Shown here piece after piece: positions 1 to 64,000 of a DNA stretch of 64,000 nt (positions are counted from its first letter, which is position 1; every line of letters begins with the position of its first letter). The translations under genes and the position numbers were made by a program. The notes under the pieces were generated by a model, which was not told where the DNA came from, ran no database searches, and saw only the letters and a program-made list of their open reading frames with translations. Source of the stretch: Phycisphaerae bacterium (lineage in GTDB: Bacteria > Planctomycetota > Phycisphaerae > Phycisphaerales > UBA1924); the NCBI GenBank assembly GCA_002706885.1, contig PAKY01000006.1:1-64000 (forward strand). The letters run 5' to 3'.

Positions 1-1
1 C

Positions 2-376
2 CCGGGCGGTCAGAATGTCAACAAGGTCGCGACCGCCGTCCACCTCATCCACCGCCCAACGGGCGTCGAGGTGCGGATGCAGGAGTCCAAGAGCCAGGCC
101 CAGAACCGCGAAAAGGCCCGCCGCCTCCTGACGGCCCGCGTCCACGAGATCGAGCAGGCCAAGGCCGCCGCCGAGCGGGGCGACCAGCGCCGGAGCCAGA
201 TCGGCCACGGCGAGCGGAGCGAAAAAGTCCGCGTCTACCGCTATCAGGACGACATCACCGCCGACCAGCGCCTGAGCGTCAAGTTCAAGACCGCGGACCT
301 GCTCTCCGGCGAGATCGGGCCGCTGATCGAGGCGCTGGTGGAGCAGGAGACGGCGCGGAGGCTGGGAGAGCTGTAG
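2..376 (+). CDS. prfA: Peptide chain release factor 1, C-terminal fragment
   Basis: Partial gene entering from the left edge; 124 codons are visible. The first residues are P-G-G-Q, the peptidyl-tRNA hydrolysis motif of class I release factors, followed by the NVNKVATAV strand and the basic C-terminal core. The stretch GHGERSEKVRVYR near residue 70 fits RF1 (UAA/UAG reading) better than RF2. The codon-recognition loop lies outside the window, so RF1 versus RF2 is not settled by direct sight. The short rescue factor ArfB also carries GGQNVNK, but about 120 residues follow GGQ here, with the RF domain order rather than a short basic tail. No T-rich terminator follows. Confidence 0.8.
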   Translation, partial: PGGQNVNKVATAVHLIHRPTGVEVRMQESKSQAQNREKARRLLTARVHEIEQAKAAAERGDQRRSQIGHGERSEKVRVYRYQDDITADQRLSVKFKTADLLSGEIGPLIEALVEQETARRLGEL

Positions 377-550
377 CAAGCTCGCGACCCGGCCGGATTG
401 TTATTGGACACGGTCGATCTCCGATTGCTCGTTGTTCATCCGCAAAACGACTGGCCGTTACCCCAGTTGGTGGTACCGTTTACATCGCTTGCCCCTCCGC
501 GCGTCTGTCGGATCGGGGATTGTTCTGCAAACCGGATGGGAGAACTGAGT

Positions 551-1207
551 ATGCGCACGACCACCATGATTGTGGCCCTCGCCGGCTTCGCCGCCGCCGC
601 GAGCGCCCAGAACCTGCTCACCAATGGCGACCTCGAGATCGGCGCCGACGGCAACACCGCCGACGGGTGGACGCTCACCGAGCCCGACATGGACGTTTCC
701 GGCGGCGCCGTGAACTCGGCCGAGTTCGTCGGCTTCGCCAACAACACCATGGGCGGCGCCCGTGGTCTCTGGTTCCGTTCCTTCGAGGGTGGCCTCGGTG
801 ACGACGAGCCGTTCATGGTTAATGCGATCCTGACTCAGGATGTCGCTGGCGTTGAGGGCGTTGAGTACACCCTCTCGGCCTTCAGCTTCATCGAAGCCAA
901 CTTCACCGCCGACGCCCTCCTCCTGGGCATCGACTTCCTCGACATGGGCGGCAACGTCCTCAACAGCGTCGAGCTCGACCTGACCACCGTCAACATGGCC
1001 GACGCCACCTGGCGTCAGTTCAGCGTCTCGGGCATCGGTGACGCCGGCACGGTCGGCATCCGTGCCCGCGCCGAGCTGGTCAATGGCGTCCTCGCCGACG
1101 CGAACCCGCAGTCGGCCTTCGTGGACGACTTCGTGCTCGTCCCCGCGCCGAGCGCCCTCGCGCTTCTGGGCCTCGGCGGCCTGACCGCGACGCGTCGTCG
1201 CCGCTGA
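551..1207 (+). CDS. PEP-CTERM-type sorted surface/secreted protein
   Basis: 218 residues. The N-terminus is a clear Sec signal peptide (MRTTTMIVALAGF.. with a likely cut after ASA near residue 19). The mature start NLLTNGDLE...GW is common in planctomycete and proteobacterial extracellular PEP-CTERM proteins with a beta-sandwich fold. The C-terminus is a sorting tag: a VPAPSALALLGLGGL hydrophobic stretch followed by RRRR, with P-A-P in place of the classic P-E-P. Such tags are processed by exosortase/archaeosortase-like enzymes. I chose ATG 551, preceded by GGGAG, instead of upstream in-frame starts because it gives the signal peptide. The function of the mature domain is unknown. A perfect-stem terminator follows directly. 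Confidence 0.8.
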   Translation: MRTTTMIVALAGFAAAASAQNLLTNGDLEIGADGNTADGWTLTEPDMDVSGGAVNSAEFVGFANNTMGGARGLWFRSFEGGLGDDEPFMVNAILTQDVAGVEGVEYTLSAFSFIEANFTADALLLGIDFLDMGGNVLNSVELDLTTVNMADATWRQFSVSGIGDAGTVGIRARAELVNGVLADANPQSAFVDDFVLVPAPSALALLGLGGLTATRRRR

Positions 1208-1236
1208 TACGCGTTACCAACTGTTTGCGACCCATC

Positions 1237-1271
1237 AGCCGCCGCTCAATCGTGAGCGGCGGCTGTGTTTT
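1237..1271 (+). terminator. Intrinsic terminator after the PEP-CTERM gene
   Basis: A perfect 12-bp stem (1237-1248 pairs with 1253-1264) with an ATCG tetraloop, followed by GTGTTTTTG. It ends the plus-strand PEP-CTERM gene. The stem also contains the last codons and stop of the convergent DUF3754 gene, so the two genes share this sequence. Confidence 0.85.
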
Positions 1272-2460
1272 TGCGACGCGACCTGCCGCCGCAGCCCTCG
1301 AAATCGAGATGGCATCGCTCGCTGGCCCGCCGGCGCCAGTGGTCGTCGAGGGTCGACAACGCCCGCTCGGGATCGATCACCTCGCGGCCATCGCTGTCAA
1401 GCAGTCCAAGGCGTGAAAGTGTCTCCAGGGCGTCGGGACAGTCGAAGTTCACGTCCCGTCCGCAAGCATCCCTGAGCCACGCCTCCGCGGCGCGGTCGAT
1501 GTCCTCGTCGCATGTGGTGGGGGTCTCGGGTGAGGCAAGGAACATGTACGCGAGCGTCGCCTCTTTCACCTCTTCCTGATGGATCATCCGCACGAGCGCA
1601 TGCAGGACCGACGCGTTGTTCGCAAGGTTTCGGTCGTAGAGATGCGCCGTGCGCTGATTGGACCGGAGCTTCTTCGTTCGTCGGTACCCAAAGAACGAGC
1701 GAATCGCGAGGCCACCGAGACCGATGGTTAACGCCCACGCGAGGGCGGTAAGAGCGAACACGCCGGTGGTGATCGCCGTGAAGATCTTCGCTGCGACGCC
1801 ACCGAGCGCCCCGACGCCGCCCCCGAAGACCTGCACCCGGTCGAAGAGCGACATCTTCACCTCGGCGTGCGGGAGCAAGGCCTCGACGTCCCGTACCGGG
1901 ATGTCGCGGAAGAGCTTGAGGCGGATCCCCGTTTCGCCTGTGAGGCGGACCACGACCGCGAGGCGGCGGTAGACCGGCTCCTCGTGCGTCACGGTCTTCC
2001 ACGGGCGGAACCGGCGGCGTCGCGACACCGGAACCTCGCCGAGCCCTCGGACGTGCAGGCTCAGGTGCTCAACTTTCGACGGGTCGACGCTCACCCGCAC
2101 ACCGAGGGCGGTCCCGGCCTCAATCGCCTTGGTGATCTGCGCCTCGCTCAGATCGTCGTAGTTGGCCTTGTCGAGGACGTACGCAAGGGCCCGAAGCAGT
2201 TCGCGTTCCCCGCGGTCCTCGGCGCGAGCGGACAGGCCGCGATGGGGGGTGTCGCTGTCAGGGTTCAGCGCCTCGTACAGCTCGTCGATGTGAGCATGGA
2301 GTGCGGTGACCTCCTGGTCGATGACCCGGTCGATCGCCTTCATCACTTCCGACGCCCGCGTGCAGGCGGGGCCGAAGACGTCAGGCGACGCGGCGATGGC
2401 GCGTGCGAGAGCGTTCGGCCGAAGCGGGATGAACCGCGTGTCGAGCGTCGGAAGCTCCAT
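1246..2460 (-). CDS. DUF3754 / TMEM143-like membrane protein
   Basis: 404 residues from the ATG at 2460. The segment from about 160 to 215 (YRRLAVVVRL, then LKLFRDIP, DVEALLP and VKMSLFDR) matches the DUF3754 family, found in cyanobacteria, plants and planctomycetes and related to mitochondrial TMEM143. A hydrophobic hairpin at about 222-255 would insert in the membrane. A basic stretch (RRTKKLRSNQR) and a conserved-looking helical region with NLANNASVLH follow. Biochemical function is unknown. A longer frame reaches 2697, but it would overlap the divergent aroDE gene by more than 150 bp, and 2460 is the first start clear of it. The gene ends inside the terminator stem of its convergent neighbour. 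Confidence 0.7.
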   Translation of the reverse strand: MELPTLDTRFIPLRPNALARAIAASPDVFGPACTRASEVMKAIDRVIDQEVTALHAHIDELYEALNPDSDTPHRGLSARAEDRGERELLRALAYVLDKANYDDLSEAQITKAIEAGTALGVRVSVDPSKVEHLSLHVRGLGEVPVSRRRRFRPWKTVTHEEPVYRRLAVVVRLTGETGIRLKLFRDIPVRDVEALLPHAEVKMSLFDRVQVFGGGVGALGGVAAKIFTAITTGVFALTALAWALTIGLGGLAIRSFFGYRRTKKLRSNQRTAHLYDRNLANNASVLHALVRMIHQEEVKEATLAYMFLASPETPTTCDEDIDRAAEAWLRDACGRDVNFDCPDALETLSRLGLLDSDGREVIDPERALSTLDDHWRRRASERCHLDFEGCGGRSRRKNTAAAHD

Positions 2461-2533
2461 CGGCGGGGGTTGGTCGTTGAAGAGCCAGTCCAAGGCGCCG
2501 GATGCTACCGGAGTGAGCGTCGATCGGTGTCGA

Positions 2534-2539
2534 TACCCT
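2534..2539 (+). promoter_or_regulatory. Putative -10 element (TACCCT) for leaderless aroDE mRNA
   Basis: TACCCT ends 6 nt before the ATG at 2546, so a start site 6-7 nt downstream would fall on the start codon. No convincing -35 or Shine-Dalgarno sequence is seen. Support comes mainly from the same arrangement at other operon-leading genes in this window. Confidence 0.4.
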
Positions 2540-2545
2540 CGAACC

Positions 2546-4267
2546 ATGACGACTCCGAAGCGGACCATGGTCTGCGTCCCCATCACCGTCGAGGACATCG
2601 ACCATGCCCTCACCGACGCGACCCTCGCCGCCGCAAAGGGCGCCGATCTCGTCGAGTGGAGGATCGACAGCTTCTTCCCGGGCTCAGAGGGCGACACGGA
2701 GGACGCTTACCGCGTCAAACAGCTCCAGAGGCTGCTCGCCGAGTCTCCACTCCCGTGCGTGCTCACCTGCCGAAGCGCGAGCGAGGGTGGCGACTACGAC
2801 GGCGACGACGCCGATCGGGTCAGCCTCCTTGAGAAGCTCACCGCGGCGTGTGAGACGCCTCCGGCGTACCTCGACGTGGAGCTCGCGACCTATCAGCGAT
2901 CCGCGAACCTTCGACAGAAGATCAACCTCTGCGTCGATCACCCGGCGCAGACGCGCGACGTGCCGACCCGCCTGATCCTCAGCATCCACGACTTCCAGGG
3001 TCCACCCGCCGACCTCTCGCGTCGCCTGCTCGCGGCCTATCAGGAGCCGGCGTGCGCCGTCGTCAAAGTCGCGTATCGCGCGCGATCGCTCCGCGACAAC
3101 CTGGATCTGTTCGACATTATGCGGGAGTCGCCCAAGCCGATCATCGCCTTGGGCATGGGCGAGTTTGGCCTGATGAGCCGCGTCCTCGCTCCGAAGTTCA
3201 ACGGTCTTCTGACCTTCGCTGCACTACGCGATGAGTCGGCCACCGCGCCCGGTCAGCCGACGATTTCGGAGCTGCTGTATCGCTTCCGCTTCCGATCGAT
3301 CGGCCCCGCGACGAGGGTCTACGGCGTGATCGGATGGCCGGTCGGGCATTCATTGAGCCCGCTGATTCACAACGCAGGCTTTGAGCATGTCGGGCACGAT
3401 GGGGTGTACCTGCCGCTGCCGATCGCCGCGGACTCGAAGGACCCCGAAGCGAGCGAGACGAGCTTCAGGGCGACCGTTGGAGCGTTGGTGGCGTACGACG
3501 GCCTCGGTCTCTCTGGCGCGAGCGTGACGCTTCCGCACAAGGAGCATGCCGCACACTGGAATGATTCGAACACTCGCTCCACCAGCATCGCTGACGAGGT
3601 TCAGGCGCTCGGCGCCGCAAACACGCTTGTTTGCGGGAGTGATCTCGACGGGTCAGAATCAGGCGCGATCGGCGTGTACAACACCGATTCGTCAGCGATC
3701 GAGCAGCTCCTCGGCGAAGCGCTTCGTCATGTTGATGCCCCGCACATCGGCGTCATCGGAAACGGCGGCGTCGCGCGTGCCGCGGCCTACGCGGCCGCGC
3801 GTGCGGGTGGCGCGGTGGTGATCTTCGGTCGCTCCATCGAGAAGGCCCGAGGTGTCGCGAAGGAACTGAACGCCAGAAGCGGTCCAGCCGCGACCGGACG
3901 GATCGAGATCACCGCCGCGTCTCTCGACGAGATCGATAGCGTCTGTTGCCACGCCTACATCAACTGCACCCCCCTCGGCATGGCGGGTGGCCCGTCGCCG
4001 AAAGAGCTTTCAATCCCGGTCAGCAAATTGACGAAGGTTGAACCTGAAACCGTGTTCTTCGACACGGTCTACAACCCCGTGGAAACGCCGATGCTCCGCG
4101 AAGCGAAGCGGTTGGGTTACCACACGATCGACGGCGTTGAAATGTTCGTGAAACAGGCCGCGTCTCAATTCCAGCTTTGGACGAATCGGGAGGCGCCGGT
4201 CGATTTGTTCGATAAGCTCTGCCGGGAAGCGCTCGCCGACGCGTCTCCGGAAGAAGCGGCGGGCTGA
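2546..4267 (+). CDS. aroDE: Bifunctional 3-dehydroquinate dehydratase / shikimate dehydrogenase
   Basis: 573 residues joining two successive shikimate-pathway steps. The N-terminal ~235 residues are a type I dehydroquinase: VEWRID near 36, LSIHDF, and Lys174 in VVKVAYRA as the expected Schiff-base lysine, then KPIIALGMGEFG. From about residue 258 comes shikimate dehydrogenase: YGVIGWPVGHSLSP substrate motif, GASVTLPHK with catalytic Lys332, GAANTL, an IGNGGVARAAAYAA nucleotide-binding loop, INCTPLGM and the C-terminal DTVYNP and DGVEMFVKQAA motifs. Both halves look complete. The same AroD-AroE fusion is known from plants and some bacteria. It makes shikimate from dehydroquinate using NADPH, in the cytoplasm. 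ATG 2546 is in the right place for the AroD fold; upstream residues are the antisense of the neighbour. Confidence 0.93.
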   Translation: MTTPKRTMVCVPITVEDIDHALTDATLAAAKGADLVEWRIDSFFPGSEGDTEDAYRVKQLQRLLAESPLPCVLTCRSASEGGDYDGDDADRVSLLEKLTAACETPPAYLDVELATYQRSANLRQKINLCVDHPAQTRDVPTRLILSIHDFQGPPADLSRRLLAAYQEPACAVVKVAYRARSLRDNLDLFDIMRESPKPIIALGMGEFGLMSRVLAPKFNGLLTFAALRDESATAPGQPTISELLYRFRFRSIGPATRVYGVIGWPVGHSLSPLIHNAGFEHVGHDGVYLPLPIAADSKDPEASETSFRATVGALVAYDGLGLSGASVTLPHKEHAAHWNDSNTRSTSIADEVQALGAANTLVCGSDLDGSESGAIGVYNTDSSAIEQLLGEALRHVDAPHIGVIGNGGVARAAAYAAARAGGAVVIFGRSIEKARGVAKELNARSGPAATGRIEITAASLDEIDSVCCHAYINCTPLGMAGGPSPKELSIPVSKLTKVEPETVFFDTVYNPVETPMLREAKRLGYHTIDGVEMFVKQAASQFQLWTNREAPVDLFDKLCREALADASPEEAAG

Positions 4268-4338
4268 CCCTACCTGCTGGGTGTGGCCCTTCGGGATCGG
4301 ATCGCGGGGGTGATCCGTCAGCGGGCGAGTGCTCAGTC

Positions 4339-4794
4339 GTGGAAGACCCTATACGTGTGACCCCTGACCCGCTCCCCGCCGGAGCGCCGCCGACGGTGGT
4401 GATCGAACCGGCGCGAGGTCCACGCGCGGACGTTATCTACCCCGGGCGGTACGTCTGGTACATCTTCGTCAGCGCACTCGACGTGATCCTGACCGAGACG
4501 GTCATCGAGCACTTTGGCGCGGAAGAAGTCAACACGATCGCAAACCAGATGCTTCAGGAGTTCGGGGTGATGGGCCTCGTCGGACTGAAGCTCTCGACCG
4601 TCATCCTGGTGATCCTGATCTGCGACACCGTTGGGCGGCGGCAGTACGAGACGGGCAGGCGACTGGCAGAGTGGGCGATCGCGCTTTCGGTCGTGCCGGT
4701 GGTGATCTCGCTCATCCAGATCGCCCTGGTCTCGGTGGGCTGGTTGCCGACGCCTGATCAGCTTTCGAGACCGTCGGACCCGTTTATCTGGTAG
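4339..4794 (+). CDS. Small three-helix membrane protein (DUF5658-like)
   Basis: 151 residues with a GTG start. A proline-rich N-terminus of about 35 residues is followed by three hydrophobic segments at roughly 42-60, 75-96 and 108-132. The pattern of a helix with LDVILT, then a second helix with a K/L-rich entrance, then a third helix, recalls DUF5658-type membrane proteins of planctomycetes, but I am not certain. No catalytic motif is visible. It follows aroDE by 71 nt and converges on the dehydratase gene, whose stop lies 10 nt away. Function unknown. Confidence 0.55.
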   Translation: MEDPIRVTPDPLPAGAPPTVVIEPARGPRADVIYPGRYVWYIFVSALDVILTETVIEHFGAEEVNTIANQMLQEFGVMGLVGLKLSTVILVILICDTVGRRQYETGRRLAEWAIALSVVPVVISLIQIALVSVGWLPTPDQLSRPSDPFIW

Positions 4795-4804
4795 GCCGCA
4801 GTCG

Positions 4805-5320
4805 TCACGCCGGCAGTTCGAACCCGCTGTTGACGATCAGATCGCGGAAGGCGTCGCCGAACACGAAGTTGTGTTCGGGATACACATCGCCGCCGATGTT
4901 CCGGTCGAGGTGGCTGAAGATCAGCTCGATCCGGCCGGCTTCCTCGAATACCCCGCAGGGCGACGCGATCTCGACGAGGCCGGTCGTCGACGCCCCGCGG
5001 GCGTCAAGCGACTTCATCTGAGCGGTGTAGCGGAGCACGCAGCCGGGCGTCGCCTCCCGCTCCAGGGTTGCTCGTCCGATCTTCGCGAGGATGACCTTTT
5101 CCTTGAACGATCCCGCGTGGCCGACCAGAATCCCCGCGGTCTGCGCCATGCCCTCGACGATCAACGACGCCGGCATGACCGGCGTCGCGGACCGCCCCGA
5201 TTCCGGGTCCGCCTCGAAGTGATCGTGGAGGTGTTCCTCGGCGAGGCTGACGTTCTTGACCGCGACGAGTCGTTCGCGGGGTATCAGCTCGACGATCCGG
5301 TCAATCCACATCCACCGCAC
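4805..5320 (-). CDS. FabZ-like 3-hydroxyacyl-ACP dehydratase (hotdog fold)
   Basis: 171 residues from a GTG start preceded by GAGG. The opening DRIVELIPRERLVAVKNV and the HDHF...VMPASLIVEGMAQTAGIL core are those of FabA/FabZ dehydratases, with candidate catalytic His34 and Glu56. It would remove water from beta-hydroxyacyl-ACP. An insert of about eight residues (EADPESGRSA) separates the His loop from the central helix compared with FabZ. It sits 10 nt downstream of an ACP gene and is the last of a three-gene set dehydratase-ACP-dehydratase, so the substrate is probably carried by that ACP. Confidence 0.78.
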   Translation of the reverse strand: MRWMWIDRIVELIPRERLVAVKNVSLAEEHLHDHFEADPESGRSATPVMPASLIVEGMAQTAGILVGHAGSFKEKVILAKIGRATLEREATPGCVLRYTAQMKSLDARGASTTGLVEIASPCGVFEEAGRIELIFSHLDRNIGGDVYPEHNFVFGDAFRDLIVNSGFELPA

Positions 5321-5330
5321 GTGGGGCGCC

Positions 5331-5717
5331 TCAGGCCGCGGCCAGCTTCGAGTCGACGAACCGGACCAGGGCTTCGACTGTCAGGATGCTCTGGACCTGC
5401 TCAACGCTCGGATCTTTCTCGAGGGCCGAAACGTCGAAGTGGGGCATCCGCTCGCGGAGCAGCGCGATCCCCGCAGGCGTCAGCTTGCCGCCCTCGACGT
5501 ACTCCGGATTCTGGGCGACGCCCTCCGGGAACAGCTCGCCCTGGGCGATCTTGAACCCAAAGCTCTGTTCGAGTTGAAACTGGATGTCGAGGATGTCGAT
5601 CGACTCGGCGCCCAGGTCGCCGAAGATCGTCGCCTCAGGGGTCACCTCGTCCTCATCGACGGAAAGTGCCTCGACGAGCACCTCTCGGATCTTGTCGAAA
5701 ATCTCGTCGCGCTCCAT
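5331..5717 (-). CDS. Acyl carrier protein, long form
   Basis: 128 residues. The 4'-phosphopantetheine attachment site is Ser39 in DLGAESID, preceded by the usual acidic helix (EIFDKIREVLVEAL) and followed by DIQFQLEQSFGFKI. A normal AcpP has about 80 residues; here some 45 extra residues (GVAQNPEYVEGGKLTPAG and beyond) lie before a last helix of the ACP type (LTVEALVRFVDS). Start ATG 5717 has GAGGTGG upstream. Flanked on both sides by hotdog dehydratases, it is probably a dedicated carrier and not the housekeeping AcpP. Confidence 0.85.
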   Translation of the reverse strand: MERDEIFDKIREVLVEALSVDEDEVTPEATIFGDLGAESIDILDIQFQLEQSFGFKIAQGELFPEGVAQNPEYVEGGKLTPAGIALLRERMPHFDVSALEKDPSVEQVQSILTVEALVRFVDSKLAAA

Positions 5718-5808
5718 CGCCACCTCGCGAAAGTCTGTTTGCGTGCGTCGCCGCGGGCTCAAGAATCCCCGAACCTGCCCGCGCGAGCGTCCAGTCTAGC
5801 CCGAAACC

Positions 5809-6252
5809 TCAACCCGTTCCGCCCACCGCCGAGCGGGCGTCGATCCGCGCGGCCCTGAGCGAGAACTTCCCGGCCGCCGCGACGGGCGCCTCGGCCCACG
5901 TCGAGAGGTCACGCTCGACCGCGAACGACTTTCCGCTGAATCCCCAGTGCCCGTCCACGGGCTCGCCGGTCCGCTCGACGCGGGTGACGAGCATCCATCC
6001 GGGCTGCACGAAACGCCCGTAACGGAACGCCCTCGCCTCGCCGAGAACGGGCGGGATCGGTTCCGACCACCCGGTCCGCTGAAGCAGTTGGCGGGCCGAC
6101 TGGGTCATGGACTCAAGCATCATGACTCCCGGCAGCACCGGGAACGTGGGGAAATGATCACCCAGATACTCTTCGGCACGGCTCACGAGCTTGGCGGTCA
6201 CGATGTGCGCCTCGCCCGCTTCGAGCACTGTATCGATCAGTTGGAACTTCAC
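5809..6252 (-). CDS. FabZ-like hotdog dehydratase, second copy
   Basis: 147 residues from GTG 6252. FQLIDTVLEAGEAHIVTAKLV leads into EEYLGDHFPTFPVLPGVMMLESMTQSARQLL, the FabZ hotdog core, with candidate catalytic His33 and Glu47. It is shorter and distinct from the copy at 4805. It is first in a minus-strand set with the ACP and the other dehydratase. No ketosynthase or reductase is present next to it, so the pathway product cannot be named. The start is set by the fold and by a -10-like hexamer 6 nt upstream; recO begins divergently 36 nt away. Confidence 0.75.
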   Translation of the reverse strand: MKFQLIDTVLEAGEAHIVTAKLVSRAEEYLGDHFPTFPVLPGVMMLESMTQSARQLLQRTGWSEPIPPVLGEARAFRYGRFVQPGWMLVTRVERTGEPVDGHWGFSGKSFAVERDLSTWAEAPVAAAGKFSLRAARIDARSAVGGTG

Positions 6253-6258
6253 GCGCGC

Positions 6259-6264
6259 AGCGTA
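6259..6264 (-). promoter_or_regulatory. Putative -10 element (TACGCT) for the dehydratase/ACP operon
   Basis: On the minus strand TACGCT is followed by GCGCGC and then the GTG start at 6252, a 6-nt gap that would give a leaderless transcript. The same hexamer serves as the -10 of the best promoter in the window (24843). Confidence 0.42.
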
Positions 6265-6287
6265 GCCCCTCGACCGCCACGGAACCC

Positions 6288-7103
6288 ATGCCGCCGACGA
6301 CCGACCACGCCTTCGCCCTCCGACAGCTCGACTGGTCGGAGACAAGCCAGATCGCCGTCCTCCTCACACGCGATCACGGCCTCGTCCGTGGTCTCGCCAA
6401 AGGTTCTCGTCGATACCGTTCCAGCTTTGACGGCGGCATCGAACCGCTCTCGGTGGGCCATCTCGAAGCGATCTATCGCGCCGACCGCGAACTGCTCACC
6501 TTCACTGGCTGGAGCATCGCGACACATCACCCCAGAATGAGGCGGTCGCTGCCAACGTACGCCGCGGCGATGTACCTCGCCGAACTCCTCCTTCGGAGTC
6601 TTGCCCCGCTCGACCCACACCCGCGGCTCTACGCGACGGCTGTGGCGCTCATGCGACGGCTCGACGAAGTTCCATTGAGATCGAACGAATTGCGTGATGA
6701 TTCTGGCGATGAGACAGCGCGACAGGCCGCGGCGCGCGTCGCTGCGCTCGCAATTGTGGGCGTGATGGACGAAGTGGGCTTCCGCCCTGCGGGGCTCGAC
6801 GCGGCGAACACGCTCGAACCGGGGAAGGTGATCCGTTTCTCCCCCTCAGAAGGGGCGTTCCGAATTTCGCACGATAAAGACGATGAGACCTGGCCCGTGA
6901 GCGCGATGACCGCCCAGGCCGTGGCTTCGATGCTTGAGAAGCCCGATGAAGCGATCGTGGATTTCAACGCGAGTCTGCGAGTTGTACGGATGATGTCAGC
7001 GTGGTTCGCGTACTGCATGGGGCGAGAACTCAGGAGTGTGAGACTGTTTTTGCGCACCGTGACGGTTGGAGGTCCAGATAGGTTCGATGACCCGATCGCA
7101 TAG
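6288..7103 (+). CDS. recO: DNA repair protein RecO
   Basis: 271 residues. The N-terminal OB-fold domain is recognisable (ALRQLDWSETSQIAVLLTRDHGLVRGLAKGSRR, then a TGWSI strand), followed by the all-helical RecO C-terminal domain. RecO loads RecA on SSB-coated single-stranded DNA with RecR and anneals complementary strands. The zinc-binding CxxC motif of some RecO proteins is not present; only a single Cys is near the end. Divergent from the dehydratase operon. Confidence 0.85.
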   Translation: MPPTTDHAFALRQLDWSETSQIAVLLTRDHGLVRGLAKGSRRYRSSFDGGIEPLSVGHLEAIYRADRELLTFTGWSIATHHPRMRRSLPTYAAAMYLAELLLRSLAPLDPHPRLYATAVALMRRLDEVPLRSNELRDDSGDETARQAAARVAALAIVGVMDEVGFRPAGLDAANTLEPGKVIRFSPSEGAFRISHDKDDETWPVSAMTAQAVASMLEKPDEAIVDFNASLRVVRMMSAWFAYCMGRELRSVRLFLRTVTVGGPDRFDDPIA

Positions 7104-7171
7104 GCGTTGATTCCACCCAACTTGCTTGACGATCAATCCGATACGCCTCGTAACCGCCAACAACGAACCAG

Positions 7172-8677
7172 ATGAGCACGATTCTCGAAGACATCCTCGC
7201 CTGTCCGGATCTCCCCTCGCTCCCCCTCGTGGCGGTGCGGGTGATCGATCTCACGAGCGATCCGGATGTTTCGATGGACGATCTCGCGGGGGTTATCCAG
7301 ACCGACCAGGCACTCGCGGCGAAGGTGCTTCGCACGATCAACTCGAGCTTCTACGGCCTCCGGGAGCGGTGCTCGTCGATCCGCAAGGCGATCGTGATGC
7401 TGGGCCTGTCGCCCGTCAAGAGCCTCACGCTTGGCTTCAGCCTTGTCAGCTCCATCGACGTGTCGTCCGAGCCGCGGTTCGATTTCAAGTCGTACTGGAG
7501 GCGTGGCTTGCTCACGTCGGTCGCCGGTCGAACGGTCGCGGTCCGGATGGGGCTGGATTGCGCAGACGAGGTCTTCCTCGCCGGGCTGCTCCAGGACGTC
7601 GGCATGTTCGCGATGTACAAGGCGCTCGGATCCGAGTACCTCTACGCGATCGAACAGACCCAGGGCGACCACTCCAAGCTGGTGCGTGAGGAGCTGCTGG
7701 CGTTCGAGCATCAGCACCCCGAGATCGGGGCAATGCTTGCGCAGCGCTGGCGTCTTCCGGATTCGCTCGTGATCCCGATCCGCTACCACGAACGCCCCAC
7801 GGCGGCGCCGAAGGAGGCGCTCGAGATTGTCCGATGCGCCGCGCTCGGCGGCCTCGCTCACGACATCCTGACTGAGGAGGACGCCCGCGCAGCGACGAGG
7901 CGCTTCTACCAGCGTGCCGAGCAGTGGTTCAGGATGACGACCGACGTGTGCGATTCCATCCTCCGAGAGGTCAGCGAGGGCGCGAAGGAACTCGCGGACC
8001 TTCTGGATGTCGACGCGGGCGATTTCCGGAAGGCGGAAGAGGTTCTGGGAGCCGCCGACCGCCAGATCGTTGCGATCGGCTCCTCGGCGCCGCGGGAATC
8101 GTTCGCGACTTCGAAGCTTGAGCACCTGCTCACCGAATCGCCTGATACCGACGCGGTCACTGGAATCCCGTCCCGCAAGGGGTTCGACGCGATTCTCGAG
8201 AAGCTCTTCGAAACGACGGTCAAGAACGAGGACCCGCTCACACTCGTCCAGGTCACCATCGAGGGCCTCTCGCCGGTTGCCCAGCAGGCGGGACAGATCG
8301 CGAGCGACGAGATTCTGCTCTCGGTCATCGCGCTGGTGAACCGTCGGTTCGAGCCGCTTGGTGGCATCGTCTGCCGAATCTCGAACGCGGTGATCAGCAT
8401 CCTGCTCCCCGGCACGAACGCCGAGCATGCCGAGTCCGACGCGGTCGCCCTGCGGGACGATGTCGCACGCCTGAGCCCGAGCTGGCTGAGCGGTCACCAG
8501 GTCTCGTCGGACGTAAAGGTCACCATCTGCGCGGGCATGGCTTCGCGAACCGCTGAGAACGCGGCGCAGGTGACCACCCCCGCCAAGCTTCTCATCGCCG
8601 CGACTCGGGCGCTCCAGTCCGCTCGAAACGGCGATGGCGTCGCAACGTACATCCCGGTCGATCGCGCCGCGGCCTGA
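7172..8677 (+). CDS. HDOD-domain signalling protein with degenerate GGDEF domain
   Basis: 501 residues. The N-terminal ~270 residues are an HDOD domain (LPSLPLVAVRVIDLTSDP, DQALAAKVLRTINSSFYG, then LAGLLQDVGMFAMY and FEHQHPEIGAMLAQRW). HDOD proteins take part in signalling and act mostly through protein interactions. Residues about 320-490 follow a GGDEF-like pattern (DAVTGIPSRKGFDAIL at its start), but the catalytic GG[DE]EF is replaced by RISNAVISILLPG, so diguanylate cyclase activity is not expected. HDOD-GGDEF fusions are usual in planctomycetes and proteobacteria. Target unknown. Confidence 0.8.
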   Translation: MSTILEDILACPDLPSLPLVAVRVIDLTSDPDVSMDDLAGVIQTDQALAAKVLRTINSSFYGLRERCSSIRKAIVMLGLSPVKSLTLGFSLVSSIDVSSEPRFDFKSYWRRGLLTSVAGRTVAVRMGLDCADEVFLAGLLQDVGMFAMYKALGSEYLYAIEQTQGDHSKLVREELLAFEHQHPEIGAMLAQRWRLPDSLVIPIRYHERPTAAPKEALEIVRCAALGGLAHDILTEEDARAATRRFYQRAEQWFRMTTDVCDSILREVSEGAKELADLLDVDAGDFRKAEEVLGAADRQIVAIGSSAPRESFATSKLEHLLTESPDTDAVTGIPSRKGFDAILEKLFETTVKNEDPLTLVQVTIEGLSPVAQQAGQIASDEILLSVIALVNRRFEPLGGIVCRISNAVISILLPGTNAEHAESDAVALRDDVARLSPSWLSGHQVSSDVKVTICAGMASRTAENAAQVTTPAKLLIAATRALQSARNGDGVATYIPVDRAAA

Positions 8678-8704
8678 CCCGTGGGGGTCCGACGCCCGTC
8701 GGCC

Positions 8705-9925
8705 TCAGGCCGGGCGGAGGCGTCCTTCGGTGCGTGCGGCGGAACGCGCGGCGTCGATGTACGTCAGCACATCGCGCACGGTGACGGCGCCGATTCGGTC
8801 GAGCTCTTCCTCCAGCGAGCGGTATTCTCCCGTCGTCGCCCACACACGCCCGATCCGCTGCATCCGATCGGCGGGGCGCTCGCCGCTCAGCGTCGCCGCG
8901 GGCGCGATCTTCGTCCGAAGCCGGTCGAGTTCGTCCTCGTTAACCGCGTCCGCGAGCCCGTCGGTTTCACGGATGATGACCGACGCGATCTCGTCGAGCC
9001 GATTGGGCTCGCCGCTCGCGTAGACGAACACGCTTCCGACCCCGTCGTGAGCGTCGAAGCCCGATTGGGCCTCCTCCGCGATCCCGCTGTCCACGAGGGC
9101 CCAGTGCAGGCGGCTGTTGTCGGGGGCCCCGAGAAGCTGCGATGCGAGGCTCGCTGCGTATCGGGCATCGTCCTGAGCGGACGGGCCGTCGGCGACGGAG
9201 AGGTAGTACCCGCGGTGAACGCCATCGTCGGTCAGGTCGAGGGCGTCAGCGCCGCTCGGCGGGGGCGTCGCGTCTCTCGAGGCGCCGGTGCGTTCCCAGG
9301 CCGAGCAGACGCGTTCGACCGTGTCGCAGCACCGATCGAAGTCGATGTTCCCTGCGAGGCTCACCACCGTGTTGTCGGCCGAGTAGCGGTCGTTGAAGTA
9401 GGCCATCATTTCGTCCCGCTCGAGCGCGGTGATGGTCTCGTCCGTTCCGAGCACACGGTGTCCGAGCGCATGATCTCGGTAGTGGGCGGCGACCACCGAT
9501 TCGTAGAGCACCCAGAACGGATTGTCCTGGTACATCGCGATCTCTTCGAGGATGACGTTCTTCTCGGTGTCGAAGTCCCGTTGGCGGAGCGCTGGACGCA
9601 TCATCGCGCCGAGCAGGTCGACCGCCTCGTCGAGCCGCTCCGGCAGGACATGGGCGTAGAAGCAGGTCACCTCGCTGGAGGTGTACGCGTTGTTCTTCGC
9701 CCCGAGTTCGTCGAATCGGCGGTTGAGTTCATCGACCGAGATGGCCTCGGTCCCCTTGAACATCATGTGCTCGAGGAAGTGGCTGACCCCCATCAGGCGG
9801 CCCGGCTCGTCGCGAGCCCCGGTTCGGACGAAGAAACCTGCGGCCGCGGAATGCGCCGAGGGGTCAACTTCCGCGATCACGGTCAGGCCACTTGCGAGTT
9901 CACGCTGCTGAAACGTCACACTCAT
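8705..9925 (-). CDS. M16 family zinc metallopeptidase
   Basis: 406 residues. The inverted zinc site HxxEH is visible as HFLEH at 49-53, in the classic context GVSHFLEHMMFKGT, and the third ligand Glu lies in ILEEIAMYQDNP further down. The gene covers the active N-terminal half plus the second M16 domain (RGYYLSVADGPSAQDDARY, then SRLHWALVDSGIA). It resembles the PqqL/mitochondrial processing peptidase type of about 400-430 residues. No signal peptide is seen, so it is probably cytoplasmic. It lies 9 nt behind thiE on the same strand. Confidence 0.88.
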   Translation of the reverse strand: MSVTFQQRELASGLTVIAEVDPSAHSAAAGFFVRTGARDEPGRLMGVSHFLEHMMFKGTEAISVDELNRRFDELGAKNNAYTSSEVTCFYAHVLPERLDEAVDLLGAMMRPALRQRDFDTEKNVILEEIAMYQDNPFWVLYESVVAAHYRDHALGHRVLGTDETITALERDEMMAYFNDRYSADNTVVSLAGNIDFDRCCDTVERVCSAWERTGASRDATPPPSGADALDLTDDGVHRGYYLSVADGPSAQDDARYAASLASQLLGAPDNSRLHWALVDSGIAEEAQSGFDAHDGVGSVFVYASGEPNRLDEIASVIIRETDGLADAVNEDELDRLRTKIAPAATLSGERPADRMQRIGRVWATTGEYRSLEEELDRIGAVTVRDVLTYIDAARSAARTEGRLRPA

Positions 9926-9931
9926 GGCCCG

Positions 9932-9937
9932 AGTCTA
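9932..9937 (-). promoter_or_regulatory. Possible -10 element (TAGACT) before the M16 peptidase
   Basis: TAGACT stands 6 nt upstream of the ATG at 9925 on the minus strand. Its TAG is also the stop codon of thiE, so the match may be chance and the gene may simply be transcribed from thiE. Confidence 0.25.
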
Positions 9938-11005
9938 AGACCTGCCCGACCCCAGCGCCTCGACGATCCGGCGGGCGGCGGCTTGAGGATCGTCCGAGCC
10001 ACATACGAACGAGCTGACCGCAACCCCTCGAGCGCCGAGCCGCGCCAGTTCAGCGGCTCTGGTCGCGTCGATTCCGCTGATTGCAAGGTGGGGCGTCTGG
10101 CGGGTTCGCGCGTCTCCGAGATAGGCCTCGAGATACGACGTTCCGCTGATCTTGTCTTTCGGCTTGGTTGAGGAAGGGAACATGGGGCCTAGCCCGCAGT
10201 AGCTCGCGCCGTCCTCGACCGCTTGGACCGCGTCATCGAGACATGACGTAGATACGCCGATCAACGCGCGGTCACCGACAATCCGTCGGGCGTCGAACGG
10301 ATCGAGATCGCCCTGGCCCAGGTGAACGCCGTCGGCGTTGGCGAGTCTGGCGATATCCGGACGGTCGTTGATGATCACGGAGGCCCGTCCTGCGGCGACC
10401 GCAACGAGTTCGCGGGCCCTGCGGAGCAGTTCGCGGTCTACGAGATCGCCCTTCTCACGGAGTTGCAGGCAATCGGCGCCGCCGTCGATCGCCGCGCCGG
10501 CGACATCCAGCCACGGGCGGCGGCAGAGCGACTCGGTCAGCAGAACGCACAAGCGCCACTGCGGCGCGAGCGGCGGGAGCCTCGTTGCGACGATCCGCTC
10601 GATTTCGTAGAGCTCGTACCGCCCTCGCTCGAACAGTTCGGCGTCTGCGCCGCCGAGCTTCGCGGCCTCTTCGAGTGTTCGAAGCGCCTCTTGGGCGCGC
10701 CGAGCCGCGGCCGTCGCGACGGCTCGGAGCGATGGGCGCGAAGTTTCCGAGGTTGTGGGGATGGTGGTTCCAACGTCGCCCGGGGTGTCTCTGGCGGTCA
10801 TTCCTAAGAGCGGCTCGCACGTCTCGCGGATGGCATGACGCAGGTTCTTCAGGCGGTCCGTGAGCGGAGCATCGTCGAACACAAATCGGCAGATGTCTTC
10901 GAGTGTGCGCAGACCTTCGGCCGCGCGGTTCGCGCAAGCGTCAGCCATCCGCCCGATCTCTGGAGCGGCGTTTCGGACGTTGGGTTGGGGGGTCGGATCG
11001 GACAT
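9935..11005 (-). CDS. thiE: Thiamine-phosphate synthase with N-terminal ThiD2-type domain
   Basis: 356 residues. Residues ~150-350 are ThiE: DCLQLREKGDL, VIINDRPDIARLANADGVHLGQGDL (pyrophosphate and pyrimidine site), GVSTSC, GLGPMFPSSTKPKD and a final AISGID loop. It joins HMP-pyrophosphate with the thiazole phosphate to give thiamine phosphate. Residues ~20-135 (ANRAAEGLRTLEDICRFVFDD, later ARRAQEALRTLEEAAKL) match the ThiD2-type all-helical domain found with ThiE in several phyla. No TPP riboswitch is visible in the 59 bp between this gene and the divergent neighbour. The thiazole synthase gene thiG is elsewhere in the window (54539). Confidence 0.88.
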   Translation of the reverse strand: MSDPTPQPNVRNAAPEIGRMADACANRAAEGLRTLEDICRFVFDDAPLTDRLKNLRHAIRETCEPLLGMTARDTPGDVGTTIPTTSETSRPSLRAVATAAARRAQEALRTLEEAAKLGGADAELFERGRYELYEIERIVATRLPPLAPQWRLCVLLTESLCRRPWLDVAGAAIDGGADCLQLREKGDLVDRELLRRARELVAVAAGRASVIINDRPDIARLANADGVHLGQGDLDPFDARRIVGDRALIGVSTSCLDDAVQAVEDGASYCGLGPMFPSSTKPKDKISGTSYLEAYLGDARTRQTPHLAISGIDATRAAELARLGARGVAVSSFVCGSDDPQAAARRIVEALGSGRS

Positions 11006-11064
11006 CGGGACGGGCTTCGAGGGTTTCCGCTGGCGACGAGGCGCCCGAGGGGCGACAATACGCT

Positions 11065-11805
11065 ATGCGCGAGCCCTACGCCCTCGAACCCGAACCGACC
11101 GCCCCGGATCTGCCGGGTGGGGTCATCGTTCGCTCGGCGTTCGAGGATCTTGTCGAGCCGCTCGCGGCGGAGCTGTATCTCCACGCGGGCTCGTGCGTGC
11201 GCAACTTTGGTGATTTTCACCTCGCGTGCTCGGTCGGACCGGCGCAGGTCGCGGTCGTGATGCGGCTGATGGTCGATCCGGCGTACCGATGGCTCCCCTG
11301 GAACCGGACACACCTCTGGATCGTTGAGGATCGCGTCGTTCCGGTCGACCACCCGGAGAGCTCGATGCGGCAGCTTGTCGAGCTGGTCAGCGATCACGCG
11401 GGCATCCCCGAGCGACAGATTCACGCCCCGCCAACCGGCGAGGGCGCGGCGGCGACGTACGAGCGGGAGCTTCAATCGACGCTCGCGTGGCGTGAGAAGG
11501 GGCAGGATCGGCTCGACTACGCGCTCCTCGCGCTCGATCGGGACGGCGGCGTTGGAGGCGCGGGGGTCGTGGGGGCTGACGGCGGCGACCACTTGTTCCG
11601 CCGGTTCGAAGCTGAAGCCGGCCCATCGATTGCGGCGACGCCAGAGCTGATCCGATCCTCACGCCTGATCGCGATTGTCGCGTCGGGCGCCGAAGCGGCG
11701 TCGGGGGTCAGGCTGGTGGTCGATGGACGTTCCGACGCGATCGCGAGGATTAGGCCCGTTGGTGGGGCGATGAGGTGGTACGTGGACGGTGAAGCCTGCG
11801 CATGA
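11065..11805 (+). CDS. Degenerate 6-phosphogluconolactonase / sugar-phosphate isomerase-like protein
   Basis: 246 residues. The order of elements resembles the NagB/6PGL fold: FEDLVEPLAAELY and FHLACSVGPAQVAVVM where active enzymes have the substrate loop LSGG, WNRTHLWIVEDRVVPVDHPESS where they have GDERxVP...SN, and DYALLALDRDGG where they have the G-DGHTAS active loop. The key Gly-Gly, Gly of GDER, Asn and catalytic His are all changed. It may be an inactive relative or an enzyme of altered specificity. It overlaps rluD by 4 bp (ATGA), so the two are translationally coupled. Confidence 0.5.
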   Translation: MREPYALEPEPTAPDLPGGVIVRSAFEDLVEPLAAELYLHAGSCVRNFGDFHLACSVGPAQVAVVMRLMVDPAYRWLPWNRTHLWIVEDRVVPVDHPESSMRQLVELVSDHAGIPERQIHAPPTGEGAAATYERELQSTLAWREKGQDRLDYALLALDRDGGVGGAGVVGADGGDHLFRRFEAEAGPSIAATPELIRSSRLIAIVASGAEAASGVRLVVDGRSDAIARIRPVGGAMRWYVDGEACA

Positions 11806-12647
11806 AGCGAAACAACGGAACGATCACGATCGAGCCGAACGAGCGTGTCACGTTCGGGATGCGATACGAGAGCGATGAACTCATTGTTGTGGACAAGCCC
11901 GCGGGCGTCGTGACGCAGCCGGGCGTGGGCCACGAGCACGACACGCTCCTGAATGGGCTCTGGGCGAGCTACGAGAAGCAACTCCGCCAGCTCGGCGCGA
12001 GCCGGGACTGGGGGCTGGTGCATCGGCTGGACCGTCAGACCAGCGGCCTTGTCGCGGTCGCGCTCTCGCAGCGCATGTACGACGCGATGCGCGCCGCGTT
12101 TGCGGAACGGCGGGTCCGGAAACACTACTGGGCCGTGTGCCTGAAGAGGCCCGAGCAGCCCGACGGCGTGATTCGCCGGCCGATCTTCGAGCAGGTCAAG
12201 CGCAAGGACAAGTACACGAGCGAGAAGAAGGCGATCCTGTCGGCGGAGGGCAAGCCCGCGATCACCGCGTACCGCACGCTTCAGGCCTCGGATACCGCGG
12301 CGTTGATCGAGGCGAGGCCCGTTACGGGTCGGCTGCACCAGGTTCGTGTGCATCTCGCGTCGATTGGGGCCGGCATCCTGGGCGATCAGGTGTACGGGCC
12401 GCGCCGGACATCCGGCGCCGCTGCGCGCGTCGCGCTTCATGCGTGGCGGTTGGTGCTTCCGGTCGGCGCGGACGAGGAGATCGACGTGCGGTCCCCCATG
12501 CCGCGCGACATGCGGAGGTTGCTCCGGCTCCACGACCTCGAGCCGCCGAGCGCTTCCAAGCGGGTTCCGTCAGAGCACGGCGGCGATGAAGTCGCTCGCG
12601 ACCCCGTCGGCGAAGAGGACGCCGCTGTCGGTGAGGACCCAACGTGA
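11802..12647 (+). CDS. rluD: RluA/RluD family 23S rRNA pseudouridine synthase
   Basis: 281 residues. The catalytic motif HRLDRQTSG is at 74-82 with Asp77 as nucleophile; IIV.VDKPAGVVTQPG upstream and the RLHQVRVHLASIGAGILGDQVYG motif downstream complete the RluA-type domain. It converts uridines of large-subunit rRNA (or possibly tRNA) to pseudouridine. No S4 domain precedes the catalytic domain, which is shorter than E. coli RluD. The last 26 codons overlap the end of convergent hemW and are low in recognisable conservation. Confidence 0.85.
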   Translation: MKRNNGTITIEPNERVTFGMRYESDELIVVDKPAGVVTQPGVGHEHDTLLNGLWASYEKQLRQLGASRDWGLVHRLDRQTSGLVAVALSQRMYDAMRAAFAERRVRKHYWAVCLKRPEQPDGVIRRPIFEQVKRKDKYTSEKKAILSAEGKPAITAYRTLQASDTAALIEARPVTGRLHQVRVHLASIGAGILGDQVYGPRRTSGAAARVALHAWRLVLPVGADEEIDVRSPMPRDMRRLLRLHDLEPPSASKRVPSEHGGDEVARDPVGEEDAAVGEDPT

Positions 12648-13862
12648 CGCCGTCCCGTCGCGGCGCTCCGTGAGGCGCCCGCTCGCGGCGTGCTCAGCCG
12701 CCACGCGGTCGAGTTCGTCGCTGAGCCCGGGGCAGATCGCGTCGGCGTCGGCCCGGGCTCGGTCCGCCTCCACGCCCTCCGCGAGCCGCATGCCGGTCAT
12801 GAGCCGTTCCGCCAGCGCTCGCCGAGCGTCGGGCGTCTCAACATCGTGGACCATCGAAAGGCCCTCGTCGCTGAACCCGAGGTAGCTGTCGAGACGCGGG
12901 GTGTTCTTCCAGCGGTACCCCGCCGCGTGCCCCGAGGCCGACGGGCCCGCCGCGAGCCACTGATCCTGGCGCCAGTACGCGAGATTGTGGCGCGAAGCAG
13001 CGCCGACGCGGGCGTAGTTGCTCACCTCGTACCGCTCAAACCCGGCGGCGGTCGTCAGGTCACGCGCGAGTTCAAACATCTCGATCTCGATCTCTTCGGC
13101 GGTGGGGGTGAACTCGGCGCGGGCGAGGCGCGCCGTCATCGCGGTGTTGGGCTCGTAGGTCAGGTTGTACGCCGAGACGTGATCGATCGGCAGCGAGAGC
13201 GCGGTCTCGAGGTCGTTACGCCACATGGGCGTCGTCTGGCCCGGAACGGCGTAGATCAGGTCGACCGACCGATGGCCGATGCCCGCGGCGCGAGCGGCCT
13301 CGATCGCTTCGCTAACGGCGCCGGGGGTGTGGAGGCGTTCGAGGCGTTTGAGGGTGTCCTCGTGGAACGACTGGGCGCCCATGCTCACACGCGTCACGCC
13401 GCCCGCGACGAGGCGGTCGAAGAGTTCGGGCGTCACCGATTCGGGATTGCACTCGACGGTGAACTCCGTTTCAGGCGCCTGCAACTGAATCTCGGACAGG
13501 TCGAACTGCTCGCTGAGGGATGTGAGGAGCCGGGTCCAGAGGTCGACGCGGAGCAGGCTGGGCGTCCCGCCGCCCACGAAGATCGTCCGGAGCGGTGATC
13601 CCTTGGCGAGTGGGGCGAGCGCCGACAGCTCCGCCATCAGCCGCGTCACGAACGCCTCCTGCCGATCCTGCGTGTCCACGATGCTGTAGAAGTCGCAGTA
13701 GTGGCACTTGTGAGAACAGAACGGGATGTGGACGTAGAGCGAACGGACTGGCCCTTCGGCATCGCCATGTGCCGCCGATTGAACGTGTCGGAGGGGTGAA
13801 ACCGTTTCAACTCCCTGTGGGTCGAGCGATTGCCCGCGGACGCTCGGCTTGATAACGTGCAT
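12570..13862 (-). CDS. hemW: HemW-like radical SAM coproporphyrinogen dehydrogenase-family protein
   Basis: 430 residues from ATG 13862, which has CCGGAG six bases upstream; a TTG seven codons earlier is possible. SLYVHIPFCSHKCHYCDFYS (41-60) carries the radical-SAM cluster cysteines 49, 53 and 56, followed by GGGTPSLL, TVECNPES, GVTRVSMGAQSFHE and the HemW C-terminal domain (EVSNYARVGAASRHNLAYW). The NYA and SxHN signatures place it in HemW, a heme chaperone in current understanding, formerly called HemN. About 40 extra residues precede the domain. The 3' end overlaps rluD tail to tail by 78 bp. Confidence 0.88.
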   Translation of the reverse strand: MHVIKPSVRGQSLDPQGVETVSPLRHVQSAAHGDAEGPVRSLYVHIPFCSHKCHYCDFYSIVDTQDRQEAFVTRLMAELSALAPLAKGSPLRTIFVGGGTPSLLRVDLWTRLLTSLSEQFDLSEIQLQAPETEFTVECNPESVTPELFDRLVAGGVTRVSMGAQSFHEDTLKRLERLHTPGAVSEAIEAARAAGIGHRSVDLIYAVPGQTTPMWRNDLETALSLPIDHVSAYNLTYEPNTAMTARLARAEFTPTAEEIEIEMFELARDLTTAAGFERYEVSNYARVGAASRHNLAYWRQDQWLAAGPSASGHAAGYRWKNTPRLDSYLGFSDEGLSMVHDVETPDARRALAERLMTGMRLAEGVEADRARADADAICPGLSDELDRVAAEHAASGRLTERRDGTASRWVLTDSGVLFADGVASDFIAAVL

Positions 13863-13952
13863 GTCGAGCTCCGGGTCGCGCAAGGGTCTGCGGCGTCGAA
13901 TCGGCTCTCCGGGGGGCCGCTACCGACGCCGGCGAAGAAGGGTACGGCAGCC

Positions 13953-14459
13953 GTGGACGTGGTTCTGATCGGTGTACAGCCGAGCGGTCGATCGGTCCCG
14001 ATCTCGATCAAGCGGGCTCGGACGATCTTTGGGCGGCAGACGGATTGTCACATCCGCATCCCTGCGAACGACGTCTCGCGCAACCACTGCGAGCTCGTCC
14101 TTGAGAACGGATCGGTCTCCATCGCTGACATGGGCTCCCGAAATGGGACGTTCGTCAACAAGGAGAAGGTCGACCGCCGCGAGCTCGAGGCTGGCGACAT
14201 CATCACGATCGGCCCCGGGGTATTCGTGGTGCAGGTTGACGGATCTCCTGCCGACGTTGACGCTGCAGCGGCGTTCCGAGAAGGCGCCATCACCGCGGGC
14301 GAGCCGGGATCGATCGCCAAGGCCGATGACATCCGGACGACAGGCGGTGGTGGGCTTCTGGATGAGGTCGGATCGTCGTACGACCCGGACGACAGCAGCG
14401 TGGTCGAGTTCGAGTTCGATCTCGACGACGACGACGAGGATGACCAGCCGCCGCTCTGA
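13953..14459 (+). CDS. FHA-domain protein with acidic C-terminal tail
   Basis: 168 residues from GTG 13953, which has a GAAGAAGGG Shine-Dalgarno sequence; upstream residues in the longer frame do not belong to the fold. A single FHA domain covers ~1-100: FGRQTDCHIRIP, SRNH at 42-45 and GSRNGTFVN at 61-69 are the phosphothreonine-binding motifs. The last ~60 residues are low complexity and end in a run of Asp/Glu. FHA proteins read Ser/Thr kinase signalling, which planctomycetes use heavily; no kinase is in the window. Confidence 0.87.
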   Translation: MDVVLIGVQPSGRSVPISIKRARTIFGRQTDCHIRIPANDVSRNHCELVLENGSVSIADMGSRNGTFVNKEKVDRRELEAGDIITIGPGVFVVQVDGSPADVDAAAAFREGAITAGEPGSIAKADDIRTTGGGGLLDEVGSSYDPDDSSVVEFEFDLDDDDEDDQPPL

Positions 14460-14545
14460 GTCGGCACGCTGAGCCGTGGCTTCTGGTCGGCGGTCTGCGC
14501 CGTTGATTCACCTGATGAGGGAGCGGAACAGGCGGCCGGCGGTTG

Positions 14546-14707
14546 TCAGCCTGCCTTCGCGCTCGCCGGGCCTTCGGGGACGCGACAGATTGTCCCACAG
14601 CTCCGGCACTTGATGCTCTTGCCCCGCGCGGTCTCCGGGACGTGAAGCACCTTGCGGCACGTCAGCTTGGGGCACATCATCATGATGGTCTTTTTGTCGC
14701 TCGACAT
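14546..14707 (-). CDS. 53-residue zinc-ribbon protein
   Basis: A small open frame, ATG 14707 to TGA 14546. The product contains two cysteine pairs: Cys12 and Cys17 (CPKLTC), then Cys34 and Cys37 (KCRSC), with Cys41 nearby. This is a rubredoxin-knuckle or zinc-ribbon layout (MMCPKLTCRKVLHVPE...KSIKCRSCGTICRVP). The spacing and the RKVLxVPETARGK stretch resemble short zinc-ribbon proteins common in planctomycetes. A GAGG lies about 10 nt upstream. It is divergent from purA by 170 bp. Role unknown; nucleic-acid or protein binding is a guess. Confidence 0.7.
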   Translation of the reverse strand: MSSDKKTIMMMCPKLTCRKVLHVPETARGKSIKCRSCGTICRVPEGPASAKAG

Positions 14708-14866
14708 CGGTCGCAATCCTCGCTAATCCGGGGATCGGTTCTGGCAGGCCCCGGCTTGAGACGCGGGTCGAGCGGGATGGCCCGGCGGGGCGGTGTCGGC
14801 GGGTTGGACAGGCGGGAACGCGGCATCCGCCCATATCGGACCCGACCTATCGGGCGTCGCGTCGCG

Positions 14867-14872
14867 TACAGT
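14867..14872 (+). promoter_or_regulatory. Putative -10 element (TACAGT) for leaderless purA mRNA
   Basis: TACAGT is followed by CCGAG and the ATG at 14878, a 5-nt gap. There is no Shine-Dalgarno sequence in front of purA. No clear -35 element at 16-18 nt. Confidence 0.45.
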
Positions 14873-14877
14873 CCGAG

Positions 14878-16269
14878 ATGACCACCGCCCCTCGCGCAGC
14901 GATCGAAGCTTCCCGCGCCCGCTCGGTGTGCGCGGCCGTCGTCGGCCTCCAATGGGGGGATGAGGGCAAAGGCAAAATCGTGGACCGACTCGCCGCCGAG
15001 CACGACGTCGTGGTCCGGTACAACGGCGGCGCCAACGCGGGTCACTCGGTCGTCGTCGGTGGCGAGCGCTACGCCCTCCACCTTGTGCCGTCCGGGGTGC
15101 TCCACCCAGGCTGTCGCGCGGTTATCGGCAATGGCGTCGTGGTGGATCCTGAGCGACTGCTTGAGGAGATCGCGAGCCTTTCCGCGAAGGGCGTGGACGT
15201 CTCGCGGCTCTACGTTTCCGATCGCGCGCATGTCGTGCTCCCGTACCACAAGGCCGAAGATGGGCTCCGAGAAGACCTTCTGAAGGCCGGCCGCGTGGGG
15301 GTACGTGTTGGGGCAGGCGTGAGCCAGGAGATCGGGACGACACGGCGCGGCATCGGCCCCGCGTACGCGGACAAGGTGACGCGGGCGACGGGCATCCGTG
15401 TCGCCGATCTGCTCAGGCCCGACGCACTGCGACCCAAGCTCGATATCGCCTGCCGGATGAAGAACGCCCTGTTCGAGGGTCTCGCCGCTGCCGAGAAGCT
15501 CGAGTGGAGGCGATTTGACCCCGCGGAGCTCGAGTCACAGGCGCTGGACTGGGGCAAGAAGCTGGCGCCGATGATCACCGACACCACCCAGCTCCTGCAC
15601 GAGGCCATCGGGCGCGGCGAGAGGGTGCTCTTCGAGGGGGCGAACGCCACGTTGCTCGACGTCGATCACGGCACGTATCCCTTCGTGACCAGTTCGAACT
15701 CCTCGCTCGCGGGGGTCGCGTCGGGTTCGGGCGTGCCGGGGCATTGGATGGGACGCGTGACGGGCGTCATGAAGGCGTACTCGACCCGCGTCGGCGCGGG
15801 GCCGATGCCGACACAGCTCGACGACGCGACGGGCGACCGGATCCGTGAACGCGGACGCGAATACGGCACCACAACGGGTCGCCCGCGGCGTGTCGGCTGG
15901 CTCGATCTCGTCGCCGTCCGCTATTCCGCGATGGTCAGCGGGGTGAGCGAGATCGCGCTGATGCTCCTCGACGTCCTCGCGGGTCTGGACGAGCTCAAGG
16001 TCTGCACCGCGTACCGGATTGACGGCCAGATCACCGACATTTTTCCGCCCGATGGCACGTCGCTCGAATCGGTGGAGCCGATTTACGAAACGCTCCCCGG
16101 CTTCGACGACTCCGTCGCAGATTCTCGAGCCGATGGTGACCTCCCGCCGAACGCTGCTGCCTACGCGAGATTTGTCGCCGACTACGTCGGCGTGCCCGTG
16201 ACGACGGTGAGCGTCGGGCCGGAGCGCGAGCAGACCGTGATGCTTCGTCGCGAGGGGGCGCCGGCGTGA
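14878..16269 (+). CDS. purA: Adenylosuccinate synthetase
   Basis: 463 residues, near the family's usual 425-460. GLQWGDEGKGKIVD gives the P-loop variant of PurA with the catalytic Asp in GDEGKGK; YNGGANAGHSV, then GTTRRGIGPAY, EGANATLLDVDHGTYPFVTSS and TTGRPRRVGWLD are all present. It joins IMP and aspartate with GTP to give adenylosuccinate, the first step to AMP. An N-terminal extension of about 15 residues precedes the fold. Its last codons overlap the GTG of uppS. Confidence 0.95.
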   Translation: MTTAPRAAIEASRARSVCAAVVGLQWGDEGKGKIVDRLAAEHDVVVRYNGGANAGHSVVVGGERYALHLVPSGVLHPGCRAVIGNGVVVDPERLLEEIASLSAKGVDVSRLYVSDRAHVVLPYHKAEDGLREDLLKAGRVGVRVGAGVSQEIGTTRRGIGPAYADKVTRATGIRVADLLRPDALRPKLDIACRMKNALFEGLAAAEKLEWRRFDPAELESQALDWGKKLAPMITDTTQLLHEAIGRGERVLFEGANATLLDVDHGTYPFVTSSNSSLAGVASGSGVPGHWMGRVTGVMKAYSTRVGAGPMPTQLDDATGDRIRERGREYGTTTGRPRRVGWLDLVAVRYSAMVSGVSEIALMLLDVLAGLDELKVCTAYRIDGQITDIFPPDGTSLESVEPIYETLPGFDDSVADSRADGDLPPNAAAYARFVADYVGVPVTTVSVGPEREQTVMLRREGAPA

Positions 16270-17015
16270 GCAGCGGGGCGGGCATACAGCGGCCGCAACA
16301 CATCGCGATCATCATGGATGGGAACGGTCGGTGGGCCGAGCAGCGTGGATTTCCACGCTCATTTGGGCACAGAAGCGGGGCGGGGACGGTCCGCGAGATC
16401 GTCACGGCATGCGGCGAGCTCGGGATCGATTTTCTCACCCTCTACTCATTCAGCAGCGAGAACTGGAAGCGTCCGCCCGACGAGGTGAAGGCGCTGATGG
16501 AACTGTGTGTGATGTATTGCGACGGCGAGCGGGAAGAGCTCGTGCGTGAGAACGTCCGCGTCCGCGTCATCGGCCGCCTTCACGAGCTTCCGGACGACGT
16601 GCGTGGCGCCCTGGAACGGGTCCAGGAGGCCACCGCGTCGTGCACTGGCTGCACGCTCTGCCTCGCGATCAACTACGGGTCGAGGGCAGAAATCGTTGAC
16701 GCGTGTCGGTCGATCGCTTCAGCTGTTCGCGCCGGCGATCTCGACCCGGACGACGTTGACGAGGCCGCGATCGAATCGCGTTTGTATACGACAGGGTTGC
16801 CTGATCCCGACCTGCTCATTCGCACGGGGGGTGAGTTGCGTGTGAGCAACTATTTGCTCTGGCAGATCAGCTACGCCGAGCTCTACGTCACCGAGACGCT
16901 TTGGCCCGATTTCGACGAGCCTCAGCTCCGCGCCGCGGTCGAGGAGTTCGGACGCCGCCGTCGGCGGTTTGGTGGCCTCGACGGCGCCGCGGCGTCCGGC
17001 GTGCCGACCGCGTAG
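16266..17015 (+). CDS. uppS: Isoprenyl (undecaprenyl) diphosphate synthase
   Basis: 249 residues with a GTG start overlapping the end of purA by 4 bp. HIAIIMDGNGRWA carries the catalytic Asp18; GHRSGAGTVREIV, TLYSFSSENWKRP and the C-terminal DLLIRTGGELRVSNYLLWQ are the cis-prenyltransferase signatures. It makes the polyprenyl carrier used for cell-wall and glycan export. Next to cdsA, as in many bacteria, forming a lipid-precursor pair. Confidence 0.95.
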   Translation: MSSGAGIQRPQHIAIIMDGNGRWAEQRGFPRSFGHRSGAGTVREIVTACGELGIDFLTLYSFSSENWKRPPDEVKALMELCVMYCDGEREELVRENVRVRVIGRLHELPDDVRGALERVQEATASCTGCTLCLAINYGSRAEIVDACRSIASAVRAGDLDPDDVDEAAIESRLYTTGLPDPDLLIRTGGELRVSNYLLWQISYAELYVTETLWPDFDEPQLRAAVEEFGRRRRRFGGLDGAAASGVPTA

Positions 17016-17019
17016 CGCG

Positions 17020-17025
17020 TACGGT
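17020..17025 (+). promoter_or_regulatory. Possible -10 element (TACGGT) before cdsA
   Basis: TACGGT then GGCGGC then the GTG of cdsA. The spacing matches other candidates here, but the site is inside the uppS-cdsA gap and may be chance. Confidence 0.22.
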
Positions 17026-17031
17026 GGCGGC

Positions 17032-17928
17032 GTGTTGCGCGATCGACTCATCCTCGGACCGCTCATGGTGCTCGCGGTGCTCTTCGGCTGCTGGCTCGAC
17101 GAATGGGTCGATGACCAGCGGGCGCCTCGCCTGATCGCGCAGTTCACGCGCGATCGGCTCACCTGGCCGCCGGCGTCCGTGGTGATGCCGCTCTGCGCCG
17201 TTCTCGCGGCGCTGGCCGGCCGAGAGGTCGCGAGGCTCCTACGCGCCAAGGGAATCCAGGCGTCGCCGGTGCTCACGATGGGTGTCGCCCTCATCGGAGC
17301 GATTCTCTCGGGTATGACGCCGGACGACGGCAGCGCGTTCCTTGGCGGGATGACCGTCGGCGCCGCCGTCACGCTCGTTCTGGTGGCCTCGATGGCGTTC
17401 TACGCGCGAGGCCGCGATCCGATCGGCGTGGCCGCCGCGACCGCGGGCGCGCTGCTCGCGTTCACGTACGCCGGGCTCTTGTTGGGAGCGATCCCTGCGA
17501 TCCGACGCGAGGTGTCCTGCTGGGTCGTGGCTTGGGTACTGATGGTCACGAAACTTGCGGACGTCGGCGCGTTCTTCGCGGGGCGTTCGTTCGGGCGTCA
17601 CAAGATGGCGCCGTGGCTCAGCCCGGGCAAGACGTGGGAAGGGCTCATCGGGGCCGTGGCGATGTCGATTGTCGTCGCGGTGCTCGGCGCCTGGGCGCTT
17701 CGGGAGTGGGGGATTCAGGGAGCGCCGGGGTTCTGGCGAGCGCTGGTTTGTGGTGTTCTGTTCGCATTGGTTGGCCACGCGGGCGACCTGATGGCGAGCA
17801 TGCTCAAGCGAGACGCGGGGGCGAAGGACGCGGGGGCGAGCGTGCCGGGATTCGGGGGAGTTATCGACGTTCTCGACTCGATCCTGCTCGTGGGCCCGGT
17901 AGCCTTCTGGGCGTTACATGACGTCTAG
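17032..17928 (+). CDS. cdsA: Phosphatidate cytidylyltransferase
   Basis: 298 residues from GTG 17032, the start that fits after the uppS stop; an alternative upstream frame overlaps uppS. About eight membrane segments. LSPGKTWEGLIGA and the family signature KRDAGAKDAGASVPGFGGVIDVLDS in the last membrane region identify it (the Asp residues bind metal and CTP). It forms CDP-diacylglycerol from phosphatidate and CTP at the inner membrane. Confidence 0.92.
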   Translation: MLRDRLILGPLMVLAVLFGCWLDEWVDDQRAPRLIAQFTRDRLTWPPASVVMPLCAVLAALAGREVARLLRAKGIQASPVLTMGVALIGAILSGMTPDDGSAFLGGMTVGAAVTLVLVASMAFYARGRDPIGVAAATAGALLAFTYAGLLLGAIPAIRREVSCWVVAWVLMVTKLADVGAFFAGRSFGRHKMAPWLSPGKTWEGLIGAVAMSIVVAVLGAWALREWGIQGAPGFWRALVCGVLFALVGHAGDLMASMLKRDAGAKDAGASVPGFGGVIDVLDSILLVGPVAFWALHDV

Positions 17929-18009
17929 TCAGAGGTGAAACTTGGCGTACCGCGATTCTCCGGCTAGACTGAGTTGGGCGCGGGTTGGGAAGTCGCGTTG
18001 GAGCCGTGC

Positions 18010-18768
18010 ATGTCCGTAACGGAACAGTTGCTTCGAGTTTATCGGGTAGACCAACAACTCAACGGCTTGCGGAGCAGGCTCAAAGCCGCCGAGCGATTCC
18101 TCGGCGAGCAAGAGAAACAGCTCGCGGGCATCGGCCAACAGTCCGCCTCCCTCGACAGCCAGATCCGCCAGCTCACCGCGACCAGCGGTGACGCCGAGGG
18201 TGAGATCAAGGCTCTTGACGAGAAGATCGAGGGTCTCCGCGAGCGGATGAACACCTCGAACACGAGCAAGGAATACAAGGCGATCCTCGCCGAGGTGAAC
18301 ACGCTCAAGGAGCGTCGATCCGAGCACGAGACGCGCGCCCTCGAGGCCATCGAGAAGGTCGACCAGCTCAAGTCTCAGCGTGACGAGCTCTCGAACTCGA
18401 AGGCCGAGCGTGAACGCGTTCGCGGCGTAGCCGTCGAGCAGCGCGATCAGCGGGCCGACGAGATCCGTGAGAAGCTCGCGGAGCTCGAGAAGCAGCGCGA
18501 AGAGATCGCCAAGGAAGTCCCGCCGCGTGTGCTCGAGACGTACGAAGAGCTCGTGGCGAGACTCGAGGACGAGGCGGTAGCGCCGATCGAGGTGCAGGAC
18601 CGCAAACGTCACGAGTACAACTGCGGCGCGTGCATGATGTCGCTCCCCGTCGAGACGATGAGCACCTTGCTCGGCAGCGGCGCGCTGACGCACTGCGTGA
18701 GCTGCGGCTGCATCCTCTACCTCGACGAGACCGCCAAGAGCCTGATGCTCTCGGCCTCGAAGCGCTGA
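18010..18768 (+). CDS. Coiled-coil protein with C4 zinc-ribbon (DUF164 / zf-RING_7 family)
   Basis: 252 residues. Residues ~10-190 are a long helical coiled coil rich in Glu, Lys and Gln; the C-terminus has Cys205-x2-Cys208 and Cys229-x2-Cys232, a compact zinc ribbon (YNCGACMMSLP, then CVSCGCILYLDE). The layout matches the zf-RING_7 family, whose role is not well established. The upstream TAGACT at 17967 is about 37 nt before the ATG and could be its promoter. It lies 1 nt before the glycosyltransferase gene. Confidence 0.85.
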   Translation: MSVTEQLLRVYRVDQQLNGLRSRLKAAERFLGEQEKQLAGIGQQSASLDSQIRQLTATSGDAEGEIKALDEKIEGLRERMNTSNTSKEYKAILAEVNTLKERRSEHETRALEAIEKVDQLKSQRDELSNSKAERERVRGVAVEQRDQRADEIREKLAELEKQREEIAKEVPPRVLETYEELVARLEDEAVAPIEVQDRKRHEYNCGACMMSLPVETMSTLLGSGALTHCVSCGCILYLDETAKSLMLSASKR

Positions 18769-18769
18769 G

Positions 18770-20188
18770 TTGCGTTCGGGCGGGCCCGCTGACTGGTCCC
18801 GCGGCCGGCTCTGGGCGCGGACGCGGATCTACCTGCTCCCCGCCGTGCTGCTCCTCGCGATCGCTCTGCCCCATCTGGATCAAGGGGATTGGCGGACCGA
18901 CACGGGCCGCTACGCCGCCGTTGGCCTGCAGGCATGGCGTGAGTCCGAATTCCTGACGCTCCGGACACATCCCGACGATCCCTGGTTCAATAAGCCGCCG
19001 CTCGCGATCCTCATCCATGGGCTGTTTGTTCACGTTGGCGGCGTGCATCTCTGGGTCGCTCGCCTCCCGAGCGTGCTGGCCGCTGTCGGGTGCGTCCTCG
19101 CCGCCGTCTGGACGGCTCGGGCGTTCCATGTGCGTGGCGTCGCGTTGGTGGTGGGGCTTGTGCTCGCGATGACGTACGAGTTCTTCCGCCGGTCACGCGA
19201 GGTCTCGCTCGACCTCTGGCAACTGTTCTTCCTCACGACCGCTATGGGCATGTACGTCCGCGCGGTCAGTGGCTCAACCGTCAGATGGGCAAGCGGAAGC
19301 GGCGCCATGATCGGGCTGGCGCTGCTCTGCAAGCCTCTCGTCGGTCTCATGGCGTTGCCGATCCTCGGCGCCTGGTCCGTCGCCGTGACCGAACATCGAG
19401 GGCGAGCGGCGCTGTCTTTCGGCCTCTTGACGCTCGCCGCGGTCGCTGTTGCGGCCCCGTGGCATGTTTACATGGTGGTCGAGCACGGCGCGGCCTTCAC
19501 GGGGCAGTACTTCGGCGCCGAAGTCGCGGACCGAGCCGCAGGCGAGATCCGAACCCAGCCTTTGTGGTACTACCTCTCGCTCCTTGCGAAGACGTACTGG
19601 CCGTGGATGATTCCGTTGTTCGTTGGGCTGGTCAGTCTCGTGCGTCACCTGGCGCGTGGACGGGACGGACTCGCGCTCGCATCGATTTGGCTCGTCGTTT
19701 GGCTGTCGCTGATCAGTCTGTTCCCCGACAAGGCGCCCCGCTACGCGATCATCCTCTATCCCTCCGCGGCGTGGATCGCGGGCTGGTGGGTCGCGACGAA
19801 TGGGGCGACGAGCGGTCGTCGAACCGCGCGGCGTGTGACGGGCGGGGCGATCGGGGTCGCTTGTGTTGTCTCGGTCGTGATCGGTGTTCTACCGATCCGG
19901 GTTCAGCGTGGCGAGAACCCGGCGTGGACCGCCGCGCTTGAGACCACGGTCGGACGGGAAGTCGTCGCGATCGATGTCGACACGAATCAGATCGCGCGTT
20001 TCTATCTGGCGGGCCAAGCCTGGCCGACACCGATCGAGATTCCGAGCGATGCGCCACCAACGGTCCTGATCCTTCGGACGCCAGATTTCGACTGGGTGCC
20101 ACCCCCGAATGAAAAAGTGGTCTTCCGCGAGGAACGGGTCTGTCTGACCCGTCGTCGTTCGGGCGCGGAATCTCCCAGCGTCCCATAG
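18770..20188 (+). CDS. Family-39-type (ArnT/PMT) membrane glycosyltransferase
   Basis: 472 residues with a TTG start immediately after the zinc-ribbon gene's stop. About ten membrane segments alternate with short loops. The first periplasmic loop has DQGDWRTDTGRYA and NKPPLAILIHG, matching the acidic catalytic loop of GT39/ArnT-type lipid-linked sugar transferases. A C-terminal soluble domain follows the last helix at ~365. The acceptor (protein, lipid A-like lipid or wall glycan) cannot be read from the sequence. Confidence 0.8.
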   Translation: MRSGGPADWSRGRLWARTRIYLLPAVLLLAIALPHLDQGDWRTDTGRYAAVGLQAWRESEFLTLRTHPDDPWFNKPPLAILIHGLFVHVGGVHLWVARLPSVLAAVGCVLAAVWTARAFHVRGVALVVGLVLAMTYEFFRRSREVSLDLWQLFFLTTAMGMYVRAVSGSTVRWASGSGAMIGLALLCKPLVGLMALPILGAWSVAVTEHRGRAALSFGLLTLAAVAVAAPWHVYMVVEHGAAFTGQYFGAEVADRAAGEIRTQPLWYYLSLLAKTYWPWMIPLFVGLVSLVRHLARGRDGLALASIWLVVWLSLISLFPDKAPRYAIILYPSAAWIAGWWVATNGATSGRRTARRVTGGAIGVACVVSVVIGVLPIRVQRGENPAWTAALETTVGREVVAIDVDTNQIARFYLAGQAWPTPIEIPSDAPPTVLILRTPDFDWVPPPNEKVVFREERVCLTRRRSGAESPSVP

Positions 20189-20384
20189 CGACAATCGGTC
20201 TTGGGTCGCAGGTAGGGTCTTCAGAGTCGTCGTGCTCTTTTAGCGCAGACCTCACATCTCTGAGGCGGGGCGTCGGTGGCCGGCGCGTACGCTTGCTCGA
20301 CCCGGCTCAACGCCCGAAGCGAGGGGTCGCTTCGTCAGGGGGGGATTTGTTGTTGCGATGGCGGGAGTCGGTCGAGGAGAGATC

Positions 20385-22148
20385 ATGAAGACGCAGAAGT
20401 CGTTCGCTTGCGTTATCGGTGCGTGCCTCGTTTGGGCCGCTGGCTCGGTCCACGCACAATCAGCTCTCGCGGCGATCGCCTGCGACGGCACGCCCGCGGC
20501 GGGCACGGTGAACGTTCCCGATGACGCGGACCTGTGGGCGGCGCCCGCGGGCTACTACAGCGGGGTGTCCGGTACCGGGTCGAAGCTGAAGCAGACGCTC
20601 GGCGCGGCGATGACCAACGGTCACATCCAGAGGAGCTACGGCGATTTTCGCTACGCATCACCGTTCTTCGACGCCGATCCGAACGTGCCGGGGCGGATCC
20701 TGCTCGTCTACAACCGCTCGTCGGTGAGCGGGAACTGGGACTCTGGCTCGACCTGGAACCGCGAGCACGTCTGGCCGCAGTCACGCCAGCCGGGGAGCGT
20801 TTCGAACAGCTCGCGCGGCCATCTCGGCGATCCGCACGCGCTTCGTCCCGCCAATCCGAGCATCAACAGCTCGCGCGGCAACAAGCCCTTCGGCTTCGGG
20901 AACACCACCGGCAATTTTGGAAGCCAGGGGTCGTACTACTTCCCGGGCGACCGGGACAAGGGCGACATCGCCCGCAGCCTGTTCTACAGCGCGACGCGCT
21001 ACGCGAGCTCCGGGCTCGTCCTGACAAACAACTTCCCGTCGGGTAACCAGATGGGGAGCCTCGACGCGGCGATGGAGTGGCACTTTCTCGACACTCCCGA
21101 TGAGTTCGAGCGCCGGCGGAACCACGTGATCTACTCGCAGGCGGACAACCCGTCGTACTACACGAGGAACCGAAACGCGTTCGTCGACATGCCCGGCGCC
21201 GCGTGGTCTGTGTACGTCGATGACCTCAACGATTCGCGCCTCTGGGTCGGTAGCGGTCCGGCCTCCGATGGCTCTTCGTCGGTGGACCTTTGCGTGCGCG
21301 CCATCGGAGAGTTCACGCCTCCCGCTTTCGATGTCACACTGAACCGCGACGGCGTCGATGGTGTGTACTACGCGGTATCCAGTTCGGGAGATGCCGTGAG
21401 CGATCAGCCGCTGCACAACGGCTTCACGGGCGCCTTCCCGATCGGAAACGCGTCCTCTCGTACCATCCGCGTGGGCATCGACCCGTCGGTTGTCGACGGT
21501 CCCGGCATCTACAGCGGATCGGTCACGGTCGACAACCTCGATATGACCACCGGCTTCGGAGCAGGGCGCGGCGGGAATGATGGGGACGATGTCATTGGCG
21601 TGAGCTTCGAGTCGCTCACCCCTTCGCTCGCGTCGCTTGCTCCGGAAGCCCAGGTCACCACGCTCGATGTCGACGCCGACCTGCTGACGCTCGGTGATAC
21701 GGCCGAGATCGAGATCCCGATTTACGCGCTCGACGCCGGGTTCCCCGCCGCGCCGGTCGTGTCGCTCGTCGGCCTCGCGGGTTCCTCCGGCATCGTGGAC
21801 GTCGTCCTTCCTTCGACCGCGATCCTTCCGGGCGGGTCGGCGAACCTCGTCGTCGAGGTGACGCCGAATGAGGCGGGACCGCTCGTGATCTTCGTGACGC
21901 TCGGCACGGCCGATGACCCGACGATCATGGGCGCCATGGACCGCGGAACGTTGGCGTTGACGATCACGGCGCCGGTCCGCGACACACGCGATCTCAATGG
22001 CGACGGCACGGTCGACGCGGTTGATCTTGCGACGCTGCTCGAGATCCTCGACGTCAATGATCCGTTCTCGGATCTCTCCGGAGACGGCGCGTTCGACGTC
22101 TTCGACGTGCTGGCCTACCTGGCGCAGGAAGGCGTGCAGGGCGGCTGA
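20385..22148 (+). CDS. Secreted endonuclease I-family nuclease with dockerin-type C-terminus
   Basis: 587 residues. A Sec signal (MKTQKSFACVIGACLVWAAGSVHAQ) is cut near residue 25. Residues ~50-310 are the Endonuclease_1 domain: STWNREHVWPQS (122-133) is the metal-dependent His motif, then GHLGDPHALRPAN. A beta-rich middle part follows, and the end has two EF-hand-like dockerin repeats (DLNGDGTVDAVDLATLLEIL and DLSGDGAFDVFDVLAYLA). Start ATG 20385 has GAGGAGAG upstream. Dockerin-like repeats are typical of planctomycete secreted proteins and may bind calcium. A likely role is nutrient DNA or RNA degradation outside the cell. Confidence 0.85.
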   Translation: MKTQKSFACVIGACLVWAAGSVHAQSALAAIACDGTPAAGTVNVPDDADLWAAPAGYYSGVSGTGSKLKQTLGAAMTNGHIQRSYGDFRYASPFFDADPNVPGRILLVYNRSSVSGNWDSGSTWNREHVWPQSRQPGSVSNSSRGHLGDPHALRPANPSINSSRGNKPFGFGNTTGNFGSQGSYYFPGDRDKGDIARSLFYSATRYASSGLVLTNNFPSGNQMGSLDAAMEWHFLDTPDEFERRRNHVIYSQADNPSYYTRNRNAFVDMPGAAWSVYVDDLNDSRLWVGSGPASDGSSSVDLCVRAIGEFTPPAFDVTLNRDGVDGVYYAVSSSGDAVSDQPLHNGFTGAFPIGNASSRTIRVGIDPSVVDGPGIYSGSVTVDNLDMTTGFGAGRGGNDGDDVIGVSFESLTPSLASLAPEAQVTTLDVDADLLTLGDTAEIEIPIYALDAGFPAAPVVSLVGLAGSSGIVDVVLPSTAILPGGSANLVVEVTPNEAGPLVIFVTLGTADDPTIMGAMDRGTLALTITAPVRDTRDLNGDGTVDAVDLATLLEILDVNDPFSDLSGDGAFDVFDVLAYLAQEGVQGG

Positions 22149-22170
22149 GACTCAGGTCAGGGTCTTCGGG

Positions 22171-23235
22171 TCAATCAAAGAGCGCGTCATCGGCTTCCGG
22201 AGCGTTCTCCGGGAGCCTGACGCCGACGTGGGCGGCGCCGGCGCGTGTGAGCACGCGCCCGCGCCGCGTCCGTGCAAGGAACGCGATCTGGAGGAGGAAC
22301 GGCTCGACCATGTCCTCGAGGGTCCCTGCGTCCTGGTTCATCGTCGCGGCGATGGTTTCGAGCCCGACCGGACCGCCCTCGTAGGTCTCGCCGATCGCGC
22401 GTAGATACGCGCGATCGAGTTCGTCAAGGCCGAGCTCATCGACGCCTTCGAGCGAGAGCGCGTCGGCGACGAGCGCGTCGGTCAAGCGACCGTCGGCACG
22501 CACATCCGCGTAGTCACGCACACGACGTAAGAGGCGGTTCGCGATGCGCGGCGTGCCGCGTGAACGCTTGGCGATGGCTTGCAAGGCGGCGGTCGATGCC
22601 TTCCCCGCGTCGAGGCTCAGAAGACGGGCGCTGCGCTCGAGGATCTCAAGCAACTCTGCCTCGTCGTAGTAGCGAAGGTGGTGGGAGATGCCGAAGCGTG
22701 AGCGGAGGGGCGCGCTGAGCATGCCGGCGCGTGTGGTCGCACCGATCAGCGTGAAGGGCTTGCACTTGATCTGCACGGTGCGAGCGTTGAGGCCCGTATC
22801 GACGCTGACGTCGATCTTGAAGTCCTCCATCGCGGGGTAGATGAACTCCTCGACTGGCGCGGGAAGGCGGTGGATCTCATCGATGAACAGGACGTCCCCC
22901 AGTTCGAGGCGAGTGAGCGCGCCGACAAGGTCGGTGCCCTTCGCCAGCGCCGGTCCTGAAGTGACGTAGACGCGAGCTTCCATTTCGGCCGCGATGACGT
23001 GCGCGAGCGTCGTCTTCCCCAGTCCGGGTGGGCCGTGAAGCAGAAGGTGTTCAAGCGGCTCGCCGCGACCCTTGGAGGCCCCGATCGCGATGCGGAGGCG
23101 TTCGAGGAGATCAGGCTGGCCGATGTACTCGCCGATGCGCTCCGGGCGGAGCGCTCGACCCATGCTCTGCTCGCGCAGGCCATCGGGTGTCGCTGGATCG
23201 GGGGGAGTTGGAGCGATGACGCGATCGGTCGCCAT
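22171..23235 (-). CDS. ruvB: Holliday junction branch migration ATPase RuvB
   Basis: 354 residues. LRPERIGEYIGQ opens the protein; Walker A GPPGLGKTT, Walker B VLFIDEIHRL, sensor 1 LIGATTRAG and the winged-helix end (GPVGLETIA, DMVEPFLLQIAFLARTRRGRV) are all present. It is the hexameric motor that drives branch migration with RuvA. The standard length is about 340. No ruvA or ruvC is adjacent. The ATG at 23235 has no Shine-Dalgarno sequence but has TACACT 6 nt upstream. Confidence 0.97.
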   Translation of the reverse strand: MATDRVIAPTPPDPATPDGLREQSMGRALRPERIGEYIGQPDLLERLRIAIGASKGRGEPLEHLLLHGPPGLGKTTLAHVIAAEMEARVYVTSGPALAKGTDLVGALTRLELGDVLFIDEIHRLPAPVEEFIYPAMEDFKIDVSVDTGLNARTVQIKCKPFTLIGATTRAGMLSAPLRSRFGISHHLRYYDEAELLEILERSARLLSLDAGKASTAALQAIAKRSRGTPRIANRLLRRVRDYADVRADGRLTDALVADALSLEGVDELGLDELDRAYLRAIGETYEGGPVGLETIAATMNQDAGTLEDMVEPFLLQIAFLARTRRGRVLTRAGAAHVGVRLPENAPEADDALFD

Positions 23236-23241
23236 GGGGCG

Positions 23242-23247
23242 AGTGTA
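23242..23247 (-). promoter_or_regulatory. Putative -10 element (TACACT) for leaderless ruvB mRNA
   Basis: On the minus strand TACACT is followed by CGCCCC and then the ruvB ATG, so the transcript would begin at or next to the start codon. Confidence 0.45.
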
Positions 23248-23289
23248 CCTCGGAATGGACGCTGTTCGGGCGAGATGGCGGACTCGGGG

Positions 23290-24741
23290 TCAATCGGTCG
23301 GCAAGCCCTTTCGCCGGTAGAGGTCGCGAAGCGCGTCCGCTTCGATGGGCTCCCACACCCGCCCGTCAGGCAGCGCGATCCGACGAGCGGAGCCGGCGTC
23401 GTCCAGGTCATAGGTCTTCAGCCCGGTCGTCGAGTTGATCACCAGGCGCCATCCATCGTCCGCCTTCCCGAATCGAGCTCCTTGGACCTTCACCGACTCT
23501 TTGTCGGAGTCGTATACCGCAAACGCGAAGGCGCCCGGTTTCGCGGCTTCCGCGAGGATTGCGGGGAGCATCTCCCAGAGTCCGCGGCTCAGGTAGGTCT
23601 CAACGCGGATGTCCGGCTCGGCTACGTGCGGGCCAGCGGCGCTCGAGAGGCGGTCCAGAGACGGTCGGCCTGAGCTCGACTCGATCCGTGGCTCGAGGAC
23701 GGTGAGGCTCCCGGCGCCGGGCTGGATGAACACGCTCATGTCATCCCAGTTTCGCTGACCGTGCTCCCGCCAGATGTCCGGCCTTGCACGTGGTCTCGAG
23801 CGAATCGCGATCTCGACGCTCCAGAACTCACTGCGACGGTCACGAGATACGAAGAAGAGCGATTCGGAAGTCGCGGTCGCGCCGTTCTCGAGAAGGAGCT
23901 TTGCCTCCGATCGAAGGCAGAAGCCCTCCTCTCGTTCCGAGGGGGTCCAGGACCGGGCTTGCTTGCCGACAAGCTCGCCTCGAGTGCCGTTCCACGCCTT
24001 GAGGCGTCGGTAACCCGCCTCGTTGTCCTCAGCGAGCGAGCCACCCGGGACAAAAAGTCGCTCCAGTCGCTCGCCGTACTCGGCGAACACGCGGTGCATC
24101 GCGTCCGCATCAACTTCGAGAAGCAGTTCGACACCGGCGTGGAGGGCGTCCGCAACCGAGTGGTCCTGCGCGTCGAGCTCGCGGTCCGTAACGCTGGTCA
24201 GGAGGCCCTCGAACAGAAGCCGCGCGTCGTCGAAGCTCAACTCATCCGTGACGAGTTCGAACACGACATAGCCGTCGGGGCGCGCGGGAATGATGCATAC
24301 GCCTCGCACCGGGGCGGCCGCGCCCGCGTCGGGCGCGGGAAGGATGCCGTAGTCCACCGTGGCGTCACGACCCGCAATCGAGAGAGGCGTCGGCCGGTGG
24401 TGGGGCTTGGTTCCAAGCGTCTGGAGCATCGTGCGTTGCAGCGAGGCAGGGCGACCGCGAACGATCTCCTCCGGGCGTTTCTGCATGAGGACCGTTCCGA
24501 CGCCGTCGGGGAACTTCATCGCCGAAATCGTCGCGTGATCGAGCGTCTGGGTGCTGGTGATGGCGCCCAACGGCGGTTCGAGGAAAACGCCGAGGTGGGG
24601 GATCTCGACGAGGCGACGCGCCCGCTCGACCGGCTCAGCGATGGGCGAGGGACGGGCTGGGACATCGGGTCTTGCGGCAGGTGAGACTGGGTCCTGCGCG
24701 GCGAGAACGGCGACGATCGAGGTCGCGAGAAGAGGGAGCAT
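23290..24741 (-). CDS. Secreted hypothetical protein
   Basis: 483 residues with an N-terminal signal (MLPLLATSIVAVLAA, cut near 15) and a proline-rich linker to about 40. The rest looks like a globular mixed alpha/beta protein with no motif I recognise; an FVSRDRRSEFWSVEIAIRS region and FAFAVYDSDKESVK are among its better-ordered parts. A repetitive GREVWEP-type end (RIALPDGRVWEPIEADALRDLYR) closes it. It is 54 bp downstream of ruvB on the same strand in the other order, so it may have its own promoter. Function unknown. Confidence 0.6.
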   Translation of the reverse strand: MLPLLATSIVAVLAAQDPVSPAARPDVPARPSPIAEPVERARRLVEIPHLGVFLEPPLGAITSTQTLDHATISAMKFPDGVGTVLMQKRPEEIVRGRPASLQRTMLQTLGTKPHHRPTPLSIAGRDATVDYGILPAPDAGAAAPVRGVCIIPARPDGYVVFELVTDELSFDDARLLFEGLLTSVTDRELDAQDHSVADALHAGVELLLEVDADAMHRVFAEYGERLERLFVPGGSLAEDNEAGYRRLKAWNGTRGELVGKQARSWTPSEREEGFCLRSEAKLLLENGATATSESLFFVSRDRRSEFWSVEIAIRSRPRARPDIWREHGQRNWDDMSVFIQPGAGSLTVLEPRIESSSGRPSLDRLSSAAGPHVAEPDIRVETYLSRGLWEMLPAILAEAAKPGAFAFAVYDSDKESVKVQGARFGKADDGWRLVINSTTGLKTYDLDDAGSARRIALPDGRVWEPIEADALRDLYRRKGLPTD

Positions 24742-24820
24742 GGGGGTATTGTCTGGAGGTCCGGAGGGGCGTGTCGGCGCGCATGAGTGAAAAAAGTGGC
24801 GCTCGGGCGTTCATGAAGAT

Positions 24821-24848
24821 TTGACACGAGCCGGCGGGGTTCTACGCT
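24821..24848 (+). promoter_or_regulatory. Sigma70-type promoter for the S10-spc-alpha cluster
   Basis: TTGACA at 24821-24826 and TACGCT at 24843-24848 with a 16-nt spacer. The -35 is a perfect consensus and the surroundings carry few other coding signals. The ribosomal supercluster begins 280 nt downstream. Confidence 0.65.
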
Positions 24849-25128
24849 TCTTGGCTCCGCCGGACGGCCGCTGGGAGGTGGCCGGAGCGGGGCAACGAGT
24901 CGTCGCGGCTTTGCCGCTCCTCGATCAGCGAGGCGATACCGGACGCGGACCGCGTCGAATGCGGTTCCGGAGGTCGCGCCGCTCTGGTTGGGAAGCGAAG
25001 TTGGAAGGCTCGGATGGCGGGGCGGAAGGATCCGCAGGACGGACGTTCGTCCGAGGCGCGAGGGCGTCGCGGGCGTGGTTGGCTCGACTGGTTGGCTGGT
25101 TCACGAGAAGCGGGGCGTAGGTAGACAG
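24849..25128 (+). other. Long untranslated leader before rpsJ
   Basis: About 280 nt without a convincing gene between the promoter and rpsJ. It is rich in G and C and holds several short inverted repeats, including CGGAC-GTTC-GTCCG at 25040-25053, and a direct repeat TGGTTGGCT (25076-25084 and 25089-25097) close to the start of rpsJ. A long structured leader is where ribosomal-protein feedback usually acts; the sequence does not name the binding protein. The frame 24821-25120 is not supported as a gene. Confidence 0.4.
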
Positions 25129-25440
25129 ATGGCAGCAGGTCCGCGAATCAGAATCCGGATGGAGGCCTACGACCACATCGCGCTGGACGCGTCCGCGCGG
25201 GAGATCGTGGACCATGCGAAGCGTACGAACGCCCGCGTGAAAGGCCCCGTGCCCCTGCCGACGCGTATCGAGCGGTACACCGTTCTGCGCTCGCCGTTCA
25301 TCGACAAGAAGAGCCGCGAGCAGTTCGAGATTCGGACGCACAAGCGCATCATCGACATCATGGAGCCGAACGCCCGCACGGTCGAGGCGCTCAACCGACT
25401 CGTGGTTCCCGCTGGTGTGTTCGTGAAGATCAAGGCGTAA
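25129..25440 (+). CDS. rpsJ: 30S ribosomal protein S10
   Basis: 103 residues, the usual length. [40 protein letters not shown] is the uS10 fold start, with the conserved GPVPLPT stretch. First gene of the supercluster, and separated from rplC by a strong terminator (25453-25477), unlike typical S10 operons. Start context GTAGACAGATG resembles that of rplD and rplB. Confidence 0.98.
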
Positions 25441-25452
25441 GTAAGTTCAAGG

Positions 25453-25477
25453 CCCGCGGCGATACCGCGGGTTTTTT
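25453..25477 (+). terminator. Intrinsic terminator / attenuator between rpsJ and rplC
   Basis: CCCGCGG (25453-25459), loop CGATA, CCGCGGG (25465-25471), then six T residues to 25477. The form is that of a complete rho-independent terminator. It lies 12 nt after the rpsJ stop and 42 nt before rplC. Confidence 0.85.
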
Positions 25478-25519
25478 CGTCGGCGGATTCGGGCTCGACG
25501 GGTAAAGGCGGATATTGGG

Positions 25520-26209
25520 ATGGCTCCGACACTTCTTGGAACCAAACTCGGCATGACGCGGGTCTACACCGACGCCGGTGTGAGCATGCCCGTGACGGTC
25601 ATCCAGGCCGGGCCGTGCTACGTGACGCAGATCCGTACGCCCGACGCGGACGGCTACGCGGGCGTGCAGGTCGGCTTCGGCGACATCAAGCCGCGTAATT
25701 CGTCGATCCCGATGATCGCGCACGACTTCAAGGCGGGCGTCGAGCCGCAGCGTTTCCACCGCGAGTTCCGCGTCGCCGAGGGTGACCTGGGCGACTACGA
25801 GGTCGGTAAGGCGCTGACCGTCGCGGATCTCGAGAAGGTCGCGTTCGTCGATGTCATCGGTCGGAGCAAGGGCAAGGGCTTCCAGGGCGGCATGAAGCGT
25901 CACGGCTTCAAGGGCCAGCTCGCCTCGCACGGCGTGGAGCGGAAGCACCGTTCGCCCGGCTCGATCGGCGGCCACGGCTCCGAGGCGGGCGCCTCGGGTC
26001 GCCCGAAGAAGGGCAAGAAAATGGCGGGTCACATGGGCGATGTCCGCGTGACCGTTCGTTCGCTCGAGGTCGTGAAGATCGACGCCGAGCGGAACCTGCT
26101 CCTCGTCAAGGGGCCCGTCCCCGGCGCGAACAAGGGCGTGGTTGTCGTGCGGCCTGCGACCAGGCTGTACAAGAGCAAGGCCGCCAAGGCGGCGGAGGTC
26201 GCGGGCTGA
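25520..26209 (+). CDS. rplC: 50S ribosomal protein L3
   Basis: 229 residues. LGTKLGMTRVYTDAG begins it and the KGKGFQGGMKRHGFKGQLASHGVERKHR stretch (the extended loop that reaches the peptidyl-transferase centre) is intact, followed by GRPKKGKKMAGHMG. uL3 is one of the two initiator proteins of 50S assembly. The C-terminal residues VARLYKSKAAKAAEVAG are basic. Confidence 0.98.
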   Translation: MAPTLLGTKLGMTRVYTDAGVSMPVTVIQAGPCYVTQIRTPDADGYAGVQVGFGDIKPRNSSIPMIAHDFKAGVEPQRFHREFRVAEGDLGDYEVGKALTVADLEKVAFVDVIGRSKGKGFQGGMKRHGFKGQLASHGVERKHRSPGSIGGHGSEAGASGRPKKGKKMAGHMGDVRVTVRSLEVVKIDAERNLLLVKGPVPGANKGVVVVRPATRLYKSKAAKAAEVAG

Positions 26210-26526
26210 TCCGCGATCTGGTTTGAGGCAAACGGTGCCGATCGGCGTTGGCGTCGGTCGGGCCTCCCGGCAAGTCGGATGGGCTCTGGCCCGTTCGAGA
26301 CTGACGGGGCGACAAGTTTGAACCGACCTGTCCACGCCGTGTGGGCGGGCGAGAACGGCCGAGTCAGATCCGAGCCGACCCCACCGCGAGCCGATTGGCC
26401 GCGGGGCCCCGAAGCCGCCAGGCACGGGGGCAAAAGGAGGCGGCCGGTGAGGCGAGGCGACGCAACTACCGGCGGGCGTGCGCTCCCGGGCATGAGCGGC
26501 GCGAGGCGTCGAGGCGGAGAAGACAG
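26210..26526 (+). other. 317-nt rplC-rplD spacer, no gene
   Basis: No plausible gene on either strand. High GC, with purine-rich stretches near its right end; the last bases GGAGAAGACAG immediately precede the rplD ATG. In other bacteria uL4 controls the S10 operon through a leader RNA; this long spacer in front of the uL4 gene is a possible site of such control, but I see no recognisable motif. Confidence 0.35.
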
Positions 26527-27300
26527 ATGGATGTCCCCGTCTACAACATGAAGGGCGAAGAGGTCGGCACGATGTCGATCGACCAGACTTCGCTCGGCGA
26601 GACGGTCAACCCGGCTCTGATCAAGCAGGCGTTCGTGCGCTATCACGCGAACCTGCGTCAGGGCTCGGCCCGCTCGAAGGGTCGGAGCGATGTCTCCGGC
26701 TCGAAGAAGAAGATCTACAAGCAGAAGGGCACGGGGCGGGCTCGCCACGGCTCGAAGCGGCCTCCGCAGTTCCGCGGCGGCGGGCATTACAAGTCCGATC
26801 GGAGGACCCGCGAGGACTTCCGTCTGGATATGCCTAAGAAGATGCGCCGCAAGGCGAATCTGAACGCGCTGCTCGCGAAGCTCATCGACAGCGAGGTCCG
26901 GATCGTCGATTCGCTCGCGGTCGATACGCCCAAGACCAAGGCCATCGTCGATCTGCTGACCGCGCTGAAGGTCGATAAGACGGCCCTTCTGGCGCTTTCG
27001 GGCGACCCGGAGAAGAGCGCCAACGCGCGTCTCAGCGCCCGCAACGTCGATGGTGTCGGGCTGTGCAGGGCCGACCAGCTCACCTGCTATGAAATGCTGA
27101 CGCGCCGTTACCTCGTCATCGAGAAGTCCGAGCTTGAGGCGTGGCTCAGCGGTCCCAGCTCCCAGACGGGCAAGGAAGCGAAGCTCGAGCCCAAGGGCGC
27201 GGGCGTCGGCGTGAAGGACGCGCGGAAGCCGCGTCCGAAGCGTGGGCACGAGGTCAAGCAGAAGGCCAGGGCCGCGAAGGCCGGCAAGAGCGAGGGCTGA
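26527..27300 (+). CDS. rplD: 50S ribosomal protein L4 with extended basic tail
   Basis: 257 residues against a usual 200-210. The fold starts VPVYNMKGEEVGTMSID; the loop KGTGRARHGSKRPPQFRGGG (entering the exit tunnel) is present. The last ~50 residues (from about 208) are low in complexity and rich in Lys/Arg and Ala (KPRPKRGHEVKQKARAAKAG). The ATG follows GGAGAAGACAG. Whether the tail is ordered on the ribosome is unknown. Confidence 0.97.
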   Translation: MDVPVYNMKGEEVGTMSIDQTSLGETVNPALIKQAFVRYHANLRQGSARSKGRSDVSGSKKKIYKQKGTGRARHGSKRPPQFRGGGHYKSDRRTREDFRLDMPKKMRRKANLNALLAKLIDSEVRIVDSLAVDTPKTKAIVDLLTALKVDKTALLALSGDPEKSANARLSARNVDGVGLCRADQLTCYEMLTRRYLVIEKSELEAWLSGPSSQTGKEAKLEPKGAGVGVKDARKPRPKRGHEVKQKARAAKAGKSEG

Positions 27301-27303
27301 CCC

Positions 27304-27588
27304 ATGGCGACGAACGCGATCTACATCATCAAGAAGCCCGTGCTCACCGAGAAGTCCACGGACGCGATGAACGAGCACGGACGTTACACGTTCGAGGTCG
27401 ATCGCAAAGCGACCAAGACGGACATCAAGAACGCGATCGAATCGCTTTACGGCGTGCAGGTCGAGCGGGTCCAGACGCGGACGCAGAAGGGCAAGCTGAA
27501 GCGTCTCCGTTACGGGTACGTGCGTGAGAAGGTCAAGAAGTCGGCGACGGTCCGGCTCGCCGAAGGACAGAGCATCGAGCTGTTCTGA
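27304..27588 (+). CDS. rplW: 50S ribosomal protein L23
   Basis: 94 residues, normal. YIIKKPVLTEKST and YTFEVDRKATKTDIKNAIESLYGVQVERV are the uL23 signatures at the tunnel exit, where SRP and trigger factor dock. It starts 3 nt after rplD. Confidence 0.97.
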   Translation: MATNAIYIIKKPVLTEKSTDAMNEHGRYTFEVDRKATKTDIKNAIESLYGVQVERVQTRTQKGKLKRLRYGYVREKVKKSATVRLAEGQSIELF

Positions 27589-27678
27589 CCGGACTTCGGA
27601 TCGGCCCCGGGCGGACCGAGGCGGGACGTATCGGAAGCGGATTGAAAGCGTATCGAGAGTAAGGCTGAGGTAAGACAG

Positions 27679-28539
27679 ATGCCCATTCGCCAGTACAAGC
27701 CGACCACGCCGGGGCGCCGGAACGCGTCGGTCAACCTCCATGCCGAGGTGACCAAGAAGCGTCCGGAGCGCAGCCTGCTCGAGAAGAAGACGCGCACCAG
27801 CGGTCGCAACCACCAGGGCAAGATCACAGTTCGTGGTCGCGGCGGCGGCGTGAAGCGACACTACCGCAAGATCGACTTCAAGCGTCGTGACCGGGACGGG
27901 ATCGAGGGCAAGGTCGTCGGGATCGAGTACGACCCCAACCGCAGCGCCCACATCGCCCTGATCGAGTACGCCGACGGCGTGAAGCGGTACATCTTGGCGC
28001 CGAAGGGCCTCCAGGATGGCGCGGTCGTCATGAGCACGAGCGGTGAGCACGTCATCGAGCCGTCGCCCGGCGCCTGCATGCCTTTCGGGATGATCCCGCT
28101 CGGTATGCCGGTGCACTGCATCGAGCTGAACCCGGGCGCGGGCGGCAAGCTCTGCCGCAGCGCGGGGATGTCGGCAAAGCTGCTCAACAAGGAAGGCGAG
28201 TACGCGACGCTGCTCATGCCCTCGGGCGAGCGTCGTCGCGTCCACATCACCTGCCGCGCCGTGATCGGCGAGGTTGGCAACTCGGATCACCAGAACCGCA
28301 AGCTCGGCAAGGCGGGCATCAATCGCAAGCTGGGTCGTCGTCCGAAGACGCGCGGCGTGGCGATGAGCCACCACGCCCACCCGCTCGGCGGCGGCGACGG
28401 CAAGTCGAAGGGCGGCCGCGCCCCCGTGAACAAGGCGGGCACGCCTTCGAAGGGTGGCGGCACGCGTGATCCGAACAAGTCGAGCGGGCGTCTGATCATC
28501 CGCCGTCGCAAGAGCAAGCGTTACGGTCAGCTCCGCTGA
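27679..28539 (+). CDS. rplB: 50S ribosomal protein L2
   Basis: 286 residues. RTSGRNHQGKITVRGRGGGVKRHYRKIDFKRR is present. The part near the peptidyl-transferase centre, usually NPVDHPHGGGEG, reads SHHAHPLGGGDG here: the second His of HPH is replaced by Leu and the residues before it differ. The C-terminal region from KAGTPSKGGGTRDPNKSSGRLIIRRRKSKRYGQ is otherwise basic as expected. The ATG follows GTAAGACAG, in the same style as rpsJ and rplD. Confidence 0.97.
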   Translation: MPIRQYKPTTPGRRNASVNLHAEVTKKRPERSLLEKKTRTSGRNHQGKITVRGRGGGVKRHYRKIDFKRRDRDGIEGKVVGIEYDPNRSAHIALIEYADGVKRYILAPKGLQDGAVVMSTSGEHVIEPSPGACMPFGMIPLGMPVHCIELNPGAGGKLCRSAGMSAKLLNKEGEYATLLMPSGERRRVHITCRAVIGEVGNSDHQNRKLGKAGINRKLGRRPKTRGVAMSHHAHPLGGGDGKSKGGRAPVNKAGTPSKGGGTRDPNKSSGRLIIRRRKSKRYGQLR

Positions 28540-28567
28540 TTCGGTTGACTGAGCGAAGGAACGAGCC

Positions 28568-28849
28568 ATGAGCCGCAGTCTGAAGAAGGGTCCGCACGTC
28601 GATGAGAAGCTCTACCGCAAGGTGGAGAAGGAAGAGGAGAGCGGTCGCCGCGCTCCGATCAAGACGTGGGCGCGTGGTTGCATGATCGTGCCGGAGTTCG
28701 TGGGCCACACGTTCCAGGTTCACAACGGCAGGGCGTTCCTCGAGGTCTTCGTGACCGAGGACATGGTGGGGCACAAGCTCGGCGAGTTCAGCAACTCGCG
28801 GACGTTCCGGGGTCACACGAACAAGAAGGAAGGCGTCAAGGGCCGCTGA
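28568..28849 (+). CDS. rpsS: 30S ribosomal protein S19
   Basis: 93 residues. [18 protein letters not shown] opens it, and [24 protein letters not shown] with FRGH near the end fit uS19, which binds the head of the 30S subunit with S13. Spacing to rplV is 30 nt. Confidence 0.97.
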
Positions 28850-28879
28850 TAGGCGGGGCCTGACGCGAGGACAGAGCTC

Positions 28880-29440
28880 ATGAAGCTTCGACCCGATCAA
28901 CTCAAGAGCCGCGCCGAGGAGGCCGGTCTGACCGTCGAGCAGCTCGCCCAGGCGGTCTCCCGCACGGGGCTGAGCGGCGATTCGGCGCTCTCCGCCGTCC
29001 GCAACTGGCTCGGCGGGCGTGATCATCCGCGCTGCAAGAAGGCGGACATCGAGCGGCTGGCCGACGCGATCGGCTGCGAGGTCACCGACATCGCTCGGTT
29101 CGTGAGCAGCGTGAACCACCACCGTGGCAGCCCGCAGAAGGCCCGCCTCGTGGTGGACATGATCCGCGGCAAGGCGGCGTATCAGGCCGACGAGATGCTC
29201 CAGTTCTGCCACAAGCGTGCCGCGGTCAACGTCCGCAAGGCGCTGCTCGCGGCGATGGCTGACGCGCAGGAGGCCGGCGCCGATCGGGACGCGCTGGTCG
29301 TGGCCGAAGCGAGCGTCGATGGCGCGCAGCACATCAAGCGGTTCCGCCCGAAGGACCGCGGTCGCGCTCACTCGATCCTGAAGCAGACGAGCCACATCAC
29401 GGTTGGATTGCAGGAGCGCCCGACGGCGTCGAGGTATTAA
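28880..29440 (+). CDS. rplV: 50S ribosomal protein L22 fused to an N-terminal XRE-like helix-turn-helix
   Basis: 186 residues against the usual 110-120. The uL22 core starts at about residue 76 (SVNHHRGSPQKARLVVDMIRGK) and ends with the conserved FRPKDRGRAHSILKQTSHITVGL. The first ~75 residues are extra. They read as an XRE/Cro-type HTH: LKSRAEEAGLTVEQLAQAV (first helices), then AVRNWLGGRDHP and KADIERLADAIGCEVTDIARF, matching the family's LAxxxGxSxxxIxxWExGxxxP...LxxLAxxLGVxxxxL pattern, with a few residues inserted before the recognition helix. No in-frame start between the two parts is obvious, so the fusion looks like one protein. uL22 lines the exit tunnel; its extra domain would lie on the outer surface or bind nucleic acid. 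Confidence 0.92.
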   Translation: MKLRPDQLKSRAEEAGLTVEQLAQAVSRTGLSGDSALSAVRNWLGGRDHPRCKKADIERLADAIGCEVTDIARFVSSVNHHRGSPQKARLVVDMIRGKAAYQADEMLQFCHKRAAVNVRKALLAAMADAQEAGADRDALVVAEASVDGAQHIKRFRPKDRGRAHSILKQTSHITVGLQERPTASRY

Positions 29441-29445
29441 GGCTT

Positions 29446-30150
29446 ATGGGACAGAAGACGCATCCATTCGGACTCCGGCTCGGCGTGACCGAGGCTCACC
29501 GCAGCCGCTGGTACGCGCCGAAGGCGCTGTACGGCGAGTTGCTCGTCGAGGATCAGAAGATCCGCGGCTATCTCGACCGTCGCCTGAACCGCACGCCCCC
29601 GAACGCGGCGGTGTCGGACATCCATATCGAGCGCACCCGTGAGGAACTCAAGATCATCATCCGGACCGCTCGTCCGGGGCTCGTGATCGGCCCGAAGGGC
29701 GCCGAGGTCGATCGGATGACCGAGGAGTTGCAGTACATGACGGGGCGTAAGGTTGCGATCTCGATCATCGAGATCAAGAACCCCGACATGGACGCGCAGC
29801 TCGTCGCCGAGAGTGTCGCCGAGCAGCTCAGCAAGCGGGCCAGCTTCCGCCGCGCGGTGAAGAGCCGCTGCGAGCAGGTCATGCAGCAGGGCGCGAAGGG
29901 CGTGAGGATCCAGATCTCCGGCCGTCTCGGCGGGGCCGAGATGAGCAGGACGCTGGACAACCGTCTCGGATCGCTCCCCCTGTCGACGTTGCAGGCGAAC
30001 ATCAACTACGGGTTCGCCGAGGCCAAGACGACGTACGGCGTGATCGGCGTGAAGACGTGGATCTACAAGGGCCTCTACGAAGAGGGCCAGGAAGACGAGA
30101 CCGCGAGCAACGCGGCCGGCGGTCGGGCTCGTGCCCGTGGTCGTCGCTGA
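29446..30150 (+). CDS. rpsC: 30S ribosomal protein S3
   Basis: 234 residues. GQKTHPFGLRLGVT starts it; RPGLVIGPKGAEVDRM is the KH-domain GxxG loop, and KGVRIQISGRLGGAEMSRT with IGVKTWIYKG completes uS3. A short Arg/Gly tail (GGRARARGRR) ends it. Spacing to rplV is 5 nt. Confidence 0.98.
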   Translation: MGQKTHPFGLRLGVTEAHRSRWYAPKALYGELLVEDQKIRGYLDRRLNRTPPNAAVSDIHIERTREELKIIIRTARPGLVIGPKGAEVDRMTEELQYMTGRKVAISIIEIKNPDMDAQLVAESVAEQLSKRASFRRAVKSRCEQVMQQGAKGVRIQISGRLGGAEMSRTLDNRLGSLPLSTLQANINYGFAEAKTTYGVIGVKTWIYKGLYEEGQEDETASNAAGGRARARGRR

Positions 30151-30209
30151 TCGGCGGCGGACCGGGCGACGGTTTGAGAGTGAACGCGAATCGGTAGAGG
30201 GTTTTCGAG

Positions 30210-30635
30210 ATGCCTCCTTACAAGATTCCCAAGCGAGTGAAGTTCCGCCGCGAGTTCCGGCGCGTCCGCGACCGCAACGCGACGAAGGGCAACTACGTCG
30301 CGTTCGGCGACTACGGCCTCCAGGCGCTCGAGGGCTGCTGGCTCAAGAGCAACTGCATCGAGGCGGGTCGTATCGCGATCCAGCGCGTGCTGAAGCGTGA
30401 GGGCAAGATCTTCATCCGTGTCTTCCCGGACAAGCCCGTGTCGAAGAAGCCGCTCGAGACCCGAATGGGTAAGGGCAAGGCGGACATCGATTACTGGGCG
30501 GCTCGGGTCAAGCCCGGCACCATGCTCTACGAGCTGGCGGGCGTGAGCGAGGCGCGTGCGAAGGAGGCCTTCATGCGCGTGGCGATGAAGATGCCGGTGC
30601 GTTGCCGGTTCGTGCACCGTCGCGTTTCGGCGTGA
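30210..30635 (+). CDS. rplP: 50S ribosomal protein L16
   Basis: 141 residues, typical. YKIPKRVKFRREFRRVRDRNATKGN replaces the usual PKRTKYRKxxRG start, with FGDYGLQALE following; IFIRVFPDKPVSKKPLETRMGKGKADIDYWAA is the uL16 core at the A-site. Confidence 0.96.
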   Translation: MPPYKIPKRVKFRREFRRVRDRNATKGNYVAFGDYGLQALEGCWLKSNCIEAGRIAIQRVLKREGKIFIRVFPDKPVSKKPLETRMGKGKADIDYWAARVKPGTMLYELAGVSEARAKEAFMRVAMKMPVRCRFVHRRVSA

Positions 30636-30684
30636 TCGGCCTAAGTGAGAGTCGGATCGGGACCTGGACCATCGGAGACGTGGC

Positions 30685-30885
30685 ATGACGGGCAAGGAAG
30701 TCAGGGCGCTGAAGGACGAGGAGATCGGGGTCGAATTGGGCCGCCTCCGCGAGCGTCTGTACACGATGCGCGTCCAGAGCGTGACCGAGAAGGTCGAGGA
30801 CAACAGCCAGTTCAAGAAGACGCGTCGCGACATCGCGCGTCTCCTGACCGAGCAGACGGCCCGCCGCGCGGCGGCGAAGGCCTGA
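30685..30885 (+). CDS. rpmC: 50S ribosomal protein L29
   Basis: 66 residues. [26 protein letters not shown] and [16 protein letters not shown] give the two-helix uL29 fold at the tunnel exit. Confidence 0.95.
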
Positions 30886-30931
30886 GACCGCGGGGCGCGA
30901 GGCCCAGAGGAAGGATCGGAGCGATGCGGGC

Positions 30932-31228
30932 ATGAGCGAGCAGACGATGGACGTAGCGGCCGGCGGGACGGCTGAGGCCCAGAAGGGCTTGAAGGTTGGC
31001 GTGGTCGAGAGCGACGCGCGTGACAAGACCCGCCGCGTGGTGATCGCCTACCAGGCGAAGCACCCGAAGTACGGCAAGTTCATCAGCAAGCGGACGGTGC
31101 TGCACGTTCACGACGAGCAGAACGAGTCGCGCGTGGGCGACAAGGTGGAGATCGGGCAGTGCCGCCCGATCAGCAAGACGAAGTGCTGGCGTCTGCTCCG
31201 CGTTGTGGAGCGGGCGCCCGAGGCGTAA
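30932..31228 (+). CDS. rpsQ: 30S ribosomal protein S17
   Basis: 98 residues with an N-terminal extension of about 18 residues ([18 protein letters not shown]). [34 protein letters not shown] is the uS17 OB fold; [25 protein letters not shown] ends it. Confidence 0.95.
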
Positions 31229-31258
31229 AGGCCGCCACGGGCGGCAGGCGGATACGAC

Positions 31259-31645
31259 ATGCTTCAGGCCGAATCCAGGTGCGAAGTCGCGGATAACTCG
31301 GGGGCGAAGATCGCCTACGTGATCCGTGTGTACGGCGGGTCGACGCGGCGCGGTGGCTTTACGCGCAAGACCGCGGGCGTTGGCGACAAGGTGCTCGTGA
31401 GCGTCAAGAAGGCGTTGCCGGGTTCGGACGTCAAGGCGGGCGACATGTCCAAGGCCGTGATCGTGCGGACGAAGAAGCACACGCGCCGCGCCGACGGGTC
31501 GTACGTCAAGTTCGACACCAACGCCGTGGTGCTCATCAACCCCGAAGGCAACCCCAAGGGGACGCGCATCTTCGGGCCGGTGGCGCGTGAGCTGCGTGAG
31601 CGGAACTACATGAAGATCGTCTCCCTGGCGAGCGAAGTGGTCTGA
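31259..31645 (+). CDS. rplN: 50S ribosomal protein L14
   Basis: 128 residues. [17 protein letters not shown] is the usual uL14 start, and [24 protein letters not shown] its usual end; it lies at the intersubunit bridge B8. Confidence 0.97.
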
Positions 31646-31659
31646 AGGGGTGGTTTGAA

Positions 31660-32007
31660 ATGGCGAGGCACGTCAAACGAGGCGACACGGTGATCGTCAC
31701 CGCCGGGGACCACAAGGGCAAGACCGGCGAGGTCATGCGTGTGGATGTCAAGAAGGATCGGGTCTATATCAAGGGCCTGAACCTCCGGACGAAGCACATG
31801 CGTCCGACTCGGATCAACCCGCAGGGCGGGGTGATCACGAAGGAGGCGCCGGTGCACATCTCGAATGTGAGCCCGGTGGTCGACGGTATGGCGTCGCGGG
31901 TCCGTTTCGAGCGTGACAAGAACGGTCAGAAGCAGCGTATCGCGGTCCGCAACGGCAAGAGCCTTGGGGCGGTGTCCGCGGCCAAGTCCGGACGGGCGGG
32001 GAGCTGA
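31660..32007 (+). CDS. rplX: 50S ribosomal protein L24
   Basis: 115 residues. A KOW motif (KRGDTVIVTAGDHKGKTGEVMRVD) starts it and IKGLNLRTKHMRPTRINPQGG continues the uL24 fold, an assembly initiator at the tunnel exit. It is 3 nt before rplE. Confidence 0.96.
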   Translation: MARHVKRGDTVIVTAGDHKGKTGEVMRVDVKKDRVYIKGLNLRTKHMRPTRINPQGGVITKEAPVHISNVSPVVDGMASRVRFERDKNGQKQRIAVRNGKSLGAVSAAKSGRAGS

Positions 32008-32010
32008 TCG

Positions 32011-32655
32011 ATGGCGAAGGACACGAAGAAGAAAAAGGGCGGCGAGCCGACGGCTGAAGAGCTTGCGGCGCTCGAGGCCTCGGAGCCTCGGCTGCGGCTT
32101 CACTACGAGGAGCGGGTCCGCCCGTCGATCGTCGAGAAGTTCGGCGTCAAGAACCGGATGGCCCAGCCGAAGCTCGAGAAGATCGTCATCAACGTGAACA
32201 TGGGCCGTCACCTCGACGGCACGAAGGTTCCGGCGAACGTCAAGACTGCGGTGATCGACACGCTCACGCAGATCACGGGACAGAAGCCCGTGCTCGTAGC
32301 GGCAAAGAAGAGCGTGTCGAACTTCAAGGTTCGCGCCGGGTACGAGACCGCGGCCAAGGTCACGATCCGTCGTGATCGCATGTGGCACTTCCTCGACCGG
32401 TTCATCAACCTGACGGCGCCGCGAATCAAGGACTTCCGCGGTCTGCCGGCCAAGGCGTTCGATCGCGACGGGAACTACAGCTTCGGTCTGACCGAGCAGG
32501 GCGTGTTCCCCGAGATCGACATGGCGTCGGCGACGTTCACGCACGGCATGAACATCAACCTGTGCTTCAAGAACTCGAACCGCGAGATCAGCAGGCACGT
32601 CCTTGACGAGTTGGGGTTCCCGTTCGTCAAGCCCGAGAAGAAGAGGGGCGGCTAA
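32011..32655 (+). CDS. rplE: 50S ribosomal protein L5
   Basis: 214 residues against about 180. A Lys/Glu-rich N-terminal extension of roughly 28 residues (AKDTKKKKGGEPTAEELAALE) precedes RLHYEERVRPSIVEKFGVKNRMAQPKLEKIVINVNMG. TGQKPVLVAAKKSVSNFKVR and GNYSFGLTEQGVFPEIDM identify uL5, which binds 5S rRNA. Confidence 0.96.
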   Translation: MAKDTKKKKGGEPTAEELAALEASEPRLRLHYEERVRPSIVEKFGVKNRMAQPKLEKIVINVNMGRHLDGTKVPANVKTAVIDTLTQITGQKPVLVAAKKSVSNFKVRAGYETAAKVTIRRDRMWHFLDRFINLTAPRIKDFRGLPAKAFDRDGNYSFGLTEQGVFPEIDMASATFTHGMNINLCFKNSNREISRHVLDELGFPFVKPEKKRGG

Positions 32656-32658
32656 TCC

Positions 32659-32844
32659 ATGGCGACGAAGGCACAGGTCGCGAAGAGCAATCGTGAGCCC
32701 AAGTACTCGACCCGGGTCGTCCGGCGTTGCGAGTTGACGGGTCGGGCGCGGGGCGTGTACCGCAAGTTCCGGGTGAGCAGGATCATGATCCGCAAGCTTG
32801 CGCTCGAGGGAAAGATCCCCGGGATGCGCAAGGCGAGCTGGTGA
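32659..32844 (+). CDS. rpsN: 30S ribosomal protein S14, short form without zinc ligands
   Basis: 61 residues, the length of zinc-binding type Z uS14, ending in the family's [11 protein letters not shown]. The four zinc cysteines of type Z (CxxC...CxxC) are missing: [11 protein letters not shown] and [14 protein letters not shown] keep only Cys24. These residues follow the C-terminal half of the long, zinc-free S14, so this looks like a short zinc-independent S14. Confidence 0.94.
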
Positions 32845-32859
32845 GAGAGGGAGCGGTTC

Positions 32860-33261
32860 ATGGCCATTAACGACCCCATCGCCGACATGCTGACGCGGAT
32901 CCGCAACGCGGCCCGCAACAAGGCCAAGCATGTTGCCTGCGTGAACACGAAGATCTGCCGCGGCCTGGCGGACGTGCTTAAGAGCGAGGGCTACATCGAG
33001 GACTTCGAAGTCATCGAGGAGCCCGGCAAGAGCGGCGTGATCAATGTCAAACTGAAGTACGGCCCGCGCGGCGAGCAGATCCTGCACGTGCTGAAGCGTG
33101 AGTCGAAGCCCGGCCGCCGGGTGTACACAAAGGTGAAGGACATCCCGCGTCCGATGCAGGGCCTCGGCATCGCGGTGGTGTCCACGAGCAGCGGCGTGAT
33201 GAGCGACCGCGTCGCCCGGGAGAAGGGCGTCGGCGGCGAGCTGCTCTGCACGGTTCTCTGA
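32860..33261 (+). CDS. rpsH: 30S ribosomal protein S8
   Basis: 133 residues. DPIADMLTRIRNAARNKA starts it and VVSTSSGVMSDRVAREKGVGGELLCTVL is the normal uS8 end. In other bacteria S8 is the repressor of the spc operon. Confidence 0.97.
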   Translation: MAINDPIADMLTRIRNAARNKAKHVACVNTKICRGLADVLKSEGYIEDFEVIEEPGKSGVINVKLKYGPRGEQILHVLKRESKPGRRVYTKVKDIPRPMQGLGIAVVSTSSGVMSDRVAREKGVGGELLCTVL

Positions 33262-33329
33262 ATCGGATATCTGTGTCGGATAGAGGCCTGATCGTTTCGA
33301 ACCAGGCCATCGCGGATTGGAACTGAACC

Positions 33330-33872
33330 ATGTCGCGTATCGGAAAGAAACCCGTTGATCTTCCCAAGGGCGTCAAGGCGAGCGTCTCGGGCGGTGTCGT
33401 TTCGGTTGAAGGACCGAAGGGCACGCTCAAGATCCCGCACCGCCCTGAGGTGAACGTCGAGACCGACGAGCAGCGTGTGAGCGTCGTCGTCGACGACTCG
33501 ATGGTTGGCGACAAGAAGATCCGCGCCCTCTGGGGCACGACCCGCGCCCTGATCCAGAACGCGGTCACGGGCGTGACTTCGGGCTACGAGAAAAAGCTCA
33601 AGATCGTCGGCGTGGGCTGGAACGCCCAGGTCGCGGGACAGTTCCTCAAGCTCAACGTCGGCTACGCGAACCAGCTCCAGGCGCCGATCCCGACGGGCGT
33701 CTCGGTCGTGGTCGAGAAGGACATCATCACGGTGACCGGCGCCGACAAGCACGCGGTGGGGCAGTTCTGTGCCCTCGTGCACGGCATGCGGAAGCCCGAG
33801 CCGTACAACGGCAAGGGCATCCACTACGCCAACCGTCCGATGCGGAAGAAGGAAGGCAAGAAGGTCAAGTAA
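33330..33872 (+). CDS. rplF: 50S ribosomal protein L6
   Basis: 180 residues. MSRIGKKPVDLPKGVKASVSGGVVSVEGPKG and the second domain's VVVEKDIITVTGADKHAVGQF with EPYNGKGIHYANRPMRKKEGKK are uL6 signatures near the GTPase centre. Confidence 0.97.
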   Translation: MSRIGKKPVDLPKGVKASVSGGVVSVEGPKGTLKIPHRPEVNVETDEQRVSVVVDDSMVGDKKIRALWGTTRALIQNAVTGVTSGYEKKLKIVGVGWNAQVAGQFLKLNVGYANQLQAPIPTGVSVVVEKDIITVTGADKHAVGQFCALVHGMRKPEPYNGKGIHYANRPMRKKEGKKVK

Positions 33873-33935
33873 GGCCGGCTCCGGCCGGGCGGATCGAGGC
33901 GAAGGCCGCTCCGCGACGACGAGAGGTGAAGCGCG

Positions 33936-34298
33936 ATGGACAGGCAGCAGCTCAAGGCACAGCGGATGGCGCGTCGGCGGACCGGTATCCGCAAGCGTGT
34001 GGTGGGGACGCCCGAGAGGCCTCGGCTGCGCGTCTACCGCTCGCTCAGCCATATGTACGCCCAGGTCATCGACGACATGGCGGGCAAGACGCTCGCCAGC
34101 GCGTCGACCCGGGACAAGGGCGTGAAGCTCACGACGACCGGCAACGCGGACGCGGCGAAGGCCGTTGGCTCGGCTCTCGCCGAGCGGGCCAAGAAGGCGG
34201 GCGTGACGGCGGTCGTCTTCGATCGTGGCGGCTTCCGCTACCACGGTCGGATCAAGGCTCTGGCCGACGCGGCCCGTGAGGGTGGCCTGGAGTTCTGA
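33936..34298 (+). CDS. rplR: 50S ribosomal protein L18
   Basis: 120 residues. [35 protein letters not shown] is the uL18 start, with [27 protein letters not shown] at the end; it binds 5S rRNA. Confidence 0.96.
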
Positions 34299-34389
34299 GA
34301 GTCATCTGGGATCGGGACGGTGTTTGGCGTCGCTCGGATTCGTTTCGAAGTGTGACACGGCCGCGAGAGGCCGGAGGTAAAGGCAAGCC

Positions 34390-35127
34390 ATGGCGGAAGT
34401 GCTCGACGAAAGCTCGAATCTCGAGAGCCAGACGGTCAACATCTATCGCTCCAGCGCGACGGTGAAGGGTGGCCGACGGTTCAGCTTCGGCGCGCTCGTC
34501 GTGGTGGGCGATCACCGCGGCAAGGTGGGCTACGGCTACGCGAAGAGCGGCGAAGTCCCCCTCGCGATCGAGAAGGCTCAGAAGTATGCCCGGCGGAAGC
34601 TCTTCCGTCTGCCGATGACCGGCAAGACGATCCCGCACGAGGTCGAGGGTCGGTACAGCGCGACCAAGGTCCGACTGATCCCAGCGAGCCCCGGTACGGG
34701 CGTCGTCGCGGGAGGCACCGTTCGCGCCGTCCTCGAGATGGCAGGCGTGACCGACTGCCTGACGAAGTGCTACGGCTCCACGACCAAGCTCAACGTTGTG
34801 AAGGCCGTCTTCGACGGTCTCGAGCAGCTCCGCATGCGTGAGGATGTGGCCGAGCTTCGCGGCGTGAGCATCGACACCACCGACATCGAAGAGCGGGTCG
34901 AGCGCGGCCAGCGCTTCATGCCCTCGACGAGCGGCGAGAAGATGCGTGGTCCGGTCAACACGATCGGTCAGGAGCGGCGTGGTGGTCGCGGCGGTCGTGG
35001 TGGCCGCGGCGGACCGCGTGGCGGCGGTCGTGGCCGTGGTCCTGGCGGACCGGGCGGCCCCGGTGGTAACGATCAGGACTCCAAGCCCGCCGAGGCGAAC
35101 GCCGGCGGCGACTCGTCGTCGAGCTGA
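34390..35127 (+). CDS. rpsE: 30S ribosomal protein S5 with RGG-repeat tail
   Basis: 245 residues against about 165. The double-stranded RNA-binding fold (VKGGRRFSFGALVVVGDHRGKVGYGYAK, then LIPASPGTGVVAGGTVRAVLEMAGV) occupies ~15-165. From about residue 196 the chain turns into R-G-G repeats (196-226) and a Ser/Glu-rich tail. Arginine-glycine tails of this kind bind RNA in many proteins. No rpmD follows; rplO comes next. Confidence 0.97.
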   Translation: MAEVLDESSNLESQTVNIYRSSATVKGGRRFSFGALVVVGDHRGKVGYGYAKSGEVPLAIEKAQKYARRKLFRLPMTGKTIPHEVEGRYSATKVRLIPASPGTGVVAGGTVRAVLEMAGVTDCLTKCYGSTTKLNVVKAVFDGLEQLRMREDVAELRGVSIDTTDIEERVERGQRFMPSTSGEKMRGPVNTIGQERRGGRGGRGGRGGPRGGGRGRGPGGPGGPGGNDQDSKPAEANAGGDSSSS

Positions 35128-35175
35128 CCGTCAAGGTCAGGCACGAGCAACGGATACACGGAAGGCGACTGAGCC

Positions 35176-35787
35176 ATGATGATTCACGAAATCACCCCCC
35201 TCGCCGGGAAGTACAAGAACCGCAAGCGCGTGGGCCGCGGCCCGGGCAGCGGCGTCGGCAAGCGCGCCGGCCGCGGTCAGAAGGGCGCCGGCTCGCGTAG
35301 CGGTACGTTCACCCGCTTCCAGTTCGAGGGTGGACAGATGCCCTACTTCCGGCGTATGCCGAAGTTCGGCTTCTCGAACACCAAGTTCCGCGAGCTCTTC
35401 TGGCTCGTCAACCTGCGCGACCTGGTGCAGAGCGACGCGTTCAAGAGTGGCGGCGAGGTCACGGCGCAGGCCCTGATCGAAGCGGGCCTCATCCGCGACG
35501 ACAGCCGGAGCGTCAAGATCCTCGGAGCCCTGCCCGAAGGCCAGGACAAGCTTTCCGTCAAGCTGAACGTCACGGTCAACCGTGTGAGCGATTCGGCCCG
35601 CAAGCTCATCGAGGGCGCGGGGGGCTCGGTCAACGAGACCGGCACGCGTCGCGACAACGTCCGCGGTGTCGATCGCAACAGCGACGATCGCTCGCCGAAG
35701 AACCAGACCAAGAAGGCCAAGCGCCGCGCGTTCCAAGAGCGCAAGGCCGAGGCGGCGTCGCGCGGCGAAGTGCTCAAGAAGTCCTGA
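35176..35787 (+). CDS. rplO: 50S ribosomal protein L15 with extended C-terminus
   Basis: 203 residues against about 145. RKRVGRGPGSGVGKRAGRGQKGAGSRSG is the uL15 glycine/arginine-rich N-terminal strand, followed by FEGGQMPYFRRMPKFGF. The last ~45 residues are charged and Lys-rich (NQTKKAKRRAFQERKAEAA) and are not seen in short L15 proteins. Confidence 0.96.
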   Translation: MMIHEITPLAGKYKNRKRVGRGPGSGVGKRAGRGQKGAGSRSGTFTRFQFEGGQMPYFRRMPKFGFSNTKFRELFWLVNLRDLVQSDAFKSGGEVTAQALIEAGLIRDDSRSVKILGALPEGQDKLSVKLNVTVNRVSDSARKLIEGAGGSVNETGTRRDNVRGVDRNSDDRSPKNQTKKAKRRAFQERKAEAASRGEVLKKS

Positions 35788-35906
35788 CGCTCTCTTTTTC
35801 CGGTCTTTCCATCTAAGGGCTTGTCTGTGGCGGTGTCCGACTCCCGCGGCGCGCGTAACGTTCGAGCTATCGATCCGTTTGTCGGCGTGAGCGTTGGGGG
35901 CCCGGC

Positions 35907-37340
35907 TTGAACGTCATTCAGACCATTATCAACGTCTTCAAGGTCAAGGAACTCCGGGACAAGATCCTGTTCACCATCGCGATGCTCGCGGTGTACCGGA
36001 TCGGCTTCTGGATCCCGATCCCGGGCGTCGATCAGAGCCAGCTCAGCGAGTTCTTTGCCCGTTCGGTCGGCGAAGGCAATGCTCTCAGCCGCATCGCCGG
36101 CCACATGGCCATCTTCTCGGGTGGCGCCCTCGGTCAGTCGACGATCTTCGGCCTCGGCGTGATGCCCTACATCTCGGCGGCCATCATCTTCCAGATCCTT
36201 GGCGGCGTTCTCGAGCCGCTGAAGCGATTGAAGGAAGAAGGTCCGACCGGGCAGCAGAAGATCCAGGAGTACACGCGGTACACAACCGTCGCGCTCTGTA
36301 TCGTCCAGGCGATCGCGTGGCTGTCGTACGTGCGGTCGATGAACTTCGTCTACGTCGAGTGGGCGAGTAACCCGCTCTGGTGGGTCATGGCCGTCACCGC
36401 GATGACGGCGGGCACCGTGTTCCTGATGTGGATCGGCGAACAGATCGATCGGTTCGGCATCGGCAACGGCGTCTCGATGATCATCACCGCGGGCATCCTC
36501 ACCGGTATGCCGGGCGCGGTCTTGACGGTCTGGCAGAACTTCGAGCCCGGCGGCGATCCGACCAAGATCGGGTGGCTCGGACTGCTGTCTATCGTCGGCA
36601 TGTTCGTACTTGTCGTCGCGGGCTCTGTCGTCATGACCGTTGCGCAGCGCCGGATCCCCGTGCAGCAGGCCAAGCACACGCGCGGGCGTCGCGTTTTCGG
36701 TGGGCAGAAGAGCTACCTCCCGCTCCGCGTAAACCACGGCGGCGTCATGCCGATCATCTTCGCCAGCTCGCTCATGATCATCCCGAGCACGGTGTTCGGC
36801 GGCATCAACGATTCGCTGTCCGGACCCGGCGTGACGGATGGCGTCGTCGATGGCGTCTTCGACGCGGACTTCTGGCGCGGCGTCATGACGTGGATGAGCG
36901 ACGCGTTCCTGATGGGCGCGTTCCCGTACGTGCTTCTCTACATCGTGATGGTGTTCTTCTTCAGCTACTTCTGGATCACGGTGCAGTTCAATCCTGAAGA
37001 GATGAGTAAGCAGCTTCGTGACCACGGCTCATTCATCCCGGGTCTCCGCCCCGGTCCGCGTACCGCCGAGTACCTCGAGACGGTCATGGAACGCATCACC
37101 TACGTCGGCGCAGCGTTCCTCAGCGTCATCGCAGTGATGCCGATGGTGATCAACAGCGCGTTGAACATCGACTACAGCGTCACGCAGTTCCTCGGCGGAA
37201 CCGGTCTGCTCATCGTCGTCAGCGTGACGCTCGACTTCCTCCAGCGCGTCGAGGCCAACCTGCTCATGCGGAACTATGCCGGGTTCCTGGGCGGCCAGGA
37301 CGACGGCAAGGCGCCGAAGCTCCGCGGCCCGCGCTACTGA
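35907..37340 (+). CDS. secY: Preprotein translocase subunit SecY
   Basis: 477 residues, ten membrane segments, TTG start. RIGFWIPIPGVD is the plug-side TM1 region, GVMPYISAAIIFQILGG the TM2-3 region, and ISMIITAGIL..., RVNHGGVMPIIFASSLMIIPS in TM7 and GLRPGPRTAEYLETVMERITYVGA near the end are the family signatures. It forms the SecYEG channel used by the SecA at the right edge. Between TM segments 7 and 8 lies a 40-residue stretch with SGPGVTDGVVDGVFDADF. Confidence 0.98.
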   Translation: MNVIQTIINVFKVKELRDKILFTIAMLAVYRIGFWIPIPGVDQSQLSEFFARSVGEGNALSRIAGHMAIFSGGALGQSTIFGLGVMPYISAAIIFQILGGVLEPLKRLKEEGPTGQQKIQEYTRYTTVALCIVQAIAWLSYVRSMNFVYVEWASNPLWWVMAVTAMTAGTVFLMWIGEQIDRFGIGNGVSMIITAGILTGMPGAVLTVWQNFEPGGDPTKIGWLGLLSIVGMFVLVVAGSVVMTVAQRRIPVQQAKHTRGRRVFGGQKSYLPLRVNHGGVMPIIFASSLMIIPSTVFGGINDSLSGPGVTDGVVDGVFDADFWRGVMTWMSDAFLMGAFPYVLLYIVMVFFFSYFWITVQFNPEEMSKQLRDHGSFIPGLRPGPRTAEYLETVMERITYVGAAFLSVIAVMPMVINSALNIDYSVTQFLGGTGLLIVVSVTLDFLQRVEANLLMRNYAGFLGGQDDGKAPKLRGPRY

Positions 37341-37358
37341 TCGATCCGAACGCCACGC

Positions 37359-38087
37359 GTGCGCCTTTGGTCGGCCGATGAGATGGACCGCCTCGAAGGC
37401 GTCGGCGACGATGCCTGGGCGATCCTCTCGCAGTTGGTCGATTTGGTTGAGCCGGGCGTTCGAGGGACCGACATCGAGGCCGCCGCTCGAGTCCTTCTTC
37501 AGCGGTCTGAAATGATCTCGCCGATCGATCCGTCGTTCGGAGCCGTGCTCTGCCTCTGTGTCGACCGTGACCCACCAAACACGCTTCCGTTACCGGCGCC
37601 GATCCGAGACGGGTCCGTCGTGACGCTCGACCTGCCGTGCGGTCGCGACGGTTTGGTCGTCGACGTCGCCACGGCCATTGGCGTCGGCGATTCCGATGAG
37701 CCGGGACAGCGTCTTATTGACGCGGCGGCTGCGGTCACTGCCAGTACCATCGAAGCCTGCCGCCCTGGGGCACTATGGTCGGAAGTGGTCGACGCAGCCC
37801 AACTGGCCGCCGGTGGATCCGCCAATAGTGGGGAGGTATGGATCGAGCGGGGGTATGCCGGGCATGCGGTCGGACGGCGGCTGCACGAGCGACCAGAGCT
37901 TCCGTATCACCCCGACGAGTTTGCGGCGGACTTCCGGCTGGTCGCTGGTATGGTGTTCACGGTCGAGCCCGTGGTGACCGACGGCCTGCGTTCGGCGTTT
38001 GAGGAGCGGACGATCGGCGTCACTGCGACCGGTCCGAGGGTGCTTGCGGGCAAGAATCGTGCGCAGAGAGCGATCGGTAGCGATTGA
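37359..38087 (+). CDS. map: Methionine aminopeptidase-like protein
   Basis: 242 residues, GTG start, 18 nt after secY. The pita-bread fold is clear: [21 protein letters not shown] gives the two metal Asp residues, [10 protein letters not shown] the metal His, [10 protein letters not shown] and RTIGVT... the metal Glu residues. The catalytic His79 of E. coli MetAP (in CHGIP) aligns with Asn (PNTLP) here, and the loop before the last Glu is shortened. It normally removes the initiator Met; with the His substituted its activity is uncertain. The usual adk gene is missing between secY and map. Confidence 0.75.
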
Positions 38088-38194
38088 CAGGTAGCCGGGC
38101 CGGGGGTGGGGGGCTAGTATCTCTGCCCGCCTCCGCTTGGGATGCCGAGCGTGGGGTGGTCCTGAGCGATTATCGTCAGAACGAGGAACGAGTC

Positions 38195-38311
38195 ATGAAG
38201 GTGCGCGCGAGCGTCAAGCGGATCTGTAACCAGTGCCAGGTGATCCGTCGCCACGGCAAGGTGCGGGTGATCTGCAAGGCCGATCCGAAGCACAAGCAGG
38301 TCCAGGGCTGA
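38195..38311 (+). CDS. rpmJ: 50S ribosomal protein L36
   Basis: 38 residues. [27 protein letters not shown] ends [11 protein letters not shown]; Cys11, Cys14, Cys27 and His33 keep the zinc ribbon, with one extra residue in the last turn. The preceding 107 nt contain a TAGTAT box (38115-38120) as a possible -10 element. infA is not between map and rpmJ. Confidence 0.96.
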
Positions 38312-38342
38312 TCAGGCCGGGTCCTTGAAGGGGTCTTAGAGC

Positions 38343-38720
38343 ATGCCACGTCTCGCTGGTGTTGACATTCCGGATCGCAAGAAGATCCGCTACGCGCTGC
38401 GTTACATCCACGGCATCGGTCCGAAGGTCGCCGACGATATTCTGAACGAGGCGAACATCGATCCGGACGCGAAGGCCAACGAGTTGAACGAGCAGCAGAT
38501 CGCGCAGATCAACGCGATCATCGATGCGACGTTCCTCGTGGAGGGCGCCCTCCGTCGCCAGGTCGGGCAGAACATTCAGCGTCTGCGTGACATCCGCAGC
38601 TACCGGGGCGAGCGTCACCGCAGTGGTCTCCCGACCCGCGGCCAGCGCACGCGATGCAACGCCCGTACGCGTAAGGGTCGTAAGAAGACCGTGGCCGGCA
38701 AGAAGGGCGTGAAGGGCTAA
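38343..38720 (+). CDS. rpsM: 30S ribosomal protein S13
   Basis: 125 residues. RLAGVDIPDRKKIRYALRYIHGIG opens uS13, and RSYRGERHRSGLPTRGQRTRCNARTRKGRKKTV is its C-terminal rRNA/tRNA-contacting tail. Normal length and order before rpsK. Confidence 0.97.
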   Translation: MPRLAGVDIPDRKKIRYALRYIHGIGPKVADDILNEANIDPDAKANELNEQQIAQINAIIDATFLVEGALRRQVGQNIQRLRDIRSYRGERHRSGLPTRGQRTRCNARTRKGRKKTVAGKKGVKG

Positions 38721-38723
38721 AGA

Positions 38724-38772
38724 CCCGCCGCCGCGGGCCGCCGGGGTTTCCTCGGCGCGGCGCGGGGCTTTT
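38724..38772 (+). terminator. Possible weak terminator/attenuator between rpsM and rpsK
   Basis: A GC-rich imperfect stem (about 11 pairs with bulges, arms near 38724-38735 and 38756-38767) followed by CTTTTG. The T-run is only four, so termination is likely partial at best. Confidence 0.3.
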
Positions 38773-38783
38773 GAGGCAACCTC

Positions 38784-39164
38784 ATGGCGAAGCAGAAGCA
38801 GAAGAAAGTCCGCAAGAACGTCGTCCGCGGCATCCTCCACGTCAAGGCGACGGGCAACAACACGCTCGTCACCGTGACGGACACGAGCGGCGAGACGCTC
38901 GCGTGGGATTCGGCCGGCACCATCGGTTTCAAGGGCGCCCGCAAGGCCACCCCGTTCGCCGCGACCCGCGCGGGCGAGCAGGTCGGTCAGAAGGTCCGCA
39001 AGATGGGCATGACCGAGGTCGAAGTGCGGGTCCGTGGGACCGGCGCGGGCCGCGAGTCGGCCGTCAGCGGCGTCGTCTCGACGGGCATCCGCGTGACCGC
39101 GGTCGAAGATCACACGCCGGTGCCGCACAACGGCTGCCGGCCCCGGAAGAAGCGCCGCGTGTGA
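38784..39164 (+). CDS. rpsK: 30S ribosomal protein S11
   Basis: 126 residues. GILHVKATGNNTLVTVTDTSGETLAWDSAGTIGFKGARKATPFAA and TPVPHNGCRPRKKRRV at the end are uS11, on the platform of the 30S subunit. rpsD, which follows in many alpha operons, is absent here; a 196-nt gap precedes rpoA. Confidence 0.97.
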   Translation: MAKQKQKKVRKNVVRGILHVKATGNNTLVTVTDTSGETLAWDSAGTIGFKGARKATPFAATRAGEQVGQKVRKMGMTEVEVRVRGTGAGRESAVSGVVSTGIRVTAVEDHTPVPHNGCRPRKKRRV

Positions 39165-39360
39165 TTGGATGACGTCGCGGGGCCTGATCTTCCGATCGGG
39201 CTTCGGGGCGTCGTCGGTCGAGCGGTGATCAATCGTTTTGTCTGAAGACGAGCGGCAGAGAAGGCGTGGCGCCGGCAGCGGGCGCTCACGACCGTGAGGC
39301 CGCCCGTCCGAGTCCGTTTCACTCGCTGCGACTCGGCTCTACCGCCGGGAGGACCACATC

Positions 39361-40374
39361 ATGACGCGTGTTCGCTGGCGTGGCCTCGAGCTGCCCTCAC
39401 GAGTTCTGGCCGATCCGAAGTTCAAGTCCAACGTCTACGGCCGTTTCACGGTTGAGCCGTTCGAGCGCGGTTTCGGTACGACGGTCGGCAACAGCCTCCG
39501 TCGCGTGCTGCTCAGCTCGATCGAGGGCGCGGCGGTTACCGGCGTGAAGATCAAGGGCGCCGAGCACGAGTTCACGTCGCTGCCGGGCGTCCTCGAGGAC
39601 GTCACGGACATCGTCCTGAACATCAAGAGCCTCGTCGTCCAGCTCGATGGCGATGAGCCCAAGACCATGAAGCTCGCGGCCCAGGGGCCGGGCGAGGTCA
39701 CGGCGGACCTGATCGAGGCGGACACCGCGATTACGATCGTCAACCGTGACCACGTCATCTGCACGCTCACCGACGAGGTGGCGTTCGAGATGGAACTGCG
39801 GGTCGGCAAGGGTCGCGGGTACGTCCCGGCGAACGAGCAGCCCGATGTTGACGGCGAGCAGGAGATCGGGCTGATCAAGGTCGACGCGATCTACAGCCCC
39901 GTCCAGCGTGTCCGCTACAACATCGAGCAGACCCGCGTCGGTCAGAAGACCAACTACGACAAGCTCATTCTCGAGATCTGGACCGACGGCACCGTGTCGC
40001 CCGAGATGGGCCTCGTGGAGGCGTCGAAGGTGCTCCGCAAGCACCTGAACCCGTTCGTCCAGTACTTCGAGATCGGCGAAGAGCGCGTCAGCGAGCAGGC
40101 CTCGGCCGCCGCGGGCGTGGACGAGGAGCTGATCCGCAAGCTCAACATGCCGCTCTCGGAGCTCGATCTCTCGGTCCGCGCGAGCAACTGCCTCGAGTCG
40201 GCCCGCATCGACACCGTCGCCCAGCTCGTGACAATGACCGAGCAGGACCTGCTCCGTTTGCGGAGCTTCGGTCGCACGTCGTTGCGTGAGGTGAAGCGTA
40301 AGCTTCAGGACATCGACCTCGACCTCGGCATGGAGCTGCCCGAGGGGTACCAGATGGAGGCGGGTAGCGCCTGA
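39361..40374 (+). CDS. rpoA: DNA-directed RNA polymerase subunit alpha
   Basis: 337 residues. GRFTVEPFERGFGTTVGNSLRRVLLSSIEG and the TSLPGVLEDVTDIVLNIK region belong to the N-terminal dimerisation domain; LELDLSVRASNCLESARIDTVAQLV, SFGRTSLREVKRKLQDIDLDLGM ends the C-terminal domain that contacts UP elements and activators. All parts present. Confidence 0.98.
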   Translation: MTRVRWRGLELPSRVLADPKFKSNVYGRFTVEPFERGFGTTVGNSLRRVLLSSIEGAAVTGVKIKGAEHEFTSLPGVLEDVTDIVLNIKSLVVQLDGDEPKTMKLAAQGPGEVTADLIEADTAITIVNRDHVICTLTDEVAFEMELRVGKGRGYVPANEQPDVDGEQEIGLIKVDAIYSPVQRVRYNIEQTRVGQKTNYDKLILEIWTDGTVSPEMGLVEASKVLRKHLNPFVQYFEIGEERVSEQASAAAGVDEELIRKLNMPLSELDLSVRASNCLESARIDTVAQLVTMTEQDLLRLRSFGRTSLREVKRKLQDIDLDLGMELPEGYQMEAGSA

Positions 40375-40437
40375 TCGCCTTAGGGAATTCGCAAGTGAGC
40401 CCCGCGTACTGAACGAGCGGGGTGGGAGAAGTGAGCC

Positions 40438-41136
40438 ATGCGCCACCGCAAGGCCGGATACAAGCTCGGCAGGACCCCGTCGCACCGCAGGGCGATGCTT
40501 CGCAACATGGCCGCGAGCCTGTTCGAGCACGGCCAGATCACCACGACGATCCCCAAGGCGAAGGCTCTCCAGCCGTTCGTCGAGAAGATCGTGACCAAGG
40601 CCAAGAAGGGCGGTCTGCACAACCGCCGCGTCGTGGTCTCGATGCTCGGGGGTGACCGCAACTCGTTCGCGTGGAGTCACGTCCCCGCGGGCGCCACCGA
40701 GGACGAGCGGAGCGCCGTCGAGAACCAGCGCGAGCGGGTCGAGGCGTTCTTCGATATCCCGCCGGCGGATAGCATCGAACGCAACCGCTACGGCGAGCTC
40801 CGCAAGGCGCCGAAGCTGGTTCGCCACATCTTCGAGAACGTCGCGCCGCGCTTTGACGATCGCGAGGGTGGCTACACCCGCATCGTCAAGCTCGGCATGA
40901 ACCGCCTCGGTGACGGTGGCGAGCTCTGCGTGATCCAGTTCGTCGGAGCTGAGGAGGGCCCCGAGATCGGTGGTCGCCTCAGCACCCGTCGCCGGACCGC
41001 GGATCGTCGCACGGCCTTCGCCGCCAAGCTCCGCAAGGAGTCCGGCTCCAAGGCGCCCGCGGCAGAAGCGCCGAAGGCCGAAGAGCCCGCCGCCGAAGAG
41101 TCGGCTGGCGGCGACGAGACCACCTCCGAAAGCTGA
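40438..41136 (+). CDS. rplQ: 50S ribosomal protein L17 with insertion and acidic tail
   Basis: 232 residues against about 120. MRHRKAGYKLGRTPSHRRAMLRNMAASLFEHGQI is the usual start and GGYTRIVKLGMNRLGDGGELCVIQFVG the usual end, but an insert of about 55 residues (from ~70 to ~125, including FDIPPADSIERNRYGEL) splits them, and an Ala/Glu-rich tail (APAAEAPKAEEPAAEESA) ends it. Last gene of the supercluster, 15 bp before the convergent hisN stop. Confidence 0.95.
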   Translation: MRHRKAGYKLGRTPSHRRAMLRNMAASLFEHGQITTTIPKAKALQPFVEKIVTKAKKGGLHNRRVVVSMLGGDRNSFAWSHVPAGATEDERSAVENQRERVEAFFDIPPADSIERNRYGELRKAPKLVRHIFENVAPRFDDREGGYTRIVKLGMNRLGDGGELCVIQFVGAEEGPEIGGRLSTRRRTADRRTAFAAKLRKESGSKAPAAEAPKAEEPAAEESAGGDETTSES

Positions 41137-41151
41137 TCGGGCCCGTCGCGG

Positions 41152-41967
41152 TCAGCCGCGGAGCGTCCGGAGCAGTTCATCGTGCACGCGTCCATTGCTC
41201 GCAACGAGCGTGGGGGCGTGCACTGTTTCTTTCCCGGTCCAGTCGCTGAGTCTGCCGCCGGCCTCGGTGATGATCGGCTGCATCGGCGCGCTGTCCCAGG
41301 GGTTCATGATCGGCTCGACCAGCGCGTCGCACCGTCCCGTCGCGAGCAGCACGGCGGCGTAGGCATCCGACCAGCCCCGCGTGTGACCCGAAGCGGCGCA
41401 CATCCGGCTGAAGACGTCTGAGAGTCCCTGCTTGTCAAAGTAGTCAACAGACGTGACGCAGATCGTGGCGTCCTCCAGACGGTCGACCGAATTCACCCGG
41501 GCGGCGACGGGGTCTCCCGAGCCCTGGGTCCGCCATGCCCCGCCACCCGTCGCGCCGTAGACAACTTCATCGAGGGCCGGCATCACGATCACGCCCACCT
41601 CGACGGGGCCGGTCGGCCGTCCGTTCGCATCGACACGCTCGGCGCCAAGGAGTGTCGCGTAAAGCGGCACGCCGCGGACGAACGAGAACGTTCCGTCGAT
41701 CGGGTCGATGATCCATCGCCAACCGCTCCGCGAGGGCTTCGGCTCGAATTCTTCCCCGAGCACGCCGTCGCCGTCGAACTCCGCTGCGAGCCGCTCACGG
41801 ATGAACCGCTCCGCGGCCCGGTCGATCGCGGTGACCTCGGATCCATCGGATTTCCGCTCCACGTCGTTCCGCGATCGCCCGAACGTCTCGAGCGTCAGGG
41901 CGCCCGCGTCCCGAGCGACCTCGATGGCGACCTCGAGCCTCTGCTGAACGTCGATCGCCACGGTCAT
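41152..41967 (-). CDS. hisN: Inositol monophosphatase-fold phosphatase, HisN-like
   Basis: 271 residues. The metal motif GEEF, then WIIDPIDGTFSFVRGVPLYATLL and the C-terminal WDSAPMQPIITEAGGRLSDWTG are characteristic. DPIDGTxSFxRGxP and WDxAPxQPIxxEAGG fit histidinol-phosphatases (HisN) better than generic inositol monophosphatases, but substrate is an inference. Overlaps the BioF-like gene by 4 bp (ATGA), so they are co-translated. Confidence 0.78.
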   Translation of the reverse strand: MTVAIDVQQRLEVAIEVARDAGALTLETFGRSRNDVERKSDGSEVTAIDRAAERFIRERLAAEFDGDGVLGEEFEPKPSRSGWRWIIDPIDGTFSFVRGVPLYATLLGAERVDANGRPTGPVEVGVIVMPALDEVVYGATGGGAWRTQGSGDPVAARVNSVDRLEDATICVTSVDYFDKQGLSDVFSRMCAASGHTRGWSDAYAAVLLATGRCDALVEPIMNPWDSAPMQPIITEAGGRLSDWTGKETVHAPTLVASNGRVHDELLRTLRG

Positions 41968-43124
41968 CGGTCGTCAGCCTCCTCGGCAAAGCAGGCGATC
42001 GCCTGATCGACCTGTTCGGCCGTGTGTTCGGATGTCACCGAAAGGCGGAAATACGACGGAGCGGGGCCGCCTGGATACGACACCAGCGGGACCGACAGTC
42101 CACGTTCGGTCAGTCGCATTCGAACGCGCGTCATCGCGTCATCAGGCGCGAAGGCGACCGCGGCGATGGGCGTGTGCCAGGCGAAGCCCGCCGGCACGCG
42201 GGCGTCGGCGTACAACGCCACACCCGCGGTCAGCCTCGATGCCCGGTCCTGAAGCCGCCGGACGCGATCCGGCTCCTGGTCGATGATGTCGATGGCTTCC
42301 GTTGCCGCCGCGGCGAGCGCAGGCGAAACGGGCGTCGTGCCGACGAACGCGGTGGCGGTCGAACGGATGCGCCTGATGCAGTCGCTGGTCGCGAGGACGA
42401 ACCCGCCGTGCGCTCCGATCGCCTTCGCGAGCGTGCTGGTGATCACCACGCGATCGTCGGTCACGCCCAACGCGATCGCGACGCCCCGTCCGCCGTCGCC
42501 GATGACGCCGACGCCGTGGCATTCGTCAAATAGGAAGCCAACGTCATTCGGCGCCGAGCGGACAAGCGAGGCGAGGTCGGCAATATGCCCGGTGCTGGCG
42601 AACACCGTGTCGGTCGCGATGACGGTCCCGGCAGGGTCGCGCTCAGCGAGCTCCACGGCGTGTCCGACATCGAGGTGGCGATAGAGGTTCACCTGAAGCC
42701 CTGCGGCGCGAGCAGCGACCACGAGGCTGCGGTGGGCCCGTTCGTCGATGACAGCCTCGGTTCGCCGCTCTGCGAGGGCCTCGAACGCCGCCATGTTCGC
42801 CGTGAGGCCGTCGATGGTGCACGCGACCGTGTGGCCCGGTCGGGCGGCGGAGAAGAACCGGGCGAGCCGTTCCTCGAGTTGTTCGTGGGCGAGCGTGTTG
42901 CCGGTGGTCGTCCGAGAGGCGCCGGTCGAGATCCCGTAGATGCCCGCGGCCTCGCGCAGCGCCTCGATCACCCGCGGGTGGTGGGCGAGCCCGAGGTAGT
43001 TGCACCCTCCGAAGATCACCCGAGTCTCACCCGCGACGGTGGCTTCAACGCCGGTCGACGCGGATAGCGCGGGGGCGAGCGGCTTCTGAGTGGCGTTGGG
43101 AGGGGCTGGCGCGTCGATGGCCAT
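41964..43124 (-). CDS. PLP enzyme of the BioF / KBL (alpha-oxoamine synthase) family
   Basis: 386 residues from ATG 43124. The fold is alpha-oxoamine synthase: YLGLAHHPRVIEAL start, DECHGVGVIGDGG (PLP Asp and substrate His) and TSTLAKAIGAHGG with the PLP lysine. These enzymes join an amino acid with an acyl-CoA (8-amino-7-oxononanoate, 2-amino-3-ketobutyrate or sphingoid synthases). No biotin genes are adjacent, so the substrate is open. The long upstream in-frame extension to 43943 is not supported and contains no domain. It overlaps the hisN-like gene. Confidence 0.8.
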   Translation of the reverse strand: MAIDAPAPPNATQKPLAPALSASTGVEATVAGETRVIFGGCNYLGLAHHPRVIEALREAAGIYGISTGASRTTTGNTLAHEQLEERLARFFSAARPGHTVACTIDGLTANMAAFEALAERRTEAVIDERAHRSLVVAARAAGLQVNLYRHLDVGHAVELAERDPAGTVIATDTVFASTGHIADLASLVRSAPNDVGFLFDECHGVGVIGDGGRGVAIALGVTDDRVVITSTLAKAIGAHGGFVLATSDCIRRIRSTATAFVGTTPVSPALAAAATEAIDIIDQEPDRVRRLQDRASRLTAGVALYADARVPAGFAWHTPIAAVAFAPDDAMTRVRMRLTERGLSVPLVSYPGGPAPSYFRLSVTSEHTAEQVDQAIACFAEEADDR

Positions 43125-43304
43125 GTTCCAATCATCGGACACCAACGCCGCCCGGGTCGAGTCACGAGGGCCGATGAACCGCGCCGGCGTCTCGGATGTA
43201 TATCCCGTTGTACCCGCCGCCGCGAATCCGCTACGCTGCGTTGGATTCGCCCGGGTGGATCCTCGGAAGCCGTGGTCCGATCCGCGGCCGAGTTCGGAGC
43301 ATGT

Positions 43305-45122
43305 ATGCGAGCAGTTTTTGATCAGACGCTGAAGGCGCCGCTGGCCATCCTCGCGGTCGTCGCCTCGATCCTGACGGCAGCCCCCGCGTCGGCGCAGGAG
43401 AAGGTCTTCCACCACCCGATCCGCACCGCCGGGCCTCGGACGATGGACCCCGCGTACGGCACCAGCGTGTACGACAACATGGCGGCGAGCCAGGTCTACG
43501 AGACATTGCTTCAGTACAAGTATTTCGTCCGTCCGCTCGAGCTTGAGCCGCTTCTGCTCGCCGAGATGCCGACGACTTCTGAGGACGGGCGGACGTACAG
43601 CTTCAAGCTCCGCGACGACGTGTACTTCACCGACGACCCGTGTTTCCCGGGCGGTAAGGGCCGCAAGCTCGTCACCGACGACGTGTTCTACTCGTGGAAG
43701 CGTCTCGCCGACCCCAAGTACCAGCTCCAGGCGTGGCCCAAGCTCGCAGGGCTGATCGTCGGACTCGACGACTTCAAGGAGGAGCAGGGCGCACGCGTCG
43801 ATGACGGCAAGGCGTTCGACTACGCGGCGCCGGTCAAGGGGTTTCGGAAGATCTCGGACCGCGAGTTCGAGGTCGAGCTCACCGAGCCAAACCGTCAGTT
43901 CCTCTGGAAGATCGCGACGTTTCAGCTTTCGGTGCTCCCCCACGAGGCCGTCGAGCGCTACGGCGACGAGATCAATCGCCGCATGGTCGGCTCAGGGCCG
44001 TTCAAGCTCAAGGAGTGGAAGCCCAACGTCGGCATGACGTTCGTGAAGAACCCGCAGTACCGCGAGATGTACTACCCGACCGAGTTCAGCGACGAGGCGA
44101 TCGAACGCGGCTGGGACCTCGAGGAGGGCAGCCGCCTGCCGCTCGTGGACCGGGTCGAGTACACGTTCTTCGTCGAAGATCAGCCGATGTGGCTGGAGTT
44201 CAAGTCGGGCAATATCGACGCTGTACAGACGCCCAACTCGGCCTTCGAGGAGGCGTTCAACCCGCGGAACAAGCGCCTCCGCCCGGAGTGGCGCCGCAAG
44301 GGCATCGACTACCAGCCCGTGGCCCTCTTCGACTTCATCTACCGCGGCTTCAACATGGACGACGAACTGGTCGGTGGATACACCGACGAGAAGAAAGCCC
44401 TCCGCCGAGCCATCGCGCTTTGCATGGACTGGGAGGAACTCAACAACTCGCTCTACGACGGGATCCCGATCATCTACGACGGCGCCATCCCACCCGGCAT
44501 CCCGGGCCACCCCGACAACCACACCATGAGCCCGAACAACCGCGGGCCGGACCTCGGTCGAGCTCGGGAAGAGCTGAAGAAGGCCGGCTACAACGTTGTC
44601 AACGGCAAGGTCACCGACCTCCCGCCGATCGAGCTCTGGACGAGCCGCGGCACGCAGCAGGAGAAGATCACCGAGCTGTTCCAGCGGAACCTCGCCAAGG
44701 TCGGCATCAGCCTGAACCCGCGATTCGTCGACTTTGCCGAGCTGACCAAGGCGCTCGACCGTTCGCAGGCGTCGATGTTCGGACTCGCGTGGTCGTCCGC
44801 GTACCCGGACGCGGAGTACAACCTCCAGCTCTTCTACGGACCCAACGAGACCCCCGGACCCAACCAGTTCAACTTCAAGAACGACGAGTACGACGCGCTG
44901 TACGAGAAGATCAAGTACCTCGAGCCCGGTCCGGAGCGGGACGCGGCGTACGCCCGCATGCAGGAGATCCTCGTCGAGTACGTCCCGTTCTTCGGTTCGC
45001 AGGCACGTGTCCGACAGTGGCTCGTCCAGCCGTGGGTCCGGAACTTCAAGGTCACCGAGACGTTCTACAACTACAACAAGTACATCGATATCGACACCGA
45101 TCACCCGGACTACCCGGGCTGA
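43305..45122 (+). CDS. oppA: Peptide ABC importer, substrate-binding protein
   Basis: 605 residues with a Sec signal (LAILAVVASILTAAPASAQ cut near 31; no lipobox Cys visible). The solute-binding family 5 motif lies near the start: GPRTMDPAYGTSVYDNMAASQVYETL, then MVGSGPFKLKEWKPN and DFIYRGFNMDD. It is the periplasmic receptor for oligo- or dipeptides, or related solutes. It is first of five Opp/Dpp-type genes. ATG 43305 is in the frame of the signal; an out-of-frame ATG lies 4 nt before. Confidence 0.9.
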   Translation: MRAVFDQTLKAPLAILAVVASILTAAPASAQEKVFHHPIRTAGPRTMDPAYGTSVYDNMAASQVYETLLQYKYFVRPLELEPLLLAEMPTTSEDGRTYSFKLRDDVYFTDDPCFPGGKGRKLVTDDVFYSWKRLADPKYQLQAWPKLAGLIVGLDDFKEEQGARVDDGKAFDYAAPVKGFRKISDREFEVELTEPNRQFLWKIATFQLSVLPHEAVERYGDEINRRMVGSGPFKLKEWKPNVGMTFVKNPQYREMYYPTEFSDEAIERGWDLEEGSRLPLVDRVEYTFFVEDQPMWLEFKSGNIDAVQTPNSAFEEAFNPRNKRLRPEWRRKGIDYQPVALFDFIYRGFNMDDELVGGYTDEKKALRRAIALCMDWEELNNSLYDGIPIIYDGAIPPGIPGHPDNHTMSPNNRGPDLGRAREELKKAGYNVVNGKVTDLPPIELWTSRGTQQEKITELFQRNLAKVGISLNPRFVDFAELTKALDRSQASMFGLAWSSAYPDAEYNLQLFYGPNETPGPNQFNFKNDEYDALYEKIKYLEPGPERDAAYARMQEILVEYVPFFGSQARVRQWLVQPWVRNFKVTETFYNYNKYIDIDTDHPDYPG

Positions 45123-45149
45123 CGCGTCTCCAGGGACCGCGACCGACGC

Positions 45150-46142
45150 ATGTGGGCGTACATCTTCAGAAAGCTGCTCTACAACGTCCCCGTCTATTTC
45201 GGGGCGTTGCTCCTTGTGTTCCTCGCGCTTCGCGTGCAGGACCCCGTCTACGCGTACCTCGGCCCCGAGGCCACGGGTGAAGAGGTCGAGCGCCTGCGGC
45301 AGGACATGGGGCTCGACAAACCCGTCGTGGTTCAGTTCGGCGTCTATCTCAGCAACGTCCTGACGTTCGACTTCGACATTCCGAGCTGGAACCAGAAGGG
45401 CTACACGGTCGGGGAGATTCTCTCCCGCTCATGGATTCCCTCGCTCTCGATCACCGTTCCGCAGATCGCTCTGTCAACAGTCATCGGTGTGCTCATCGCC
45501 CTTCTCTCTGCGTACTTCCGGGGGCGGTTCATCGACCGGTTCCTCGTCATCGCCGCCGTAATCGGCATGAGCATCAGCTTCCTGGTCTTCATCGTCTTCG
45601 GTCAGTTCTTCCTCGCGGCGCTCCCTCAGGAAGAGGGCTGGGAGTTCGCGCCGTTCGCGGTGCAGGGCTATGAGCATTGGATCGGCGTCGGGGGCGAGGA
45701 GGGATGGTTCCTCCGCCCGAGCGTCTGGGCGCATTACTGCCTCCTGCCCGTCCTCATCGGCGTGGTCGTGTCGATGGGCTACGACACCCGTTTCTACCGC
45801 GCCGTCATGGTTGAGGAGACCGGACGCGACTACATCACAACGGCGACCGCGAAGGGCGCGACCAAGCCCAAGATCATGTTCGTGCACATGCTCAAGAACG
45901 CCATGATCCCCGTGGTCACCCGCGTGATGAGCACGCTCCCGTTCGTGGTGGTGGGGTCGATCCTGCTCGAGATGTACTTCAGCATCCCGGGCATGGGCCG
46001 CGAGATCATCACCGCGATCAATGCCCGTGACTTCCCGGTCATCCAGTACTTCGTCGCGGTCTTTGCTCTGATCTTCATCATCAGCGTCATCCTGACCGAC
46101 GTCCTCTACGCGGTCTTCGATCCGAGAGTGAGGCTGTCATGA
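45150..46142 (+). CDS. oppB: Peptide ABC importer, OppB/DppB-type permease
   Basis: 330 residues. The N-terminal helix and DPVYAYLGPEATGEEVERLRQDMGLDKPVVVQFGVYL are OppB-like; DYITTATAKGATKPKIMFVHMLKNAMIPVV contains the coupling-helix EAA-type loop, and SILLEMYFSIPGMGREIITAINARDFPVIQ the typical late loop. Six membrane segments. It is the partner of the next gene, with a 4-bp overlap (ATGA). Confidence 0.93.
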   Translation: MWAYIFRKLLYNVPVYFGALLLVFLALRVQDPVYAYLGPEATGEEVERLRQDMGLDKPVVVQFGVYLSNVLTFDFDIPSWNQKGYTVGEILSRSWIPSLSITVPQIALSTVIGVLIALLSAYFRGRFIDRFLVIAAVIGMSISFLVFIVFGQFFLAALPQEEGWEFAPFAVQGYEHWIGVGGEEGWFLRPSVWAHYCLLPVLIGVVVSMGYDTRFYRAVMVEETGRDYITTATAKGATKPKIMFVHMLKNAMIPVVTRVMSTLPFVVVGSILLEMYFSIPGMGREIITAINARDFPVIQYFVAVFALIFIISVILTDVLYAVFDPRVRLS

Positions 46143-47497
46143 TCCGACGCTTCCTCAAGGGACGCGCGGCGCGAAAGCTGCGTCGCAACAAGCTCGCCAT
46201 CGCCTCGATGGCCGTGATCAGTGTGTACGTCTTTGTCGCTCTTCTCGGGTTCGTGGGAGTGATCTCGCAGGCATCGACGCAGGAGCGGGTCCTCCCCGAC
46301 AAGACGCCGGGGTGGCTCGAATCGAAACCGGTCGATGACCGCGCGGCCGACGCGATCTGGCTCGCGGACCGCATCGGCGCCCGCGTCGAGCGAGCCCGAG
46401 AGGAGACCGATCCCGAGGCGGTGCGGCGGCTTCTCGACGAGGTTTCCATGGCGGAGCGTTCGATCATCGACGCTCCTTTCGAAGAGATCGAGGCTCTCTA
46501 CGCGACGGTTCAAGCCGAACTCGACGAGATGTACGAGGTCTTCGACGAGAAGGACCTCGCGGTCGACGACATCATCTCGTCCCAACTCCGCATCCAGCGA
46601 TACCGAGAGCGTGACGCCGAGCGATTCGCCGACCGCATCGCCGAGGCTGAGCAGACGATCGCGGAGGCTCAGGCCCGCGTCCCGGATCTCTCCGTGGCCG
46701 CCGAGTCGGAGCTCGACGATGTTGAAGCCGCTCTCGAGAGCCTGATGCCGACCCCCGACGGTCTCCGCGGCGCCGTCTACACGCTCAGGACCTGCCTCGG
46801 CAGCGACAACCAGGGACGTTCCATCATGATGAAGGCGCTGTTCAGCGTCCGCATCGCGTTCCAGATCGGCTTTGTGGTCGCCATCGCCTGCGTGATCCTC
46901 GGCACCGCTCTCGGAGCCGCGGGCGCCTTTTTCGCGGGCTGGGTCGACTACGGCGTGATGTACCTCGTCAGCGTTCTCAGCAGCGTGCCCTCGCTCGTGC
47001 TGCTCGCCGTCATCGTCTACATCTTCTTCGGAAGCCCGATCTTCGATAACCCCGCGGAACGCCCTGGCCTCGCGCTCGTGCCCGTCTATGCCGCGATGGG
47101 TCTTACGTTCTGGGTCGGCACCTGCCGCGTCATCCGTGGCGAGGTCATGAAGATCAAGGGCCTCGAGTACGTGCAGGCCGCGACCTCGATCGGATTCGGC
47201 CGTGTCTACACCCTCGTCAAGCACGTGGTGCCTAATACCGCCCACTTGATGTTCATCAACTTCGCGCTCCTGTTCATCGGTGCGATCAAGAGCGAGGTCA
47301 TCCTGAGCTTCCTCGGCCTCGGCGTGAAGGGACAGCCGAGCTGGGGGCGGATGATCAGCCAGGGCAAGGACGATGTCATCATCGGCTTCTTCTGGGAGGT
47401 CGGCGCCGCGAGCGTGTTCATGTTCGGGCTCGTCCTCGCGTTCAACATCCTGACCGACGCGCTCCAGGACGCGTTCGACCCCCGTCACGTCGATTGA
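46139..47497 (+). CDS. oppC: Peptide ABC importer, OppC/DppC-type permease with large insertion
   Basis: 452 residues against about 290-310. The first membrane segment is at ~20-43; the family's usual GTDxxGRD motif appears as CLGSDNQGRS at 219-228, followed by the five-helix transport domain with GFGRVYTLVKHVVPNTAHLMF as coupling loop. Between ~45 and ~215 lies an extra region of Glu/Arg/Ala-rich helices (YATVQAELDEMYEVF, AEQTIAEAQARV and others), predicted here as coiled coil, in the periplasm between helix 1 and helix 2. It is not in common OppC proteins. Confidence 0.9.
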   Translation: MIRRFLKGRAARKLRRNKLAIASMAVISVYVFVALLGFVGVISQASTQERVLPDKTPGWLESKPVDDRAADAIWLADRIGARVERAREETDPEAVRRLLDEVSMAERSIIDAPFEEIEALYATVQAELDEMYEVFDEKDLAVDDIISSQLRIQRYRERDAERFADRIAEAEQTIAEAQARVPDLSVAAESELDDVEAALESLMPTPDGLRGAVYTLRTCLGSDNQGRSIMMKALFSVRIAFQIGFVVAIACVILGTALGAAGAFFAGWVDYGVMYLVSVLSSVPSLVLLAVIVYIFFGSPIFDNPAERPGLALVPVYAAMGLTFWVGTCRVIRGEVMKIKGLEYVQAATSIGFGRVYTLVKHVVPNTAHLMFINFALLFIGAIKSEVILSFLGLGVKGQPSWGRMISQGKDDVIIGFFWEVGAASVFMFGLVLAFNILTDALQDAFDPRHVD

Positions 47498-47532
47498 CCT
47501 CAGAGAGACCCACGACCGAGACCGATGCTCAC

Positions 47533-48576
47533 ATGACCGACGCGCCGCTCCTCTCAGTCCGATCGCTCACCACGAGCTTCCGAACCGACAACGGGATGGT
47601 GACCGCCGTTGACGACGTGAGCTTCGACATCCGCGCCGGCGAGACCGTGGGCATCGTCGGCGAATCCGGCTGCGGCAAGACCGTGACGAGCAAGTCGATC
47701 ATGCGCCTGCTCCCCGAGCACGTCACGCGCTACGGCGAGAAGAGCGAGGTGCTCTTCGGGGGGCGAAACCTGCTCCGCGCTTCGGCCTCGGAGATGCGGA
47801 AGGTCCGTGGTGACCAGATCGCGATGATCTTCCAGGAGCCGATGACGAGCCTCAACCCCGTCTTCCGCATCGGGTGGCAGCTCGACGAGGCCCTGAAGTA
47901 TCACACCAAGCTCGGCAAGTCCGAGCGCCGCGACCGTGCGATCGAGATGCTCCGCCTGGTCGAGATCCCGGAGCCCGAGCGTCGTTACCGCGAGTATCCC
48001 CACCAGCTCTCCGGCGGCATGCGCCAACGGGTCATGATCGCGATCGCCCTCGCCTGCAGCCCGGATCTGCTCATCGCCGACGAGCCGACAACCGCTCTCG
48101 ACGTAACGATCCAGGCGCAGATCCTCGCCCTGATGAACGACATCAAGACGAAGATGAACTCCGCGATCATGCTCATCACCCATGATCTCGGCGTTGTCGC
48201 CCAGGTCTGTGACCGCGTGATCGTCATGTACGCCGGGCGCGTGATCGAGCAGGCGACCGTCGGCGACATCTTCAAACGCCCGCGCCACCCGTACACGAAG
48301 GCTCTGCTGGAGTCGATCCCGAAGCGCGGCGATCGGAAGACGCGCGGTCGCAAGCTCGCGACCATCCCGGGTATCGTCCCGAGCCTCACGCAGCTCCCGC
48401 CCGGCTGTCGTTTCGAGACGCGGTGCAAGCGATCCGACAAGGACCGTTGCATCAACGAGGAGCCGGCGCTCGTTGAGAACGCCGAAGGCCGTCGGTGCCG
48501 CTGCCACTATCCGCTCGACGGGGCGCCCCCGCCGAACGCGGCGCCCGTCGTATCGACCAGCGGTGGGGAGGCCTGA
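47533..48576 (+). CDS. oppD: Peptide ABC importer, OppD-type ATPase
   Basis: 347 residues from ATG 47533; a TTG at 47494 overlapping oppC is an alternative. Walker [13 protein letters not shown] signature LSGGMRQRV, Walker [13 protein letters not shown] and switch His in LITHDLG are all present, followed by the C-terminal oligopeptide-transporter domain with cysteines ([22 protein letters not shown]) that bind an iron-sulfur cluster in relatives. With oppF it drives import. Confidence 0.95.
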
Positions 48577-48578
48577 CC

Positions 48579-49541
48579 ATGCCGCTCGTCGAGACCCAGA
48601 ACCTCTGCACACACTTCCCTGTCCGAGGGGGTGTGCTGAACCGCGTCGTCGGCCATGTGCACGCGGTCAACGGCGTCAACCTCTCCATCCGCGAGGGCGA
48701 AACGGTCGGCGTCGTTGGCGAGTCGGGCTGCGGCAAGAGCACACTCGGCAAGACCCTCACCCGACTCATTGACCCCACCTCGGGCGTCATTGCCTTCGAC
48801 GGCGATGACATCACCGGCTTCAGCCATGAGGAACTGCTTCCGTACCGCCGCCGGATGCAGATCATCTTCCAGGATCCTTATTCGTCGCTGAACCCCCGGA
48901 TGACGGTAGGGGCCCACATCAAGGAAGCGGTCAGGAAGCACAACGTGGTGCCGGCCGCCGAGATCGACGGCTACGTCGATGAGATGATCAAGACCGTCGG
49001 CCTTCGCCCGGAGGTCCGCGAGCGGTTCCCGCACGAGTTCTCAGGCGGCCAGCGCCAGCGTGTCGGCATCGCCCGTGCGTTGTGCGTCAAGCCCGACTTC
49101 GTCGTCGCGGACGAGCCCGTCAGCGCTCTCGACGTCTCCGTGCAGGCCCAGGTACTCAACCTGATGACCGACCTCAAGGACGAATTCGGCCTGACGATGA
49201 TGTTCATCAGCCACGATCTGAAGGTCGTGGAGCACTTCTGCGATCGAATCCTCGTCATGTACCTCGGCTTCGTCGTTGAGGAGATTCCCTCCGACGAGAT
49301 CGAGACGAACGCTCTCCATCCCTATACGCAGGCTCTGCTCGGGGCCAACCCGATCGACGATCCCGACGATCGCCGCCCGCTCACCGTGCTCGAGGGCGAT
49401 GTCCCGAGCCCATTCAAGCTCCCGAAGGGCTGCCCGTTCGCCGGGCGATGCCCCAAGGTCATGGACAGGTGCCGCGTGGACCGCCCGGTGCTCGAGGAGA
49501 AGTCCCCCGCGCATCGCGTCGCCTGCTGGGCCGTCGAATAG
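48579..49541 (+). CDS. oppF: Peptide ABC importer, OppF-type ATPase
   Basis: 320 residues. Walker A GESGCGKST, ABC signature FSGGQRQRVGIARAL, Walker B FVVADEPVSALD, switch FISHDLKVV, and a C-terminal domain with LPKGCPFAGRCPKVMDRC. Second ATPase of the importer, starting 2 nt after oppD. Confidence 0.95.
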   Translation: MPLVETQNLCTHFPVRGGVLNRVVGHVHAVNGVNLSIREGETVGVVGESGCGKSTLGKTLTRLIDPTSGVIAFDGDDITGFSHEELLPYRRRMQIIFQDPYSSLNPRMTVGAHIKEAVRKHNVVPAAEIDGYVDEMIKTVGLRPEVRERFPHEFSGGQRQRVGIARALCVKPDFVVADEPVSALDVSVQAQVLNLMTDLKDEFGLTMMFISHDLKVVEHFCDRILVMYLGFVVEEIPSDEIETNALHPYTQALLGANPIDDPDDRRPLTVLEGDVPSPFKLPKGCPFAGRCPKVMDRCRVDRPVLEEKSPAHRVACWAVE

Positions 49542-49779
49542 ACGTCCAATTCGGGACAGTCTCAAGTTGTGATCAGGGGTCGAATCGCGTTTGCCACGCG
49601 GTCCAAAAAGAAAAAACTCGGATGCCCGTTTTACCCGGCAGCCGAGTCATAGGAGGAGAGAGAGACAAGACACCAATAAGGTGCCACGAGCTTTCAGCCG
49701 TGCCACCCATGCGGGAAGAAAATGTGGCAGATCTTCCCAATCTTGACTCTCAGTCCCCACTTTTCAGGGCCTGCGAGGC
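49542..49779 (-). other. 238-bp non-coding region between oppF and sodA
   Basis: A convergent gap of lower GC than the neighbours. It holds the minus-strand terminator described next and a second hairpin, GGGAAGA (49713-49719) with TCTTCCC (49732-49738). An AGGAGGAGAG stretch occurs at 49651-49660 without a following gene. No ORF with coding character. Confidence 0.5.
49605..49647 (-). terminator. Intrinsic terminator for sodA (minus strand)
   Basis: On the minus strand ACTCGG-c-TGCC ... GGCA-t-CCGAGT (49616-49647, 6 plus 4 pairs around a mismatch) is followed by TTTTTTCTTTTT. It lies about 130 nt after the sodA stop. The plus-strand side lacks the T tract, so it acts on sodA. Confidence 0.85.
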
Positions 49780-50532
49780 TCAGTGACCCGTGTACATTCC
49801 GAACCGGCGTTCGATCTCGGGCCAGTTCACGACGTTCATGAACGCGTCGACATAGTCAGCCCGCTTGTTCTGGTACTTCAGGTAGTACGCGTGCTCCCAG
49901 ACATCGATCCCCAGCAACGGTGAGACCCCGCTCACCGTCAGATCCTGATGCTTCTCCATTTGAATCACCATCAGCCGTCGCGCGATCGGCTCGTAGACCA
50001 GCCAGCCCCAGCCTGAGCCCTCCACCGCCTTCGATGCCCCCTTGAAGTGGGCGACGAATTGGCTGAATGAGCCGAAGTCCTGATCGATCCGCTCGCCCAG
50101 AGCCCCGCCAGGCCGCCCACCGCCGCCATCGCTCGACGGCGCCATACCGGTCCAGAAGAGCGTGTGATTGACGTGGCCCGACCCGTTGAACGCGAGCTCG
50201 CGCGACCAGTGCTTGATCAGCCCCGGGTCAGCCGAGCCGGTTCGGATGCCCTCAAGTTCGCCCAGCGCCTTGTTGAGGCCCTTCACGTAGCCCGCGTGGT
50301 GTTTGTCGTGGTGGATCGACATCGTCTGCTCGTCGATGTGCGGCTCCAGAGCCCCCGGTTCGTAGGGGAGCGGTGGGAGGGTGTATTCGCTCTTGGACTC
50401 GTCCCACCCGAGTTGATCGGCCGACAGCGCCGCTCGCGACCCGGCGAACGACCCCGCCATCGCCGCGGCGCTCAGCCCGCCGAGCGCGCCGAGCGCGGCG
50501 CGTCGGTTGATTCCGTTCGATTCGTTCGACAT
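49780..50532 (-). CDS. sodA: Iron/manganese superoxide dismutase with Tat signal
   Basis: 250 residues. The start MSNESNGINRRAALGALGGLSAAAMAGSFAGSRAAL carries a twin-arginine signal, so the enzyme is exported folded. EPHIDEQTMSIHHDKHHAGYV gives the first metal His; GSGHVNHTLFW, and DVWEHAYYLKYQNKRADYV give the other ligands (His, Asp, His). The metal (Fe or Mn) is not settled. SD GAAGGAG lies upstream of ATG 50532; an upstream frame start is not needed. It ends with the terminator at 49605. Confidence 0.93.
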   Translation of the reverse strand: MSNESNGINRRAALGALGGLSAAAMAGSFAGSRAALSADQLGWDESKSEYTLPPLPYEPGALEPHIDEQTMSIHHDKHHAGYVKGLNKALGELEGIRTGSADPGLIKHWSRELAFNGSGHVNHTLFWTGMAPSSDGGGGRPGGALGERIDQDFGSFSQFVAHFKGASKAVEGSGWGWLVYEPIARRLMVIQMEKHQDLTVSGVSPLLGIDVWEHAYYLKYQNKRADYVDAFMNVVNWPEIERRFGMYTGH

Positions 50533-50590
50533 CGCTGAAGCTCCTTCGTTTCCGGGGGCCGCTCGATCGACGGCGGCCCACAGAAAGAGC

Positions 50591-51184
50591 CTACGACTGT
50601 CGCCCCTCGATGGCTGCAATCAGCGCGACCGCTCCGATGAGCGACAGTTCATCCAGCGGCGAATCGTCCCGATGGACGGCAACCCCCATTTTGAAGATCA
50701 ACGGGTTGAAGTGCTGGCGAAACGTCGCGATGTGATCGCCCTTCGCGCCTCGGTTGAGGTGATACCGCTGAGGAAAGATCATCGCGGCGGACCCTCCGTA
50801 GCGGCGCACGAATGGGGCGACCGCTCCCCGCTCGGTGATGGTCGCGATCTGACTGTCTTCGGGGTCGAAAACCTTCCATTCATCGCGCACGAATGACGAC
50901 TTGATCCCCGATTGCTGGAGCGAACAGACCAGGTCGCCCTCGGGTGTGTGGACTTCGTATCTCGCGCCGATGTCGATGACCTGCTTCGTCCACAACCTGA
51001 GGAGCTCCGACGATTTCGTCTCGTCGGTATAGATCCGGATGTCCTCGCGGAACTCGAACGCCTTTTGGCGGCAGAACCCGATCACCCGTCCCTCGGCGTC
51101 GAGGACCTGAAACGACGCTCCGAAGACGGTGAGGACTTTCCGTCGGAGCGTGTACCGGTCACCACGCCTCGCGCGCCCAAGCAT
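50591..51184 (-). CDS. LURP-one-related (tubby-like, phospholipid scramblase-like) protein
   Basis: 197 residues from ATG 51184, preceded by GGAGAG. The beta-barrel pattern YTLRRKVLTVFGASFQVLDAEGRVIGFCRQKAFEFREDIRIYTD matches the LURP-one / tubby C-terminal fold family, and the hydrophobic last segment (LSLIGAVALIAAIEG) could be the central helix of that fold. Role unknown in bacteria. It sits upstream of sodA on the same strand, 58 nt away. Confidence 0.65.
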   Translation of the reverse strand: MLGRARRGDRYTLRRKVLTVFGASFQVLDAEGRVIGFCRQKAFEFREDIRIYTDETKSSELLRLWTKQVIDIGARYEVHTPEGDLVCSLQQSGIKSSFVRDEWKVFDPEDSQIATITERGAVAPFVRRYGGSAAMIFPQRYHLNRGAKGDHIATFRQHFNPLIFKMGVAVHRDDSPLDELSLIGAVALIAAIEGRQS

Positions 51185-51210
51185 GCGGTCTCTCCATTGA
51201 CTCACTGGCG

Positions 51211-51265
51211 GCGATAGAAAACGCCCCGATGACCCCCGCCGAGTTGGCGATGGTAACCGGGGCGT
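51211..51265 (-). terminator. Likely intrinsic terminator for tsf (minus strand)
   Basis: ACGCCCCG (51221-51228) pairs with CGGGGCGT (51258-51265); on the minus strand the stem is followed by TTTTC. The loop is 29 nt and can fold itself. Moderately strong. Confidence 0.55.
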
Positions 51266-51300
51266 CCATTCCTATGCGTGCTCTACGGTCGACCGCGGAC

Positions 51301-52116
51301 TTACTCGGCGGGCTCGCCGACTTCCCAGCGGTAGAACGCGGTGATCGTGCCCGGGGCGACGACGTCCTTGATGGTCTTGGACTCGTCCATCACGAACTTC
51401 TGCTCGAGCAGAGCGACCTCGGCGTAGAACTTCTTCATGCCGCCCTCGACCATCTTCTCGGCGATCTCCTGCGGCTTTCCAGATTCCATCGCCTGATCGA
51501 TGCGGAACTTCCGCTCCTTCTCGACCATCTCGGCGGGGACGTCGTCCTGGCTCACGCCGAGCGGACGCGGGACGGCGGCCGCCACGTGCATACCGACCTG
51601 GCGGAGGGTGTCCTCGCTCACGTCACCCTTGGCGGCGAGCAGGACGCCCGTCTTGCCGTCATGGTGAACGTACATGCCGAACACGGTGTCGCCGCCACCG
51701 ACCACGCGCCGGGCGCGGCCGAGCGAGATGTTCTCGCCCGTCGTGATCTTGATGTTGTCGACGAGCTTCTCCATGTCCTCCGTCGCCGCGATCGTGCCCT
51801 CATCGGGCGCGACGGCGGCCTGCTCGGCGAGCTTCTGGGCGGTGGCGACGAAGTCGTCGTTGCGGGCGGTGAAGTCGGTCTCGGCCTTGAGCTCGACGAT
51901 CGCCGCGGCGTCTCCGGTCTTGGCGATGGCGATGCGGCCCTCGCCCGCGGCGCGGTCGGCCCGCTTCTCCATCTTGCCCTTGAGCTGCTTGCGGAGGTGC
52001 TCCTCGGCGGCGTCGACGTCGCCGCCGACCTCCACGAGGGCCTTCTTGCAGGCCATCATCGAGAGGCCCGTGCGGTTCCGCAAGCTCATCACGTCTTTGG
52101 CGCTGATGTCGGCCAT
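51301..52116 (-). CDS. tsf: Elongation factor Ts
   Basis: 271 residues. The N-terminal UBA-like part (VMSLRNRTGLSMMACKKALVEVGGDVDAAEEHLRK) and VELKAETDFTARNDDF are signatures of EF-Ts. It recharges EF-Tu with GTP. It follows rpsB, the conserved neighbour, 78 nt downstream. Confidence 0.97.
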   Translation of the reverse strand: MADISAKDVMSLRNRTGLSMMACKKALVEVGGDVDAAEEHLRKQLKGKMEKRADRAAGEGRIAIAKTGDAAAIVELKAETDFTARNDDFVATAQKLAEQAAVAPDEGTIAATEDMEKLVDNIKITTGENISLGRARRVVGGGDTVFGMYVHHDGKTGVLLAAKGDVSEDTLRQVGMHVAAAVPRPLGVSQDDVPAEMVEKERKFRIDQAMESGKPQEIAEKMVEGGMKKFYAEVALLEQKFVMDESKTIKDVVAPGTITAFYRWEVGEPAE

Positions 52117-52194
52117 CTGTATCGTCTCCGAATCGTTTCTGGCGTCTTGTCTGTGGCGAGATCGCCGCTCCCGAGGCGAGCGGCGGTTCGTGCG

Positions 52195-53076
52195 TCAGTT
52201 GTCCGCGTTGGCGGGCTGGGGCTTGCCGGAGGCCGACCCGGCGGTGTCGCCGTCGCCCGAGCGAGAGGGCGAGTCGCCCTCCTTGGTGTCGCCGACGCTC
52301 GAGTCGTCCGCGCGGAACTGGGCCCGGCTGCTCCGCCGGCGCTGGGCCTCGCTCGAGGTCTCGGCGCCGTCGTCGCCGTCCTGACGCTGGGTCCGCTGCT
52401 GCTTGCCGTCCGCGATCGCGGCGCAGAGCTCGCGGACGATCACGTCGATCGAGCGCATCGAGTCGTCGTTGCCCGGGATCGGGATATCGGCGAGCTCGGG
52501 GTCACCGTCGGTGTCGATCAGGCAGATCGTCGTGATGCCGAGCTTACGGGCCTCCTTGAGGGCCGTCGTCTCGCGCCGCACGTCGATCGCGACCATCGCG
52601 CCCGGGAGCTTGTCCATGCCGCGGAGGCCGTCGAGGTTCCGCTTGATCTTCTTCATCTCGCGACGGAGCTGGCTCTCCATCTTCTTGGAGTAGCTCTGGA
52701 AGTTGTCGTCGCGCTCGATCTGCTCGAGCTCCTCGAGCCGCTTGAGGCGGGCGCGGATCGTGCGGAAGTTCGTCAGGGCACCGCCGAGCCAACGCTCGGT
52801 GACGTAGTGCATCCCGACCTCGCCGACGCGCTGCTCGATCACGCTCTTCGCCTGTCGCTTCGTGCCGACGAAGCAGACATCCTTGCCGCCCGCGACCGAC
52901 TGGGCGATGTATCGCTTGGCGAGCAGGAGGCCCTTGACGGTCTCCTTGATGTCCACGATGTGGATCCCGTTGCGCTTGCCGTAGATGTACGGCGCCATCT
53001 TCGGGTTCCATCCACCGGACCGCTGTCCGAAGTGAATACCGGCTTCGATCAGATCTTCAACGAGCTGGCTTGCCAT
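52195..53076 (-). CDS. rpsB: 30S ribosomal protein S2 with long C-terminal tail
   Basis: 293 residues. LVEDLIEAGIHFGQRSGGWNPKMAPYIYGKRNGIHIVDI is the uS2 start; VDVRRETTALKEARKLGI and GNDDSMRSIDVIVRELCAAI its end. The final ~70 residues (from about 225) are Asp/Ser/Arg-rich and low in complexity. ATG 53076 is the correct start for uS2; the longer frame is not needed. Confidence 0.97.
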   Translation of the reverse strand: MASQLVEDLIEAGIHFGQRSGGWNPKMAPYIYGKRNGIHIVDIKETVKGLLLAKRYIAQSVAGGKDVCFVGTKRQAKSVIEQRVGEVGMHYVTERWLGGALTNFRTIRARLKRLEELEQIERDDNFQSYSKKMESQLRREMKKIKRNLDGLRGMDKLPGAMVAIDVRRETTALKEARKLGITTICLIDTDGDPELADIPIPGNDDSMRSIDVIVRELCAAIADGKQQRTQRQDGDDGAETSSEAQRRRSSRAQFRADDSSVGDTKEGDSPSRSGDGDTAGSASGKPQPANADN

Positions 53077-53422
53077 CTGAGGCCTCTTTCTGGCAGCGAC
53101 ACCCGCGTGCTCGACCGGCGTGCGAAGCTCCCAGACAAACGGGATGCTCGCGAGGCACGCGACAGGGCGCTTCTGGGCCGCCGGACCCACCCGGGCCAGC
53201 GGCTATGTCCATGCTTACAAACGACGAGCCCTACGGCAGGACCCGGATCCTCCCCCACCAGTCCAGAGAAGGAACGAAGGATAGGCGCGTCTCTCGATCA
53301 GAGGGCCTGATCCGTCGACAACCGCCGATAGACCACGCTCCGCGCGGTAAAGTGTACGTCGTGCGTTAGTGCTCTCGGATCGACGTCAGGCGACCGAGAG
53401 ATCGCGACCGAAGGAGACGGGG
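53077..53422. other. 346-bp divergent non-coding region rpsB / hypothetical
   Basis: No gene is supported. It holds the promoters of rpsB-tsf (leftward) and of the secreted hypothetical (rightward, with a TAAAGT box at 53346-53351 as a possible -10 and the SD AAGGAG at 53411). A clear -35 is not seen on either side. Confidence 0.4.
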
Positions 53423-54514
53423 ATGACCGGCCAACGACTCGGAGCGATGCTCCTGGCAGTGCTTGTGATGGGCCCCGCAGCCGCTCCAGCGCCACCGTCA
53501 TATCCCCCAATCGAGGAATCATCTCCTGCCGTGCGGCGTGGCGGATCGCCAGAAGACCGAAACGCTGCGGTCGCGTACGCGCTCGCAATGTATCAGGCGC
53601 GGGCGCCTTCGCTGGCGAATGAGTGGCATGATCTAGCGAGTGGATTTCAGAGCGCGGCTACGGAGCCGGCGGCCGAGGCTTTGGCCGCGGCGCCGACGCT
53701 CTGGTTTGCGAACGCAGACCTCGTCGCCGCGAGCCGGCTAGAGCGATGCGACTGGCAATCCTCGGTCGAACTCGGCGTCCGCTGTTCGTTGCCGCATACG
53801 TACGTCATGGGTGATGTCCTTCAATTGCTTGTTGTGCAAGGCTTTGCATGTGAGGAGATTGACGGCGATGTCGACACGGCACTGATATCGTGGGCCGCGG
53901 CGCTCCGAGCGGCTGAACATCTCGCAAGTGGGGGCACGTTCGTTGAGTCACGCATTGCCATGCGATGGGCGCAGCGAATAGTGGCGATCGTCGAACAGCG
54001 GATCGACTTCGAGGACGTGTCGGCGGAGTCATTGACTGACTGGAGTCATGCTCTCGGGAGGTTCGATGCCGAGGACCCGTTCGGGACGCTGCTCGCCATT
54101 GAACGCGCGGTGGAGTGGGGCGTGAGGATCTCGGCGCTCGACGTTCTCGAGGCCGAGCGGATTGAGCAGAACGGCTTGGTCGGGTATTCGTTCGACGACA
54201 CACCGGTTCTGCCTCGTTCAGACGCTGAAGCAGAGAAGCTCCGGCGGCTGACCATCGCCGCCCGTCCCTGGAAGGCCGCTATGCGAGAGGCATGGCTCAG
54301 ACCGAGCGGCGACCTTGGAGATGACCATGCCGCGGCGGAACGTGCTGCGGGATTTGTGAATGCCGTCACCGCCGAAGCCCGGAGCGGCGAGTTTGGTGAC
54401 GCCGGAAGACTGATGCTCGTCAACGACTATGGCGCCGTGCGATCTGAGGAGCTTCGAGCGACCCGCTCGATCGGCCGGGCCCGTGCGGCCGTGCGCAAGG
54501 CGCGAGCCGAATAA
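53423..54514 (+). CDS. Secreted hypothetical protein
   Basis: 363 residues, ATG 53423 with AAGGAG nine bases upstream. A signal peptide (MTGQRLGAMLLAVLVMGPAAA, then a Pro/Ser-rich stretch) is followed by a mostly alpha-helical protein (WAAALRAAEHLASGG, DWSHALGRF and AVRKARAE). No motif I recognise. Its stop is 24 bp before thiG, but its GC and codon use look ordinary. Confidence 0.6.
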   Translation: MTGQRLGAMLLAVLVMGPAAAPAPPSYPPIEESSPAVRRGGSPEDRNAAVAYALAMYQARAPSLANEWHDLASGFQSAATEPAAEALAAAPTLWFANADLVAASRLERCDWQSSVELGVRCSLPHTYVMGDVLQLLVVQGFACEEIDGDVDTALISWAAALRAAEHLASGGTFVESRIAMRWAQRIVAIVEQRIDFEDVSAESLTDWSHALGRFDAEDPFGTLLAIERAVEWGVRISALDVLEAERIEQNGLVGYSFDDTPVLPRSDAEAEKLRRLTIAARPWKAAMREAWLRPSGDLGDDHAAAERAAGFVNAVTAEARSGEFGDAGRLMLVNDYGAVRSEELRATRSIGRARAAVRKARAE

Positions 54515-54527
54515 TCCGAACCGCGTC

Positions 54528-54533
54528 TACTGT
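54528..54533 (+). promoter_or_regulatory. Putative -10 element (TACTGT) before thiG
   Basis: TACTGT, TCCGA, then the ATG at 54539, a 5-nt gap. The gene upstream ends at 54514, so read-through transcription is also possible. Confidence 0.3.
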
Positions 54534-54538
54534 TCCGA

Positions 54539-55387
54539 ATGAACGTGCAAGCCTCATCCGAGCCCGGACTCGCTCCGCTTTCGCTCGCCCGTCAGACTTT
54601 CTCAAGCCGCCTCCTTGTCGGGACCGGCAAATACGCCTCCAACGACCTGATGCGGAACGCTCTCGACGCCTCGGGCTGTGAGATCGTCACGGTTGCTGTC
54701 CGGCGGGAGCGGTTGGTCAACGAGCGGGGCGAGAGCCTCCTCGATTTCATCGACACGTCGCGGTACACCATCCTCCCCAATACGGCGGGGTGCTTCGACG
54801 CGAAGGACGCGGTTCGCGTCGCTCGCCTTGGTCGCGACCTGCTCGATCAGCTCGGCAACCCCGGCAAGGACTGGGTGAAGCTCGAGGTCCTCGGCGACCG
54901 GAAGACGCTTCTCCCTGATCCGGTCGGCACCATCGAAGCCACCAAGGAACTCGTCGCCGATGGTTTCCAGGTGCTCGTTTACTCGAGTGACGATCCGATC
55001 AGCGCGGTCCGGCTCAAGGACGCCGGCGCCGCGGCGGTCATGCCCGCGGGCAGCCCCATCGGCAGCGGGCAGGGGGTCGTGAACCGGAACAACATCGTGC
55101 TCTGCCTCGACCTGCTCAAGGAGGGCGACGCGTCGTACCCCGTCATCGTCGACGCGGGGGTTGGGTCGGCGAGCGATGTGAGCGTTGCCATGGAGCTTGG
55201 CGCGGACGGCGTTCTCCTCAATACCGCCATCGCCCACGCCCGGGAGCCCGTCATGATGGCCCACGCGATGCGGAAGGCCTGCGAGTCGGGTCGCCAGAGC
55301 TACCTCGCGGGGCGGATCGAGAAGCGGCGCTACGCCACCGCCAGCAGCCCGATGGAAGGCACGATTACCTACATCCCTGGCGAGTAA
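54539..55387 (+). CDS. thiG: Thiazole synthase ThiG
   Basis: 282 residues. [14 protein letters not shown] opens it; [16 protein letters not shown] with the Schiff-base Lys, [32 protein letters not shown] and [34 protein letters not shown] are ThiG. It condenses dehydroglycine, 1-deoxy-D-xylulose-5-phosphate and ThiS thiocarboxylate into the thiazole. ThiS, ThiH and ThiF genes are not next to it. No TPP riboswitch is visible in front. Confidence 0.96.
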
Positions 55388-55419
55388 GGGCGCAATCGAA
55401 CCGCCGGGGAGAGTGAACG

Positions 55420-56292
55420 TCAAAGAGACGCGATCGCCGCCGCGATCCGACCCGCCAGGGCGGCGTTGCTGACCGCAAGTTCGATATTCGTGGTCAGCGT
55501 GCGGCCGCCGGAGCGTTCGTGCAGAGCGGCCAAGACCGCGGGCGTGGCATCACGCCCGCTGGCGCCTGCAGTCGCTCTCTCCGCCTCGGCAAGCGCAACG
55601 TCGAACTCGGCTTGGGTGAAGGCGTGCGCCTCCGGGCAGGGGTTGCAGACAAGAACGCCGCGACCGATTCGAGCGAGTTCGGCGTGGACAAAGGCCGCGA
55701 GGTCAGCTTCGTCATCGAACCGGGCGTCGACCGGAAGGTCGGTCTCACGGACGTAGAACGCTGGGAAGCTGTCGGTCCGGTACCCAACGACTGGAACGCC
55801 GAGCGTTTCGAGCGCCTCGCGTGTCGACGCGACGTCGAGGATGCTCTTCACACCGCTGGCGACGACCGCAACCGGGAATCGGGTCAGCGCAGCCAAGTCC
55901 GCGCTGATGTCCAGACGGTCGCCGTAGCCCTTGTGAACACCCCCGATGCCGCCCGTCGCAAACACCTCCACGCCTGCGGCCGCAGCGAGCTCCATCGTGG
56001 CGGCAACGGTGGTCGCGCCGTGTGAGCGTCGATGGAGTGTCACGCCGAGGTTGGCTGTGTTCAGCTTGGGGACATGGTCGACTTCGAGCAGCAGTCGAAG
56101 CTCATCCGCTGTCATGCCGACGGTCGGCACGCCGCGGACGACGCCAACAAGGGCGGGCGACGCGCCCGACTGCTTGATCGCGTCGTCAATCCGAACAGCG
56201 AGAGCGGGGGCGTTCGCTTTGGGGACGCCGTGGCAAAGGAGGGTGGTTTCGAGGGCGACGGCGGCCGCGGTGACGCGGGATGTGACCTTCAC
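55420..56292 (-). CDS. psuG: Pseudouridine-5'-phosphate glycosidase
   Basis: 290 residues from GTG 56292; an in-frame TTG at 56364 would add 24 residues. VALETTLLCHGVP, VPTVGMTADEL, VPKLNTANLGVTLHRRSHGATTVAATM, VFATGGIGGVHKG and VVASGVKSILDVASTREALETLGVPVVGYRTDSFPAFY are PsuG signatures, with the Lys used in its imine mechanism in VKSILD. It splits pseudouridine 5'-phosphate into ribose 5-phosphate and uracil. No pseudouridine kinase is adjacent. Confidence 0.9.
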   Translation of the reverse strand: MKVTSRVTAAAVALETTLLCHGVPKANAPALAVRIDDAIKQSGASPALVGVVRGVPTVGMTADELRLLLEVDHVPKLNTANLGVTLHRRSHGATTVAATMELAAAAGVEVFATGGIGGVHKGYGDRLDISADLAALTRFPVAVVASGVKSILDVASTREALETLGVPVVGYRTDSFPAFYVRETDLPVDARFDDEADLAAFVHAELARIGRGVLVCNPCPEAHAFTQAEFDVALAEAERATAGASGRDATPAVLAALHERSGGRTLTTNIELAVSNAALAGRIAAAIASL

Positions 56293-56379
56293 GGCACGGC
56301 TCTCGTCGGGGAAAGGGGGGGTCAGAATGCCGGAACGCCCGCGGTCACGGGCGATCGGCGTCAATCGGTCGATCGCCGA

Positions 56380-56787
56380 TCAGGCGACGGCGTCCTTGAG
56401 GCCCTTGAGCGGGCGCACCTTGACGACGTTGCGGGCCGGCTTGGCCTTGAAGACGGTGGGCTCGCCCGTGAAGGGGTTGGTGCCCTTGCGAGCCTTGGTG
56501 GCGGGCTTGCGCTGGACGGTGACCTTCATCATGCCGGGGACGTTGAAGACGCCGCAGGCGTTCTTCTTGAGGTCGGCCTCGATCATGGCGCCCATGGTCT
56601 CGAAGACACTCGCCACTTCCTTGCGGCTGATGCCGACGCTGTCGGCGATGGTGGAGTAGATCTCCGACTTGGTGCGGGGCTTGTCCTTCGCGGCCGTGAT
56701 GCGCACCGGCTTGGCGACGGCGGCGGGCTTCGCCGCGGTCTTCTTGGTGGTCTTCTTCGCGGTCTTCTTGGCGGTTTTCTTGGCCAT
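56380..56787 (-). CDS. HU-family DNA-binding protein with lysine-rich N-terminal tail
   Basis: 135 residues. Residues ~1-35 repeat KKTAKK-type motifs, like histone H1 tails; from about 38 the HU fold follows (TKSEIYSTIADSVGISRKEVASVFETM, FNVPGMMKVTVQRK, KGTNPFTGEPTVFKAKPARNVVKVRPLKGLKDAV). HU proteins bend and coat DNA; tailed forms are found in planctomycetes and other phyla. SD GGAG lies upstream of ATG 56787; a TTG two codons earlier is in frame. Confidence 0.92.
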   Translation of the reverse strand: MAKKTAKKTAKKTTKKTAAKPAAVAKPVRITAAKDKPRTKSEIYSTIADSVGISRKEVASVFETMGAMIEADLKKNACGVFNVPGMMKVTVQRKPATKARKGTNPFTGEPTVFKAKPARNVVKVRPLKGLKDAVA

Positions 56788-56836
56788 CCTCAACTCCGAT
56801 CAATGTGGGGACGTTGGGCCTCGGTGACCCTTTGAA

Positions 56837-56894
56837 CGGCGGTTTTATCGGGTTTTTCTCCGCTGACCGGCAAAAACCCCGCAAAAAACCGCCG
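56837..56894. repeat. Long AT/GC-mixed inverted repeat in the HU / dehydrogenase gap
   Basis: CGGCGGTTTT (56837-56846) pairs with AAAACCGCCG (56885-56894), and CGGG plus five T (56849-56857) with five A plus CCCCG (56872-56881), leaving a 14-nt loop. About 20 pairs in total. It lies between the divergent promoters of HU and the 2-hydroxyacid dehydrogenase. Confidence 0.65.
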
Positions 56895-56941
56895 ATTCGC
56901 GCGTTTCGAGCCCTTTGGGGGCGGAAAACGCGGTTTCGCGC

Positions 56942-56947
56942 TACCTT
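56942..56947 (+). promoter_or_regulatory. Putative -10 element (TACCTT) for the dehydrogenase gene
   Basis: TACCTT, seven bases (GTGCGCC), then ATG 56955. No Shine-Dalgarno. It fits the leaderless pattern of other operon-leading genes. Confidence 0.4.
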
Positions 56948-56954
56948 GTGCGCC

Positions 56955-57935
56955 ATGACAGAGCCTTCCACGACCGCGCCGATCGTCGCCATCACGCGTG
57001 CTGTGCCGGGTGTCGCAGAGGTTCCAGGCGCGGATGTCCGCGTCCTCGGAGCCGGTCATCCGAAGCGAGATGACCTGCTCCAATTCGTTCGCGGCGCGAG
57101 CGTCGTCGTGAGCATGTTCAGTGACCGCGTGGACGCGGAACTGCTTGACGCCGCGGGCGACGGCCTCCGAGGCGTCTGCAATTTCGCTGTTGGGCACAAC
57201 AACATCGATCTCACGGCATGCGAGGAACGTGGCGTGACCGTCACCAATACGCCGGACGCCGTGACCGAGGGCACCGCGAACATCGCCTGGTCGCTGGTGC
57301 TCGCCGTGGCGAGGCGTGTGGTGGAGGGCGATCGGTATGTGCGCACAGGGGCGTGGGAGCGGGGCGGCCCGCTTGGAATGGGTGACTTTCTGGGGATGGA
57401 TCTGACCGGTAAGACGCTGCTCGTCGTCGGAGCGGGGCGGATCGGACTGGCCGTCGCCCATCGGGCGAGAGCCCACGGCATGCGCACCCTCTATGTCGCG
57501 CGGTCTCGAAAGTGGGCGTTCGAACTCGCTCCGGTGGCGGGGGAGTGGGTCAGCCTGGAGGAGGGGCTGAAGCGCGCGGACGTCGTGAGCCTCCATACCC
57601 CGCTGACGGACCAGACGCGACATCTGATCGGGGCGTCGGAACTGGCTCTCCTGAAGGAAACTGCGATCCTCGTCAACACCGCCCGAGGCCCGGTCGTCGA
57701 CGAAGCCGCTCTGGTCGAGGCGTTGCGTGCGAAGCGACTGTTTGGCGCGGGGCTCGATGTCCTCGAAGACGAGCCGCGAGGAGCGGCGGGCCTGTTCGAG
57801 TTGGACAGCGTCGTGCTGACACCCCACATCGGGTCGGCCGAGCGGCGGTACCGCGAGGCGATGACCGCGATGGTGTGCGAGAACGCCGACGCCATCCTAA
57901 ATGGCCGGCAGCCGCCCAATCTCGTGAGCCGATAG
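56955..57935 (+). CDS. NAD(P)-dependent D-2-hydroxyacid dehydrogenase
   Basis: 326 residues. The catalytic domain start (SMFSDRVDAELLDAAGDGLRGVCNFAVGHNNID), the Rossmann motif GKTLLVVGAGRIGLAVAHRARAHGM, NTARGPVVDE with catalytic Arg, LEDEP with Glu, and TPHIGSA with catalytic His, are the D-2-hydroxyacid dehydrogenase family. It is close to glyoxylate/hydroxypyruvate reductases and to SerA-like enzymes without ACT domain. The substrate is not decided. Confidence 0.85.
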   Translation: MTEPSTTAPIVAITRAVPGVAEVPGADVRVLGAGHPKRDDLLQFVRGASVVVSMFSDRVDAELLDAAGDGLRGVCNFAVGHNNIDLTACEERGVTVTNTPDAVTEGTANIAWSLVLAVARRVVEGDRYVRTGAWERGGPLGMGDFLGMDLTGKTLLVVGAGRIGLAVAHRARAHGMRTLYVARSRKWAFELAPVAGEWVSLEEGLKRADVVSLHTPLTDQTRHLIGASELALLKETAILVNTARGPVVDEAALVEALRAKRLFGAGLDVLEDEPRGAAGLFELDSVVLTPHIGSAERRYREAMTAMVCENADAILNGRQPPNLVSR

Positions 57936-57939
57936 CGCT

Positions 57940-58860
57940 TCAGTCGCGATCGCGATTCGAACCCTTGCCCGGCTCGAACCAGACCACGCCCCGCGGGCCG
58001 TCGATGACGAGCACACCGCCGGCGAGGGCAGCGGAACCGACGCGCGGTAGGCCGGCGGTCTCTCCCACGATCGGGTTGGTGAACGTTGCGCCCCCGAATT
58101 TGGCGACGCCCTTGAGCGTTGCCTCCCTCGATCGATGGGCGCCACCGACACCTCGAACGAGGGCGCCGTCACGGACGGGCCCATTTAACGGAAGCTGCTC
58201 GACGCTTGCGACCGCGAACGGGCCATCGGATCCAGTGTCGACCACAGCCCGTGTGCGTTGGCCCGCGAGTTCGATGACGGTGATGGCGATGTCGCCCGGG
58301 ACGAGCCGAGCGCCGGCGTTGACATCGCGAGCGGGCGACGCGGACGGCGGGTCGATCCGGATCGTGCGATCGGCAAAGTCAAACGTGGTGACCGCCGAGC
58401 GGAGGACGTCCCAGCCGAGGAGGCCGTCGATGTCGTCGCCGAGGACGCGTTGGATCTGGGCAAGGTCGAGCAGCGGGGCTCTGAGGTCGGTCGCCTCGAA
58501 GGCGCCGACGGTCAGGCTCTTGACCTCGAGGTAGCTGGAGAGGCGGACGATCTCGCCGTTGGCGGATCGGACCCGATCTCGGGTGCTCCGGAGGTTCTTC
58601 CTTGGGAACTGACGCGCGACGTCGTCATCGAGGAAGGTCCGGGCGGCGCCGGTGTCGACAAGCAGGCGAAGGGGCCCTGATTCGGTGTGGGCCTCGATGA
58701 CGAAGAACAGGCCGAGGCGGTCGAAACGCAGTGGCTTCGGCGTGGTGGCAAGGTTGACGGTGGTTGGCTCACGCGCCGACTGCGACGAGCAGGCCGCGAG
58801 ACCGAGGGCCGTGGCGACGGTCGCGGCGAACGGCAGCGCGACTCGGGCTACGGGTTTCAT
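57940..58860 (-). CDS. Retropepsin-like aspartyl protease lipoprotein
   Basis: 306 residues. A lipoprotein signal ends in LAAC (Cys24), so it is membrane anchored. Two DTG motifs are seen: LLVDTGAARTFLD at ~65 and RAVVDTGSDGPFAV at ~210, and GLLGWDVLRS after the first. This is the double-domain retropepsin-like (gag-polyprotein-like) family. Catalytic activity is likely but not shown. It overlaps the TSCPD gene by 4 bp. Confidence 0.8.
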   Translation of the reverse strand: MKPVARVALPFAATVATALGLAACSSQSAREPTTVNLATTPKPLRFDRLGLFFVIEAHTESGPLRLLVDTGAARTFLDDDVARQFPRKNLRSTRDRVRSANGEIVRLSSYLEVKSLTVGAFEATDLRAPLLDLAQIQRVLGDDIDGLLGWDVLRSAVTTFDFADRTIRIDPPSASPARDVNAGARLVPGDIAITVIELAGQRTRAVVDTGSDGPFAVASVEQLPLNGPVRDGALVRGVGGAHRSREATLKGVAKFGGATFTNPIVGETAGLPRVGSAALAGGVLVIDGPRGVVWFEPGKGSNRDRD

Positions 58861-59252
58861 GCGTTGTCCGAGAGGGATGCGCGGGACGGGCCGCCGCGGT
58901 CGACCGAACTGTAGTTGATTTCGAGGTAGCGGGCAACGTAATCAACGATGGACTCGGCTTCGGGGATGTCGGGATTGCGGGTAACGCCCATGGGCTCGAA
59001 GCGCATTCCCTTGAAGCGGTGGACGGCGTCGGAGACGCTGAGGCCGTGTTGGATGGCGAGGCTGAATCCGAGGCAGAAGGCCTGACAGAAGCCGCTGATC
59101 GCGGAGCCTTCCTTGCTGATCTTGATGAAGATCTCGCCGACGCGTCCGTCCTCGTAGAAGCCGATGGTGAGGTAGCCCTCGTGCCCGGCGATCCAGAACT
59201 TATGGGTCAGGGACTCGCGGGTGAGGGGCAGCGTCCTTCTGGTGGCGAGCAT
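58857..59252 (-). CDS. Stand-alone TSCPD-domain protein (NrdJ C-terminal-like)
   Basis: 131 residues. RRTLPLTRESLTHKFWIAGHEGYLTIGFYEDGRVGEIFIKISKEGSAISGFCQAF and RFEPMGVTRNPDIPEAESIVDYVARYLEINY match the C-terminal TSCPD region of B12-dependent ribonucleotide reductases (NrdJ), normally part of a protein of more than 800 residues. Here it is a whole small protein with its own start, preceded by GAAGGA. No reductase is in the window. It may complement a reductase in trans or regulate it. It is operon-leading to the protease gene. Confidence 0.8.
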   Translation of the reverse strand: MLATRRTLPLTRESLTHKFWIAGHEGYLTIGFYEDGRVGEIFIKISKEGSAISGFCQAFCLGFSLAIQHGLSVSDAVHRFKGMRFEPMGVTRNPDIPEAESIVDYVARYLEINYSSVDRGGPSRASLSDNA

Positions 59253-59499
59253 CGCGTGCGGATCCTTCCGGGTTGTCGATGTCTGGGGCGGGCGATCTGC
59301 GACGCGATGGGCCGCGTCGGAGCGGGGCGTGAGCCGACCCGCCGGGTCAGGTTATCGGCGGCGGCTTTTCGGCGCCTCAACTTTCGGACGGAAAAGACGG
59401 GCGCGGCTCGCGCGGGTTGGGTTGGCGGCGCGGGGGCGCGGGTCGGGGCGGGACGTTCCTTCGTTTGCTTGGGGGGGGGAAGGGCGCCATACTTGTGAT

Positions 59500-59862
59500 G
59501 TGAGTCCGTCTCGATATTCGGCATCGAAATCGTCGTCGAACGCGACGCGCCACGCGCTTGGGAGCGCGGCGGTTGTCGTGCTGGCGTTGCTCTTCGTCCC
59601 GACCGGGGCGGCCAGCGCGGCGACGGCGTTCGAGGGCGCTCTGGCAGTGTCAGGGTCGGCATGCGTGCGTCTCGCGGTGCGAGCGTGCGAGGCGCTGGTC
59701 CGGTCGGACGTCGAAGGCGAGCGACAGGACGGCTCTGAAGGCTATCGCCTCGTGCGGGGCGGTCAGGCGGTTGTCCGCGATGTTCAGATCGAGTCGTCGA
59801 TCTGGGCTCGTACGGGGCGGCGCGCGTGCTCGCACGACGTCTCGCCGCCCGCCGTTGCGTGA
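59500..59862 (+). CDS. Putative small secreted protein
   Basis: 120 residues, GTG start. Residues ~20-43 (ALGSAAVVVLALLFVPTGAASA) form a good signal peptide with an AxA cut, followed by a soluble part of about 75 residues with two Cys (SACVRLAVRACEALV). No family is recognised. The start has no SD. A run of nine G (59471-59479) precedes it. Being short and in a high-GC frame it may not be real. The rest of 59253-59499 has no gene. Confidence 0.4.
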   Translation: MSPSRYSASKSSSNATRHALGSAAVVVLALLFVPTGAASAATAFEGALAVSGSACVRLAVRACEALVRSDVEGERQDGSEGYRLVRGGQAVVRDVQIESSIWARTGRRACSHDVSPPAVA

Positions 59863-59994
59863 TCCCGACGACTCCTCTCTTGCCGCGGCGCGGATCAGTC
59901 TTGATTCAGGCCCGCGGAGTGTTCGAATCCCATCACGCGATTTTCCGCCCGCGTCGCTCGATCGATGCGCGGCGCCTTCCAAGAAGGCTCGATC

Positions 59995-62900
59995 ATGGCA
60001 TCCAATTCCGATATCCCGGTTCTCGGACCGATTCTCAGCAAGCTGTTCGGTTCGCGCAACGATCGGTTCGTCAAGCGGTACACCCAGCGCGTCGAGGAAA
60101 TCGGCGCCCTGGAAGACGAGATGCGTGCGATGACCGACGCGCAGCTTCGCGAGCGGTTGGTCGAACTCCGCGGGCAGCATGACGACGGGGCAAAGACCGA
60201 GGACCTGCTTGTCCCGACGTTCGCGACAGCCCGCGAGGCGATGGACCGGCATGTCGGTATCCGGAGCATCTTCAACCCCGATCGGGCCTTCGACGCGGGG
60301 CGGCTGAATCAGTCGGCTCGGAAGCTCTTCGACCAGACCGCCGAGGCGATCGCGGCCTTCGACCTTTCGGTCGAGGACGAGCGGTTCCTGGGCAACCCCG
60401 AGCCGGTAGCGGCGTGGCGCAGGGTGGACATCCCCGCGGCGCTGTATGAGGCGGTTCGGGAGCTGTATCCGGAGAGCCGTCCACCGTTCCGGGCGAGGCC
60501 GTTCGACGTGCAGCTCATCGGCGCGATGGTGCTCAGCCAGGGCAAGATCGCGGAGATGAAGACGGGCGAGGGCAAGACGATCGTCGCGCCGCTCGCGGCG
60601 ATCCTGGCGAGCGTGCAGCGCATGCAGGTGCACGTGGTGACGGTCAACGACTACCTCGTGCAGCGCGACCGCGACTGGACGGCGCCGTTCTTTGAGGGGC
60701 TCGGCCTGAGCGTCGGGGCCATCCACCCCTCGCACCAGCAGCCGGAGGACATGAAGCGCAGGATGTACCGCTGCGACGTCGTGTACGGAACGACCAGCGA
60801 GTTCGGTTTCGACTACCTCCGCGACAACATGAAGCGGAGCGTCGAGCAGCAGGTCCAGCGGAAGCGGCAGTTCGCGATCGTGGACGAGGTGGACAGTGTC
60901 CTGATCGACGAGGCGAGGACGCCGCTGATCATCTCCGGCGCGGCCCACGACGACCAGCCCCGCTACGAGCTCGCCGATGGGCTGGCGCGGCAGATCGTGG
61001 ACAAGCAGCGTCCGTGGCAGAACGCCGAGGACGAGGTCACCCGCTGCAAGGAGACGATCAAGGGTCTCGAGGGTGACATCCGCCAGGCGCGGGACAAGTC
61101 TGAAACGCCGACGCTGCAGTCGAAACTCAACGACGCCAAGTCCAGGCTCCCCGGGCTCGAGCGTCAGCGCGACACGCACACGCAGTACTTCGAGCTCAAG
61201 CCCGAGCGGAAGAGCGCCCATCTGACGCACGACGGCATCGCGGAGGCGCAGCGCCTCGCGGGGGTCGGATCGTTCTATGTGGATGACAATCAGGACATTC
61301 CCCACCTGCTCGAGCAGGCGGTGCGGGCGCACGCGATCTATGAGCGCGACAAGGACTACATCGTGATGAACGTGCCGGATCGCATGAGCGGGAAGGCCGA
61401 CCCGAGCATCGTGATCGTGGACCAGAACACGGGGCGTCCGATGATCGGTCGCCAGTGGTCGGACGGGCTGCATCAGGCGATCGAGTGCAAGGAACGCGTG
61501 CCGATCAAGCAGGAGACGCAGACGGTCGCGACGGTGACCGTGCAGAACTTCTTCAAGATGTACAAGCGTCTGAGCGGCATGACCGGAACGGCGGACACAG
61601 AGGCGCAGGAGTTCAACGACATCTACGGCCTGGACGTCGTGAGCATTCCGACGAACCTGCCGATGGTGCGCGACGACCGGGACGACCTCATGTTCCTTCG
61701 CATGAAGGACAAGTGGGAGGCGATCGTTGACGAGGTGAAGGCATTCCACGACGTCGGGCGCCCGGTGCTCGTGGGCACGACGAGCGTCGAGAAGAGCGAG
61801 ATGCTCAGCCAGATGCTCTCACGGAAGCACCAGGTCGAGCACAGCGTCCTCAACGCGAAGCAGCACGAGAAGGAGGCGAACGTCGTCGAGGACGCTGGCC
61901 AACTCGGCGCGGTCATGATCGCGACGAACATGGCGGGCCGCGGCACGGACATCCGTCTCGGGACGTCGTCCCGGGAGGAACTGCTCACGCACTGGCTGAA
62001 GCGCGGGCTCGCGAGCCGGAAACTCACGGTTGACGCGAGCGACGAGGCCCTTCGCGAGGACGTGTTCCGAAAGATCGCTCCTCAGCACATCGAGGGGATG
62101 AAGAAGCGCGAGGCGGAGGAGATGGACTTCGAGGAGCTCGAGCTCCAGCTCCTGCGCCACTGGGCCGAGCACTACACGCTCGAGAGCGAGAAGGCGATCG
62201 GGTCGATGGACCGAGACTCGCTCATGTCGATGCTTGACGCGACCGGGCGGTTCCTCCTCCACCGGATCCGCTGGTTCAGCAACGTCGAGGACATGGGCGG
62301 TCTGCACGTCATCGGCACGGAGCGGCATGAGAGCCGGCGGATCGACAACCAGCTCCGCGGCCGCGCGGGTCGCCAGGGCGACAACGGGTCGAGCCGTTTC
62401 TACGTCTCGCTCGAGGACGACCTGATGAAGATGTTCGCGGGGGAGACGACGCAGCGACTCCTGGCCCGGATGGGGATGAAGGAGGGAGACGCGATCGAGC
62501 ACCCGTGGCTGAGCAAGAACGTTGAACGCGCTCAGCGGAAGGTGGAAGAACGGAACTTCCAGATCCGAAAGAACATCCTCGAGTACGACGAGGTGATGGA
62601 GCACCAGCGTCAGCGGTTCTACGGGCTTCGTCAGCGGGTGCTCGAGGGACGTGACGTCAAGGGGTTGATCTTCGACTACATCGAGGATGCCGTTGGCGAC
62701 GCGGTGGGGGAGATGCTCGACCCGGAATTCCCCGCTCAGCGCGCGGCGGAATATGCGAAGGAAGCGCTCGATTGCTCGATCGAGCCGGAGAAGCTCCGCG
62801 GCAAGGAGCTGAACGAGATGGAGGCCGCGATCCGCAAGCTCGCGCGGGCGGACGTGGCGCACATGATCAATGTGACGCTTGGCGAGTACATGCCCGTCGA

Positions 62901-64000
62901 GGGCAGCGAGGTCAGCGTGGACTTCGACTCGGCCGGGCTCGTCCGTTGGGCGAAGAACCGCTTCGGGATCGAGATCGACGCGGGCGAACTCCGTGAGGGC
63001 GGCGCCGCCGAGCGGCGGGCGGTTCAGACGCGGCTCGAGGAGGCCGCGTTCGAATCGATCGAGAACTCGGATCTGTCGGGTCTCGAGAAGTTCGTTGTGA
63101 AGAACTACGGCGCGCATGAGCTCGCGGCGTGGTGCGAGCGGAAGTTCGGGTTCACCGTCGACGTTGACGAGATCGTCCGCGCCAAGGCGTCGGAGGAGCG
63201 TTGGCCGGGCGATCCGATCCTCGAGAAGGCTCGCGAGCTGTACCGCCGCCGGGAGATCGAGTACCCGGTCGACTTCACGCTCGAAACTGTCATGATGATC
63301 GTCCGTCAGGCGCCGGACCAGGCGTTCGGTCAGTTGCAGCAGTGGGCGTCGCGTCGGCACAACGAGCAGATCGATCTCGACGAGATCAAGCGGACGCCTC
63401 CGCAGCGGATCCGCGAGCGGTTCGTCGCGATGCAGGAGCGGTTCGTCGACGACGATGCGATTTCGAAGTCGATCGATGACGCGCTCGCGTTCGATGACGA
63501 CAAGGCTCTCGACGCGCACCTGACCGAGCGGTTCGGCGTCGGGCTGACCGATCGGATGCGGTATCTCGAGGGGACGGAGCGAGAGGACGCGATCCGGGCG
63601 CGCGTCGAGAACATCCTTCGCCCCGAGCTCCTGTTCTTTGAGCGGAGCATCCTTCTCGATCTGCTTGATCAGTCGTGGAAGGACCACCTCTACGCGATGG
63701 ACCAACTCCGCGACACGATCGGCTTCCGCGCCTTCAGCCAGCAGGACCCGCGGATCCAGTACAAGCGCGAGGGCTCGGAGCTGTTCAACGGAATGCTCGA
63801 CTCCGTTCGTGATCGACTGACGGACCTGATCTTCAAGGCCCGGATCTCGCCGCAGGCGGCGATGCAGCAGATGCGTCAGGACGGTCGACTCCCGACGAGG
63901 CGCCCCGCAGCGCCGCAGGGCGTCGGCCCGGCACGCGCGCCCGGGGGCGGCGCCATGCTGGGCGGCGTTGCGGCTGGTGGCGGTGGATCGATCATGGGAC
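59995..64000 (+). CDS. secA: Preprotein translocase ATPase SecA, 3'-truncated by the window
   Basis: 1335 codons visible and still open at the right edge, against about 850-900 in most bacteria. EMKTGEGKT (Walker A, Lys near 190) and VDEVDSVLIDEARTPLIISG (DEAD-type box) lie in motor domain 1; MSGMTGTADTEAQEF, MAGRGTDIRLG and GLHVIGTERHESRRIDNQLRGRAGRQGD in motor domain 2. Three enlargements are seen: ~80 residues before the motor (about 89-166), about 40 more residues than usual after RGTDIRLG, and a long insert in the helical scaffold before DLLDQSWKDHLYAMDQLRDTIG. A Gly/Ala/Pro-rich tail begins at ~1305. ATG 59995 has AAGAAGG upstream. Confidence 0.97.
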   Translation, partial: MASNSDIPVLGPILSKLFGSRNDRFVKRYTQRVEEIGALEDEMRAMTDAQLRERLVELRGQHDDGAKTEDLLVPTFATAREAMDRHVGIRSIFNPDRAFDAGRLNQSARKLFDQTAEAIAAFDLSVEDERFLGNPEPVAAWRRVDIPAALYEAVRELYPESRPPFRARPFDVQLIGAMVLSQGKIAEMKTGEGKTIVAPLAAILASVQRMQVHVVTVNDYLVQRDRDWTAPFFEGLGLSVGAIHPSHQQPEDMKRRMYRCDVVYGTTSEFGFDYLRDNMKRSVEQQVQRKRQFAIVDEVDSVLIDEARTPLIISGAAHDDQPRYELADGLARQIVDKQRPWQNAEDEVTRCKETIKGLEGDIRQARDKSETPTLQSKLNDAKSRLPGLERQRDTHTQYFELKPERKSAHLTHDGIAEAQRLAGVGSFYVDDNQDIPHLLEQAVRAHAIYERDKDYIVMNVPDRMSGKADPSIVIVDQNTGRPMIGRQWSDGLHQAIECKERVPIKQETQTVATVTVQNFFKMYKRLSGMTGTADTEAQEFNDIYGLDVVSIPTNLPMVRDDRDDLMFLRMKDKWEAIVDEVKAFHDVGRPVLVGTTSVEKSEMLSQMLSRKHQVEHSVLNAKQHEKEANVVEDAGQLGAVMIATNMAGRGTDIRLGTSSREELLTHWLKRGLASRKLTVDASDEALREDVFRKIAPQHIEGMKKREAEEMDFEELELQLLRHWAEHYTLESEKAIGSMDRDSLMSMLDATGRFLLHRIRWFSNVEDMGGLHVIGTERHESRRIDNQLRGRAGRQGDNGSSRFYVSLEDDLMKMFAGETTQRLLARMGMKEGDAIEHPWLSKNVERAQRKVEERNFQIRKNILEYDEVMEHQRQRFYGLRQRVLEGRDVKGLIFDYIEDAVGDAVGEMLDPEFPAQRAAEYAKEALDCSIEPEKLRGKELNEMEAAIRKLARADVAHMINVTLGEYMPVEGSEVSVDFDSAGLVRWAKNRFGIEIDAGELREGGAAERRAVQTRLEEAAFESIENSDLSGLEKFVVKNYGAHELAAWCERKFGFTVDVDEIVRAKASEERWPGDPILEKARELYRRREIEYPVDFTLETVMMIVRQAPDQAFGQLQQWASRRHNEQIDLDEIKRTPPQRIRERFVAMQERFVDDDAISKSIDDALAFDDDKALDAHLTERFGVGLTDRMRYLEGTEREDAIRARVENILRPELLFFERSILLDLLDQSWKDHLYAMDQLRDTIGFRAFSQQDPRIQYKREGSELFNGMLDSVRDRLTDLIFKARISPQAAMQQMRQDGRLPTRRPAAPQGVGPARAPGGGAMLGGVAAGGGGSIMG

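Follow-up and report, generated by a model that had tools for sequence, protein, structure and literature searches.

The uL22 protein encoded at positions 28880-29440 (+ strand) of the window, the 64,000-nucleotide stretch of Phycisphaerae DNA analysed as a whole, is extended at its N-terminus by a rigidly attached helix-turn-helix (HTH) domain of the XRE type. We put at about one in two the probability that this domain resides in the ribosome, held against the 23S rRNA at the uL22 N-terminus through contacts that we infer. No description of a uL22-HTH fusion was found in the open-licence literature, and the fusion extends much more broadly than the window alone could show. The gene, rplV, begins with ATG and encodes 186 residues. 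It belongs to an ordinary S10-spc cluster, where the genes for uS19 and uS3 flank it, and is the sole uL22 gene in the 3.57 Mb assembly.

The C-terminal part of the protein is a complete uL22 core (residues 73-186; 29096..29437, + strand), in frame with the HTH domain as the first-pass annotation had proposed. It matches Pfam Ribosomal_L22 (PF00237) over residues 79-177 (E 2.7e-29) and passes the equivalog cut-off of TIGR01044 (rplV_bact) with 88.1 bits against 73.65, a family also matched by all 67 relatives aligned. The predicted structure of the fused protein contains the uL22 fold with its long hairpin and, when the whole model is searched against the PDB with Foldseek, bacterial uL22 chains are returned at E-values of 1e-8 to 1e-10. 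Ordinary Phycisphaerae uL22 begins MAY, MAF or MAW, and at the junction the aromatic third residue of this start corresponds in the alignment to aromatic residue 74 of the fused protein. The added domain is therefore made of residues 1-72; the earlier reading placed the HTH correctly at the front of the protein, while its extent of ~75 residues has to be shortened to this boundary.

The HTH domain (28880..29095, + strand) matches Pfam HTH_31 over residues 7-73, scoring 30.1 bits in isolation (6e-7, cut-off 27) and 25.7 bits, just below the cut-off, within the whole uL22 chain. HTH_31 is also matched by 32 of the 67 aligned relatives, with others matching HTH_3, HTH_26 or HTH_19, and 39 of the 67 match a phage transcriptional-regulator family. 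AlphaFold, run on the fused protein with a 67-row alignment, yields a mean pLDDT of 94.8 and a pTM of 0.87, and the HTH domain by itself reaches a pLDDT of 94.1. Helices are assigned by DSSP to residues 5-14, 19-26, 33-44, 54-64, and 68-71. The third, recognition-type helix (residues 33-44 in the models; 28976..29011, + strand) is preceded by a turn which, in our own alignment, is ~7 residues longer than that of the classical HTH motif, and the last helix passes straight, with no linker, into the first predicted uL22 strand (residues 72-81). Foldseek comparison of the domain with the PDB returns XRE proteins at a probability of 1.00, with E-values from 0.02 upwards; values that weak are usual for so small a fold. 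VIA gives a Z-score of 10.5 for C.Csp231I and of ~8-9.7 for SinR, P22 c2, lambda repressor, and 434 Cro. The HTH_31 match, the structure prediction, and the XRE matches in the PDB thus bear out the assignment of the N-terminal part as a genuine Cro/C1-type HTH. Domains of this type bind DNA in a sequence-specific manner, usually as dimers on a palindrome. The structural matches of the domain, however, also include the enzymes HppE and HEPD, which possess an XRE fold, so the fold alone is no proof of DNA binding.

The upstream start codon is the true one, and the domain is translated and under purifying selection. A Shine-Dalgarno-like GAGGA, read directly from the sequence, stands 8 nt before the ATG (28867..28871, + strand). 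Among 75 fused genes, 67 display a Shine-Dalgarno match of at least four bases at the HTH start, as compared with 25% at random points within genes. In the window gene, the only in-frame start codon seen near the core is the GTG at codon 75, which could in principle begin a normal uL22. Inner start codons near the core occur in 42 fused genes, but a Shine-Dalgarno-type site accompanies just 8 of these 42. In close pairs, dN/dS amounts to ~0.07-0.2 for the HTH domain and 0.01-0.15 for the uL22 core. These ribosome-binding sites and the codon-level selection exclude a start at the uL22 core, the inner start that the first-pass annotation had named as its own possible undoing; the two other outcomes that it named, no HTH match and absence of the extension from relatives, did not come about either. 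More generally, an artefact (misassigned start codon, assembly chimera, or fortuitous similarity to HTH domains) is a very improbable explanation: besides the translation signals and the selection, several Pfam HTH models agree with the structure, and the identical fusion is found in well over 100 genomes from independent assemblies, some of them closed.

In the 67-sequence alignment, Asn42 and Trp43 (29003..29008, + strand) are invariant, and Arg or Lys occupies position 41 in 56 sequences (84%). Leu22, Gly30, Ala36, Ala39, Pro50, and Ala61 are nearly invariant, while positions 34, 35, and 37, at the N-terminal start of the recognition helix, are free to vary. A mean net charge of +4.3 to +5 makes the domain mildly basic. 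By alignment to the classical motif, Trp43 would be a core residue, and in our alignment Asn42 falls on what we take to be its counterpart, the base-touching Gln33 of 434 repressor. Because Asn42 is invariant, Arg/Lys41 common, the start of the helix variable, and the domain basic, this pattern suggests a constant ligand touched by Arg/Lys41 and Asn42, and counts against the domain as padding.

That ligand would most readily be rRNA. Since the fused protein is the sole uL22 and uL22 is essential, every 50S subunit should carry the HTH domain and, the domain being joined to the N-terminal strand without a linker, it would be held near the N-terminal site of uL22. It would then sit on the solvent side of the 50S subunit near the 23S helices H2, H24, H46, and H19. 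In Cutibacterium acnes, an N-terminal extension of uL22 anchors H2, H24, H46, and the tip of H19 of the 23S rRNA (PMC10085706). Binding would involve a basic, partly conserved surface around the recognition helix (Arg/Lys41, Asn42, Arg28, Lys7/Lys9), and the domain might help uL22 to assemble or steady the surface near the tunnel exit. A resident role is consistent with the single gene copy, the wide distribution of the fusion, the pLDDT of 94.8, the low dN/dS, the invariant Asn42, and the basic charge. A profile of the domain, moreover, hits only rplV and no free copy, as would be expected of a ribosomal part; repeated capture of regulators would look different. For a Cro/C1 HTH working on ribosomes, Mbf1/EDF1 with its dock on 18S rRNA offers a precedent (PMC7486125). 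Against this reading, the positions of Asn42 and Arg/Lys41 are those used by DNA-binding XRE members too.

The 23S rRNA of fused and unfused lineages, its genes being located through a conserved segment, was compared for changes tracking the fusion. No insertion, deletion, or clear base signature was found, nor does any block length or helix follow the fusion, which rejects a fusion-specific 23S change. A loose filter let through five single columns, one of them near H19/H20 (position 331), which is no more than kinship and chance may give. As no co-evolved rRNA site is visible, the contact, if any, would use features common to fused and unfused 23S rRNA. Replacement of bL17 or bL32 by the HTH domain was likewise rejected, both proteins being present in all 24 genomes tested. 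Other ribosomal proteins show peculiarities of their own. The domain of bL17 (gene at window positions 40435-41136) is spread over ~150 residues in the window's family (f1 hereafter) and some other families, as against ~112 in others, which implies a large insertion that does not track the uL22 fusion. bL32 (G000:C1:21254-21394, and other f1 genomes) is diverged in f1, scoring 38-47 bits as compared with 54-72 in related families. uS5 (window positions 34390-35127) ends in an RGG-rich C-terminal tail; such tails are patchy in f1, f4, f2, and f5 and absent from most other families looked at. An apparent uS5-uL15 fusion in one relative proved to be an alignment running across a stop codon.

The extension was expected to recur in relatives, and does so widely. 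It is found in all 68 sampled genomes of f1, whose public records carry the names Phycisphaerales, Phycisphaeraceae, or Planctomycetota MAGs. One further record, L123 (RHKP01000006.1), labelled "Cyanobacteria bacterium", holds an f1-type uL22 (65% identity); by its rplV it belongs to Phycisphaerales, and the name looks wrong. In the same order as f1, the fusion is present in f4, with five intact genes seen. In a sixth f4 gene (G019; L064 / L205), a one-base frameshift interrupts the HTH part of rplV, which could reflect either a sequencing error or a genuine ongoing loss. Four other families of this order (f2, f3, f5, and f6) are unfused, and their uL22 starts as Met-Ala-aromatic, precisely at the position of the junction. 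Outside this order, seven families of the class (f7, f8, f9, f108, f109, f111, and f112) carry the fusion, and the remaining sampled families possess a uL22 without the HTH.

In each fused genome, the HTH-domain profile hits only rplV (E below 1e-17), and a search of 120 genomes of the class and 294 of the phylum revealed nothing strong outside rplV that could be a free-standing copy. With a profile built on f1 sequences only, the domains of f4 and of the other-order families are found at E-values between 1e-7 and 1e-20, and both halves of the frameshifted G019 gene at ~5e-5; at other loci in 30 genomes, the best E-value of this profile was 0.08, with none below. Because matches across families are that strong and nothing comparable occurs elsewhere in those genomes, sequence comparison defines the domains of all fused families as one homologous subfamily, found on uL22 only. 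Independent capture of common regulators is rejected on the same grounds. Relatives of the domain were also sought in viral contigs, where none was found; there was one weak phage hit.

In a tree of 18 ribosomal proteins, all fused families outside the order of f1 and f4 group into a single clade (support 100) that is distant from these two, with unfused families placed between the fused groups. The tree of the uL22 core places f1 with f3 and f4 with f2, and sets the other-order clade apart at 100%. As this tree contains no fused-only clade and agrees with the 18-protein tree, transfer of the whole gene between lineages is rejected. The tree of the HTH domain recovers f1, f4, and the other-order clade each as a group. 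Since the uL22 core follows the species tree, a single old fusion in the ancestor of the class, followed by about seven losses, is favoured, and the fusion is probably as old as the class. Plain parsimony counts fewer steps for three gains than for one gain with some seven losses, but three gains would need the same domain to arrive at the same junction from a source now gone from these genomes. It is also possible that only the N-terminal part was transferred between lineages. The domain would be useful yet dispensable, as it was apparently lost in several lineages of the class.

The first-pass annotation also proposed that the chimera controls its own gene cluster, a claim that the region upstream of rpsJ does not sustain. 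This region yields promoter elements and no operator-like repeats. The S10 operon promoter, TTGACA-N16-TACGCT (24821..24848, + strand), is conserved in 57 of 73 f1-family leaders, in which the consensus reads TTGAC-N17-TAYGCTTC (in the window, the spacer following TTGACA is 16). In these 57 promoters, the strongly conserved positions are the -35 and -10 hexamers and a short initiation-type element, a GGCTC-like start after the promoter that has similar CTC or CTTT counterparts in unfused families. Perfect inverted repeats occur in 3 of 56 f1 promoters as compared with 3.6 in shuffles, hence without excess, and no conserved palindrome, operator, or leader target was found in the rpsJ upstream region, the one promoter region examined. 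A hairpin, GGCGA-NNN-TGAAT...ATCGAAC, with compensatory changes at 10 of its 18 pairs, does occur in the leader preceding rpsJ at 8 of 80 fused loci, all from one subgroup (L137:1248-1317, L128:1255-1323, L135:1243-1312, L144:1325-1394, L154:1330-1399, L155:1251-1319, L156:1310-1379, and L167:1314-1382). Within this subgroup only, it may serve as a cis-regulatory leader of the S10 operon. When its covariance model was run against the remaining 72 fused loci, 40 additional loci, and the window, no copy was detected, which rejects the hairpin as a general target of uL22, and no Rfam leader was found.

These data bear on how the proposed residence of the domain at the 23S rRNA compares with other possible roles. 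DNA or RNA binding by the HTH is possible, and XRE domains are the classical domains of repressors. Autoregulation is also common among ribosomal proteins. Free uL22 might accordingly bind a DNA operator or the RNA of the S10 leader through its HTH and shut down its own cluster, as the covarying hairpin of eight fused genomes might suggest; the promoter conservation confined essentially to the -35, -10, and start regions, the inverted repeats at shuffle level, the restriction of the hairpin, and the presence of a single HTH with no recognisable dimerisation part make this doubtful. The same low credence is given to the wider idea that uL22 carries a working sequence-specific reader of nucleic acid, with free or ribosome-bound uL22 sensing or controlling DNA or RNA sites. 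If true, such a reader would tie ribosome supply or position to gene expression. Slightly less doubtful, though still unlikely, is that the partner of the HTH surface is a protein (a factor of nascent chains, of assembly, or of the exit rim) instead of a nucleic acid. The tunnel exit is ringed by four proteins, uL22 among them (PMC5071890), and both the XRE folds built into HppE and HEPD and the variable residues 34, 35, and 37 of the recognition helix would suit a docking platform, whereas a nucleic acid would better match the basic charge of the domain and its conserved Arg/Lys41-Asn42. The domain might finally be an old, well-folding accretion, tolerated and with no role beyond stabilising uL22. 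It evolves faster than the core and many families of the class do without it; purifying selection, two invariant residues, and universal retention in f1 leave little room for such a neutral ornament.

Few ribosomal proteins are as conserved as uL22, whose variation is usually confined to short tails. Ribosomal proteins with lineage-specific added domains are known; the unusual point here is that a universal protein carries an entire XRE HTH. A repressor-type domain fixed across a large family constitutes a natural experiment in ribosomal domain gain, for which the closely related unfused families provide ready-made controls, and its predicted site near the tunnel exit is a docking area for factors.

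The fused protein shares its core, operon position, single copy, and fold with ordinary bacterial uL22 (TIGR01044, PF00237), which lacks the 72-residue folded HTH standing before the usual Met-Xaa-aromatic start. The NCBIfam family PRK12279 (L22/unknown domain fusion) likewise associates uL22 with an extra domain, but only its uL22 part, profile positions 13-108 of 311, matches the window protein, which scores 42.8 bits against an equivalog cut-off of 526. With the XRE repressors (SinR, P22 c2, 434 Cro, C.Csp231I, and DdrO; families HTH_31, HTH_3, and HTH_26), the uL22 domain has in common the five-helix fold and an LA and NWxxGxxxP-type motif, besides matches in sequence and structure. It differs from these repressors by its fusion to a ribosomal protein, its longer turn between helices 2 and 3, and the lack of a separate dimerisation part, and its DNA binding is putative. 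The uL22 extension of C. acnes is also a sequence added at the N-terminus, although much shorter than 72 residues and with no HTH described (PMC10085706). In archaea and eukaryotes, MBF1/EDF1 also attaches to ribosomes by rRNA contacts of a Cro/C1 HTH, which docks between h16 and h33 of the 18S rRNA (PMC7486125). MBF1, however, is a separate protein of the small subunit with a different partner domain, and is described as absent in bacteria; the window protein has no N-terminal MBF1/zinc-ribbon, its HTH beginning at residue 2 and being followed by uL22. The likeness is loose and no sequence kinship is claimed, and the fused uL22 would be a bacterial counterpart of MBF1 and its ribosome-binding XRE domain in function, if not in ancestry.
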